From: Tetracentron sinense
Taxonomy: Eukaryota; Streptophyta; Magnoliopsida; Trochodendrales; Trochodendraceae
Reading direction: 5' to 3'
Length of the DNA stretch: 64,000 nt
Assembly: GCA_015143295.1 (NCBI GenBank)
Contig: CM026553.1
Location: 2,418,001 to 2,482,000 of the forward strand
Both the position numbers and the translations under genes were made by a program. The notes beneath the pieces are model-generated. The model ran no database searches, was not told where the DNA came from, and saw only the letters and a program-made list of their open reading frames with translations. Below, one piece after another: positions 1-64,000 of the stretch; within the stretch, counting starts at the first letter, position 1, and each line of letters opens with the position of its first letter.

Positions 1-160
1 TTTTCAGGTGCGATAGATCACCGGGATCTGCAATCGATCACAAAAGTTCATGATCGATTGCATGCAGGGAAAAATCAGACCAAAACTTTCGGAATTCAGT
101 GCGACAGATCGCCCCTATGTGCGATCGATCGATCGCAATTAGTGTACGATCGATTGCACG
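1..160 (+). promoter_or_regulatory. U3 palindrome array, LTR copy a
   Basis: The stretch is dense in GATCGATC-type motifs. It includes a perfect 18-base palindrome, TGCGATCGATCGATCGCA, at 120-137, and repeats of CGATCGATTGCA. The equivalent place in other copies lies directly upstream of the TATA box. A binding site for a dimeric regulator is an inference. Confidence 0.5.
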
Positions 161-1015
161 TGTGTGCTGAGTCCGAAATTAAGGGTTTTAAACCTTTGGC
201 TTCTAAGTGAAACACATTTGGGGTTTCTTAGACCTAGAGGAGAGAAAGGAGAAAGAGAAATCCAAGAGGGGTGTTGGATTTGGGATAAAGGGAGCTCAAG
301 CTTGAAGATTTTCAAGCTTGGATCATGCCCTATCAAGCAAGATCTTCCTCCTCAAGGGTTGCTTCTCTATCAAGTTGAGGGTTTTCCAAACCAAGGGTTT
401 CCTCCAAGATCAAGCTTTGATACTAAGGTTAGTACACCCTACTAACTCCCTTGATAATAACCTAGATTTCCTTATGAATAGAGTGTATTGATCTCCCCTA
501 TTTTCCCTTTTCTTGTTGTAATGCCTTAACTTCTCCAAAAATGAATAAGATAATAAATGGTGTGGGATGTGTGAATGGATGAAGGGTGAGGCGATTGGAT
601 GCCCTATGGATGTGATGCGTTGTGTGTGATGAAAAATGGTGGAAGGGCATTTGATGCATAATGAATACACCCCATGTGTTTGATGAAATGTATGCACTAA
701 TTACTTGAATAGAATGACTATGAATGTGTTGCACAGTATGTGTTCGATGAAATGCATGAATGGCAATTTAAATGAATTTAATGAAAATTATGAAAGCATA
801 AGTCGAGTGATTCTTCCTAAATGGTAAAAATGATTTAAAGCTTCCATCTTACTCGCATTGTCACATGATTATAAGAAGGATTGAAATGTTTTGTGTTTTC
901 CCTTTCGATCACTCATGTCATCACCATTTCCACAAATGCTACACACACACACATGCATGAATCAACCAGATTTTTCTAAAGTATAAGTATATGAAATGTG
1001 ACTTACGATACGAAT

Positions 1016-1350
1016 GATAAAGCCGAACATCGGGCCGATCAAGGGTCGGGCATATCCCCCGGATATGTCATACCTGGCTCACAAGAAAACAAGTTGATAA
1101 AGTTGGACATCGGGCCGATCAAGGGTAGGGCATATCCTCTGGATATGTCATACCTTGCTCACAAGAAAATAAGTTGATAAAGCCAGACATCGGGCCGGTC
1201 AAGAGTAGGGCATATCTCAAGATATGTCATACCTGGCTAACAAGAAAACAAGTTGATAAAGCCAGACATCGGGCCGGTCAAGGGTAGGGCATATCGCAAA
1301 ATATGTCATACCTGGCTCACAAGAAAACAAGTTGATCAAGCCAGACAAAG
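1016..1350 (+). repeat. 79-bp minisatellite in LTR copy a
   Basis: There are four and a half head-to-tail units of about 79 bp starting at 1016, 1096, 1175, 1254 and 1333. Each unit contains GACATCGGGCC, CAAGGGTAGGGCATATC and GGCTCACAAGAAAACAAG. The unit theme recurs, much diverged and inverted, in copy h near 51181-51260. The array lies between the donor-like site and the hairpin of this LTR. Confidence 0.85.
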
Positions 1351-1821
1351 GGCCGGTCAAGGATGTTGGTTTACTCGTTTTCTATATATATATTCGCTGA
1401 AGGGAATTTACATTCCCGACTCACAAGTCGCTACAAGGGCACTAACATCTGGCTCACAAGTAAACAAGTCAAGTCATGGCAAGCTAGACAAGTGATTCTA
1501 AGCAAGACAAGATACATGTGATTCCCACGAAACTAGAACAAGTTTTAACATGACCAACAAGTTTTGAAGAAAATACGAAAGACTATTTTCAAGAACAAGA
1601 CATGACCTTTAAAGTAAGAGTTTTATCTGAGTTTTCGCATTCACTCATGCATGTCATGATTACTACATTGCTTTAATTTTGATGCTATGAATGTCATATA
1701 TTATTATAATTGTTTTAAATTGATGTGATGAATTATATCACGTTGTTTCTATTGTGTTGTTATTACTATTGTTAGCTAGTAGCTTGTACTCATTGAGTAT
1801 TCCATACTCAGGCGTACTTTC

Positions 1822-1962
1822 ATGACGGGAGGTCCAGAGGGTACCTTCGACCCCGAGCCTTGGGTTAAAGAGGAATATGTGGAGGAGAGAGAGCCGTCTA
1901 TCCTGATGCAGACGCAGGTGGATAGAGATCTAGATGTGTGGCCGTATCTAGATTACTGTTAA
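1822..1962 (+). CDS. LTR-encoded small acidic protein, copy a
   Basis: This is a 46-codon frame (ATG to TAA) with no homologue that I recognise. The product is strongly acidic. It holds an EPWVKEEY block near residues 12-19, an EEREPSI block near 21-27 and the tail DRDLDVWPYLDYC. Copy i (58157-58297) encodes a protein of the same length. Of 46 codons, 14 differ only synonymously and 10 change the residue; in the last 13 codons there are 9 synonymous and no replacement changes. That pattern indicates past selection on protein sequence. The frame starts 9 bases after a conserved hairpin. In other copies the ATG sits just before a splice-acceptor-like CAG/G, so the start could be used only in unspliced RNA. 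Function is unknown. Confidence 0.55.
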   Translation: MTGGPEGTFDPEPWVKEEYVEEREPSILMQTQVDRDLDVWPYLDYC

Positions 1963-2241
1963 GCTGAGTGACTGTGAGAGTTTCTTTTTGTATTTTGATC
2001 GGTGGGCATGTCCACCTTTACTGTTGATGTTGTGTATCTAACTTGGAATACTGACATGGTTCATAGAAGAAAGAAAAGAAAATGTTGTTTTAAGCTTCCG
2101 CATTGTATTTAAGCTTCCGCATTCTGTTTTACATCTCTATTGCATTATGTTTCACCTTGTTCATTACAGGAGGGTTTGGAAGGCATATATAGTCACACCT
2201 AAAGTATCCCTTTACTCCCAGCGGTATTTTGGAGCGCGACA

Positions 2242-2879
2242 AGTATAGTGATGCAAACCATGAGTGATATTAGCATAACCCTTGATTTAGTGTTTGTTTT
2301 GTATTTAATTTTACCCACCTTTGATTTTTGACTTAGGGTCTTTGACTTGAATTTGATTTCCTTGGTCTTTGATTTGGGTTTAATTAGGATTTAGGTGTTG
2401 GCAGGCTCTATCATACGCCAGGGCCACCAGCAAGGGATCTCCATCTCCAAGTATATTGTTCTTGTAGTCAAGTACAAGCCAATCACCTTGCCTGCTAGAA
2501 ATCTGAATAGATAGTCATTCCTCAAACGTGAAAACCTCCATCTTCCTTTCCTCTTTTTTTCATTAAAGATTGTAGGGAAACGTATAGAAATGGGCCCCGG
2601 TTTTCGAAAAAACCTGGAAATGGGCCTTACTTATAGGAACTTATTTATGTAGGCACCCACGCATGCGAGACTAGAACACGTGTTTAAACTTTTGTTTTTC
2701 TATCCAAAATACCCCTCATTGTTGCTTCTTCCCCTTATATGAAACCCTTCCTAAATCCGAAACCCCTCAATGGTGTGTTAAAGGAAGAAGTAGAAGAAGA
2801 AGATCTCCATTGTAAGTTTAGCTACCTTCGTATTGAAGAAGAAGAAGAAGAAGATGATGTTCACAAAAGTCTTTATGCA
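2242..2879. other. Unassigned sequence between LTR copies a and b
   Basis: I see no gene or element signature here. The stretch has GAA-rich microsatellite patches near 2785-2803 and 2836-2855 and an AT-rich background. It may be host DNA or worn repeat. Confidence 0.4.
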
Positions 2880-3129
2880 CAAGCATGTATTGCATAACCG
2901 AGATTTTCTAAATACAAGTAATTGACAGTAAACTAAACCACAAGACAAGTGATTCCACGAACGAATAATAGTGCCAAACTTTGGATTGGTCAAGGATACT
3001 AGTGTGCCTCTTTCCATTTAAATGAAGGGTGTTTACACACCGGACTTCAAGTTTTTTGATGAGGGGTATTTATATACCCGGCTTTCAATCCGTTTCAAGG
3101 GCACTAATATCTGGCTTCTAGAACAAGAG

Positions 3130-3440
3130 AAGAAAAGTATGATTCCAACAAGGACAAGACAAGTATGATTCAAACAAGAACAAGACAAGCATGATTTTCA
3201 CATGACAAGAACAAGAACAAGGCAAGAATAATGTTTTAAGCACGACAAACAAGTTTTGAAAACACAAAAAACTAATTTCAAGTATGATTCCAACATGAAT
3301 AAGACAAGCAAGACAAGACAATTATGATTCAAACAAGAACAAGACAAGCATGATTTTCACATGACAAGAACAAGAACAAGGCAAGAATAATGTTTTAAGC
3401 ACGACAAACAAGTTTTGAAAACACGAAAAGCTAATTTCAA
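3130..3440 (+). repeat. CAAGACAAG-rich tandem duplication in copy b
   Basis: A block containing ACATGACAAGAACAAGAACA and AAGCACGACAAACAAG occurs twice, at about 3200-3262 and 3360-3422. It is embedded in shorter CAAGACAAGTATGATT repeats. Its position in the LTR matches the minisatellites of the other copies. Confidence 0.75.
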
Positions 3441-3586
3441 GTAGGATCTATGTAATATGCACATGTGACTTAAATGAGGAGTTTGAACTTGGGTTTATTG
3501 CATGCACATTAATGTATTGTTTAATTTTCTGTATACTATGAATTGTATTATATCATTGTTGTTTCAATACTCAACCGTACATTTTG

Positions 3587-3736
3587 ATATCGATAGGTAC
3601 ACCATTCGATATCTGTGCTTCTAGTCCATGGATCAAGGAAGAATATGGTGAGGAGGAGCCTCATATGGAGCCTGTATTAGTGCCTCAGGTGGAGGCTAGA
3701 GACTTAGATAGTTGGCCCTATCAGGGTGACTACTGA
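3587..3736 (+). pseudogene. Acidic LTR protein frame, copy b, start codon lost
   Basis: The frame is open from an ATA-TCG-ATA-GGT start, aligned with ATG-TCG-GCA-GGT in other copies, to TGA at 3734-3736. It keeps the family blocks PWIKEEY and RDLDSWPY and ends in GDY. The initiator is ATA, so no standard start is available. The open frame and conserved blocks argue that it once encoded the same protein. Confidence 0.5.
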
Positions 3737-3998
3737 GAGATAAAGAGTTTTATATTTTGTATTTTGATGGGTGGGAATGTCCACTCTTACATTGACTCAT
3801 GTCATTGTATTAAACTTAGAATATTGTTCCTGTATTGAAAAGATATTTTTAGTTCACACTTCCGCATTGTTTCACTTCCGTACTTTAATTTTGCTTCCGC
3901 TATGTCTATATCTTGTATATTTTGCAGGATGGTTTGATATGGTAGGTTAGTCATGCACAAAGTCACACCTAACTCCTAGGTGAGATTTTGGGGCACGA

Positions 3999-4540
3999 AA
4001 TAATGCTTCTTGCTCTGTCTGAAGAACTTCACAAGTAGGGTTAACACTTGCTATATTCACTGTTACCAATGCCTTGGTTCTTGCAAATTTAGAACCAGTG
4101 TTGATCAGTGTTACCCTGGAAATAACTCTTGTAGGCTCAACGGACTCTTCAGCGGTCATCGACCTAGATGTCTATCCAATATTACAAGCGAGTCTCTTAG
4201 ATTTCCTGATAGATCACTGGGTGCGCAGAGAAATTAAAGCAGCTTCAGTCATTTCAGCGTCAAAACGTAGCTGCTCCTTTAACTCATGTGCTCTACAAGC
4301 CTCCTCTAAAGTAATCGCCAAGTGATCATCACGAAGAACCCATTCCCTGGGATCATCAAATGGAAGCAACTTTACATCTTTGACCCCAAACGGTCCCATG
4401 ATTTCAAGATAGCGATTCAGGCTCGCCCCATTTGTATCATTTTCATCAGTATCAATTTGACAAAGGTTTTTGGATCCAAAGAATTATCTCGGTTGTCCTG
4501 TCATTTTGTAAAAGAAAGGGGGAGAACATACGAAACGAGT
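3999..4540 (-). pseudogene. Possible host-gene fragment, unrecognised
   Basis: Read on the minus strand, about 4450 to 4225 is open and protein-like, with GVKDVKLLPFDDPREWVLRD followed by an Ala/Glu-rich helical stretch. A stop follows at about 4225, and a second open stretch runs from 4159 towards 3990. A TTTACAAAATGACAG stretch near 4495-4510 (minus sense) looks like a 3' splice site. I cannot name the family. The composition differs from the transposon frames nearby, so worn host exons beside LTR copy b are plausible. A repeat-borne reading frame is the alternative. Confidence 0.25.
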
Positions 4541-4750
4541 TAGCTCAAGAAGATAAAGTCAAATCATCACTTAATTTCAGAAAAGAAGTGGCTAAAATTT
4601 AGCCTTTAGATGGGAACATACACCTGTCTTTCTAATTTGAAAATAGTTAAACACTTACGATTGAATCCTAACTCTATGAAATTCAAATGATTAGGATTTC
4701 TTGGAAAAAACCCTAAGTCCAGGCCATGCCTAAGGCAACTGTCCAAGGAC
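4541..4750. other. Left flank of Copia A, nothing identified
   Basis: No gene is visible. The last 35 bases (CCTAAGGCAACTGTCCAAGG) belong to the same short repeat that continues on the other side of Copia A at 47564. Confidence 0.4.
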
Positions 4751-4755
4751 AAAAT
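4751..4755. repeat. Target-site duplication of Copia A, left copy
   Basis: AAAAT here and at 47559-47563 flank the element exactly outside TG at 4756 and CA at 47558. The match across 42.8 kb fixes the outer limits of Copia A. Confidence 0.9.
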
Positions 4756-5272
4756 TGTTAGACATATATGCCCACAAAAGCCATTCAGGAATTGTATTAG
4801 TCTACTTAATCAATAAAAGCATATTTTACATTCATACATTGTCTTCTACATTGGGTAATGTATTAAAAGTATCTCATTAGATGAGACTACTTTATCCCTT
4901 AGGTAACATTGTAGAAAAATCATCCAATTAGTTACTAACTAATTGTTAAGGAGATATGGTTTGTAGATCTAGAATTGTTCTAAGTTGTAACGCCCCAAAA
5001 TACCCCCTAGGAGTTAGGATACTTTGGCGACGTGACCTAACCTTAAATCAACCTGCAAAACACCCACAGATCATATACAATAGAGGATAACAGCGGAAGC
5101 ATAACTATAAGGCACAGCGGAAGTCTAACAAACCTCTAAGTATATACACATGGTCCAAGTTTTAATACAAAGAAAGAAATCAAAACAAAGAAAGTGCGGA
5201 CATGCCCACCAAAATACATGGATATAATCACTCATGCTCACCCACAGCTATTCACTCAGAATCTATCACCAC

Positions 5273-5392
5273 CTAATAGTAACCCTCTACCGGAGGTTCC
5301 TCCATAGGTTTCACAACGCATTCCTCTTCTACCCAATGGCTCGGAGTACAGAAACCATAAGGAGCAGCCGCTCCACTATCACCTGCCGACAT
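5273..5392 (-). CDS. LTR-encoded small acidic protein, copy c
   Basis: The frame has 39 codons, ATG-TCG-GCA-GGT to TAG. It keeps the MSAG start, a WVEEE block near residues 20-24, and a Glu/Pro-rich end in EGYY. It is shorter than copies a, g and i by loss of the central Q-rich part, and its C-terminal block is reduced. The hairpin at 5403-5423 lies 10 bases upstream. Whether it is ever translated is unknown. Confidence 0.45.
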   Translation of the reverse strand: MSAGDSGAAAPYGFCTPSHWVEEECVVKPMEEPPVEGYY

Positions 5393-5708
5393 AAGAAGTA
5401 CGGCTGAGCATGGAATACTCAGCGGGTACCGAATACTAACCAACAGTCATAGCAACATAGCAATATAGAATTAGACTAAAGCAGGAAAAAATTCATACAA
5501 TTAACAAGGAAAAACAATCAGTTTATAGTTCATGCTGTAATCATATCTAAGTCGGAAAAACTCTTGAAATCATCTCGCTTGACCTTGTCGAGTGTGTCTA
5601 ATCATGCGTGCTTTCTTGGAAATTGAACATGCTCGTGTACTTGTGATGTCGGAGCAAAACATATCTTAGGATATGCTCTACCCCTACGCTCAAATGGGAT
5701 GCCTAGAT

Positions 5709-5990
5709 GCCGTTCATAGACCGTCGCAACTAGCATCCCTATGCAAGAACCGTGTATACCTAGCTGCCGTTCATAGACCGTCGCAACTAGCATCTCTATG
5801 CATGAACCATGTATGCCTAGCTGCCGTTCATAGACCGTCGCAACTAGCATCTCTATGCATGAACCATGTATGCCTAGCTACCGTTCATAGACCGTCGCAA
5901 CTAGCATCTCTATGCATGAACCATGTATGCCTAGCTGCCGTTCATAGACCGTCGCAACTAGCATCTCTATGCATGACATGCCATACCATG
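5709..5990 (-). repeat. 57-bp minisatellite in LTR copy c
   Basis: Five near-identical 57-bp units start at 5709, 5766, 5823, 5880 and 5937, each with GCCGTTCATAGACCGTCGCA. Since 57 is a multiple of three, both strands show long open frames across it; I treat these as repeat artefacts. The array occupies the same interval of the LTR as the unrelated minisatellites of other copies. Confidence 0.92.
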
Positions 5991-6964
5991 CTATGCGTAT
6001 CATGCAATGCTATGCTATGCCTGTAATGCGAGGGGATGGGAGACCCTTCCCTATGCAATGCATGCATGTCTCGTCCTTGCTAAAAGCGAAGGGCAACATA
6101 TCATAGGATATGCCCCACCTCTACATCCCGTCCTTAAAACATCGGTAAGTCATGTCATTTCATGTCGTGCTCGTGGGATCGTGTACATACTTGCATTTGA
6201 AATTAAATATGACAAATTGGGGTGATTCACAAAGCATAGCATATCACAATTGAAGCAAGTAATAATTTTCACATTTTAAGAAACGCAAGAAACACACTAA
6301 CATAAGCCCTAACAATTTCATGGGTAATTAGGCGTGCACTCCCTTAATTTATCATTCATTATATTCACCTTGGCATTTCATCAAACATAGGGTGTGTTCA
6401 TTAATTACTTAAACCTAAATCATGCTTTTCTAGGTGGGTTATACTCATATCACACTTGTATGTTTATTATTAGTACAATGCCCTTCCCCATTCATTCATT
6501 ACATCATCCACACGGCATCCATTCGCCAACATCCATCTCCATTTACCATACATACCATCCATCTCATAACATACATATATATATATATGAAAGAAAACAA
6601 GAAGAAATAAAGGAAAAGAGAAGATATAACTAGGAGGGTAGTAAGGAGTACCGACCTTGAAGAAATGAGGAAGAAATTCCTCTTCCAAACGACCGTGAGT
6701 TGCTGCCCTAGCTTGGAACACGAGCTCCGCACGAGCTTGAGCCGAGATCTTGAAGGAAAACGTGCTTGACGATGATCTAGGGTTTCAAACCCCTTTGATT
6801 TCTCTTCAAAATGGAAACCTAGGTTTTGGAAAACCCCTTTCCTCTTCTCTCCCTCTCAAAATATGGCTAAGGGTGTTTATGAACACCCTTGGCTCGAGCC
6901 AACCCTTAAAAATAAGGGTGGAGTGGCCAAAAGACCAAAACAACCCCTAAAAATTTTCTGAAAA

Positions 6965-7060
6965 TCGCGTAGGACCGATAGATGACCGATCTACCGGTAG
7001 TGGACCGATCGATCGGTGATTTTGACCGATCTCTCGGTAGTGGACCGAGCTCTCGGTATT
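6965..7060 (-). promoter_or_regulatory. U3 palindrome array, LTR copy c
   Basis: Repeated ACCGATC..CGGT motifs include the perfect palindrome ACCGATCGATCGGT at 7004-7017, plus the variants GACCGATCTACCGGTAG and ACCGAGCTCTCGGT. In the reading direction it lies just upstream of the degenerate TATA region near 6900. Confidence 0.5.
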
Positions 7061-7818
7061 GACTGGTGCTGCAAAACACACTTTAGTATTTTGGCTATAA
7101 CGTTTGACTCGGAGTTCCGATTTTGACGATTCAACTTGCGTTGGATTTTTATTTCAAAGAGTAACAACTTTCATGTTTTGAAGAAATTATAATTCTTCTT
7201 TATTCATAGACCAAAATGCCCCTAACGTTGACTGGTCTGTAATGGGTTGCGACAGCCCAGATTTGCAGCTGACCCGATTTTGGAAATCCCACTTTTGACT
7301 CGACCCCGACTCAAAATCAGGGAAAGTGATCAACATGAACCTTGAAGAGGGTTCTAATACCTTTCCAAAAATTCAGTTATCACTCGATTCTGAATAACGA
7401 CGACTAAAGTAGAGCCCTTTAAAGTTGGGGAAATTGCCGAAACTTACCTTTTCGACACCTAGAATACCTCTAGGGTTTTCACACTCTTTTCCTTTGTGTC
7501 CAACACCCTAATCACACCTCATAAATCATTCTCCATAGGTTTTCATCCCACCTAGGTGATCATTGAATTCACACCGATAAGCATGAGAGGCCCTAGCCTC
7601 TTTATGCCTCGTGCACTAGCACTATTCACCTCACTTTCCAATTACAACCTAACTTCTAATAATGGCCTTTGGCCCTTCCAATACTAGTGCCCTCAGCATT
7701 ATTCACTCACATGAATAGTGCTTGCACATGGACAGGGCTTGTAGAAAATCCGGGGTGCTACATAAGTTATTCAAGATACATTTGGACAATGTATTACTAC
7801 TAACTTACACATTGTTAG

Positions 7819-10010
7819 TGAAAGTATGCCACTTTTTAATGTTAGAAAAACAGTTCTTGGGGGGCATACATCGAATCCCAAGATCTGACTAAGATTCTAA
7901 TTGATTTTAATTCAATGAGAGTAAAAATCACAATCACCTTTGCGACTTTGAAATTGTTAAGTCAATTCCACGATAGAATGCTAGACCGGAAAAACTTCAC
8001 AAGCGTCAAGTCTCCTTTGCAATCCACACGGACCTTCTTTTTCTTTAAAGCTTTCTCTAATGGAAGCTAATGACCCTTCCAAAAATCCAGCTCTAGAAAT
8101 CTTGAATAAAAGATCTAATCTTTATCCTTCAAGATGGGTTCTTGATCTCTTCTTGATACTCAAAGCAAGAACACAAGATAACAAAAATAAAGGGGGAAGG
8201 GGGCTGACTGTACACCCTAGAAAGGAGAGGGGAGGGTGTGAGATTGAGGGGAGAGGGAAGTTTCCAAAAATCTGGAATTTTTGAAGTGAAGTACCATGTT
8301 GAACGTCCACCCTTTAAATAGATCCATAATGGATCTTATCCTTATCATAATCCAATTATGATTCCCTCAATTAGTTTCCTATTTGGTTTCTCCATAATTA
8401 ATTAGGATTATTCAAAATAGAAACTAATCTTATCCATTAGTGTCCAACTAACCTTATCCTTATCCAATAAGGAATCTTAATTAGTTTAAATAACTAATTA
8501 ATGATTAGTAACAAATTAATGGAATCCTTGTCCAACAAGGAATCTTTAAATTAGTAACTAACTCTAACTAACTAACTAACCTTATCCAATAAGGATATTA
8601 GTTATTAGAAACTAATTAAAGACTAACAATAATTATTATTATTATATCCTCCATGAAGTGGGTGTCCCACCCTAGGTGGGCCCCACTCCAACACACCCCC
8701 ATGGGTTCCAAACCCATTTTGGTCACTTTATTATTCTTTTAAACTATTCCCCAATGGGTCCTACCCATTTGGTTTTTCACATTTAATGTGATTCCACCTT
8801 TTAGAGCTTCACTATACCATATAGTGATTTCTTAGAGAAATTAATTAATTTAATAAATCATTAAATTAAATACTTTAAGAAAGTCCTTGTGTGTGGGATC
8901 TAAAGGGATCTCCTATTTCCGGTTGTGGGACCAAGTACTCAACCTTTTTGTTAAAGTATTGTTACTAGGAAACACCTTTCCTACACTCCATTAGGATTAT
9001 AGAATTTTATCTATATCCCTGGACTTCCACCAATCACAATTAATGTCCATTAACACAATGTGATTAACCTCCAGAAAATAGAGAATTACTTGCAGGTATT
9101 TCTATCTCAACATTTGTTTATAGATCAGTCCCTCCACTTCCAATTTTTTTTATAAGTTTAATGGATAATATCTAATACTGTCTTTAATCCCTGGCTTATA
9201 TTGAGAACCCATTCTCTTTGATACTTTTAGTCAAACTTGGACTTGCAAAACATTTTAAAAATTCTTTAAAAGAAATAATAATAATTATTATATTTCCTTT
9301 ATACAGAAAATAAATTCCTCGAAAAAACCATTTCATCGATAAATACCAGCGCTGGATTTTTCAAGTCGGGTTTCAAGAAGTATCAACTCAATATTATTTA
9401 CTCTGTAAGAGTAGTGGAATCCTTGTCGAGCGTACACACACTTCTTCCAATATAGCGTACATAACCCAACGAGCCCGTATTTAGTCCGGTGTGTTGGACA
9501 TTGACGATTGGCTACATCAAAGCTACATAGGCAAATACTAGAGAAGATGTCGACCTCTCAGGTTAAGGACAATCTGTTAAATGGACTACCCTAAATATAA
9601 AAGACAGTATATTTCTAAGGGTATCCACTGAGCGATCCAGTTACAATATAAGTACTTCTTACTTATATCCACATCTTAGTTAAGAGACCCTTCATCAATC
9701 CATCATATGGAACAAACAATGTGTAAGTTATTAGGAATACATTGTCCAAATGTATCCTAATTAACTTAGAACAATTTTAGGTCTACAAGGAACCGGAAAA
9801 ACCATATCTCCTTAACAATCAGTTATCAACTAATTGGATGGTTTTCCTACAATGTTACCTAAGGGACAAAGTAGTTTCATCCAATGAGATACTTTCGATA
9901 TATATTACCCAATGTAGAAGACAATGTGTGAATGTAAAATATGCATTTATTAATTTAAAAAATAGATAAATACAACTCTGGAATGGCTTTGTGGGCATAC
10001 ATGTCTAACA
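7819..10010 (-). mobile_element. Copia-type solo LTR inserted in reverse within Copia A's 5' LTR
   Basis: A complete 2192-bp LTR is flanked by perfect GTTAG duplications (7814-7818 and 10011-10015). It starts TGAAAGTATGCC and ends GTCTAACA, the reverse of the Copia A LTR ends, so it belongs to the same or a sister family in opposite orientation. Together with the surrounding plus-strand LTR it forms a long inverted repeat: arms of about 1.8 kb (7819-9730 and 10016-11843) around a loop of about 290 bp. Read-through transcripts could fold back on themselves. Confidence 0.92.
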
Positions 10011-11844
10011 GTTAGTTCTATATGATGGATTGATGAATCTCAATCACTGAGAGAAGGGTCTCTTGACTAAGAGGTGGATATAAGTAAGAAGTACTTATAT
10101 TACAACTGGATTGCTCAGTGGATACCCTTAGAAATATACTGTCTATATATTTAGGGTAGTCTATTTGATAGATTGTCCTTAACTTGAGAGGTCGATATCT
10201 TCTCTAGTATTTGCCTATATAGCTTTGATGTAGCCAATCGTCAATGTCCAACACACTGGACTAAATACAGGCTTGTTGGGTTATGTACGCTATATTAGAA
10301 GAAGTGTGTGTACGCTCAACAAGGATTCCACTACTCTTCTAGAGTAATTTATATTGATTTGATACTTGTCAAAACCGGACTTGAAAACCCTAGTGATGGT
10401 ATTTATCGAGAAGTTTATTTTCTATATAAAAGAAATGTAATTAATATTATTGTTTCTTTTAAAAAATTTCTAAAATGTTTTTGAAAGTCCAAGTTTGATT
10501 AAAAATATCAAAGAGAATGGTTCTCAATATAAGCTAGGGATTAAAGACAGTATAAGATATTGTCTTGTAAGCTTATAACAATATTGGAAGTGGAGGGACG
10601 CATCTGTAAATAAATCTTGTGATAGAAATACTTGGAAGTAATTCTCTAATTTCCGAGGATTAGTCACATTGTGTTAATGGACATTATTGTGATTAGTGGA
10701 AGTCCAAGGACATTGATAAAATTTTATGGTCCGAATGGAGTTATAGGAAATGGTTTCCTAGTAACAATGCTTTAACCAAGAAGGGTTAAGCACTTGGTCT
10801 CACAACCGGAAATAGGAGATCCCTTTAGATCCCACACACTAGGACCTTCTTAAAGCTTTTAATTTAACTATTAATTAAATTAATTAATTTCTCTAAGTTA
10901 TCACTATATGGTATAGTGAAGCTCTTAAAGGTTAAATCACATTGGATGTGATTAACCAAATGGGAAGGACCCATTAGGAATTTTGATAAAAGATCAATTG
11001 ATGACCTAAGGGTTTTGAACCCTTAAAGGGGCGTGTGGAAGTGGGGCCCACTTAGGGTGGGACGCCACTTCAAGATGGAAGCCTTGTTTAAATTAGTTAC
11101 TAATTAAATGACTCCTTATTAGATAAGGTTAGTTAGTTAATTAGTTACTAATTAAAGATTCCATATTTGAAAGAGATTCCATTAGTTTGTTACTAATTGA
11201 GATTCCTTATTAGATAAGGATAAGATTATTTTATTTTAAAGATTAATCCTAATTAATTAGGAGTAATCATGAAAAGAATCTTTTGAGGAATCCTAATTGG
11301 ATTAGGATAAGGATGAGAGAGTCTTGGATTGGAAGCAAAGCAATCCAAGCTAAATCTATATAAAGGGTGGATGCCCACCCGTTGGAATTCACTCCAAGAC
11401 TCCACATTTTCTCTCTCCCTCTCATAAAGTTCACACCCCCCCTCTTCTCTTGTTGAAGTGTACGGTCATCCCTTCTTTTCTTGGTTCTAGTTTTTCTCTT
11501 GAGCAAAAATAGAACCAATCTTGTTAAATCAAGAAAGGATCTTGAGATTCAAGAAAAGAACAAAGATCATAGAGCTTGAATTAGAAGGGTCATTAGCTTC
11601 CATTAGAGAAAGCTTTAAAGGAAAAAGAAGGTTCGTGTGGATCGCGAAGGAGACTTTACACTTGTGAAGTTTTACAGGCATTGTTCTAACGTGGATTTGA
11701 TTTAACAATTTTAAAGTCGCAAAGGTGAATGTTATTTTAATCATTCATTGAATAAAATCAATTAGAATCTTAGTCAGATCTTGGGTTTTGATGTATGACC
11801 CCCAAGAACTATTTTTCTAAAATTAAAAAGAGGTATTCTTTCAG

Positions 11845-11857
11845 TGGTATCAGAGCC
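11845..11857 (+). other. Copia A primer-binding site (tRNA-Met type)
   Basis: TGGTATCAGAGCC begins two bases after the 5' LTR end (CA at 11843). It is the usual plant copia primer site, complementary to the 3' end of initiator tRNA-Met. Confidence 0.92.
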
Positions 11858-13597
11858 TTGACTATGCTTCTCTTTGATTTTATTGAGTTTAATGAAGATT
11901 TATATAAAGATTGCCTCCCCTATGAATTTTGGACACCCTAATAAATCAATCTTTTAGATTCTTGATTATTGGATAATCATTATTAGGGTTAAGGGATCCC
12001 CCTCTAGTTATTGAGGGAGTAATCAAGCCCTTATAAATTAGTGTGATACTAATTTCTGTTTTGAATGATTTCAAAACCTCTTGAAATTACAATAGGGATA
12101 GGTATATAGATATATAAATTTGGTTAAAGCCTTTAAGGATTTAGAGATCCTTTTTACCATGTTAAATTAAATTGTTTAATTTATTCTTGAGAGTTCCGAG
12201 CTAGCATAAAATAATATGTATAATATTTATCATGATAACTAATTATTATTGTATGTGCTGGATGGGTTGTACAAATCATACCTCATTCTCTTTCCCCTCC
12301 CCTCGTCGTTTGTCTATTTTTAGAATAGGGTTGCTGATTTATAGTGGACTAAATCAACCGAAGGAGATGCCCAGAGAACCATTGTGAGATAGAAGATCTT
12401 CAATAGTTGTGGGACTTTATTTAATTCCCTTATTGTAATTAAATAAGGGCGTATGATTTGTTGAACCCATTGTGAGATTATAATATTCTTATAATTATAA
12501 TATTATTATTCATGTGATGATTAATAGTATTTCTTTTAAGCCCAGAAGCTGTGATAATTGTGATTAATGCTTTTATGATAATTTAGGATAATTGGATTAT
12601 ACACTGATTAATGAGTTGTGTTTAATTATAAATTTTTTGTATTTAGACACAACACATTACTAATACTCTTTTGGATGTGGAGTTTGTGACCCATGCATAG
12701 ATTTTTACGTAAAACCTTTGCTTACGAGATTATTGGATAATCATGTCTGAAAAGACATTAATCGTTATGAAAGGTGGATGGATCACTAAACTGACATCCA
12801 AATACCCTAAGGTTATAGGATTGAGTAGGTTTTGACCATAAAGTGAAAACCCTAATGATCAAAACTGCCTGTGAGGGCTAGTGGGAGTTTATCACTCCGT
12901 GATAATCCTATTATCGAAAATTTTCATATTCATATGATGAATATTTGTATGATATGATCATGCCTGTTTATATTGTTCTCTTCAAGAAAAATTTTAAGTG
13001 ATAATAAATGAGATTATTAATTCTAAGGCCTTCCATTATCAATAAGACTAGGAATTAATTAGCCTGAGTCTTGTCTTACCAAAAGGTATTGACATAATTT
13101 AGTCTGAATTAAACTCCTAGAACCTTATTTCTATTGTAGATAAGTTTGTGTATGGCCTGATAAGGAGTGTCAACTGAAATGGGCGCACAGCTTTACTTGA
13201 TCATATGACGAACTAGAATAATGAGTTTCACTTAAACTAGGAAACATGGCGACTGCAATAGTGACAGTCATGTTGTTCTTGGAGGTCTCAAGAAAATTAG
13301 GAATCACTGATTTACATAAGGAGTTATGCGTGAGATGCTCAGTGATGGTTGGTTACTATCCACCTTGTAGTGCACGAGTAGTACTATCCTAAAATGGAAG
13401 ATTACATGTGTATTATGAGGATCCTAATACTCATCTGAAATAAAAAGTTTATTTCCTAATTTCATATAATGAAGGGAATTATGAAATTTGAAGAAAGATA
13501 AGAGGATCATCGCATATTTAAAAATCTCAAAAATCTGATGAATATATGTATGAAGAATAATGTAATAATTTATGCTTATTTTATTTTGTAGATAGCC
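11858..13597 (+). other. Copia A untranslated leader
   Basis: About 1.7 kb separates the primer site from gag. I see no coding sequence or nested element in it. It is AT-rich. A leader this long is normal for some plant copia lineages. Confidence 0.6.
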
Positions 13598-14330
13598 ATG
13601 AATCCTTTTCCAAGATTCTAGAAGAGAATCATTTGGCTGGTCCTAATTTTTTGGACTGGAAAAGAAACCTTGACATTGTGCTAATCTCTCAGAAGATAGT
13701 TTATGTTCTCACTTCCGATTATCCGGAATTTGATGAGGTGATTTATACTCGAGGGTTTTGCTACTGCTAAGGACATATTGACAAATCTCAGGGAGATGTT
13801 TAGGGAACAGAACAAGACTGCTAGGTAGTTAGCAATGAAAGGACTGATGGGTACCAAGATGTCTGATGGTAGCCTAGTCCGGGAGCATGTCGTCAAGATG
13901 ATGGGGCTCATTAATGAACTCTTGACTCTTGGTGCAGATCTTGATCAACAAAGTCAAATGGATGCGATCCTAAACTCTCTCTAGAATCCTTTCTACGTTT
14001 GTGTTGAATTATAACATGAACAAATTGGAGACTGCTCTATCAGAGCTCCTAAACATGTTACAAGGAGTTGAGGACCTTATGAAGCGTACTAAGCTCTATG
14101 CAAATGTGGCAGTGGGAGTTGGACCTTCAAGGCCTAGGCCTAAGGGCAAAGGCAAGAAAAAGAAGAAGTCCAATTTCTCTAAATTTTTCAAAGGCAAGAA
14201 AGGAAAGAACACGAAAGCAACTTCCGAAAAGAAGGACAAGGAAAAGAATCAGAATGTCTGCTTCTATTGCAAGAAACTAGGTCACTAGAAGAGGAATTGC
14301 AAAGTTTACTTAGCATCCCTCAAGGACAAG
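13598..14330 (+). pseudogene. Copia A gag, broken
   Basis: Gag binds and packages element RNA. Reading across frames gives a copia gag pattern: an N-terminal stretch with HLAGPNFLDWKRNLDIVLIS (about 13630-13690), the gag core with MKGLMGTKMSDGSLVREHVV (13838-13900), a Lys-rich linker, and a zinc knuckle CFYCKKLGH-KRNC at about 14260-14300. The knuckle's Trp codon after GH has become a TAG stop. At least three frameshifts or stops break the frame. The protein runs on into protease. Confidence 0.85.
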
Positions 14331-14333
14331 CCT

Positions 14334-14502
14334 TTGGAAGGTATGCTCGAATCTTTCATCATTGAATCCAACTTCATTGTTGGTTCTTGTAACTCTTGGT
14401 GTGTAGATAGTGGATGTACCTCACATATTTGTATTATGTTACAGGGGTTTCAAGAGAGCAGAAAGCTCAGTGATGGGGAAGTCAAGATAAGGATGAGAAT
14501 GG
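14334..14502 (+). pseudogene. Copia A protease, first part
   Basis: This part holds the retroviral-type aspartic protease active site VDSGCTSHIC at about 14404-14433, followed by LSDGEVKIRMR. The frame then runs into an inserted LTR at 14503. The protein resumes at 27090. The aspartate of DSG is intact. Confidence 0.85.
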
Positions 14503-16251
14503 TGTTAGACATGATGCCCAGAAAATTCATTTCGATTGTAAGATTCTTATTAATTAGAATAATAGAGACATCTTCTTTATCTATTGTGTATTCATTATGG
14601 GTAATTGACCATGATCATGAGATGATTTATACGATATGAGATATCGATAAAGGTCCATAGGATATATTGTAGGAAAGCTATGTGATGGGACTATCACAGG
14701 AAGATATACCTTTCCAGTTCCTTATACCATATATAGTCACAGCTATGGGTGAAGCTGGGCACTTCACTTATATGGTTGCCACTATGCTAAGATATTCTCA
14801 ATAGTTGTGATGTAGTTTTATCTCAAACTATTGTAGTAGAGACTACACATCAGCATATGGGTGCTTAAATATACACTAACTAATTGCAAGCAATGAGAGA
14901 CCTCTTGTATAAACATACTATCAGATAGTTGGTCTCTCATTCACATTGAATAGTTTCAATAATCTTTAGATCTGATGAGTTCATTTATAACTAAGCAGTA
15001 ATCTGACTATTTTGATTCCACCAAAGTACTCTCTACCATAGGGAATATGATACAGTGACAATTGGATAGTCAGAAAGCTGTTCGAGTCATGATGAATTTC
15101 AAATATGAAATCCATGTTCATTAAATTGAGAGATTATCCAAGTTCCGGGTAAGACAGTCGATTAAGCTTAAATCATGCGCAGGTGATTTTGAAATAAAAT
15201 AAGTTTAAAATATATTTTTATTAAACGATACTATACTTATAAAAATGTTTTTCTCAAAATGTTTTACATGAGAAAATGTTTCTCATGACTTAATCAAAAG
15301 TCTTGGAAACCCGGATGATGTGCAATGGGCTATGAGTTAGATAGTATAAATAATCTCAAAGGCCCATTAGGGATAATGTAATTGGAAGGATCAATTGAAT
15401 TAAAAAGCTCATGTGGCGGGATCCTTAATGGTTAATGTTGTTACACTGGGATTCAATTGCAACATGGATATCTCACGTCACTTGCAATTCCAAGTAATTC
15501 CTATTTAGGGTCAATGGGATAACATTGGGTAAGCTAGGGTTAGAATGTCCCAGAGTAATCTGTGGAGATGCTCATATGAGAAATATAAGCTCATATAATT
15601 GATTAAATGTTAATCAATAAATTAAATGATTGAATGTTAATCATTAATAAAATAGATTAAATGTTAATCTATGGTTTAAATTAATTGTTAATTTAAAATA
15701 AAGGATATTAATAATGGTTATTTAATTAACATAAAATAAGGGGATATGGGTTTGACCCATATCCATAAAATCCATAAAGTATGGACCTTAGAAGTGGGCC
15801 CAAGCCCATAGGATTTAATCCCTAGGGTGGGCCCCCATTTGGTGAATCCCAATTGGTTAGGAAGTTTGTTAGTTAAATAATTATTAATTAAATTAATCCT
15901 TAAATTAAGGGATTTGATTCCTTACTTGGAAAACAAGAAACTAAGAGATAGGGTTTGCCTTTAGTCAAACCTTGGAGTGCAAGACTCCCCTATGGTTCAC
16001 GTCCCATGTAGCTTACGCCCCTCCCTTGTAGGTTTTCCTAATTGGATTAGGTTACCTTGTTTTGAGGAAGTTAGTTAATCCCATTAATTAAGGAATCCTT
16101 TTGTGAAAAGGACTCCTAAATTAGAAGGTTTGTTATAACTAATTAAGTTATAGATAAACTAGAAGTTTTATTAATTAATGGTAAGAGTTATCATTATTTA
16201 ATAATTCCTAAAAGGGATAAACTTCTAATTGGATTAGGATTTGGATTTGAT

Positions 16252-16284
16252 CACTACAAGAAAACTACCGGACAACAATGGAAT
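16252..16284 (+). repeat. CACTA left terminal inverted repeat
   Basis: The repeat starts CACTACAAGAAAACTACC and pairs with 26579-26611. In this superfamily the transposase acts at these ends. Confidence 0.92.
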
Positions 16285-16289
16285 TATAG

Positions 16290-16530
16290 ACTCGGAAATA
16301 TTTCCGTGTCTAACACCTATTTATAGACACGAAATGTTACCATCTCTACAATTCCGTATCTAATGTTTATTCCAAGATTTATATTAATTTTATGAATAAA
16401 ACATTTATTAGACACGGAAAAGTCTCCGTGTCTAATATTTTTAGACACAGATATTGGTGTTAGTGACATAAATTTTCCATCTCAAAATTAAAAGAGCATT
16501 AGACACAGAATTATTTCCATGTCTAATAAT
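16290..16530 (+). repeat. CACTA left subterminal repeats
   Basis: Several direct and inverted copies of TAGACACGGAAATATTTCCG and close variants occur here. Such arrays are the usual binding sites of the TnpA-like protein in CACTA elements. Each unit is itself nearly palindromic. Confidence 0.85.
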
Positions 16531-16589
16531 ATTGTATTCACTTTTCCCTAACCCGCGAAACTCATACCATTTCCCCCCTTTTCTGTTCT

Positions 16590-16920
16590 CTACCGCGCCT
16601 CTCTCTCTCTCTCTCTCCTTCTCCTCCACCTCCGACCACGGTCGCCTACTAGTGCTGATCACCGTAGGCGACCATCTCCAACCACCGCTGGATAAAAGCT
16701 CTGATCCCCACTGTAAGTCATTATTTCTCTCTCTATATCTCTCTCCCTATCTATCTGTTCCTCTCTCTGTCTTTGTCTTTCTCACTCTCTCTCTCTACCA
16801 AGCTCTCCTACTCTCTCTATCCCTCTATTGAATGTCTCTATCTCTCACGCTTTTCCTCTCTACTGACCTCTCTCTCTATATATATATTTCTCTCTGCTCT
16901 AGTTCCTCTCTCTATGTTAT
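16590..16920 (+). repeat. CT-rich microsatellite
   Basis: Interrupted (TC)n tracts run from about 16590 to 16920, just inside the left subterminal repeats. Open frames here are low-complexity. Confidence 0.9.
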
Positions 16921-17886
16921 CTAACTCATGAGTTGGACTCTGTGCAAGTTCATCAGTGCCACCAGCTCCACGCCACTCAAATTTCCCCTTTGCTAGGTAC
17001 CTACTAATGACATTTTATGTTCTCTTTCTTTAAGTTTTTCCTTGATGAATTTGTGGGTTTGTCTGAGCAATATTTATAGGAAGTGAAAAAGATAGTAAAC
17101 CAACCTCTCTCTAACCAGATTATACATCCTAGTAATAAGTGTTTCCTGATCTTCTGAAAAGTCAAGCTTAGAATCTCGACTGTTTTGCTCTGAAACAAGC
17201 ATCCCAACATGAAAATGGAAAATCATGTTACATGACAAAGTATACTAAGTTAAAAAATGGGTTTGAACTTGAAAAGAGAGAGAACATGCCTTAATTTCAA
17301 ATGGGTACATCTAAAAATAGATATGACATGATTAGGCACACATTCCTGGTTTGATCTAGTCATTAGGATGTAGTTATTGTATCCCGGGGTGGAGAATTAG
17401 GTTTTGAAATGGAATTCATGGGTACGTTAACTATTTACCTTCTAAAAAAAAAAAATTACCATACTTGGCCAAAAACTATCTTTGTAGAAATGAGAAATCA
17501 CTCTCTTTGTACAAAACCCTAAATTTATATGATAATTTTTACAAAATCTCTAAAAATAAAAAATAAGATTTAATTAATTAAAAAAAATGTATGAGGCATT
17601 ATGACCATAGCTTATATAAGGACCCAAACTCCTAATTTGTCTTGATTTCTTCTAAGAGTGAATTTATCCTAAATAGTAAGGTTTAAAAAAAATAAAAACT
17701 AATTAAAGAACTTATGTAACTCTTAATTAAGAGTTTCTTAACCCAACCAAACTCTCAAAACCCAAATCGAACTATATATAGCCTTTTTCTTCAATGATTC
17801 CGATGTCCAGTGGATTTAATCAGTTGAATGATTTTAGGTCTCATCATTAGTTTTTCAACAATATATTATAATAGCAAATCTGATAA

Positions 17887-17935
17887 CACTACAAGAAATC
17901 TACCGTATAGCAACGAAATTATTGACACAGAAATC
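17887..17935 (+). repeat. Internal copy of a CACTA left end
   Basis: CACTACAAGAAATCTACCG followed by CAACGAAATTATTGACACAG matches the left terminus at 16252 over about 48 bp with several changes. I find no matching extra right end inside the element. It may be the left end of an older nested CACTA or an internal duplication. Confidence 0.65.
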
Positions 17936-18760
17936 TTTCTATAATAGTAGGGTTGTGTTCTTGTCTACCTTTGGTGTATTGAACTTGCTATGTTTATTTT
18001 TATTTTTGCTAACTATTATGTCTATTGCCTTTTGTGTATTTCTGTTGATGAATGTGGGTTGTTTTAGATTATTGAAATAATCCGGATTTCTATTCATTAT
18101 AATTTTATAATTATGGTCATGGAACTGTAAGTTCCATAATGATGTCTGCATCCCTCAAGGTCATTGTGAACGTACATGCATTGAATCTTAGATCTCCCGT
18201 TCAAGAATGATTGTCGGTTAAGTGCCTCTCTTACCATCACTATGGATGGATTCGTTGTTGATTACGATGTGTAGTTCATACGTGGACTACATTACCGCTA
18301 ACAACTGATCCATCCTGTATGTCAAGAGGAGTATTTGTCTGCAAATGATTCTTGAATTGTCCGTGTGGACAATTTGGGAATGCATAATCCCGAAGCATGT
18401 GTCAGTCGCCCGAAGCACACTCAATTTTTCGAATCTTTTCGTCAATCATCCCTATTGTTCTCTGGGTACATATTTGGACAAGTAATGCATTTGCTGCTTG
18501 TCTGAATTGTGTACTTGGAGAGCCATAGGGAGATGCTGCCGAAAATTCCTAAAAAATTGATAGCGGACGTGCGGTACTGATTCTTGGGGATTATGTATTC
18601 CTGAATGGGATAGGAACACCACACCCAATGAGAGAAAGGAACAACCATGGTGAATGCATGCATTATCCTAATTATTCCACTATCATTTCTGTATCATTCA
18701 TCAATGACAGGTATATATTGTCTTCTGTTGTTAGTGATTGTGAGAGTTGATAAAGTGACC

Positions 18761-21700
18761 ATGGATAAAAGTTGGATTTCTGTACACAGATTGAGTGACA
18801 TATATAAAACGGGTGTGAACAATATCTTGGATTTTGCATTTAGTCAGTCACCACAGCCTGGTAGTACTATCAAGTGTCCATGTAAAAAATATAGTAATCG
18901 ATATTATTGTATACGACACATTATGTACAAACACTTGATTTGCGATGGATTCAATAAGCATTATGCCACGGCTACTTGGATTTTCCATGGGGACAGACCG
19001 CATCCTAGATCTCAACCTGCCCAAGTTCTGAGGGACGTGGATAACCCTGCAATAGATGATATAGAAGAGATGTGGCACGCAGGGTTCGGGCCCAATCGTG
19101 CAAACCAAGGGACAGTCGATGAGGGACCGAGTGAAACAAGAGAGAGTCCGAACGCAGAAGCTGCAAAATTCTATAAGTTAGTAGAAGATGTGGAGCAAGA
19201 TTTGTATCTCGGATGTAAAAAATTCAGTAAACTATCTTTTATCGTCCGGTTATATAACATTAAGTGTCTGAATGGATGGAGCAACAAATCATTCACAATG
19301 TTACTTGAATTACTGAAAGAGGCACTTCCCGAGGGTGAGACTTTGCCTTCATCCTTTTACCAAACTAAAAAGATAATCGGAGAATTAGGTCTTGGTTACA
19401 ATAAGATTGATGCATGCCTAAACGATTGCATGTTATACTGGAAGGAAAATGTCAATGATATTGCATGTTCCGTTTGTGGAATTCCACAGTGGAAGATTAC
19501 GGACTCCTGTACAACACCGTCATCCAGGAAGGAAGGCAGAATTCCAACAAAATTTTTGCGTCATTTTCCTTTAAAGCTTAGACTTCAAAGACTTTACATG
19601 TCAGACAAGACAGTTGGTTCCATGATTTGGCATACAGAGGGTCGCATCCGAGATGGTGTTCTAAGGCATCCAACTAACTCTGAATCCTGGCGACATCTTG
19701 ATGAACGATACCGTGAATTTTCTGCTAAACCTCACAATGTCAGACTTGGGTTAGCAAGCGATGGTTTCAATCTTATTTGGTACCCTTAGCATCGCACACA
19801 GTACTTGGCCTGTTGTTTTGACTCCATATAATTTTCCGCCTTGGATGTGTAAGAAGTAACATTTTCTGATGATGTCATTACTTATTCCTGATCCTCGTGC
19901 TCCTGGTAATGACATTGATGTATACTTACAACCACTTGTAGATGAGTTATTAGATCTATTGATTGATGGACTAAACACGTACGATGTGTTAAGTGGTCAA
20001 AATTTTCAGATGAGAGTAACGTTATTGTGGACAATCAATGACTTCCCTGCATATGCGAACTTTTCTGGATGGAGTACAAAGGGGCGATACGCTTGTCCGC
20101 ATTGCAACCAGGGCATATGGTCCCAGTACTTGAAACATGGGCATAAGTTTTGTTATATGGGTCATAGATGATTCTTGGGGTTTGGTCATAGATTCCGCAA
20201 GAACAAAGCATCATTTAATAGATAGGTCGAAACAAGACCTGCTCGTATTGCACACACAAGGATCGAATTGTTGGGGCCAATGCGTGGTCTAAACATCCAA
20301 TTTGGGAAGCATAGGGCAAACACCTCGAGAGGAAAAAGACCGCGTACAGTAATGTTGAGAATATTGGATGGAAGAGGGTAAGTATTTTCTTCAAATTATC
20401 TTATTGGGAGCATCTACTAATAAGACAAAATTTGGATGTGATGCATATTGAAAAAAATATTGTGATAGTATCACAGGGACGTTATTGAATATTGATGGAA
20501 AAACAAAAGACACTTGGAAATCACGTCTTGACCTTAAGGAAATGGGTATTTGAACTGCACTTCATTCACATGCATTAGGAGAGAAAATATATTTGCCTGC
20601 GACATGCTTTACCATGTCAGTCGATGAGAGAAGTATTTTCTGTAACGTACTAACAACGGTGAAAACTCCAGATGGATATGCATCCAATATTTCAAGATGT
20701 GTGAACCTGAAAAAGCCAAAATATCAGGGTAGAAAAGCCATGACTGCCACATCTTAATGCAACAGCTACTCCCATTGGCCTTGCGGAAATCACTGCCAAG
20801 GAATGTAAGTGAACCGTTGATTGAGTTGAGTAGATTCTTCAAAGGGTTATGCTCTTAGGTTGGCACCGTTGAAGAATTCATAGAACTTGAGGCTGGATGT
20901 GCAGTTACACTTTGCACCCTTGAGAGGATTTTTCCACATGTATTCTTTAACATCATGGTACATCTAGCCATCCATTTGGCAAGCGAGGCCAGGGTTGCAG
21001 GTCCAGTACAGTACTGATGGATGTATCTGATCGAGCGGTAAGTGTTACGCATTGAGTTCATATTAAAACTGCAATATGTTATTACAACAAGACTATTCTA
21101 TTGTACGACATTCACATTTTATTTTTTTTGTATAACAGATACCTTCATACATTGAAATCATATGTACGTAACAGAAGTAAACCAGAAGGTTCTAGAACAG
21201 AGGGATATCTTGCTGAAGAATGTGTCACTTTCTGCGCAAGGTATGTGCACGATGCTAAAACAAAGTCCAACCATGTAGCTCGCAGCTATGATGCAGATGG
21301 GGTTGGGACATACCACAGATTGTCAATTTTTTCTGTACCTGGTTGTCCTATAGGAAAGGCGGTGATGATATATTTATCTGTTGATGTATCAACACAGATA
21401 CACCGTTATATCCTATCTAATTGTCTTGAAGTGGCACCATTTATTGGGTAAGGTGATTCCACTTTGTATTTATATTCATCAAAAACATCTACATGTGGTA
21501 TTCACCAATTAACCACGATGATTGAAATGCAGGGTACACTTGGAAAAAGTAACGGCTGAAAATCATCATAGGCGGCCAATTGACATTGGCCGCATCCACA
21601 ATAGAGAATTTCCAAATTGGTTTGTGCCAAATGTTAGTAATATATCGGAACTATGTTTCAACTGGAAATAAAGTTTATTATTTTGACTGTTTACTAACAT

Positions 21701-22430
21701 GAATTACCAAACACTAATAGGTGAATACATTGATTGGTGGAAGTTCAAAGCATCTACGTAATGACCTGAAATGGTTGGCTCATGGCCCATCGATGACTGC
21801 ATGCTACTTTCAACGGTTTTTCATCAATGGCTTTCGGTTTTGAACAAAATCTGTTGATAGTACCAAGAAGACGCAAAATAGCGGCGTGGTCCTCACCGTA
21901 GAGACACCGCAAACAGGTGATGTAACATACTATGGCGTTTTGCAAGAAATAGTTCAAGTGGACTATTACGAAGGAAGAAAGGTTGTGTTATTTAACTGTG
22001 ATTGGGTAGATGTTATTTCTCAAGGTAGGGGCATCAAGGAAGATGATTTCCAATTGACACTTGTAAATCTGACACGGATGCTCAAAACCGATGAACCTTT
22101 TGTACTTGCCTCACAAGCAATGCAAGTCTTTTATGTTGAAGACCTGCTGGAAAAAGACTGGCACATCGCTATTCAGTTCAAGCCAAGGAAATACTTCGAC
22201 ATGCGAACGGGAGTTCATGCAATTTGGTCGAGACATTGCCTGATATCATGCAACCAAATGTTGTACGATTGGACGATACTGGACTGGATGTTGAAAATAT
22301 TGGTGATATCAGGACAGATATCCCTGGAATAACAATTGATGTACCCCTAACCATCACCGAGGCAGAGTCTTTACATGACAGCTCAAGTGATTCTGAAGAT
22401 AATGATGATGATCTCTCTGTATAGACACTT
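18761..22430 (+). pseudogene. CACTA TNP2-type transposase, broken
   Basis: The gene encodes the large transposase that cuts CACTA ends. The start is taken at ATG 18761 (MDKSWISVHRLSD). In order I see a transposase-associated N-terminal domain (to about 19000, with C-P-C and H-H positions), the TNP2 core (about 19190-20380, including NDCMLYWKE, GLASDGFN, TWPVVLTPYNFPPW and SLLIPDPRAPGND), a DUF4218-like region (about 20480-21450, FTMSVDERSIFCNVL and GYLAEECVTFCARY) and a DUF4216-like domain (about 21890-22215, GDVTYYGVLQEIVQVDYY, VLFNCDWVDV). An acidic Ser/Asp tail ends at 22424. Introns are likely near 20380, 21040-21138 and 21450-21532. A stop at 19787, a frame change at about 19860 and several later stops disable it. 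Confidence 0.85.
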
Positions 22431-23198
22431 GATGTAATAACATTTTTGTAGAGAAATATAATGTTCGTTTTCTATATTGGAACTCATTGTTTATCTTTGT
22501 TATAACACGACGTATGTTTATCACCCTTTTATACCTGATAATGTTCGTGAATCCTTTTCGTTATTGTTACAACAAGACTTAATGGATGACTAAATAAGAC
22601 TACTAAATGCTCTATAGTTCTTGGCTTGTAAACCCTTCTTCAGACTATACTAATAACGGTGAACTGCAACCCCTGTATAGGTCAGATTCACCACATTTGA
22701 TGGTATAGTACCATCAAAGCAAAAAGAATGAAGTAACATATATGATGCTTGTAAGAAGTGAAGCATCATTATTCCTCGTTATATCCTGTATCTATTAGCT
22801 ACACTTGACTATGCAACATTGGCTGACTTATTAATGAGGCTAAACACTGTAGGGATGCACATATTAATAAGAAACCAATAATGTTTGACACACAATATAG
22901 ATGACTAACCTTAGAAGTATGAGTGACCTTATCATATGTCGTGTTTGATGTAGCATGATATTATTTCTCTCTTAATAGAGTAGTCTAGAAATTTCTCACA
23001 ACTTCACGGAAATAACTTACGATTTAATAAGTTCATTATCTGACTACAATAAAAACTATGTGATATTGCAACTTTCTTACTTGTGACCGGAGACAACTTA
23101 AAACTTCACTTCAATTGCATGAATTTTTACACATTGAATGTTTCCTGAACTGTTACTAATATTGTATCTTTCTATATTGCACTGACAGTTATTGCAGG

Positions 23199-23550
23199 AT
23201 GCGGACCTTTTTCAGACTCTCACTTAGAGGAGGCGAGACCTCATCTTCTTCTAGGGTTGGTACATCCCAACCCCAGCCTATCGACCCCCCACAGGATCCG
23301 ATTCACCCTGGGGAGCATGAGATGGAGCATGCAGGGGAGTTCATATAGCAGGATGCAATAGGGCCTGTAGTAGGTATATATTTCATTTAACTACAATTTA
23401 TTTACCACAATTGTATTAATTTTCATCTTTATTATGCATGATTACGGCATTACATTTCTTGCACAGCACCCCGCAGACGTGGCAGGGGTGCTAATAGGCT
23501 GCCACCCCCGCCCCTACCAGGGGAAGACATTACCGTTGTGCAAGTATTTT
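23199..23550 (+). pseudogene. CACTA second gene, first exons only
   Basis: After a TTATTGCAG acceptor-like site an exon starts MRTFFRLSLRGGETSSSSRV and continues into a Pro/Gln-rich stretch. An in-frame TAG interrupts it at about 23347. A second exon near 23463-23540 encodes RRRGRGANRLPPPPLPGEDI. Position and composition fit the TnpA-like or transposase_24-type second gene of plant CACTA elements. The DNA-binding body is missing; satellite repeats follow instead. Confidence 0.6.
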
Positions 23551-24236
23551 CTTCTAATGAATTGTGTAATTATATTTTACTATGTGTATATATTTTGATA
23601 TGCATTATCCCCAGAAAGCATGGTCTATGGGCATGCTTTTTTGATTTTAATCATTGGTTGAGACAGGTGATTTACATTTGGTGACATTTTCACGTTCCGA
23701 TCAGGTACACCAAAGTTTATTATTAGCTGAACATTGGTGTTGTGTGTCAGGTTATTAATATTCAAGTTTATGTTTTGTTGTAGAGTACTTAAACAAGGTG
23801 ATTGCTTGGTTTAACTAAAGTGATGAATCATTTTTCTTCAGGTAAACCTTCAACTTAGATTCATTTGCTTTGTAAATATATTCTAAACCTGTGCCTATAT
23901 CTATCTAAGGGTTCTAGTGTTTGAAAGATAATTATAAACTATATGGTAAAATACCTTCTTTGTTAGATTACTGTTAACTTAGACTAAGAGTGAATTTTTA
24001 GTTTTTATTTATACTCTAGTTAGTTTGTTTGATTAGTATGAACTTAATCTAAATCTATGTTTTTAGTTAGTTGTCACCTAAATCAGGTTATTAGTGAGTC
24101 GAAGACATCTAAAATCCGGTCATAGCATGAGTGGTAAGTCTAGGGTTAGTCTAGGGTAGTCCTCAAGTTAGTCCTTAGTTAATCTTAGGGTAGTTGTATG
24201 TTAAACTTAGGTTAGATCTTGACCTATTTCCATACA
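23550..24236. other. CACTA interior without recognised genes
   Basis: AT-rich sequence between the truncated second gene and the satellite. I see no coding signal in it. Confidence 0.5.
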
Positions 24237-25445
24237 ACCTCGGTTTCACTCTAAACCAACTCCAACACCTAGGATGTATTGAAATACACGTGTTAGAAGA
24301 AACGGGATTGAAATCTGAGCCCCGGTTTGGAAATGGTGGAAGGTTGTGGGTTTAGGCCAAAGTATACTATCTAAGTATGGATTCCGGTCATCTCGGTGCC
24401 CAAATCAGGCATACGACCTCGGATTCGCTTGAAACCAACTCTAACACCTAGGATGTATTGAAATACATGTGTTAGAAGACACGAGATTGAATCCGAGCCC
24501 CGGCTTGGAAATGGTGGAAGGTTGTGGGTTTAGGCCAAAGTATACTATCTAAGTATGGATTCTAGTCATCTCGTTGCCCAAATCGGGCATACGGCCTCAG
24601 ATTCGCTCTAAACTAACCCTAACACCTAGGATTTATTGCAATATACGTGTTAGAAGAAACGGGATCGAAATCCAAGCCCCGGTTTGGAAATGGTGGAAGG
24701 TTGTGGGTTTAGGCCAAAGTATACTATCTAAGTATGGATTCCGGTCATCTCGGTGCCCATATCGGGCATACGACCTCGGATTCACTCTAAACCAACTCCA
24801 ACAGCTATGATGTATTGAAATACATGTGTTAGAAGAAACGGGATAGAAATCCGAGCAAAATTTTGAAAATAGTGGAAGGTTGTGGGTTTAGGCCAAAGTA
24901 TACTATCTAAGTATGGATTCTGGTAATCTCAGTGCCCAAATCGGGCATACGACCTCGGATTCACTCTAAACCAACTCCAACACCTAGGATGTATTGAAAT
25001 ACATATATTAGAAGAAACAAGATCAAAATCCGAGCCTCGGTTTGGAAATGGTGGAAGGTTGTGGGTTTAGGCCAAAGTATATTATCTAAGTACGAATTTC
25101 GGTCATCTCGGTGCCCAAATCGGGACAACGGATCTCGGATTCGCTCGAAACCAACTCCAACAATTAGGATGTATTGAAATACTCACGTTAGAAGAAACGG
25201 GATCAAAATCTGAGCCCCGGTTTGAAAATGAGGGAAGGTTTTGAGTTTAGGCCAAAGTATACTATGTAAGTGTGGATTCCGGTCATCTCGGTGCCCAAAT
25301 CGGGCATACGACTTCGGATTCGCTCGAAACCAACTCCAACATTTAGGATGTATTCAAATACATGCGTTAGAAGAAACAAGATTGAAATTTGACCTCCGGT
25401 TTGGAAATGGTGGAAGGTTGTAGGTTTAGGCCAACGTATAGTTGA
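24237..25445 (+). repeat. 179-bp satellite-like tandem array inside CACTA
   Basis: About seven head-to-tail units of 178-180 bp share ACGACCTCGGATTCGCTC, CCTAGGATGTATTGAAATAC and GGTGGAAGGTTGTGGGTTTA. Units are roughly 90 per cent alike by eye. The period is close to one nucleosome repeat, as in many plant satellites. Frames seen in it on both strands are repeat artefacts. Confidence 0.95.
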
Positions 25446-25559
25446 GAACACATGGATTTCTGCCATCTCAATGCCCATATACCTCCTTATTAAATGATTG
25501 CATTTTTCATATTTCTTATTTTATTGTTTATTTGACATGGTTATTTCCTCCTGTTGTGA

Positions 25560-25800
25560 TAGTTAGAAGATTAGAACTGTGTAGTTCTACTAACGAAGAT
25601 ATTGATCAGCTAAATGCTCAGGTAAAGATCCAATATTTCTCATATCTCATTATATAATTGGATAATTCACATAAATAGATGATTTGATCACCACTTGTAA
25701 TTTAATTTCTCTCTATTTGGGCTTGAAGATAACTAGAAAGAGTTGCAGATTGAGATGGATGAATCCTCTTTCTACCGGTGTCATTCCAGTCCATGGTTGC
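25560..25800 (+). pseudogene. Possible last exons of CACTA second gene
   Basis: A short stretch at 25562-25620 reads RRLELCSSTNEDIDQLNAQ, then GTAAAG like a splice donor. Another at about 25725-25780 is rich in Glu, Lys and Leu. They resemble the coiled-coil C-terminus of TnpA-like proteins, but the evidence is weak. Confidence 0.3.
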
Positions 25801-26104
25801 CACGTGGTGGAGTCTGTACGAATATGGATTCATAGATAGGTAGAAAGGAATTTGGTGGAAAAGAAAGTAATTGAAGCTGTGATCTTGTGTATATTATAGG
25901 GATTATAAGTATTTTGTTTATTTGTTGTTATGGCCTATGAGTGCATTTTACAAGTGGTGGGATGAAAATGTGTGCAAATGAAATCAATTGAAAAATAGGT
26001 TACATTATTCAAATGTAAGATAACAGGTACATTATTTAAATGTATTCAAACAGGTGACAGGTTATCACACTTCATTCAAGGTACTTGTTGTTTAAAAAAA
26101 AATT

Positions 26105-26590
26105 AATATCAGACACAAAAATTTTTCCGTCTCTAATGTTTCAGAGTATTAGAGACGGAAATACTTTCGTGTCAGAAACATATTAGACACAAATATTCAT
26201 TATTAGACACGGAAATATTTCCGTCTCTAATATTCAAGATGATGTACATCAGAGTATTAGAGATGCAAATAATTCCGTGTCAAAACATATTAGACACGGA
26301 AAATTTTCTGTTGCTGTAATTATTTGACACGGACATATTTCCGTGTCTAATACTTTCTTTAGACACGAAACAATGTGATGTCATATCTAATTTTATATTT
26401 ATGATAATTATCATTAGACACGGAATTATTTCCGTGTCTAATAATATTATTAGTGACAGAAAAATAATTCTATGTCTAAGAGCATCATGCACGAGAGTAA
26501 CTGTCACAGTTTAGGCACGGCTATTATTTCCGTGTCTAATAGTATTAAACACAGAAATTTATTATCAGATACGGAAAAATTCCGTTGTTG
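26105..26590 (+). repeat. CACTA right subterminal repeats
   Basis: A dozen or so copies of TTAGACACGGAAATATTTCC and relatives in both orientations, denser than at the left end. The right terminal inverted repeat follows at 26579-26611. Confidence 0.9.
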
Positions 26591-27089
26591 TTCAGTAGTT
26601 TTCTTGTAGTGAATCCTATAAAGAAACCCATACCCCAAAACGTGTGGGGCATTGCTCTCATTCCAATTTTCTCATCTCCTTCCAATTTCGTGAGCTATTC
26701 AAGAGAGAATTGTTCTCTCCAATTTTCGTGAGACCCTAGGGCTACTCCAAGGTTGTTTTTGAAGCTTAGGGTATTAAACCCTTAAGTTTTGGGTGATAGA
26801 AAGTCTACACCAACATCTCTTCTTCTTATCTTTGTTTCTTCAAGACCAAGAAAAGATTCAAAGGCTTCATGGGGGTAGCGAAGAACAAGGACCGAGCTTC
26901 GAGTATTTCTTCAAGAAATCTCTATAAAGAGTTCTGACGGTTCGAGTTGGTTTTTACTTCACCGGTGAACATCATTCACTGATGTAATTTTACTAAAACT
27001 CGTAGATAGTATTAGTTGCTTTCTATGGTGTAAAGATCCTCAGGATCCAGTTTTCCGCTTAAAATTTTATGTGGATTCCCTTCAAACGG

Positions 27090-27408
27090 AAGCAAGTGTT
27101 ATTGCGATTGCCATTAGAACTTATGTTTTAGAATTTGCTTTAGATAGGATTTTAGTTTTAAAAGACTATTTATATGTGCCAAACATGCGTAGACATTTGC
27201 TTTCTGTTTCTAGTTTAATCTCTAATGGTTATTCAGTACATTTTGATACTAGTGTAGTTATCAAATACAATAATAGTTTTATTGTTTCTGGCACATTTTC
27301 TAATGGTCTTTATTATCTTGATCCTATAAGCAATTCTGTTAATAAAATTGAGGATAAAGAGTCCACAAGTGTGACACCTCAGAAAAGAGGTAGAGAGTCT
27401 GTGACTTC
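27090..27408 (+). pseudogene. Copia A protease, second part
   Basis: After the LTR insertion the copia frame resumes with EASVIAIAIRTYVLEFA, then LKDYLYVPNMRRHLLSVSSL and GLYYLDPISNSVN, which is the C-terminal half of copia protease and the linker to integrase. The frame is open to the next insertion at 27409. Confidence 0.85.
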
Positions 27409-27722
27409 TGTAACGCCCCAAAATCATCCCTAGGAGTTAGGTGAGACTTTAGATGTTACTGTCATAACCTAGCAAATCATCCTACAAAATATACAAGGCA
27501 TACTATAGTGGAAACGAAATCGATGCGGAAACGAAACAAATGCGGAAGCGTGAACTCAATTTTTCTTTCCATACATATGACTGTATTCCAAGTTTGTACA
27601 ATAATAAAAACCAAAACAAGAGTGGACAAGCCCACTCATCAAAATACAATGTAATCTCTCTCTCACTTACTCTCAATAATATCCATGATAAAGCCACCTA
27701 TCTGGTTACTATCCTCCTCTGG

Positions 27723-27806
27723 CTAAGCATCTATCGGCTCCTCTTTGTTGTAGTCTTCCTCAACCCATTGGCTGAGATTACAGATGTCGAACTGACCTGC
27801 CGACAT
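27723..27806 (-). pseudogene. Acidic LTR protein frame, copy d, truncated by a stop
   Basis: It starts MSAGQFDIC and keeps QWVEEDY, but a TAG ends it after 27 codons. Downstream the family's C-terminal block survives in a shifted frame (DRWLYHGYY). It is a damaged copy of the frame in copies a, c, g and i. Confidence 0.5.
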
Positions 27807-29112
27807 AAAATGTACAGCGAAGCATGGAATACTCAGCTTGTACAAACTACTAACTAACAATGCTATAATAACTTAATATTGCATGCGAGTACAAAACATA
27901 ATAGTTCAGGATTCATACTAAATACATCATCAAGATCATACTTCAAGCTGATAAATCAAGTGTGCATAGCTTTTAAAATCTTGCCTTAAAACCTTTGTAG
28001 AAAATGAGTCATGTCTTTGCTTACGAGTTCTTATAAGTTCTTCAATTTCTTACAAGTTCTTCATGAGTGCTTACGAGTCCTTATCATTACTTGTTGGCTT
28101 GGGAATATCAGGTAGTTAGTGGCGCCCTTTGTACCATCCCACTAAACATCCACCCAAAGTAGCTTGGCAATATTAGATGGTTAGTGGCTCTCCTCGGGCC
28201 ATCCCACTAAACACCCACCCAAAGTTTGCTTGTCAAGTCTTACGAGCATATTCATCTTTCTTACGAGCTTCTTTAAAACCTTTTTCTCTTTCTTATTAGC
28301 TAGAAATACCATGGTTACGAGAAAACGAGCAAGCAAGAATGGTGCATGCAACAAGTACTTGTGAACATCATATGGTACTTAGAAAAACATAAACCTTCAA
28401 GGCATGCTTCCATCAAGACATATAACATTGCAGTATATTTCAGAAATCCCTAAACATGCAAAATTATTCAGCGTGTGTATATGGAAAGCTTTAAACATTT
28501 CACGTGGTTCATACAAAGACACATTAGCATCCTAGTATACTTGGACAATTCTAGAAATGTAGAACACTTTCATTCATTACATCACATCACTAAGATCTTG
28601 GCTTTTAAGCCTATTTCATCACATCATACTTAGAATCATAGTTTATTGGAAGATAATAACACTCACATACAAGTATAACTATATTCACCATTTTATTGAA
28701 AAACCCTCAAATCTTAAACCCCTATTTACTCATTTGATCATAATGTAATTTACCCAAAATCCTACATTTACTATTTGCATCATAACATAGTTAGATAATA
28801 GAATGTTCTTACTATTTTCATTCAACTCATACATTCATCCTCATTTCAACCTTTGTATTATAGCAAAGCTAGATAGTAGAAGTACTTACTTTGCAAAGAT
28901 TAAATCTTAGCTTGGAATGATGATTGAACACGAGCTTGAGCTTGAAAATGGATGTCCACGCTCATGGATGAAGATCCAAGCTTATGGAAGCTTGAATTTG
29001 ATCTCCCCTTGATCTCCAACAAAACTCCTCTTTGAAAATCTCCAAATCTTCTCCCTTCTCTTCCAATAACTCCTTTAGGTTTAGGTTAACCCAAAAACCC
29101 CCAAATGATCTC

Positions 29113-29335
29113 CTATTTATAGGCCAAGGGGTTAAAACCCTAAAAAATCTCGCACAAAAAAACTAATCCGCGCACCTACGATTGTTCGTAGGCTTCCTAC
29201 GATCAATTGTAGGTTTTCCAGTGAGTTTACCTAGTTTCTAGGACTTTACAAATGTTCGTAGACTTCCTACAATCGTTCGTAACGTTTCTATGATCATTCG
29301 TATGTTGTTTACAAACAATCGTACTTTTAACAGAA
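29113..29335 (-). promoter_or_regulatory. TATA box and palindrome array, LTR copy d
   Basis: On the minus strand CTATAAATAG (29113-29122) is a clear TATA box. Upstream of it (29160-29335) are repeated CTACGATCGTTCGTAG-like motifs, for example CCTACGATTGTTCGTAGG and CTACAATCGTTCGTAA. They keep the GATCG core of other copies but with CTA/TAG flanks. Confidence 0.6.
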
Positions 29336-30029
29336 ACTTTCCAAAATTTTCCCACTTTAGTATTTTGGTCATAACTTTTGACTCGCTTATTAGATTTTGA
29401 AAATTCAACTTGTGTTGGACTCATCATTCAAAGGGGAAAACTTTTGTGTCTAATGAAAAAAATCATAATTCTGAGTTTTTAATTACCTAAATGGGCTCTA
29501 AAGTTGACTGTTCTGGAATGGATTTCAGCAGCCCAGATTTTTCAGCAGACCCGATTTCAGAAATCCAACGATTAACCTATCTTCGACTAAAAATATGGAA
29601 AAATGATAAACATGAACCTAGAAGAAGGTTTCCATACCTTTCTAATGGTTCAAGAATCATTCAATTCTGATCAATAGTGACAAAACTAGAGCTTCTTAAA
29701 GTGGAGGATATGTCAAGACATCCATCTTGTTTCCAACTTGATCATACTTTGATCACTTAGAGTGTTTCACACTCTTGTTTTAACACTCTAAAGCTAATCA
29801 TAAAGGTTATTAGGACACTCTAACATGATTGCTAATGCTTCCATAAAAAATATGGACTCTCATGAACATTACAAGATTCACATGACCCTAGTCCAGAAAC
29901 ACATAGGGTATTTTATACCCTTGACTTTGAAGTATTCTTATACTCAATGTTTTTTTTTAAAATTTTTTGTTTAAAATAAAGCCTCTCAGAAGGAGAGGGG
30001 GGTTTTGGCAGACTCCTACCGGTTTTATT

Positions 30030-30280
30030 AAATAAAAATATAAAAGGGGGGGACATAAAACCTTACCCCTACAGACACAAAACAAGGGGGAGACATAAAA
30101 CCTTACCCCGACCAACACAAAAAGGGGACACACATCATACCCCTACAAACACTATAGGGGGGACATAAAAACCTTACCCCGACCAACACAAAAAGGGGAC
30201 ACACATCATACCCCTACAAACACTATATGGGGGACATAAAACCTTACCCCTATAGACACAAGGTGGGGAGAAAAAGCCTC
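30030..30280 (-). repeat. LINE 3' untranslated minisatellite
   Basis: There are about three copies of a roughly 69-bp unit built from GGGGACATAAAACCTTACCC, CGACCAACACAAAAAGGGGA and CATACCCCTACAAACACTAT. The strand is strikingly asymmetric, with C-runs on the element's sense-complement strand. Confidence 0.85.
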
Positions 30281-30419
30281 AACTGGCAAAAATAAGCAAC
30301 TAAAAATAAACAATCTTAAATTCGAACTTTTCTGAGACTACCTAAACCTTCTTTATCCAACTAAATAAGTACTTTAATTTTGCTTGGAAAAACATCATGC
30401 AAGGTCAAGAACCCGAAGC

Positions 30420-32370
30420 AAGAGAGGAACATTCAATATTAGTAAGAGCATCAGCCACATAATTAGCTTCTCAAAAGATGTGATTTAGAGAGTGACCATC
30501 AGATAATAATATCTTGATTTTCTTATTCCAATCCCAAGATTTCTAGGTCTTCAAAGCTCTACCATTCCATTCTTCAACTAAGCACTTGGAATCAGATTCA
30601 ATGATCACATTGCAAAGATGAAGTCTCTTACATAGACTTAAACCATCCAGAAGGGCTCTAGTTTCTGCAATAAAATTGGAGCAACAACCATAAGTAGCAA
30701 AAAAACCAGGAACAAAATTACCTTTATGGTCTCTAATGATACCCCGCCCCCCCTAGCATTACCTGGATTGCCTTTGGAAGCACCATAAATGTTTAACTTA
30801 AATTTAGCTGGAGGAGGAAAAGTCCATTTCACCAGCATCATTCTGAATTTGCTGATAGTAGGGATAGACGAAGGGAATAAAGGAGATAGATCAAAATGCA
30901 AATTATCATTCAAGTAATGTATCTCACTAACTGTTTTAGTAATAGCATGAATAAGAGAACTGGCATATCGCTTTTTAGAATCATACTTCCTCCTACATCT
31001 CTCTATCCAAATTTCCCAAACAATCAGAGCCGGCAAAAGAGTGAATAGGTCATTCTTCCCAGCTGAAGCCACTCTATACCACCTTTTCAAGGTACTTTGG
31101 ATAGAATCAAACTTGCTAAAATAAATGGCTCTCCATGATGAAAAATAGAACCACACTGAGGAAGCAAGCTCACTAGAATTCAACAGATGATTAGAAGATT
31201 CCAACCAAGAGGAATTGCAATAGTGGCATTTACTAACCAGAGGAATGCCTATATTTTGGACTGTCAAATTTGTAGGAACAACACAATTCATAATTTTCCA
31301 ATAGAAAATTCTGATTTTAGTAGGAACAATCTGATGCCAAACATGTTTATACCAATCAATCTCAATACCTTTGCCCCTTAAATATTCCCATGCAGTCTTC
31401 ACAGAAAAAATCCCCGTAGATGAGGGAGTCCAAACAAATTTGTCCTCTTTATTCGAGATAGAAAAATTACCGTCTTTAATAGTATTAATGACATGAAGAG
31501 GGATAAGATGACTCACCTGAGAAAGATTCCAATCACTATTCACATTAAGAAGCTGAGAAATAGTTGGATTAGATTGAGGGATCCCAAGAACAATAGATAT
31601 AAGAGGCTCATCCTTGATCCATCTATCAAACCAGAAATTAATTTTGGTCCCATTCCTAAGGAGAACCGAAGTTTTGGGTAGCATCATATGAAAGACTTCA
31701 AAAATGTCAATCTAGAGTTTAGAAGAACCGCGGGTAGGTAAAGCATTGCACACATAATCTAATTTATATTTAGCATTAAAAAACCTCACCCAAAGATTAG
31801 AAGAAGTATAAATCATCCAAGCTTGTTTAAACCGAAAAGCCTTGGTAGTTTCTGAAATTTTCATAAGACCCAAACCTCCTTCCATATATGGTAAAGAAAC
31901 TTTCTTCCACTTAACCCAATGACAATGTTTATTCATCTCCGAATTATTCCAAAAAAAGTTAGCCATAATTTTCTCAATTTTATTTGCTATACCAGTAGGA
32001 ATCAAGATAGTAGAAAGAATATGAGCCGGATAGATGATAGAAAGTGCTTGATAAGAATTAATCGGCCTCCAATCAATAATAATTTTCCAGACCACCCTAC
32101 TACACAACTTTGAATCTTCTCAATGATGGGGAGATAATAAATTAATTTCTGACAACCTTTAAGCAAAGGGATTCCCAAGTAATTGAAAGGAAATTGCTTA
32201 AATTTGAAACCAGTTCTGGAAGATATGGACCTTTTTCTAGCAAAAGAGAGACTATCTGAGCCATAGAGAGAGCTTTTATCCTTATTTATTTTCTGCCTTG
32301 AGGAATCTTCATATTTTAAGAGAAAATCACAAATATTTTGTATGCTGCAAGCACTACTATTACAGAAGAT
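30420..32370 (-). pseudogene. LINE ORF2, 3' part: RT end, zf-RVT, RNase H
   Basis: On the minus strand, reverse transcriptase resumes after FADDS with LIFCNSS at about 32360. It goes on through a thumb region with FNYLGIPLLKG (about 32200) and GGLGLMKI (about 31870), then a zf-RVT domain (about 31400-31130, VPTKIRIFYWK and CHYC). The RNase H start reads KLNIYGASKGNPG (about 30790), where family members have Asp in place of the Tyr, so a catalytic residue is missing. The RNase H tail continues in another frame as VIIESDSKCLVEEW (about 30600). Stops and frameshifts disable it. Confidence 0.85.
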
Positions 32371-32879
32371 AAGAGTGTAGAGACCCGAATCTTTTTTTCA
32401 TGTTTTATTGCATTGCATTAGGGGTATTATAGTCCTTGTGATGTTTTAATGTTTATTGTATTGTATATCTAATGGGTGTAGTGTGATTAAGGTTTAATCA
32501 AACTTCTAGTTCAAGAATGTCATATCACACTCTAAACTTTAGGAAGTTCTAGTTTTGACACCGTTTATTGGAATTGAGTGAGTCTTGAACCATTAGAAAG
32601 GTATTGGAACCCTCTTCGAGGTTCATGTTTAATGTTTTTCCTTATTTTTAGTCTAAGCTAAGTCAAAAATGGGTTTTCCGAGGTTTTGTCTGATGGAATT
32701 GCAGATCAGTCAACTTTGGGGAGTTTTTGGTCCATAATGAAAGTGGAATTTGGAAATTCTAAAATAACAAAAATGTTCCTTTTTGAAAGATAAATCCAAC
32801 GCAAGTTGAATCGTCGAAATCTGACGATCGAGTCAAAAGTTATGGCCGAAACAGTAAAACGGGTCAAAAATCTGCAGAA

Positions 32880-33140
32880 CACCGATCGCTCGGTCAGAAG
32901 TAGCGATCGATCGGTCCAAAACCGATCGATCGGTAGCTATCGACTGGTCCAAAATTTTGTATGGGGAAATTTTCCAGAGAGAGTGTTTTTGATCGATCGC
33001 ACGGTCATAAACACTGATCGATCGGTAGGTGACCGATCGCTCGGTCATAACCATCGATCGATGGGTCTTTCGAGTTTTTGACAGAATTTTAGTAAGGACT
33101 TTTAGGACTTTTTGTTCCTAACCCTTGGGGCTATAAATAG
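32880..33140 (+). promoter_or_regulatory. Palindrome array and TATA box, LTR copy e
   Basis: At least seven ACCGATCGCTCGGT-type motifs lie in 32880-33065, among them the perfect palindrome ACCGATCGATCGGT at 32921-32934. The TATA box CTATAAATAG follows at 33131-33140. The spacer TATGGGGAAATTTTCCAGAG within the array is shared with copies f and i. Confidence 0.65.
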
Positions 33141-34424
33141 GGGGTCCTACTCGAGATATTAAAATACTCTACCTATTTCTAACCTAATTTGGAAAAAAGG
33201 AGGAAAAAACCTAGGGTTTTGAGAGAGGGGTTGCTTGAAGAAGAAGGAGATTGCTAGAAGATTGAGAGGAAAGCTTGGAGATCGTCCTCAAAGCTTCCCC
33301 AAATCACCTCGGGAGCGTTTTGAATCCAAGGGAAGGATTCCTAAGGTCAATAAACTCCCTAACTCAACTCTATTAATGAAGTTTGATGAATATTAGTTTA
33401 ATATGAATGATAGAAATGATAATTTGATTTGTTTTCCCTAATTATATATGGATTAAGCTTACTAGAGATGAAAATGGATTTATACTATGGATGGATTGAA
33501 CGGAGGAAGGGAAATACTATGGAGGATTGGGATGAATGTATGGATATGGAGTACGTTTGGGTTGTGTGGATGGATGATGGTGTGATGAAATGTTAAGAAT
33601 GGGAAATGGCAAAGTATCCATAATTAACGCGCTCTAGATGTTTGTTGAAATGTCTAAGAATGATAAATATTAGTATGGTGCTTTTGATTATCAAGAAATT
33701 AAGTTAAATGAATATTGTGTTGTTATGATAAATTATGCTCTATTTACCTGCATGGTGATCGGTATTCGGGTAGGCCAAACCTTAGAGGAAAATCCTCCAC
33801 GTTGGGAATTCTCTAACTAGGGAGATGTAACCTAGTGGAGTTTCCTAACGGAAGATTGAAATCTAAGGGATGACTCATTTGAATTTCAATCACGATACTC
33901 AAGCACACGTGCACTTGCATGGTAAGTATTCAAGTCTCATGAGTTCACTTGTCTCACAAGCATGCATGCATTGGATACGAATATGTCATGAATTATGCCA
34001 TGAAAGAATGATCCCCTACTACGAACATCCACTCTACGCGTTGTCGTACTCATGTTATGCTATGAAAGAATGATCCCCCATTACGAACATCCACTCTATG
34101 CGTTGTCGAACACTATGAATTATGCGTTGTCGGGACAAAACACTATGAATTATGCGTTGATGGGACAAACACACTATGAATCATGCATGTATGAGTCTAT
34201 GCATATGTTAAAGCAAGTTCATGGATAAGAATTGCACAAGTACACGAGTCAAGATGATGTTATGATATGTTATATGCTTCGCACTCTGATTATGTCTATT
34301 CTACGTGAAATTATTATGATTAAACTTAGATAAACTGAGTTATAATATTATTATTGCTCATGCTACCTTATGTTATTGTTAGTTTGTTTATCCACTGAGT
34401 ATTCCATACTCAGTCGACCTATTA

Positions 34425-34538
34425 TTGTCTTCAGGTTTAGGAGGAGAACCGTAGACCGAGGAGGTTTACCTTGAAGAGGGGGAGGAAGGTGAGCTTCCTG
34501 AGGAAGAGTCTAGGGATTTTGACAGTTATCCCTATTGA
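34425..34538 (+). pseudogene. Acidic LTR protein frame, copy e
   Basis: The frame is aligned from TTG-TCT-TCA-GGT (ATG lost) to TGA. An internal TAG replaces the Trp of the EPW block. It keeps a long Glu-rich core and ends RDFDSYPY. It lies 10 bases after the hairpin at 34394-34414. Confidence 0.45.
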
Positions 34539-34833
34539 GTAGTTTTAGCATTTCTTTTTGGAAGAGATGTTTGTATTAGACTTTTGACTTCTAGTTGATG
34601 TTGCCTTAGTTATTTACCGTGTGGATGTTTTAGACTATTTCGTTTATGAGGAGCCATAGTATGTGGACTATCATTGTACAGGATGGTTTGACTTTTAATG
34701 ATCGGAATTTTACTATCCTCACTTTTGGAAGACTTGTGTAGTATGCCTTGTATGCATGGTTTTTAAGCAGGTTTAAGTAATGTGGCGATTCCAAAGTCCT
34801 ATTTTAGCCTTGTAGGATTTTGAGGTCGTTACA

Positions 34834-36319
34834 ATGAGAGTCATCTGCAAACAGGAGATGAGAAATAGCAAAACCATTCCTCCTCATAGAGAAAGAATTA
34901 TTTTGCTGATTAATAATTCCTTTCAGGCCTCTGCTAAGCACTTGTTCTGCCAATATGAATAGAGAAGGAGAAAGGGGGTCTCCCTGACGGAGACCTCTCG
35001 AACTAGAGAAAACACCCATGCAAAGCTCCATTAATAATAATCGAAAAGATTTGATTATGAAGACAACCATTGATAAGCTGGATAAAATTTTCACAAAACC
35101 CAAACTTCTTCAGAACCTCAAAGATAAACTGCCATTTCATGTGATCATATGCTTTTTCCATGTCCAGCTTAGTGATAATATTTCCACCAAAGACTTTTCT
35201 GTCAATTTCATTAACCATTTCTTGAGCAATAGTAACATTTTCTTAAATATTTCTCCCTTTAATAAACCTAGTTTATTCTTCAGATATAATATTGGGAAGA
35301 ATACTAGCTAATCTATTAGCTAAGATTTTGGAGAAAATTTTAAAGAAAAAGTTGCATAGACTGATAGGTCTATAATCAGAGAAAGTAGTTGGATATCACA
35401 TTTAGGAATCAAGGCAATGGCTATAGCATTAATAGCCTTAGGAATAACCGGATTGGAGAAGAAAAATTTAACTGCCGAATACATGTCATTCTGAATAATC
35501 TCCCAACAAGCTGGATAAAAGTGACCACCAAAACCATCTGGACCAGGAGCACTGTGTTCTGAAATACTGAAAACCACTTGTTTAACTCCTCCATAGATGG
35601 CATAGAAGAAAGCATAAGATTATCCTCCTCAGTTATTATCTGGGGGATGATATTAAGAATATCCGCATCAATATATCTTCTTGAAGAAGTGAGAAGACTT
35701 TGAAAATTACTAATAGCTTCAATACCAATATCATTCTGATTTTTGACCCAGTTACCCAAGGAATTTTTTATTCTATGAATGCCATTCCTCTTTCTTCTAT
35801 GATTTGCAACCGAATGGAAAAACTTAGTATTATTATCTCCTTTCTTCAGCCATTGTATTTTGGATTTTTGTTTCCAGAATATTTCCTCTTGAATATAATC
35901 CTGTTGCAATTCATTCTTCAAGTTTAAAAGCTGAGAATCAGTATTATCATCCCAATTCTCTTGGAGAGAAATCTCTTTAGCACAAATTTTCTCTTCCAAA
36001 TCTGTAATTCTGACAGAGATTTCCCAAAAATTTCTCTATTCTAGATCTTAAGAGAGTGTTTAAGCCTCTTAAGTTTTAAGAAAAAAACATGAATAGGGTC
36101 AGCAAACATAGGAACAGACCAAGAGTTAGAGACTAACCTTTGAAAATCAGTATGACTAATCCATATCTTCTGAAATTTGAAACTAGAAGGATTACGAGCA
36201 TTTTCATTCTCAAACTAGATAATAAGAGGAGCATGATCAGAATTAAGCTTCGATAAATAAGAAACTTGAGGAGCATGCAATTTACTGTACCACTCCACAT
36301 TAATCATAAAACGATCCAG
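34834..36319 (-). pseudogene. LINE ORF2, reverse transcriptase part
   Basis: On the minus strand the order is a linker with WLKKGDNNTKFFHSVANHRR (about 35850-35790), then HSAPGPDGFGGHFY (about 35550), [18 protein letters not shown] (about 35150-35100), [17 protein letters not shown] (about 35010-34960) and the catalytic FADD (about 34850), where LTR e interrupts it. These are the standard LINE RT blocks. Several frameshifts are present. Confidence 0.88.
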
Positions 36320-36892
36320 CCTGGCTTAGATTCTGTTAAGACCTTCCTGGTTATTGCACCAAGTGTACTTATTACTAGAAAACCCAGCATCAAGAAGACC
36401 CATATCATTGATAAAAGCATTAAATTCATTAATTGAATGAATATTGGGATCTCTACCTCCAAATTTTTCCCCTGGATTAGCAATAGCATTAAAATCACCA
36501 GCTAGAAGAAGAGGGCCAGAGAAGTTGGATAACAGAAGCGAAATATCATTCCACAGTATTAGCCTCTCATTGGTAAGAAATTTGGCATAGATAAATCCGC
36601 ATCTGATCGTATCTAAACCTTGAATTTTCACATCAACAAGAAGAGCTTGGTCTAGAGAAGCAAATAAAGTTACAGATAGCCAATCTTTCCAAAAGATCCA
36701 AATTTTATCATGAGCAAGATACCCTTGCATATTCAGCAATTTACTGATCACAACGATATTATTGGGAGACAGCATAGGTTCCATAATAGCCAACATAGAT
36801 ATATTATGAGAATTAACAAGATTCTTTAACCTAGATTTAGAAGCTATATTTCCATCTCCTCGAATATTCCAAGATAATATACTAATCATTGG
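36320..36892 (-). pseudogene. LINE ORF2, AP-type endonuclease
   Basis: The 187-codon frame starts MISILSWNIRG, the standard opening of plant L1 endonucleases, with LLLAGDFNAIANP near residue 128 and a YTWCNNQ block near its end. It nicks target DNA to prime reverse transcription. The frame ends early at about 36326 and the rest of the endonuclease reads on in another frame. Confidence 0.88.
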
Positions 36893-37128
36893 AAACTAAG
36901 TAAGGTCTCGCGACAAAATAGGAGCTTACACTCTAGATCTAGTTATTCTGTCAGACGGAGGAATACCTTTTTTTGTTTTTGCATTAATTCCTGTTCCTCA
37001 TATTCTGAAAATTGTTTGATGTGCTGAAGCTTGTTGAGAAAATTTTTACCATCTGCTAAAAAACAATCCTTGTTTTCAAAAGAAATATAGTTTACCTCAC
37101 GATGAAACTCCTAGGACGAAGAAGATAT

Positions 37129-38290
37129 CTAGTTGAAATCCGATCTGATCTTCTTAGGAATGGAAAACAAAGACCTTGATCTCTTCTTCAGCAAAATATT
37201 ATTAGTTCTTTGAGTAGTCAGTGCATCAATTCCCATGTTTTTTGAAGGAAAGATGTTACCTTCTCCGATTATCTCCAAATTCTGAACAGTAGCAGTAAGT
37301 TCCTGAGACAATATATCACAAGAATCCTCAATAACTGGCTCTTTGAGAGGCTTGTCATCTGTGGGAAGAATCAAAAGACTTGCATCTCTATCTTTTATAT
37401 TCATTCCTGAAGGATCATCATCAGCAATTGGATCCCTAGTAGAAACGTTCTTAGCAACTTCAAAATCTGAATCCTTGATAAAAGAATCAATCGGTGGAGC
37501 AGTATTATTTTTTTTTCTCCTTTCTCACCCAAACTTTTGTACCATCTATCTTATTTCCTTTTTCCTTGTTTCTAGTTTCATCATCTTCATCTCCATGAGC
37601 TTGTTTATTTGCAAGAAGGCAAATTGAATCAGCATGACCTTGTTTAGAACAATAGGAGCAATACGTAATATCTTTTCATATAAAATATGTTGCCACCATC
37701 CAATAGCTCCAATCCCCAACCAAATACGAGATGGCTTAGGTTTAGAAAGATCAAGATCAACACAAATTCTATCTTTATTTGGCCTGGTAAGCATCTTAGT
37801 TGGACCGTCAACACACAAGACTTTCCCTACTGCAGATAACAATCGATCTAGGATTGGTTCTTGAAATAAATGAAGAGGCAGATTCGGTAGAGATATCCAA
37901 ACCGGAACAATGGTAGGCTCTATTCCAGCACAAAATTTTGGAGTCCACTTGATGAAACGTAGAAGAAGGTTGTTGATGTAGCAATACTCTTTCAGGTATA
38001 CGGTAAGGTAATCTTCTTCTGCAGAATATCTAATGAGAAGATGTCTTGGATCAAGAACCCCTATGTGGTAATCAAACTTGAAGTGAAAATTAAGCTTAAA
38101 AATTCTCTAATGGCTGGGAAGGAAGGATGTCCATAGGAGCATTTAGCAATTAGAGAGAGCTTTAGGGGAGCTGCTAATTTAGAAGACTCATCTGGAGTTA
38201 GAAACAGTGCAGGTTCCCCTTCAAACGCAGCAATGAGTTTTGAAATATTGATTGTCTCTGGAATCAAGGATTTCGGCTTTCACAACTCAT
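37129..38290 (-). pseudogene. LINE ORF1 (DUF4283 plus zinc knuckle), broken
   Basis: The minus strand reads ISKLIAAFEGEPALFLTP (about 38250) through a DUF4283-like RNA-binding domain (WISLPNLPLHLF about 37890, VCVDL-type RICVDLDLSKPKPSRIWLG about 37760-37710) to a CCHC knuckle, YCSYCSKQGHADSIC (about 37670-37625). At least one frameshift separates the domain from the knuckle. The acidic C-terminal part runs to about 37129. Confidence 0.8.
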
Positions 38291-38557
38291 GAACTGACAC
38301 TATTCACAGCACTTTTCTCGGCCTAGGGAACTCTGTTCCGGGTTTCTACATACATACTTAGGGTATTTTATACCCTATGCTTTTAGACACTTAAAGTATT
38401 TTTATACTCTTGTTTTGAGACTCAATACACACATGTACCATCCTCACTTCACTTCCTCAAACCAAGGACCCATTGAAGGCTTTAGGCCTTTACATACACT
38501 ATGCAAGACACTATTCACTACCCTATTCACATGAACAGTGACTGCGAGATCCGTACA

Positions 38558-39470
38558 TACTTATGGCATTTCAGATTAGGTCATATCAATTTGGATAGGA
38601 TCAACAAATTAGTAAAAGATGGTCCTTTAAATCATTTACATTTTGAACCTTATCCAACTTGTAAACCTTGTTTGAAAGGTAAAATGACCAAAAGGCCATT
38701 TACAGGCAAACCAATGAGAGCCACTAGTATATTGGAATTGATTCACACTGATGTATGTGGACTCATGAATCATTCAGCTAGAGGTGGCTTTATCTATTTC
38801 ATAACATTAACAGATGATTTTTCCAGATTTGGTTTCATATATCTAATGAAATATAAGTCAGAATCTTTTGAAAAGTTCAAAGTATTCCGAAATGAAGTAA
38901 AAAAGCAATCACGTAAATGTATTAAAACTCTCAGATCCGACTGAGGAGGAGAGTACCTCTTAAATGAGTTCGTGGATTATCTTAGAGATAATGAAATTTT
39001 ATACTAATGGACTCCCCCAGGAACACCTCAATTTAATGGTGTTTCAAAAAGAAGAAATTGAACCCTATTGGATACGATTCGTTCAATGATGAATAATACT
39101 GATTTGCCAATTTATTTTTGGGGATATGCAATAGAGACAACCATCTATCTATTAAATAGGGTACCTTCTAAGTCTATTTCCAAAACTCTAATTGAGCTAT
39201 AGATGAGGTGAAAGCCTAGTCTAAAGCATGTCAGAGTATGGGGTTGTCCAGATCACGTGCAAAAGCAGAACTTTGACAAGTTGGAAAATAGGACTGAGAA
39301 GCAGAACTTTGACAACTTTGACAAGTTGGAAGATGGATTTAGAATAGATCTTGAGGAGCAAAATCAGAATAAAATAACCATGGTTAAACTCATCTTAACT
39401 AAACCTTTAAATACACTACAGCCTAGGAGAAGTACAAGGATTAGTTGACCTCCAGATAGATTTTCTTATC
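38558..39470 (+). pseudogene. Copia A integrase, broken
   Basis: This is the element's DDE integrase. It has the pre-integrase zinc site H-x4-H and C-x2-C (YLWHFRLGHI, CKPCLKG), the first catalytic Asp in HTDVCG and the second in LRSD. The third position reads NGVSKRRN, where the family has Glu instead of the Lys. Stops occur at 38941, 39004, 39060, 39199 and near 39208. Several look like CGA to TGA or TGG to TAG changes. It cannot be active. Confidence 0.88.
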
Positions 39471-39499
39471 AGCATGAGGTATATTCTATGGAATCAGAT

Positions 39500-41035
39500 T
39501 CCTTAGATGATGATCCTTACACTTATCAAGAAGCAATATGTGATATTGATTCTGAAAATTGGAATAAGGCCATGAAATCTAAAATGGACTCCATGTACTC
39601 GAATGATGTCTGGAACTTGGTTGAAAGCCTGAGGGAATAAGACCTATTGGGTGCAAATGAATCTCTAAGAGGAAACGTGGATTGGATGGAAAGGTAGAGA
39701 CCTTTAAAGCAAGGCTTGTAGTGAAAGGGTATAGTCAAAGAGCTGGTATCGACTATGAGGAAACCTTTCCACTAGTAGCAATGCTAAAGTCCATCAGAAT
39801 TCTATTATCAATTACAGCTTACTATGATTATGAAATTTGGCAAATGGATGTCAAAACCAATTTCTTGAATGGAAACATTCAAGAGAACATTTATATGGAC
39901 CAACCAGAAGGTTTTGAACTCCATGGCCAAAATAATAAAGTATGCAAATTGATAAAATCAATTGATGGCCTTAAGCAAGCTTCTCGGAATTGGAACATCC
40001 ATTTTGATGAATCAATCAAATCGTTTGATTTTCACCAAAACATGGATGAGGCATGTGTGTACAAGAAGGTTAGTGGGAGTGCAATAACTTTTCTAGTTCT
40101 TTATGTAGATGATATTCTACTCATTGAGAATGATGTAGGAATGTTATCTACTGTTAAAATCTGGTTGTCATGTATCTTTGCTATGAAGGACCTTAGTGAA
40201 GCCTCCTATATTCTTAGTCTTAAATTGTTTAGAGATCGAAAGAAAATGATGCTGGGATTGTCCTACCAAGTCAATTATATTGACAAGATCTTGCGCAAAT
40301 ATAGCATAGAAAATTCCAAGAAATGGTTTTCATCCTTTAGGCATGGAATTAGTCTCACCAAATCAAAGTCTCCAAAGACTGATGATGAAAGAGAGCAGAT
40401 GAGCCATTGCTCATATGCATCTGCAGTGGAAAGTCTCATGTATGCTATGTTGTGCATAAGGCCTGATATTTGTCACGTAGTGAGTATCATGAGTAGATAT
40501 CAATCAAACCCGGCTCCTGAGCATTGGACAGCAGTTAAGCACATTTTCAAGTATCTGAGGAGGACTATGCATCACTGTTTGGTTTACAGTGGAGAAGGTC
40601 TTACTGTTGTAGGGTACAAAGATTCAGATTTTTAGGTAGATATTGATGATAGAAAGTCCACCTCAGGATTTTTCTTTACTCTTGGAAAATGAGCTTTTAG
40701 TTGGAGGAGTTGCAAGCAAACAACAACTGCTGACTCAACAACTGAAACAGAGTACATTACTGCATGTGATGCTGCAAAGGAAGCAGTGTGGATAAAGAAT
40801 TTCATTCTTGAAATTGGTGTTATTTCCTCGATTGAATCTCCTGTCACACTTTATTGTGTTAATAGTGGAGCAGTAGCTCAAGCCATAGAGCCTAGAGCAC
40901 ATCAGAAGACTAAGCACATTGAAAGGAGATTCCATCTGATTCGAGACATTGTCAAGAGAGGAGACATCGAGTTATCCAAGATTACGTCAGTGGATAACGT
41001 GGAGGACCCATTTACTAAAGCACTTCCTCAAAAGG
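39500..41035 (+). pseudogene. Copia A reverse transcriptase and RNase H, first part
   Basis: The longest open piece is 39682-40635. It has RLVVKGYSQ, QMDVKTNFLNG, YMDQPEGF and the catalytic YVDDILLI (40102-40125). The first catalytic Asp (QMDVK) is intact. RNase H follows in the same frame beyond a TAG at 40633 and a TGA near 40690: DDRKSTSGF, TETEYITACDA and the tail HIERRFHLIRD to FTKALPQ. LTR f interrupts the last codons at 41036. Confidence 0.9.
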
Positions 41036-41264
41036 TGTAGAACCCCGAATCTGTATTCCACTAAGTAGTGAATAGTGCATGAATAGGGCCAAAGTGTGGT
41101 TTTGTACACTAATGGGCCTTATGTTAATATACGTGTTTGGATTTATGGCATGCATGTTCTAATAAGTCTACATATCCTTAAGGAGTGTGTTTAAAGCACT
41201 AAAAGTGTTGGAAATGGCATTGGAAAGGTTTAAAGTAGTGGAAACGAGGTTTTACAGCAAAACA

Positions 41265-41481
41265 GGGGACCACCGATCGCTCGGTGATAACCTCTGATCG
41301 ACCGGTCTTATACCGATCGCTCGGTAGCTATCGAACAGTTAAATTTTTTGTATGGTGAAAAATTCCAGAGAGGGTGTTTTCAACCAATCTCTCGGTCGAA
41401 ACCACCGATCGATCAGTCATACGCAGATTTTCTTCATTAAGGGTGTTTAAGACTTTAGCCACTACCCTTTGCCTATATAAG
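41265..41481 (+). promoter_or_regulatory. Palindrome array and TATA box, LTR copy f
   Basis: ACCGATCGCTCGGT, ACCGATCGCTCGGTAG and ACCACCGATCGATCAG-type motifs run from 41271 to 41420, with CTATATAAG at 41473-41481 just downstream. The array starts about 235 bp into the LTR. Confidence 0.6.
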
Positions 41482-42430
41482 GGCTGGGTTCGTGCCTTAG
41501 GGTTTCAGAAACCCTTTGTGCCCTATTTTGAGAGCTTTTGAAGCTGAAGAAGAAGGAGAGAGCTAGGTGTTGCACAAGCTTGAAGGAAGATCAAGATCCT
41601 TCCATTCTTTTGGTGTTTCTCGACAAAGAACTCAAGGTTCTCACTTGTCTCAAGCTTTTGGAATCAAAAGCATTGATTTCACCAAGGTAGATACACTTTA
41701 CTACCAATCTTGTGATATTACTAGTTACTACATGATGTTCTGCTCATTCTAGACTATATATATATCTTGATTGGTTATGGTGTGAAATGATGTTATTTTA
41801 TACTTGGATGTAAGATATCACTATTATGTATTCTAGGTGTTTGATTAAATGCCTCTAAGGGTTTTTGGGTGTTCTAAACATGTTATTATTCTCCTATGCT
41901 CATATGCTCGCATGCCTCGCATGAACCGGTGTTTTCCATGGATTTCTCAAGTTACGAAAAAGGATTTTCAATAAATGACTTATAAGGAATGATTCTAAGC
42001 AACTCTATGATATCTCGGAGATCAGTTCATAAGCTCTAAGGATCATGATACACACTCACAAGAACTCCACGATATCTCTAAGATTATCTCACAAGCTCTA
42101 AGGATCATAAACGAAATGCTCTAAGATCTCTATGGTATTGGCTCTATGAATATGCTCTATGGTACTTGCTCTATGTCTCTACGGATCATAAATGACTCTA
42201 AGAAACTCTGCGAACTCTAAGAACTCACAAGGTTATGATTATCGCATGATCACACGGTTATGGTTTTGGTTTCAGATTTCGGATTTCATCACATATGCTA
42301 TACATGGTTTCCCCGATTTGATATGCTTTAAGGATTTCAGTCTCCATGATTCATATGCTCTATGTTACTATTGCTTTATTGTTAGTAGCTTGTATACGCT
42401 GAGTATTCCATGCTTAGCTGATATTTGTTA

Positions 42431-42553
42431 TCATCGGCAGGTACTCGGGTCCCTTTTGATTTATGTGGCACTGAACCTTGGATAGAGGAAGAGTACTTCG
42501 ACCCGGAGCCTTCCATGGATCACTACCAGGACGATGGTCCGTTAGATAGATGA
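42431..42553 (+). pseudogene. Acidic LTR protein frame, copy f, no ATG
   Basis: The frame is open from TCA-TCG-GCA-GGT to TGA, with VPFDLCGTEPWIEEEYFD and an end in GPLDR. Its C-terminus matches copy h (QDEGALHR), not the WPY-type tail, so two protein subtypes exist. The GCAG/G junction is kept although ATG is lost. Confidence 0.45.
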
Positions 42554-42882
42554 CGAGACTTTGACTTCTGTTGATCTACGTAGATTTGATACTATGTTTT
42601 GTTAAGTGAGAGTGGGACTTGTCCACACCCCCCTTTTTGGATATTTACATACATGTATATTTTGTTGGTTCACGTTTGGACCAAGTTATAGGTGTATTTG
42701 TTTTGCTTTCGCTATGTTTAGTAATTTTGGCTTCTGCTATGCATTATATCTTTTGTTTCTGCTGTGTATCTCTGTGTACTCTATCAGGTTCTATGGGTGC
42801 CTTATGTATCATATGGATGTATGATACAGCGGTCACGAGTCAAAGTATCCTTAATTTCTATGGGGTATTTTGGGTCGCGACA

Positions 42883-42958
42883 GAAGGTGTTTGAGAAACA
42901 TCTTGAGTTGATGGGTATTAGATACATAGGAGATTGGCTTTGAGTGCAAGTGAGAGAT
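42883..42958 (+). pseudogene. Copia A RNase H end and purine tract
   Basis: The last codons read VFEKHLELMGI to IGDWL, with TGA at 42941-42943. The purine-rich GTGCAAGTGAGAGATAG then abuts the 3' LTR at 42959, as expected for a plus-strand primer. Confidence 0.8.
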
Positions 42959-43818
42959 AGTTAGACATATGTTCTCATGAAAGCCATTCCAGAATTGTAT
43001 TAGTCTACTTAATCAATAAAAGCATATTTTACATTCACACATTGTCTTCTACATTTGGTAACATATTAAAAGTATCTCATTAGATGAAACTACTTTGTCC
43101 CTTAGGTAACATTGTAGGAACACCATCCAATTACTATTAACTAATTGCTAAAGAGATATGGTTTTCCGGTTCGTTGTAAACCTAGAATTGTTCTAAGTTA
43201 TTCAGGATACATCTGGATAATGTATTCCTACTAACTTACACATTGTTAGTTCCATATGATGGAGTGATGAATCTCAATCACTGAGAAAAGGGTCTCTTTA
43301 CTAAGATGTGGATATAAGTAAGAAGTACTTATATTGCAACTGGATCGCTCAGTGGATACCCTTAGAAATATACTGTCTATATATTTAGGATAGTCCATTT
43401 GACAGATTATCCTTAACTTGAGAGGTCGACACCTTCTCTAGTATTTGCCTATATAGCTTTGATGTACCCAATCGTCAATGTCCAACACACCAGACTAAAT
43501 ACAGGCTCGTTGGGTTATGTACACTATATTAGAAGAAGTGTGTGTATGCTCAACAAGGATATTACTACTCTTGTCGTGACCCAAAATACCCCTGGGTGTT
43601 AGGGATACTTTGGCTCGTGATGTGCCATGTCCGATACCAAACCATCCTATAATAATACCCAAGTCATAACATAATAGAATCATAATTAGTGCGAAAGCGT
43701 AACCCAAAAATTTCTTTCCTATATATAATCTGTATTCCAAGTTTGTGCATACATAACAAAAGTAAAGGTGGACATACCCACCTATCAAAATACAAAATGA
43801 ATCTCACTTTCACTCCAC

Positions 43819-43959
43819 TTAGCAATAGTCTTGATAGGGCCACCTATCTAGATCTCTATCCTCCTGTGGCTGCAATGGGATCGGCAGATCCCTTTCTTCC
43901 TCATACTCTTCTTCAACCAATGGCTTCGGGTTGGGGATGTCGAACTGATCTGCCGACAT
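43819..43959 (-). CDS. LTR-encoded small acidic protein, copy g
   Basis: The frame has 46 codons, ATG-TCG-GCA to TAA, the same length as copies a and i. It reads MSADQFDIPNPKPLVEEEYE at the start and DRDLDRWPYQDYC at the end. The frame is also open upstream through the hairpin to 44046. I chose the inner ATG because it aligns with copies a, c, d and i. Acidic blocks and the WPY tail are kept. No known family is recognised. Confidence 0.55.
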   Translation of the reverse strand: MSADQFDIPNPKPLVEEEYEEERDLPIPLQPQEDRDLDRWPYQDYC

Positions 43960-45172
43960 AAAATGTATGGCTGAGCATGGAATACTCAGCAAGCACACAC
44001 TACTAGCTAGCATTGCTATAATAACAAGAATATTACATACAAGCATTTAAAAGAATACTAATAGCCAAATTCATGCTTAAAACCCGTCGTGGAAATTATT
44101 TTCATCAAAACTTGCTTTTCATGTAAAACAACCCACTTTGTTCATGCTTATGAGTTCTTATGAATGCTTATGAGCCTCATGGATTCTTATGAGTTTCTTA
44201 TGAGCTTCTTTTGAGCTTATGAGCCTCTTGTGAGCTTATGAGTTCTTGCAAGCTTGTTCTTGTGAGCTTATGATCCTTGGAGACTTATGCAAGATCTTAG
44301 ACTTATGCAATTCATACGAGTTCTTGAAAGCCTTGCGAGACTTATGATCCTTGGAGTTTATGCAAGATCTTAGGTTGATCCTTGTGAGCATAGAGTAACC
44401 AATCTTAGAAATACCAACCCAAAGTTTGGCTTTGTCAATGCTTATGCACTTATGTTTCTTTCTTATGAATTACCTTTGAAAAACCTTGTTTATGATTCTT
44501 GAAATACATGCTTATGCGAAAACCTCAATCATATAAAACATATCGTGCATGGAGTACTTGTGAGCATCATCATGTATATATATATTGTAAGCATTAAACA
44601 ATTCATATGAATTCATACAAGACACATTAGCATTGTAGTATACTTAAACAATTTCTAGGAATGTAGGATATTTTCATTCATTGCATCACATCATCAAGAT
44701 CATGACTTTTAAACCTAATTCATCACATCATACGCAAAATCATGGTTTAGTGAAAAATAATAATACTTACCTACAAGTATAACTACATTCCTCATCTTAT
44801 TGAAAAACCCCCAAATCTTGACCCCTATTTACTCATTTGATCATAATATAGTTTACCCATAATCCTATATTGACTATTTGCATTATAACCTAGTGAGATA
44901 TTAGATTCCAAATCATACATTCATCCCCATTTAGATCTTGAAATCATAGCAAAGCTAGATGGTAGAGGTACTTACTTCTTGATCAATGCTTATGTTGGAG
45001 GAAAACCCTTTGAGTAGAATCCCAAACTTGATTGAGGAACCACCACCTTGATTTGTGCTCCTTTTGATCTTAAATAAAAAACCCACTTTGGAAAAATCTC
45101 TACTCTTCTCCCTTTCTCTCCCAAGGTCTCTTTTTTAGGTTTAGGTTAACCCAAAATCCTCCAAATGATCTT

Positions 45173-45395
45173 CTATTTATAAGCAAAGGGGTGAAAACCC
45201 CAAAAATCACACTCTAAAAAAGTTGATTCGCGCTCCTACGATCGTTCATAGCACATCTAAGATCGTTTGTAGCTCTTCTACGACTGCTTGTGCACTTCCT
45301 ACGATCGATCGTAGGTTGTCCAAAGAGTTTGCCCATTTTCTGGGACTTTACAATCGTTCGTAGAGTGTCTACGAACGTTCATAACTTTGACAGTA
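45173..45395 (-). promoter_or_regulatory. TATA box and palindrome array, LTR copy g
   Basis: The minus-strand TATA box (complement of CTATTTATAAG, 45173-45183) has an array upstream at 45232-45395. The array includes the perfect 18-base palindrome CCTACGATCGATCGTAGG at 45298-45315 and CTACGAACGTTCATAA-like variants. It shares its CTA/TAG flank type with copy d. Confidence 0.65.
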
Positions 45396-47563
45396 AGTTT
45401 CCAGATTTTTTGCACTTTAGTATTTTGGGCATAACTTTTGACTCACTTATCGAATTTTAACGATTCAACTTGCATTGGACTCTTCATTAAAAAGAGAAAA
45501 ATTTTGAGTAATGGAAAAATTCTAATTTTGAGTTTTTAATTTCCTAAATGGGCTCTAAAGCTGAATGGTCTGAAAATGGAGTTCAGCAGCCCAGATTTGC
45601 AACAGATTTGACTTCAGAAATCGGAATTTTGACTCAACCCCGACTCGAAATATGAAAGAATGATTAACATGAACCTCGAAGAGGGTTTCAATAAATTTCC
45701 AAAAATTCAAGAATCACTCGATTCCGATAAGCGGTGACAAAACTAAGGCTATTCCAAGTTGAGGGTATGTTAATGCATAACCCTTGTTGATACTTAAGAG
45801 TACTCTATACTCTTACTTCCTTCATCCCAAACACTCATATACTTAAAAAAAAAGTATTCTTAAAGCTTTAATGTATGTCATCAAGCATCATACTCCCAAT
45901 ATACCAAAACCAAGTTTCTCATTAGCTTGATAACCATTCAAGACCTTATAATAGGCTCTAAGCCTTAGACACTATTCACAACCATACCATCAAGATCCGG
46001 GTTCTACAACTCTTCTAGAGTAATTTATATTGAGTTGATACTTGTCAAAACCAGACTTGACAAACCCAGCACTGGTATTTATCGATGAAATAGTTTTATC
46101 GAGAAGTTTATTTTCTATATAAAAGAAATGTAATTATTATTATTATTTCTTTTAAAGAATTTCTAAAATGTTTTTGAAAGTCCAAGTTTAACTAAAAAAT
46201 CAAAGAGAATGGTTCTTAATATAAGCTAGGGATTAAAGACAGTATAAGATATTACCTCGTAAGCTTATAACAATATTAGAAGTGGATGGACGCATCTATA
46301 AATAAATCTTGTGATAAAAATATTTGCAAGTAATTCTCTAATTTCTAGGGGTTAGTCACATTGTGTTAATGGACATTATTGTGATTATTGGAAGCCTAGG
46401 GACATTGATAAAATTCTATTGTCTTAATGGAGTTATAGGAAATGGTTTCCTAGTAACAATGTTTTAACCAAGAAGGGTTAAGCACTTGGTCCCACAACGG
46501 GAAATAGGAGATCCCTTTAGATCCCACACACTAGGACCTTCTTAAAGCTTTTAATTTAATTATTAATTAAATTAATTAATTTCTCTAAGTTATCACTATA
46601 TGCTATAGTGAAGCTCTTATAGGTTAAATCACATTGGATATGATTAACCAAATGGGTAGGACCCATTGGGAATTTTGATAAAAGATCAATTGATGACTAA
46701 GGGTTTGTGAACCCTTAAAGGGCCTATGGAAGTGGGGCCCACCTAGGGTGGGATGCCCACTTCAAGATGGAAGCCTTGTTTAAATTAGTTACTAATTAAA
46801 TGACTCCTTATTAGATAAGGTTAGTTAATTAGTTAGTTACTAATTAAAGATTCCATATTTGAAAGGGATTCCATTAGTTTGTTACTAATTAAGATTCCTT
46901 ATTAGATAAGGATAAGATTAGTTTGTTACTAATGGATAAGGTTAGTTTCTCTTAAAGATTAATCCTAATTAATTAGGAGTAATCAGGAAAGGAATCTTTT
47001 GAGGAATCCTAATTGGATTAGGATAAGGATGAGAGAGTCTTGGATTGCAAGAAAAGCAATCCAAGCTAAATCTATATAAAGGGTGGACGTCCACCCCTTG
47101 GAATTCACTCCAAGACTCCACATTTTCTCTCTCCCTCTCATAAAGTTCACGCCCCACTCTTCTCTTGTTGAAGTGTACGGTCATCCCTTCTTCTCTTGGT
47201 TTTAGTTTTCTCTTAAGCAAAAGCATAACCAATCTTGTTAAATCAATAAAGGATCTTGAGATTCAAGAAAAGAACAACGATCATAGAGCTTGAATTGGAA
47301 GGGCCATTAGCTTCCATTAGAGAAAGCTTTAAAAGAAAAAGAAGGTTCGTGTCAATCGCGAAGGAGACTTTACACTTGTGACGTTTTGCAAGCATTGTTC
47401 TAATGTGGATTTGACTTAACAATTTCAAAGTCGCAAAGGTGAATGTTGTTTTTTATCCTTCATTGAATAAAATCAATTAGAATCTTAGTCAAATCTTGGG
47501 ATTCGATGTATGCCCCCCAAGAACTGTTTTTCTAAAATTAAAAAGAAGCATACTTTCAAAAAT

Positions 47564-47705
47564 TGCTAAGGCAATTATCCTTGGACAATTGCTAAGTCAA
47601 ATGTCCACGGGCAATTGCCATAGCAAATGTTCATGGACACAATTGTTAAAACAAATGTCCACAGACGCAATTGCTAAAGCAAGTGTCCATGGATAGATGC
47701 TAAGG
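47564..47705 (+). repeat. Short tandem repeat beside Copia A
   Basis: About five units of roughly 28-30 bp carry AATTGCTAAGGCAA and TGTCCACGGAC-type parts. The same motif (CCTAAGGCAACTGTCCAAGG) lies left of Copia A at 4730-4750, so Copia A landed inside this array. Confidence 0.7.
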
Positions 47706-48798
47706 CTAGGATCTGTGAACATCAAAGATTGTCCACGGATACTAAAAAATATCAACGGACAAAAATTCATGAATATCAAGAAGTATCCATGGGCAAAAGT
47801 CCAAAGATGAATGTTGAGCTCACTAGATAAAAGTCTTGTGGGAAAGTTGCCTGTGGTTATAGACCACGGGTAGTGAATCACTAGTCTGGTGACCCTTGTC
47901 CTGAAAACTAAGGGATTCTAGCAATAAAACCAGAATTTCTCCCAGAAGTTATAGGATGCCTAGATGGGCATCCTGAGACTTCCTTGACCTGGGGAAACCC
48001 CCAAGAAATGTAAAAAATTGCATTCCAAGGGATCCTCATGCCAAAAAAGCCCAAAGAACGCCCAAATGGACACCTAATATCCTTTGATGAGGTCTAAAAT
48101 CCGTATTCTTATCTTCTGTAAATCAAGAAGATCCAAAAGAAAAAAAATCAGGGAAGAACACTGATTCTTTCCTACCATTAGCCCTGATTAGGGTGAGTCC
48201 TCACCTCGAAATGAAGAGGGAAAAGAAGGGCAGAAGAAGAAGGAATTCTTCTTGTAAAAGATGGATTCTGAGCTCAGAAAGATTTTTTGAGTTCAAAAGG
48301 TTAGAAAAGACAATGTGTCTTTCCCAATTCTAAGACACCCTTATATAGGGTGCCCTTTGGTCAGATCCTGACAATCCATTTCAAAATGGATGGTCTAGAT
48401 GATGGGGATTTTCCCCACCGTTCTGCCTTAATGGTTAAGGTGATCTCATCATAAGAGCACCTCAATAAGGGAAACCCATCGTGAGTTTCCTACTAACATC
48501 CTTAGTGGAAGGCAATTATGCCGCTCCACTATCATTATCAAGTGTCAGAATCTGGACAGATGGATCACTTCCAACCATCCAGATCCTGAGGGGCATTTGT
48601 GGGCAATGAAATCTCACCGTTCATTGCCTGGGTGCACGTGCAATTGCACATACCTGATTATTGTCTCTCAGAGAGATGATTAAGATTGCACGTGTGCCTA
48701 TGGCACATGCGGTCCTTTAGCCTATCAGCATTTAATGCTGATGTCTTGGCCATCATATCCTGGGACATGCTAGTGCATTGCCTGATCCATGAGGATCA
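47706..48798. other. Unclassified repeat with a minus-strand TATA box
   Basis: No coding sequence is visible. CCCTATATAA on the minus strand (48341-48350) sits in a setting like an LTR promoter (short A/T-poor flank, then AAGACACATTGTC). I cannot find both ends of an LTR. It may be part of an older retrotransposon that hosts Copia A. Confidence 0.3.
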
Positions 48799-50253
48799 TG
48801 TTAGACATATATACCCACGAAAGCCATTCCAGAATTGTATTTATCTATTTAATTAATAAATGCATATTTTACATTCGCACATTGTCTTCTACATTGGGTA
48901 ATATATCAAAAGTATCTCATTGGACGAGACTACTTTGTCCCTTAGTTAACATTGTAGGAAAATCATCCAATTAGTTGATAACTGATTGCTAAGGAGATAT
49001 GGTTTTCCGGTTCCTTATAGACCTAAAATTGTTCTAAGTTAATCAGGATACATCTGGACAATGTATTCCTAATAACTTACACATTGTTAGTTCCATATAA
49101 TGGAGTGATGAATCTCAATTTCTAAGAGAAGGGTCTCTTGACTAAGATGTGGATATAAGTAAGAAGTACTTATATTGCAATTGAATCGCTCAGTGGATAC
49201 CCTTAGAAATATACTATCCTTATATTTAGGGTAATCCATTTGACAGATTGTCCTCAACCTGAGAGGTCGACATCTTCTCTAGTATATGCCTATGTAGCTT
49301 TGATGTAGCCAATCGTCAATGTCCAACACACCGGACTAAATACGGGCTCGTTGGGTTATGTACGCTATATTAGAAGAAGTGTGTGTACTCTCAACGAGGA
49401 TTCCACTACTCTTACAGAGTAATTAATATTGAGTTGATACTTGTCAAAACCAGACTTAAAAAATCCAGCGCTGGTAATTGTGTTAATGGACATTAATTGT
49501 GATTGGTGGAAGTCCAGGGATATAGATGACATTCTATAATCCTAATGGAGTGATAGGAAAGGTGTTTCCTAGTAACAATACTTTAACCAAAAGGTTGAGT
49601 ACTTGGTCCCACAACCGAAAATAGGAGATCCCTTTAGATCTCACACACAAGGACTTTATTAAAGTATTTAATTTAATTATTTATTAAATTAATTAATTTC
49701 TCTAAGTAATCACTATATGGTATAGTGAAGCTCTAAAAGGTGGAATCACATTAGATGTGAAAAACCAAATGGGTAGGACCCATTGTGAATTATTTTAAAA
49801 AATAATTAAAGACCAAAAAGGGTTAGGAACCCTTAGGGGCGTGTGGAGTGGGACCCACCTAGGGTGGGACGCCCACTTCAAGGAGGTTATAATAATTGTT
49901 GTTATTTAATTAGTTTCTAATTAACTAAACTACTTATTGGACATGGTTAGATAGTTAGTTACTAATTAAAGATTCCTTGTTGGACAAGGATTCTATTAGT
50001 TTCTTGCTAATCAAGGAATCCTAATTGGATTAGGATAATGATATGGTTAGTTTGTTACTAATAGATAAGGTTAGTTTCTATGTTGATTAATCCTAATTAA
50101 TTAAGAAGAAATAAAAAAGGAAATAAATTCAGGAATCCTCATTGGATAAGGATTAGACTCTTTGGTTGCAAGCAACCAAACAAACCCTATATATAGGGGT
50201 GGACGTCCAATATTGTGGGGACACAATAATTTCCAGATTTTGGAATCACTCTT
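48799..50253 (+). mobile_element. Copia LTR (Copia A family), left part
   Basis: It starts TGTTAGACATATATACCC after GATCA and matches the Copia A LTR in the same order, with an internal deletion of roughly 300-450 bp at CCAGCGCTGG (about 49470). A TATA box CTATATATA near 50183 is followed by GGTGGACGTCCA. Gypsy element 1 interrupts it at 50254; the remainder would lie beyond the window. Confidence 0.88.
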
Positions 50254-50547
50254 TGTCTTGACTCAAAATACCCCCTAGGAGTTAAGGATACCTAAGTACG
50301 TGACCGTCGTGTCATATTGTCCTGTATGACACATTAGGCATACATACCATCTTGTCAAAGTACACAATTGAGAACATATAGCGAAACAAAGCGGAAGCAA
50401 TTTAATAACACTCCTATCGTTAGGTTCAAGTATGAACCAACAGAACATATCCTAAATATGAAGCATGGAGTGGACAAGTCCCACTCTCAATACCATTAAA
50501 ATATAAGTATACTTTCTCTCACTCTCTCAACAGAAATCGAAATCAGG

Positions 50548-50661
50548 TCACCTATGTAGTGCCCCCTCATCCTGGTAATGAACCATGGTAGGCTCCAGCT
50601 CGTAGTATTCTTCCTCAATCTAAGGCTCCGAATCACAAACATCAAAGGGAACATGTGCACC
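50548..50661 (-). pseudogene. Acidic LTR protein frame, copy h
   Basis: From ACA-GGT (ATG lost) to TGA at 50548 it reads GAHVPFDVCDSEP, then a TAG replaces the Trp of EPW, then IEEEYYELEPTMVHYQDEGA to LHR. It is close to copy f in sequence and tail type. The same Trp codon is also a TAG in copy e. Confidence 0.45.
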
Positions 50662-51906
50662 TGTCGAAGTCAATAATTCGGCTGAGCATGGAATACTCAG
50701 TCACATACAAACTACTAGCTAATAGTGAGAGAATAACAACATGGAGCATGCAAGACATAGAGCTGTGGAGCATAGAAATCTGTGAAAACCCGTACCAATT
50801 CCAAAACCATTTCTTATGAGTTTCTTATAAAATCCAAAACCTTATGAGTCTTATGAGCGTATGAGAATCAAGTCTTATGAGTTCTTAGAGTACCTTAGAG
50901 TTCTTAGAGTTCTTGTGAGATTTCTTATGAGGCTTTCGTATGAGCAAGAGGTTAGTACCCACAAAACCCTGGGCTACCAACCTCCTTGAGTTCTTGTGAG
51001 CTTAGAGACTTAGAGTAGTTATGAAATTCACTTATAAGCTTATGAGATTTACTTATGAGCTTAACTTAGAGCCAGACCTTAGCACCTATGAAATGACTTA
51101 GAGCCGGCCATGTAAATACCATTCATCGACTACATAGAAGTGGGCTACTAAGATCCTTGACCAACCTTCCCGTTAGCTTTATCCAATTTCTTATGAGATT
51201 TCTTTGAGCCAGATATGACATATCCTTAGATATGCCCTATCCTTGACCAACCCTTAGTTTGGCTTTATCAATGCTTTTGAGCTTGGTAGCTTATGAGTTC
51301 TTAGAAATTCTTATGAATGTTTCGATAAACCCGACTTATGAGAAAACCTTCAAATCATGCGAGACATGTAAGACATAGAGTGCATAGAGTTCTTGTGAAC
51401 ATCATACTATACATAGAAAGCTTAAAGACATGGAATAATAATCATAGAAATTCAATAATAGTGATAGCTTACAAACAATGAGAATCCATCATTTCAATTC
51501 ATTGATCTAAGAACACACTGTAAAATATGGTTTTATTGAAAGAATAGCCAAGGTTAGATAGTAGAGTGTATCTACCTGAAATGGAAGTTTTTACACTTCT
51601 GTGGAACAAGAATCAAGCTTGAGGAAGTTTGGTTGAAGCTTTGAGAAGCCTGAACCTTAATTGGAAAAATAAACCAAAAACCCCTCTTTGGATTTTAGAA
51701 TATTAGAATCACCTTAAGTAGAAAACTCAAGCTTTAAAACACTAAAATTGGTAAGGTACAAACCTTAGAAGCAAGAATTTAGCTTCACTTTGGCCGGAGA
51801 AGAATGCTTTGAGAAATCAAAGTTTTCTTCTTCTTCTTCTTCTCTTCTAAGAATCTTCAAAATCTATGCTTTAGGTTTGGATAAATCCATACCCACGAAA
51901 TTCCAT

Positions 51907-52072
51907 CTATTTATAGGCTAAAGGGTGCCAAAAATCCAAAAATATCTTAGGAAAATATCCCAAAATATCTCCCAAGGTCGGTGGAAGAGTTCTGGGCTGT
52001 TACAGGGTCATTTTTGGCCATTTCGGGGCTGACTTGTCGACGAGTGACGCTCACTCATCGACTAGTGAATAC
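51907..52072 (-). promoter_or_regulatory. TATA box and palindrome region, LTR copy h
   Basis: The TATA box (complement of CTATTTATAGG) is at 51907-51917. Upstream on the minus strand, 52037-52061 is an imperfect 25-base palindrome with 11-base arms TCGACGAGTGA and TCACTCATCGA. The position matches the GATCG arrays of other copies, but the motif is different. Confidence 0.5.
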
Positions 52073-52678
52073 AGTAACTTGCTTGAGTTTATCCTGCTTT
52101 AGTAATTTGACCATAACTTTTGACTCGCTTATCAGATTTAAACGATTCAACTTGCGTTGGACTTGTCTTTAAAAGGGAACAACTTTTATATTTTACAAAA
52201 TTTCTAATTCTTCTTTATTTATGGATCAAATTGCCCTTAAACTGACTGATCTGCAAATGGATTTCAGTAGCCCAAATTTACAGCAGTCTCATTTCTAGAA
52301 ATCTGACGTTTGACTCAACCTCAACTCAAAATCTGAAAAAGTTATAAACATGAACATCGAAGAGGATTTCGATATCTTTCTAATGGCTCAAGAATCACTC
52401 AATTCTAATTAGAGGCGCGAAATCTAGAGCTCTTTAAAATTGAGGGTATGTTTAGGCATCCCTTTCTTTGACACTTGGAGCATGTTATAATCTCATTTTT
52501 CATTTATCCGTCACCCCCAAAAATACTTTTCATACATATTTTGATTCATTCAAAACCTCATTTCATTATAAAACATGAACCCACAATTTCATTAAGGCTT
52601 TAGGCCTTGAAGGCACTATTCATAGCACTATTCACAGTACTATTCATAGGCTATGAAAGCGAGAATTGGGGTTCTACA

Positions 52679-52691
52679 TCCTCCCCCCCTT
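52679..52691 (-). other. Gypsy 1 polypurine tract
   Basis: On the minus strand AAGGGGGGGAGGA directly precedes the 3' LTR. It is the expected plus-strand primer. Confidence 0.9.
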
Positions 52692-52772
52692 ACAGAAATT
52701 TCATCCTCGAAATTAGGACGATACAAAAAAAACATGCCAAGGAACCAAATACATGGAATCTAACAAAAGAAA

Positions 52773-54170
52773 CTATACAAACAAGTGAGGGTACTTTTGC
52801 TTCACTTCGGCCTCACGCTCCCATGTAGCCTCTTCCTTGGAATGATGCTGCCACTTCACAAGGACAAGTGGAATAGTCTTGTTGCGTAAGACTTGATCTT
52901 GACGATCTAAGATCTGAGCCGGTTGCTCCACTAATGTGAGATCCTCACGAATCTTCATTGGATCAAGATCAATGACATGTGAGGGGTCCAGAACATATTT
53001 CCTGAGCATGGAAATATTAAAGATGTTATGGACCGCAGCCATGTGAGGAGGTAAAGCCACCCCATAAGCAATTTCTCCGATGCCTTTGATCACCTCAAAA
53101 GGTCCCACATACCTCTGGCTAAGCTTCCCCCTCTTGCTGAACCTCATGATTCCTCGGCTTGGAGAAATCTTCACAAAGACTCGATCCCCGACCTGGAATT
53201 CCAAGTCTCTGCGGCGAGTATCGGCATAACTCTCCTGTCGATCCTAGGCTGTCTTCAACCTCTCCTGAATGATCTTGACCCTATCTACGGTCTACTCGAT
53301 CAACTCAGGACCCAATACTTTTCTCTCACCAACTTCATCCCAATAAAGAGGGGCTCTGTAACTTCTCCCATACAAGGCCTCAAAAGGTGCCATCTGGATG
53401 CTTGCTTGATAACTGTTGTTGTAGGCAAACTCAACCAAAGGCAAATGATCCTCCCAACTACCCTGGAAGTCTAACATGCAAGCTTTGAGCATGTCCTTAA
53501 TCACCTGGTTCACCCTCTTGGTCTACCCATCAGTCTGAGGATGAAAGGCGGTGCTGAAATCTAACTGAGAACCCATAGAACTTTGAAAGCCCTTCTAGAA
53601 CCTGGAAGTAAACCTCGGGTCTTGATCAGAGACGATGGTAACTGGTACCCCGTGCAACCGAAAAACCTCCTTGGTGTATAAGGCTACGAGCTGGCTTATG
53701 TTGTACGTAGTCCAATAGGGTAGGAAATGTGCAAACTTTGTCAACCAATCAACTACAACCCAGATAGCATCGGAGACCCTTGTCATCCTTGGTAAGCCAA
53801 CTATGAAGTCCATCAAGATATTCTCCCATTTCCATTCTGGAATAGGGAGGGACTGTAAAAGACCTGCTGGCCTCTGATGCTCTGCCTTCACCTGCTCGTA
53901 CACCAAGCAATGAGCCATGTACTCTGCCACTTCCCTCTTCATGTTTCGCCACCAGTAATGCCTCTTGAGATTCTGGTACATCTTCGTACCCCTAGGATGC
54001 ACCGTGTACTTGGATCGATGAGGCTCGTCCAAGATCTCACTCCTTAACACCACGTTAGTGAGAACACACAACCTGCCTTTGAATGTGATGACACCATCAC
54101 TATTCAACGCAAACTCCTGACTGCCACTGCTAATCGACTTGTCTCGGTAAGCAAGCAACTCAGCATCAGA
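52773..54170 (-). pseudogene. Gypsy 1 integrase with chromodomain-like tail, broken
   Basis: On the minus strand the zinc site reads [11 protein letters not shown], then CLVYEQ, where the partner Cys is Tyr. The first catalytic Asp (MDFIVGLP) and second (VSDQDPRFTS) are present. The third block reads TDG-stop-TKRVNQ, with Lys where gypsy element 2 has the catalytic Glu ([10 protein letters not shown]). The C-terminal part 52773-53204 is open, with KRGKLSQRYVGPFEV and the tail EEATWEREAEVKQKYPHLF. Stops sit at 53247, 53292, 53523 and 53595. It is inactive. Confidence 0.9.
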
Positions 54171-56104
54171 ACTCTACAACTCCTTAATCCGAACCAGGAT
54201 ATAAGGCCTGACCGTAAGATTTACCATGAGTAGCCCAAAAGTAGGAATACTGAAGCTAGTATCGAGGTTCACCATTTCCTCCAACATCTTTCACTAGTGA
54301 ACCATCATGTGAGCCAAGTGTCCAGAGGTCTTCCTGCTTAGAGCATCTATTACTACATTCGCCTTACCTGGGTGGTACTGGATAGTGCAGTCATAGTCCT
54401 TCAGAAACTCTACCCAACGACGCTGCCTCAATTCAGCTCCTTCTAGGAAAACAGATACTTCAAGTTCTTGTAATCCATGAACACATCAAACTGTTCCCCA
54501 TAAAGGTAGTGATGCCAAATTTTTAGTGCAAAGAAAATTGCAGCAAGCTCTAGATCATGCATAGGATAGTTCTTCTTGTAGTCTTTCAACTGCCGGGAAG
54601 CATAGGTAATGACCTTCCCATACTGCATTAGAACACATCCCAACCCGATAAGTGACACATCACTGTAGACTACGAACCCGTCGCTCCCAAATGGAATTGT
54701 GAGAACAAGGGCTGTAGTAAGCCTCTTCTTCAACTCCATAAAGCTTGCCTCACACTTCTCGCTCCAAAAAAACTTAGCGTTCTTTCTCGTAACATAAGTA
54801 AGTGGAGCAACCAAGCTTAAGAATCCTTCCACAAACCTCCTGTAGTACCCTGCCAGGCTGAGAAAACTGCGGATCTCGGTAACACTCTTCAGCCTCTCCC
54901 AGTTCATCACTACATCTATCTTTGTAGAGTTAACTGAGATACCCTCGGTAAATACCACATGGCCAAGGAATGTCACATTTTCCAACCAAAACTCGCACTT
55001 TCTTAACTTAGCATACAGACTATGCTCTCGAAGAGTCTGCAACGTAAGGCGGAGATCTCTTGCATGATCATCCCATGTCTTTGGAATACACGAGGATATC
55101 ATCCACGAACACGATCACTCTTCTATCAAGAGATAGTCTAAATACCTGGTTCATCAAGTCCATGAAAGCCACCGACGCATTCATCAGACCAAAAGGCATG
55201 ACTAGGAACTTGTAGTGCCCATACCGAGTCTTGAAGGCAGTCTTAGGAACGTCTTCATCCTTGATCTTCAACTGATGGTACCCAGATCAAAAATCAATCT
55301 TCGAGAAGATCCTTGCTCCCTTTAGCTAGTCGAACAAGTCGTCTATCCGAGGTAATGGATAACGATTCTTGATCGTGACCTTGTTCAGCTGCCTGTAGTC
55401 AATGCACATCCGCATCGACTCATCCTTCTTCTTCACGAAGAGTACAGGAGCTCCCCACGGTGAAACATTCAGCCGGATGAAACCAAGCTTCTGCAATTCC
55501 TCCAATTGCTCCTTCAACTCCTTAAGCTCAATAGAGGCCATCCTGTACGGGGCCCTAGAAATCGGAGCAGTGCCAGGAGTAAGTTCAATAGCAAATTCTA
55601 TCACTCAATCTGGAGGCAACCCAGGAAATTCCTTGGGAAACACATCCATATACTAACATACAACCGGGATGGCTATGGAGTCTTGCTCCTCTGGTTTTGA
55701 TAGACTTAGAGCTATAAGACGGGCGATGTCTCGCTTCCGTAGCCCTCAGAAATGAAACGGCTTCTTCCCAACTGGTTTGAGGTTCAGCATCTTCTCGAAG
55801 CACGCCACATGCCCATAGTGAGTCGAGAGCCAATCCATCCCAAGAATGACGTCGATGTCCAAATCTTGAAATTCCAGGATAATTAGATCAACTGGCAAGT
55901 CATCCTACCCAACTTGTACAATGCAACCCCGATATACTTTGTCCGCATCGACCGACTTACTGAGCGGAGTTGAAATGGATAACTCCTGGGGTAATCGACT
56001 CAGCTCTGAGGCAAAGCCCTTGGCAAAGCTAGGCAAGATAAAAGAATGGGATGATCCAGTGTCAATCAACACATGCACTAAGCACTCACTAATCAAGAGG
56101 GTGC
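54170..56104 (-). pseudogene. Gypsy 1 protease, reverse transcriptase and RNase H
   Basis: On the minus strand the protease has VLIDTGSSHSF (about 56070-56040) and [10 protein letters not shown] (about 55850). Reverse transcriptase has [42 protein letters not shown] and the catalytic [10 protein letters not shown] (about 55110-55085). RNase H has [15 protein letters not shown] and [13 protein letters not shown], with [10 protein letters not shown] at its end. Stops at 55289, 55326, 55604, about 55654 and 54166 break it. The protease exon begins at the 3' splice site at 56104. Confidence 0.9.
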
Positions 56105-56237
56105 CTGAACATTATACTTACTACGTCAAACAAAGCGTAAAGACTTATAACATATAAGTAACATATTTATACAAGCATGTACATACATCACATACAGTCA
56201 ACATCTCATAAACTTAAACAATTTGACTTGAGCATAC
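56105..56237 (-). other. Gypsy 1 gag-pol intron (133 bp)
   Basis: On the minus strand the donor is CAAG/GTATGC and the acceptor GTTCAG/GCACCC. Read straight through, the frame meets stops. With the interval removed, gag (ALDDVVQ) joins protease (TLLISECLVHVLIDTG) in one frame through a shared Gly codon. Gypsy element 2 has a 135-bp counterpart at the same codon. Confidence 0.8.
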
Positions 56238-57441
56238 CTTGCACAACATCATCTAATGCATGTGCATCCTGCACGGTCATGGTGAAAACCCATCCCTGAT
56301 TCGCATGGCGAGATGGCTGGGTAGGCAGTGGAGGCTTAGAAGCCTGTGAAGACCCCTGCTATGAAACTTGCCTAGCTGGAGGTCGAACTCCCTGTGGCCT
56401 GTCTCGTAACTGCCTCCGTGGACAATCCTTGATCATGTGGCCTTGATCACCATAGTGGAAACAACCCTCGTTAAGTCTACGACACTCTCCGGCCTTGTGC
56501 CTCTTACCACAAACATTGCACTCCTTGAATGGTGAAGATGTTGAAGATATGGGTGGCATATATCTAGTGGCCTACATGGCAATAAGGTGAGGTGCCTGTA
56601 GGGCAAAAGGAGGCCTCTAAGCCTACCTAGGCTGCAAAGTCTGATATGGAGCAGTCCTGGCCCTTTTCTCAGGCGATGTTGAGCCACTAGACTGTCCTCT
56701 GGTCATACCTCTTCATCTAAGGAAGTCCTCCGAACCCTTCTCGACGATCTTCACCTTGCTCACTATGTCTCCCCAAGTTTCCACCTAGAGCACGGTGATC
56801 CTATCCCTGATAAAGGACTTCAGCCCTCTCTTAAACTTCCTGATTCGCATGTGCTCAGATGCGATCATATGAGGTGCAAACCTCGACAACTCTGTGAATT
56901 TGGCCTCGTACTCTGCCATAGTCATCTTCCCCTGTTCGAGGGAGAAAAACTCCCACTCCTTCTGCTCCCTGATGAATACCAGGAAGTACTGCTTATAGAA
57001 GACATCCATGAACTCTCCCCATGTCCATGGCTCCCCTGCCTTGGTGACGTCCCTCTGCCTCAGTGCAGATCTTCACCAGTGCTCAGCTTCACCTTCCATC
57101 ATGAAGGAAGCCCATTCCACCCTCTGCTCATTAGTGCAGCAGAGTGCCCAAAAATTTTTCTCCAACTGCATTATCCAGGCCTCGACGACCATCGGGTCTG
57201 TCGTCGCATAGAAGCTAGGAGGACGAAGCCTCTAGAATACTTTAAGTCCTACAGTGTGATGGACTGGAGGAAACCCAGGTACAGGTGTAGGTGTAACAGT
57301 AGGCTGCCTGGCAACAAGGATAGCCATGGTCTCTACCATAGTCTCCATAACTTGTGAGATGTCGGGCTGCTCATCGCCCAATGGAGCCTCTCCTCCATTC
57401 CCCTTGGTCTGGTATCCACGACCCCTGGTATTTCGTCTCAT
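56238..57441 (-). pseudogene. Gypsy 1 gag, broken
   Basis: The start is ATG at 57441 (MRRNTRGRGYQTKGNGG). The retrotransposon gag core has VEAWIMQLEKNF (about 57190), FYKQYFLVFIREQKEWEFFS (about 56990-56940) and MTMAEYEAKFTELSRFAPHM. Two zinc knuckles follow (about 56525-56420): CNVCGKRHKAGEC is intact, while CFHYGDQGHMIKDC has Tyr for its second Cys. At least five stops interrupt it. The splice donor at 56237 ends the exon. Confidence 0.88.
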
Positions 57442-57814
57442 GGTTGTATCTTGAGAACAATGGCACAACATGAGTCCCGTGGAAACCAGATGATCGACAT
57501 GACATATTGCAGTTGATAACTCACCTTATATGGTGTAGTATACATCGGAGTATACACATAATAGTATGAACATACCAATAAAATCCTCAAGGTGCTAAGT
57601 ACTATACACGGCAAATAAGTTAACCGGTTACAGGTTAAGACTAGATAACCAGTCCATACTTCGAAACTAAACTTCCTAGATTGACCTACGGACATACTTG
57701 ATACCCATTATGTCACGATATCAAACCTAAAATTTAAAGTTCATCTGATTTATATGTTTAACTCCAAGAACAAGCTTCCGCTTAGAAGACGACCTAGCCT
57801 AAGGGAACTAATCC

Positions 57815-57832
57815 CTCAGCTCTGATACCAAG
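57815..57832 (-). other. Gypsy 1 primer-binding site
   Basis: On the minus strand TTGGTATCAGAGCTGAGG follows two to three bases after the LTR end. TGGTATCAGAGC matches initiator tRNA-Met, as for Copia A. Confidence 0.9.
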
Positions 57833-57834
57833 TT

Positions 57835-57867
57835 TGTCGCGACCCAAAATACCCCTAGGAGTTAAGG
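57835..57867 (-). mobile_element. Gypsy 1 5' LTR, first 33 bp (plus-strand sense)
   Basis: TGTCGCGACCCAAAATACCC to TTAAGG is the LTR tip next to the primer site. Gypsy element 2 starts at 57868; TAAGG (57863-57867) should be its target duplication. The rest of this LTR would lie beyond the window. Confidence 0.88.
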
Positions 57868-58156
57868 TGTCACGCCCCAAAATACCCCCTAGGAGTTAAG
57901 GGATACTTTAGGTGTGACTATACGTACCTGCCAAACCATCCTGTAATGAATAAGATAATTACAGTACTAGATAATGATAATCAGAGCGCGGAAGCTAAAC
58001 ATAAATGCGGAAGCGTAAACTAACTTTTTCTTTTCTTCTAAGATTTTCAAAATAGTATTCCAAGTTAACAATATACAAAACATGTCTAAGTCTAAGGTGG
58101 ACAGACCCACCTATCAAAATTTCAAAATACATAAAAGACCCTCTCGTACTCTCCCC

Positions 58157-58297
58157 TCAACAGTAGTCGAGGTATGGCCACACGTCAAGGTCTCGGTCCA
58201 CCTGAGACTGTAGTGGGATAGACGGCTCTCTCTCCTCGATATACTCTTCATCGACCCAAGGCTCTGGGTCGAGGGCTCCCTCAGTACCTACCGACAT
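58157..58297 (-). CDS. LTR-encoded small acidic protein, copy i
   Basis: The frame has 46 codons, ATG-TCG-GTA-GGT to TGA. It starts MSVGTEGALDPEPWVDEEY and ends DRDLDVWPYLDYC. Of all copies it is closest in protein to copy a, yet the two differ at 9 of the last 13 codons, all synonymously. Because this copy belongs to the youngest element in the window, it is the best one to test for expression. Acidic residues dominate; no signal peptide or membrane segment is visible. Confidence 0.6.
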   Translation of the reverse strand: MSVGTEGALDPEPWVDEEYIEEREPSIPLQSQVDRDLDVWPYLDYC

Positions 58298-58598
58298 GAA
58301 AGTACGGCTGAGCATGGAATACTCAGCGAGTACAAGCTACTAGCTATCCATAACAATAATAAACATGCAAGGAGTAATACAATACCAATCATCAATTCCA
58401 GGCAATAGTAAAATCATAGAATTAAACAATATTAAACATGGAGCGATATTATCATCTTGATGTGCATGAATGTAAAAATGCCGATAAATCTCATGCTTGA
58501 AAACCCCTTTCCATGTCTCGGTATGAATTGTAGAAATCATGTATGCGTGCATGCATGAATGTCTTGTCATCATCTTGTAACCTTGCATCTTGTAACTT

Positions 58599-58880
58599 GT
58601 GAGCCAGAGGCTGGCACCCGAATCCCCCCTGGGCTGCCAACCTCCTTGATATATGATTTTCTTGTGAGCCAGAGGTTAGTACCCGAATGTCCCTGGGCTA
58701 CCAACCTCCTTGACAATATGTGATTTTAATTACTTGTTTAGTTTTCTTGTGAGCCAGAGGCTAGTACCCGAATGTCCCTGGGCTACCAACCTCCTTGACA
58801 ATATGTGTTTTGGGGGTTTTCTTGTGAGCTAGAGGTTAGTACCCGAATGTCCCTGGGCTACCAACCTCCTTGACATGCAA
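58599..58880 (-). repeat. Minisatellite in LTR copy i
   Basis: Four imperfect units of 65-87 bp are built around GTGAGCCAGAGGCTAGTACC and CTGGGCTACCAACCTCCTTG, starting near 58599, 58664, 58751 and 58826. GGGCTACCAACCTCCTTGAG also occurs once in copy h near 50975. Confidence 0.88.
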
Positions 58881-59867
58881 TATTTTCTTGTTGGTTATTA
58901 TATGCATATGCTCTTGAAATCTCGGTTCATGCTATCATGCGTGCTCGTGTACTTGTCAATGGTGACAATCATGGAATAAGGATAATAAGAGAGATATGAC
59001 ATCACCATTCAATTCACAATATATGCATATGAGAATTTAAGTAATCAACATGGTATTTAAATCCATTCATCATTCATGAGAATACATGCATAAACCCCTT
59101 TCCATTTCTTCATTTAAATCATTATTTCATAGTTCAGGCATTTCGTCAAACACATCACATACATTGTTCCTTAGTAGTTCATCTCCTTATTTTAATTTCA
59201 TATTTTCCATCCAATCACACAAGGGTAAATTTGTTATTTGTACAATGCCCATCCTCCATTTCCAACTCACAACCCACACATATCATACATCACACATTCG
59301 GCATCCAATCGCCACATCCAATCTCCCATCCACACATCCATTCCATTTCCCTTATCTTGTTTATCTTTGTTGAGTTAATACAATACATAGGGAAGGAAAG
59401 CATAATATAAATAATCACCATTTACAATAGAAAACCTAGATTATTGCTAGGGAGAGTTAGTAGGGTGTACTAACCTTGAATCAAGGCTTGATCCTTGGTA
59501 GAAACCTTGATTGAAGCTCCAACTTGCAAGAAGAAAGATCCTTGCTTGAAGAAGGCTTGGTGTGGGCAAGAAACCCTTGAAGTTGCCATGGAAAACGCTA
59601 CCCTACCTTGGAGAAGGAGTCCCACATGAACTTGAGGTTGGATTTTCGAAATCCAAGCTTTTAGGGATGCTCTTGGGTGCTTAAACCCTTGATCTTACTC
59701 TCAAATGGAAAGGGGGCTTTGGAACCCTAGTTTCTTCTCCCTCTCTCTCAAATATCCCTAAGTGTAGTGAATGAGGGCTCAAAGGGTCGAGCAAGCCCTT
59801 ATGGGTAAGGGTTTAACGCCCAAAAGATGGAAAAGCCCTTACTGAAATTTCTGCAAAAACGTGAAGA

Positions 59868-60052
59868 CCGAGCGATCGGTGGTTATGACCGATCGATCGG
59901 TTGCCTGCCGAGCGATCGGTACTCTGACCGAGCGACCGGTCAAAAAACTACTCTCTGGAAAATTTCCCCATACAAAATTTTTGACCGTTCGATAGCTACC
60001 GATCGATCGGTTTTGGACCGATCGATCGCTGACTGGACCGAGCGATCGGTGC
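59868..60052 (-). promoter_or_regulatory. U3 palindrome array, LTR copy i
   Basis: At least eight ACCGAGCGATCGGT or ACCGATCGATCGGT motifs occur here, including the perfect palindrome ACCGATCGATCGGT at 59998-60011. The shared spacer TTTCCCCATACAAAATTTT interrupts the array, as in copies e and f. It starts about 210 bp into the LTR on the minus strand. Confidence 0.65.
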
Positions 60053-60262
60053 TCTGCAGGTCTGGACTGTTTTGACCATATCTTTTGACTCGCTCATCCG
60101 ATTTCGACGATTCAACTTGCGTTGGGTTCGTCTTTCGAAAATGAACATTTTTGACGTTTCAGAATTTCTGATTTCTCCCTTAATTATTAATTAGATTACG
60201 AGGAAGACCAATTAGCTACGAAAACGGTATTCATTAAGTATAGAAAAGTCCGGGGTGCTACA

Positions 60263-60275
60263 TTCTCCCCCCCTT
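60263..60275 (-). other. Gypsy 2 polypurine tract
   Basis: On the minus strand AAGGGGGGGAGAA directly precedes the 3' LTR. Confidence 0.9.
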
Positions 60276-60379
60276 ACAAAAATTTCATCCCCAAAATTTT
60301 GGACGATACATACATGCACAAGACTATAACAATTACAAGGGAATGCCCAGGCCCTAAACAAATAACTAAGGATACTTTT

Positions 60380-61700
60380 CCGAACTTCGGCTTCTCGTTC
60401 CTATGTAGCTTCCTCCCTTGAATGGTGTTGCCATCTTACCAAGACCAAGGGAATGGTCTTGTTGCGCAAGACTTGATCTCGCCTATCCAAGATCTGCACT
60501 GGTTGCTCAACTAGTGTAAGATCCTCTCGGATTTCCACTGGATCAAGCTCTATGACATGGGAAGGGTCCGGGGTGTACTTTCGAAGCATAGAGACATGGA
60601 ATACATTATGGACCGCCGCCATATGAGCGGGCAAAGCAACACGATAAGCCACCTCACCGACTCTAGTAATGATCTCGAACGGACCCACATATCTTGGGCT
60701 AAGCTTGCCCCTCTTCCCGAATCGCATAACACCCTTGGTCGGTGAAATTTTGACAAAAATAAAGTCCCAAACTCGAAACTCAAGGTCCCGCCTACGGGTG
60801 TCGGCATAGCTCTTCTGTCGGTCTTGTGCGGTCTTCAACCTCTCCCGGATGAGCTTGACTCTATCCGCCATTTGTTCAATCAACTCGGGGCCCAAAATTT
60901 TTCTTTCTCCCACTTCATCCCAATACAACGAGGATCTGCAACGTCTTCCGTACAAAGCCTCATAAGGCGCCATCTGTAAGCTTGCCTATAGCTATTATTG
61001 TAGGCAAATTCCACCAAAGGTAGGTGATCTTCCCAACTTCCTTTAAAATCCAGCATACAAGCTCGGAGCATATCTTCAATAACCTGATTCACTCGCTCGG
61101 TTTGCCCATCCGTCTGTGGATGGAAAGCTGTGCTAAAGTCCAACCGGGAACCCATGGCACACTGGAAGCTTTTCCAAAACCTGGAGGTAAATCTAGGGTC
61201 CCGATCCGAGACAATGCTCAATGGCACCCCGTGCAACCGAACTATTTCTATGATATACAATGCAACCAACTGATTGGAATTGAAGGTAGTCCGGTATGGC
61301 AAGAAATGGGCGGACTTCGTCAGTCTATCGACCACAACCCATATAGCATCGAAGTTTCTAACCGTCTTCAGCAACCCCACAATGAAGTCCATAGATATGT
61401 GCTCCCATTTCCACTCGGGAATAGGGAGAGACTGTAAAAGTCCGGCCGGTCTCCTGTGTTCAGTTTTGACTTGTTGGCACACCAAGCATTTAGACACATA
61501 CTCCGCTATTTCTCGCTTCATGTTCCGCCACCAAAAATGCTTTTTCAAGTCCCTATACATTTTGGTACCTCCGGGGTGAACTGTGTACTTGGACCGGTGA
61601 GCCTCGTATAAGATTTCTCGTTTAAGCTTCTCTTCAGCTGGGACACATACTCTTCCCTTGAAAATGATAATCCCATCATCCGTCACCGTAAAATCCTTGC
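60380..61700 (-). pseudogene. Gypsy 2 integrase with chromodomain-like tail, nearly intact
   Basis: On the minus strand the zinc site is complete ([19 protein letters not shown]). The catalytic residues are all present: Asp in MDFIVGLL, Asp in [10 protein letters not shown], Glu in [11 protein letters not shown] frameshift at about 60980 (NNSYRQAY against NNSYQAS in element 1) separates the core from the C-terminal frame 60401-60973. That frame has KRGKLSPRYVGPFEI and KTIPLVLVRWQHHSREEAT. A TAG where element 1 has Trp ends the chromodomain-like tail. Confidence 0.9.
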
Positions 61701-63683
61701 TACCACTCTTAACTGAATTGTCTCGGCAAGAAAGTAGCTCGGCATCCATTCCCTGCAACTCCTTGATCATGCTCAACATAAATGGCCTAACTGTGATGTT
61801 AGCCATTACCGGCCCAAAGGTAGGGAGACTAAAACTGATGCCGAGGTTGGACGCATCCTTTAGCAACCTCCACTCCTTCAGCATCATATACGCCAAAAGT
61901 CCAGTGGCCTTCCGGCTAAGAGCATCGGCTACAACATTCGTTTTGCCCGGGTGGTATTGAATGGAGCACTCGTAGTCTTTCAAAAATTCTACCCATCTTC
62001 TTTGCCTCAGGTTCAGCTTCTTCTGGTAAAACAAATACTTAAGGCTTTTATGATATGTGAATACCTCAAATTGTTCCCCATAAAGATAATGTTGCCAAAT
62101 CTTGAGTGCAAACACTACTGCAGCAAGCTCCAAGTCATGAGTGGGGTAATTCTTTTCATGCTCCTTCAATTGCCTTGATGCGTAGGCAATGACTTTCTTG
62201 TGCTACATGAGGACACACCCAAGTCCGATATGCGAAGCATCGCTATATACCTCATAACCACCATGTCCGGATGGCACAGTAAGGACGGGGGCCGTGGTGA
62301 GGTGCTTCTTCAACTCTTAGAAACTCACTTCACATCAGTCACTCCAACTGAACTTGGCATTTTTCCTCGTCAAGTAAGTGAGAGGTGCGGCCAAACTGGA
62401 GAATCCCTCCATAAATCTCCGGTAATAGCCTGCCAACCCGAGGAAACTACGTATCTCCATGACGCTCTTGGGCCTCTCCCAACTCATGACTGCCTCAACC
62501 TTGGCTGGGTCTACAGAAATACCCTCGGCCAACACTACGTGGCCTAGGAACGCCACTTTCTCTAACCAGAATTCACACTTGCTCAATTTGGCATATAACC
62601 TATGCTCTCTCAACATTTCTAGAGCAAGGCGGATGTCTCGTGTGTGATCTTCCCGTGTCTGGGAATACACCAAAATGTCGTCGATGAACACAATCACGCA
62701 TCGATCCAAGTATGATCGGAACACCCGGTTCATTAAATCCATGAACGCCGCCGGTGCATTCGTCAGCCCAAAAGGTATGACAAGGAACTCGTAATGCCCA
62801 TACCGAGTCCTGAAAGCCGTCTTCAGAACATCCTCCGACTTGATCTTTAATTGATGATACCCTGATCTAAGATCAATCTTGGAGAAAAATATCGCTCCCT
62901 TCAGTTGGTCGAACAAGTCGTCTATCCTTGGCAAGGGGTAACGATTCTTGATAGTTACCTTGTTCAACTGACGGTAGTCTATACACATTCTCATCGACCC
63001 GTCTTTCTTCTTCACAAAGAGAACCGGAGCTCCCCACGGTGAGACACTTGGTTGGATGAAACCAAGTTGTTGTAACTCCTTAATCTGTTTCTTTAATTCT
63101 TCAAGCTCTATAGGGGCCATTCTATATGGTGCTCTTGAAATCGGAGCTGTCCCCGGAGCAAGCTCTATAGCGAACTCGACCTCTCGGTCAGGAGGCAATC
63201 CGGGAAGTTCTTCTGGGAACACATCTAAGAACTCACTCACAACGGGAATAGCCGAAGAGTTTTGTGCTTCGGGGTTCGCCAAGCTCAAAGCTGCCAAGCG
63301 AACAATATCCCTTTCTCTCAATCCTCGGAAGTGAAAAGGTTTGACACCTTCCGGCTTGAAATTCACCATCTTTTCAAAACACGCAACATGTCCATGGTGG
63401 TTTGACAACCAATCCATCCCTAGGATGACATCAAAATCCAAGTCTTGGAAATCCAGGATGATAAGATCGGCTAACAGTTCATTCTCCCCCACTTGAACCA
63501 CACTATCCCTGAATATCTTATCCGTATCAACTAACTTGTCAAGTGGAGTTGCAATGGTCAACTCCCGCTCCAACGGAGTAGCCTCAGTCAAAAAGTCCTT
63601 TGCAAAACTTGGTGAGACAAAAGAGTGAGTAGATCCTGTGTCTATCAACACTCGAGCAAGACACTCGTTCACTAATAAAGCAC
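61700..63683 (-). pseudogene. Gypsy 2 protease, reverse transcriptase and RNase H
   Basis: The 445-codon frame (62335-63672) has protease [11 protein letters not shown] and [10 protein letters not shown]. The RT blocks [45 protein letters not shown] and the catalytic FIDDILVYS (about 62680) follow, then the RT-RNase H connection [11 protein letters not shown] and [11 protein letters not shown]. RNase H follows with [15 protein letters not shown] and [13 protein letters not shown]; its next Asp reads [10 protein letters not shown] (Tyr), and [10 protein letters not shown] is intact. Stops at about 62206 and 62318 break RNase H. Exon 2 starts at 63683 after the intron. Confidence 0.92.
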
Positions 63684-63818
63684 CTGTGCGATTAAGTAAC
63701 TAATATCAGTAGATTTCAAATAATAACTAGCATCATACATGGGTAACCCCTAGTATAAATAATCACATAACAAGCCATAGAAAATTTACGCCACTTAAAC
63801 TCTAAAATTCTTGCGTAC
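63684..63818 (-). other. Gypsy 2 gag-pol intron (135 bp)
   Basis: On the minus strand the donor is CAAG/GTACGC and the acceptor CGCACAG/GTGC. Read through, it meets a TAG within six codons. Removed, gag (ASDDVVQ) joins protease ([16 protein letters not shown]) in frame at the same split Gly codon as in gypsy element 1. Confidence 0.82.
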
Positions 63819-64000
63819 CTTGCACGACATCATCGGATGCACGTGCGTCTCTCTCTAACAGGGCGAAGACTCGGCCCTATGTGGCTGGGCGAGGAAGCCG
63901 TGTAGACTGTGAGGCCTTCGAAGCCTGGGAAGAGCTAGGCTGGGATATCTGCCTAATCGGGGGCCTGCTCCCCTGGGACTGAGCTGGTATATGACGTCGT
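63819..64000 (-). pseudogene. Gypsy 2 gag, C-terminal end only
   Basis: The minus strand reads a Pro/Ser/Gln-rich stretch (PIRQISQPSSSQASKASQST), a TAG, then GRVFALLERDARASDDVVQ to the splice donor at 63818. It corresponds to the region after the zinc knuckles in element 1. The rest is outside the window. Confidence 0.8.

Follow-up and report, generated by a model that had tools for sequence, protein, structure and literature searches.

Codon-level conservation of an acidic microprotein frame inside Ty3/gypsy LTRs of Tetracentron sinense

LTRs are usually regarded as control DNA, although a protein gene within an LTR is carried by the mouse retrovirus MMTV, whose Sag is a larger membrane protein; the codon-selected frame that we describe here inside a plant LTR encodes, by inspection, a short acidic chain without a hydrophobic stretch. 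Among regulatory leader frames, conserved-peptide uORFs (CPuORFs) are, as outlined in PMC5902531, an established mechanism. Our frame resembles plant CPuORFs in being a short frame upstream of a main frame, with conserved amino acids and a weak start context, but it lies inside the LTR and thus occurs twice per element, the core common to its subfamilies is in mid-protein, and many AUGs stand before the main frame. In pararetrovirus leaders, where ribosomes shunt (outlined in the same source, PMC5902531), a short leader frame and many leader AUGs are likewise found in a plant reverse-transcribing element; the present case differs in that the amino acids are conserved, the inverted repeat is found upstream and the sequence beyond the stop has no unusually stable structure. 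We rejected a hairpin of the pararetrovirus type at that place, the 146 nt from just before the stop folding no better than shuffles (z +1.12, +0.51, +0.12 and +0.53), so that in none of the four copies does the frame end before a stable hairpin.

Genes added beyond gag-pol in Ty3/gypsy elements are known as eORFs, and those of plant LTR retrotransposons were surveyed at a minimum of 250 codons (Neumann 2019, PMC6317226); the size limit, as that survey gives it, misses a frame of 39-51 codons, which moreover differs from eORFs in lying inside the LTR. In grape, mass spectrometry yielded 47 non-conventional peptides from LTR-retrotransposon regions (PMC9070638), a likeness in that such regions of a plant yield peptides, although the accessible part of that report, with which we compare by description only, describes no conserved family or LTR gene. 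An accessory nuclear LTR-element product made from spliced RNA, as proposed here, is known for Cer1 of C. elegans (PMC12786077); it is likened by description, not by sequence, and the splicing in our case is predicted. According to the same source, a 2025 review, plant LTR elements are generally without introns, with Ogre and EVADE as exceptions.

The window analyzed here is a 64,000-nucleotide stretch of T. sinense (GenBank assembly GCA_015143295.1, contig CM026553.1, positions 2,418,001 to 2,482,000, forward strand). Frame i lies in it inside an LTR (Table 1), at LTR positions 1966-2106 as counted from 60262, and upstream of the primer binding site (PBS) and gag. This LTR runs on the minus strand from TGTAGCACCCC at 60262 to GCGACA at 57835 (span used in computations, 57838-60262); directly after it stands the PBS expected of an LTR retrotransposon (TGGTATCAGAGC, which we take to be of the tRNA-Met type), and the minus-strand domains adjoining it have the Ty3/gypsy order of protease, RT, RNase H and integrase. 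Ten other LTRs align to LTR i, beginning at base 1-3 and ending near base 2395, LTR i being longer through a duplicated end: its last ~33 bases are tandemly duplicated (57835-57884), leaving two LTR-end motifs 33 bases apart. Because the 3' end of another pol precedes LTR i, the LTR lies between two internal regions; across 57819-63672, the pol 3' end of one element stands before it and the PBS and gag of another after it, with one LTR common to both. The assignment to Tekay-type elements made in an earlier note on this DNA is plausible, and no chromodomain was found at E up to 10 in one integrase piece (60404-60973), which ends 57 residues past the SH3 domain.

Table 1. Features of the window relevant to the LTR frame (a slash marks the exon end at a predicted donor)
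Feature	Position	Strand	Remarks
Frame i, acidic microprotein	58157..58297	-	46 codons + stop; 52 if in-frame ATG 18 nt upstream is the start
Frame a	1822..1962	+	intact, 46 codons
Frame b	3587..3736	+	without ATG; b-type; relatives with ATG elsewhere in genome
Frame c	5273..5392	-	intact, 39 codons
Frame d	27723..27806	-	ATG present, stop after 27 residues
Frame e	34425..34538	+	decayed: without ATG, in-frame stop
Frame f	42431..42553	+	without ATG
Frame g	43819..43959	-	intact, 46 codons
Frame h	50548..50661	-	decayed: without ATG, in-frame stop
LTR i (TGTAGCACCCC ... GTCGCGACA)	57835..60262	-	2,428 bases; terminal motifs and PBS
ATG-poor stretch, predicted leader exon 1	59475..59971	-	ends at predicted donor AAG/GTTAGT, last exon base 59475
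Conserved inverted-repeat block GTAC..GCTGAGTATTCCATGCTCAGC.GTAC	58302..58333	-	32 bases, directly upstream of ATG
Second predicted donor CAG/GTACGT	57928..57930	-	last exon base 57928; predicted end of frame-bearing exon
Primer binding site TGGTATCAGAGC	57819..57830	-	4 nt past LTR end
Predicted gag start MRRNTRGRG	57439..57441	-	389 nt past PBS start
SH3_Tf2-1	60404-60973	-	domain match
RNase H, H2C2, weak rve	60883-62169	-	domain matches
RVP_2 and RVT_1	62338-63672	-	domain matches
Stretch upstream of frame a	396..617	+	73% alignment to LTR i donor region; keeps AAG/GTTAGTACACC, last exon base 427

Consistent with the earlier note, translation recovered all nine frames listed there (five on the minus strand), with a, c, g and i intact and a, g and i of 46 codons plus stop. 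Its statement that every copy keeps the frame is valid only for an alignable frame, since just four of the nine are full and a full frame is absent in the other five. MSAG, given there as the shared start, is indeed the commonest start among fetched copies, but i itself begins with MSVG, a with MTGG and g with MSAD; similarly, the WPY-DYC tail is found in the a/g/i type and is limited to it. The codon counts reported between a and i proved exact, with 14 silent and 10 replaced codons overall and 9 silent and none replaced in the last 13 (pairwise dN 0.12, dS 1.28). The pattern is not due to chance: a replaced fraction down to the observed 0.40 (random mean 0.74) occurred in none of 2000 random redistributions of the observed substitutions, and all six pairs among a, i, g and a further copy (L7b, L007) fell below the random mean (p <0.0005 to 0.024).

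The protein occurs in three alignable types, of 46 residues (a/g/i type; MSAGTEGALDPEPWVEEEYIEEREPSIPLQSQADRDLDVWPYLDYC in copy L147), 51 residues (b-type) and 39 residues (c-type), which have in common the MSAG start, a mid-protein PW(V/I)EE(E/D)Y, acidity (mean net charge -10.2, -10.4 and -9.2) and aromatics (4.5-6.8 on average). A DLDxWP motif is present in two types and absent from the c-type, which ends in VEGY(Y/H), while b-type tails are mostly RDLD(H/Y)WP..GDY; in the i/a type the C-terminal 13 codons are the most strongly conserved. The stop is kept but its codon varies (TGA in i, TAA in a and g, TGA in 20/20 b-type copies, TAG in 5/6 c-type copies), tails and stop codons differing across types and being mostly kept inside each type. 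AlphaFold2, given a 3-sequence alignment of window proteins, predicted no fold (pLDDT 63, pTM 0.13) and was otherwise uninformative. The microprotein had no match in Pfam or NCBIfam and no credible one in the Protein Data Bank (one at E 0.97), an Rfam search gave no match, and no homologue outside this genome was found in 5.8 billion proteins, a database that may not cover plant proteins. Among the titles and beginnings of abstracts listed by searches of the open-licence literature, none described such an LTR-encoded protein, which is weak evidence of absence.

Purifying selection acts on this frame at the codon level in three subfamilies. The first 28 loci had been picked by similarity to the frame itself, so that their high intactness proves nothing, and they were superseded by two samples selected by flank: for the c-type, the best 40 of 3,157 candidates for a 181-base stretch upstream, and for the i-type, the best 40 of 1,838 candidates for a 201-base upstream stretch, the window's own copy included. 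Being the 40 best-scored, these are young copies, and the low diversity of the upstream flank arises because that stretch was the search key. In the c-type sample no copy had a stop and 38/40 were without a missing frame base (deletions being counted, not insertions); diversity at the three codon positions was 0.005, 0.011 and 0.054, and piN/piS was 0.17 in the frame as compared to 4.84 and 1.58 for the remaining two sense frames. The antisense frames gave 3.45, 1.92 and 0.22, the last of these having its third positions in common with the microprotein frame, and nine control frames neighboring the c-type frame scattered from 0.16 to 5.20, so single ratios based on few changes are noisy. In the i-type sample 28/40 copies were intact and 12/40 were not, diversity by codon position was 0.050, 0.050 and 0.111, with 0.133 in the downstream flank, and piN/piS was 0.27 in the frame versus 0.91 and 0.88 in the other sense frames. 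The same arginine codon (codon 35) had become a stop in five of these 40 copies (L144, L150, L170, L176 and L177), possibly through repeated CpG loss.

A codon maximum-likelihood model (MGK+F3X4, with omega = 1 fits taken as the best over a kappa range) gave an omega of 0.254 for the a/i/g type (44 sequences, 4/40 fetched sequences having been dropped; lnL -1345.4 versus -1395.4 at omega 1, a drop of 50.0), 0.472 for the b-type (21 sequences; -1232.1 versus -1246.1, a drop of 14.0) and 0.445 for the c-type (17 sequences; -574.1 versus -580.1, a drop of about 6.1), the values near 0.45 in the latter two being only moderate. From codon 5 on, third positions differed at 0.290 in the a-type (36/40 copies), as compared to 0.129 and 0.032 at positions 1 and 2, and from codon 5 to the end at 0.298 in the b-type (20 copies, two of which had no ATG), as compared to 0.134 and 0.114; b-type flanks differed at 0.235-0.357, and flanks outside the conserved block described below at 0.23-0.39 over both sets. 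Neither set had gaps in the frame, against 0.016-0.43 in flanks other than the conserved block, but because both were picked by protein match this absence is partly by construction, and picking by protein similarity also lowers N. The earlier note had named a dN/dS near 1 over many copies, or equal conservation at third positions, as results that would speak against coding; instead, omega and piN/piS are below 1, the low values are specific to the frame as in a protein-coding gene under purifying selection, and third positions do not share the conservation of the other two. Its coding interpretation is thus supported.

The variants in the i-type sample indicate where this selection operates. 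Those private to one copy comprised 48 N, 16 S and 3 stops, where the flank mutation spectrum predicts an N:S of 2.97, whereas those shared by at least two copies comprised 16 N, 15 S and 2 stops (Fisher p 0.035; 0.017 by codon). Private variants thus look neutral and shared ones do not, which points to selection on the transposing lineage: inserted copies decay like neutral DNA, and the lineage still transposing keeps the protein. The c-type comparisons agree but are few (11, some not both ends of one element), with 3/11 differing in the frame through residue changes or indels.

When the genome of 1.16 Gb was searched with the three protein types, a first look gave 31,042 c-type, 16,458 a-type and 22,518 b-type candidates, all unconfirmed. 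No stop interrupted 150/150 c-type, 143/150 a-type and 137/150 b-type matches among the best 150 of each candidate list; because these lists were ranked by protein similarity, they show abundance, not selection. Many c-type matches are paired about 7.5 kb apart, as expected of two LTRs of one element, and at one place (G000 C2, near 32.19-32.21 Mb) three c-type LTRs follow one another at 7.5-kb spacing.

The inverted-repeat block just before the ATG is less diverse than the flanks (151 matches at up to 5 substitutions, 40 of them distinct). The hairpin that it forms was rejected as proof: it folds, but its pairing (332/360 cells) equals that of shuffles (mean 331), and there was no covariation beyond shuffles. 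Third positions are conserved in the first four codons too (ATGTCGGCAGGT; 0.10, 0.08 and 0.00 at codons 2-4, as compared to 0.29, 0.29 and 0.18 for the rest), which means that the start coincides with a signal at the nucleotide level. A splice acceptor may be formed by ATGTCGGCAG/GT, in which event the ATG would lie inside an intron. Start contexts were weak in 15 stretches, with a pyrimidine at -3 and T at +4, and an upstream ATG precedes the start, in-frame in the i-type and out-of-frame in the c-type; which start codon the i-type uses, for 46 or 52 residues, is uncertain.

The sequence before the frame has the look of a spliced leader, from which we infer splicing. Among 11 full i-type LTRs, which had been picked for their likeness to the frame, the longest ATG-free stretch is 344-551 nt, within LTR positions 250-841, and in 8/11 it exceeds 500 nt and extends past the predicted donor; as a whole these LTRs are ATG-rich (62-73, against a Markov expectation of 47-52), and such a gap was attained by 5, 0 and 0 of 500 Markov shuffles of three LTRs. 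Copy i does have ATGs in the last part of its predicted leader exon 1. By weighted scoring, AAG/GTTAGT was the top-scoring donor of the whole LTR in 10/11 i-type LTRs, and it is kept in LTR type a, which aligns with type i over two stretches, one that starts ~65 bases ahead of the frame and reaches nearly to the LTR end (76%) and one of ~220 bases around this donor (73%; window 396-617). The second donor (CAG/GTACGT or TAG/GTACGT), 60-93 bases before the LTR end, was among the four best in 10/11. Eight c-type loci also have an ATG-free stretch there (289-447 nt), with a donor-like TTCAAG/GTC in 5/8. A gag start of the form MRR.TRG was present in 14/15 PBS-bearing stretches listed (that of L019 being later), and directly before the gag start a TTCTCAG-like sequence is found in the i-type and the c-type alike. 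From the inverted-repeat block to gag there are 17-23 AUGs including the frame's own (14 stretches, L019 being left out and two places being counted twice, the window copy as L001 and L014 as L031), so that ribosomes on unspliced RNA are unlikely to scan from the frame as far as gag.

The reading that we favor, and regard as about an even bet from the sequence, is that frame i is one of a family of 39-51-residue acidic Ty3/gypsy LTR microproteins, codon-selected and probably made from a leader exon that lies upstream of gag and is alternatively spliced, with a predicted role in trans as an accessory factor. Under such a scheme, transcription would begin upstream of the ATG-free exon 1; joining of donor AAG/GTTAGT to an acceptor just before the inverted-repeat block would make those of the microprotein exon the first AUGs of the mRNA, whereas joining it to an acceptor just before the gag AUG would remove from the gag mRNA the 17-23 AUGs that the unspliced leader contains, the frame's own among them. 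With PWVEE(E/D)Y as its contact, joined by DLDxWP in two of the subfamilies, the disordered acidic-aromatic chain might then bind a nuclear protein of the host and help the element's RNA to be expressed or exported, in the manner of an activation-domain peptide or the Cer1 nuclear protein. The strongest points against such action in trans are the weak start and the fact that the frame lies immediately before gag.

Those same two points favor the main rival, a cis-acting conserved-peptide uORF whose nascent peptide stalls or tunes leader ribosomes and thereby sets gag output or the RNA free for packaging, the free protein being inert. It would find a precedent in an established mechanism and a further argument in the concentration of conservation in the C-terminal 13 codons of the i/a type, and the DNA order fits a frame upstream of a main frame, on a transcript structure that is predicted. 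However, while C-terminal sequence is conserved within the i/a type, the ends vary between subfamilies (DYC, GDY, GYH), the c-type is without the DLDxWP tail, and what is common to all is the mid-protein PWVEE(E/D)Y, whereas arrest peptides usually keep their end. These differing C-termini and the many AUGs intervening before gag are the strongest points against a uORF, which we consider a serious but less probable explanation.

One could also envision the frame being spliced into a larger protein, either as an N-terminal extension of gag or with its start supplied by an upstream exon, as predicted donors on both sides of the frame and the resemblance of the MSAG codons to an acceptor would allow. 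This is improbable, because stops are kept at the frame end, ahead of the second donor, in three subfamilies, and because the only phase-matched upstream exon seen in i, tried as the first half of a two-exon protein (ATG at 59589), is without that ATG in most other copies and has indels in many. Still less credible is a noncoding signal (splice acceptor, RNA hairpin, integration or packaging signal) that is open by chance: the block upstream and codons 1-4 are conserved at the nucleotide level as it would predict, but from codon 5 third positions change at the flank rate and positions 1-2 more slowly, the other sense frames carry no such signal (the antisense frame that overlaps the same third positions does, at 0.22), and the hairpin pairs about as its shuffles do. 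Equally remote is capture of a host gene fragment by the element, for which we found no supporting point; neither Pfam, NCBIfam nor, credibly, the Protein Data Bank offers a match, and the matches fetched from among the best 150 of each of the three protein searches mostly have the LTR inverted-repeat flank. To our knowledge the microprotein sequence is absent from familiar element families.

A codon-selected microprotein in the LTR would imply that solo LTRs can carry a gene formerly under selection, that LTR dating and studies of LTR conservation include coding sites, and that these elements probably splice their leader; it also opens to testing the question of how a leader so rich in AUGs allows Gag to be translated. 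More speculatively, and with considerable doubt, these plant Ty3/gypsy LTRs may hold a Tat- or Rev-like regulatory gene: an acidic microprotein, encoded in a leader exon subject to alternative splicing, would act in trans on the RNA or promoter of its element. Any solo LTR, and not just a full element, could then function as a regulatory gene, and a single genome would contain candidate loci by the many thousands.

LTR positions 501-700 (59563-59762) differ at 0.27-0.28 among the 11 LTRs, which were chosen by the frame, as compared to 0.04-0.07 over positions 1301-1900, as if lineages had swapped promoter or first-exon modules. In both LTR types, the same LTR part, the predicted intron 1, holds a tandem array whose unit has an internal inverted repeat (58596-58875 on the minus strand; ~950-1200 sense in the c-type L030); the units, of 65-85 bases in i and ~53 bases in the c-type, look unrelated by eye. 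Common to the first parts of i- and c-type LTRs, again by eye, is an element of ~40 bases (CTCAAGCTCGTGTGGGAC..CTCCAAGCTAGGGCAGC; 59597-59636, and near 219-258 sense in L030).
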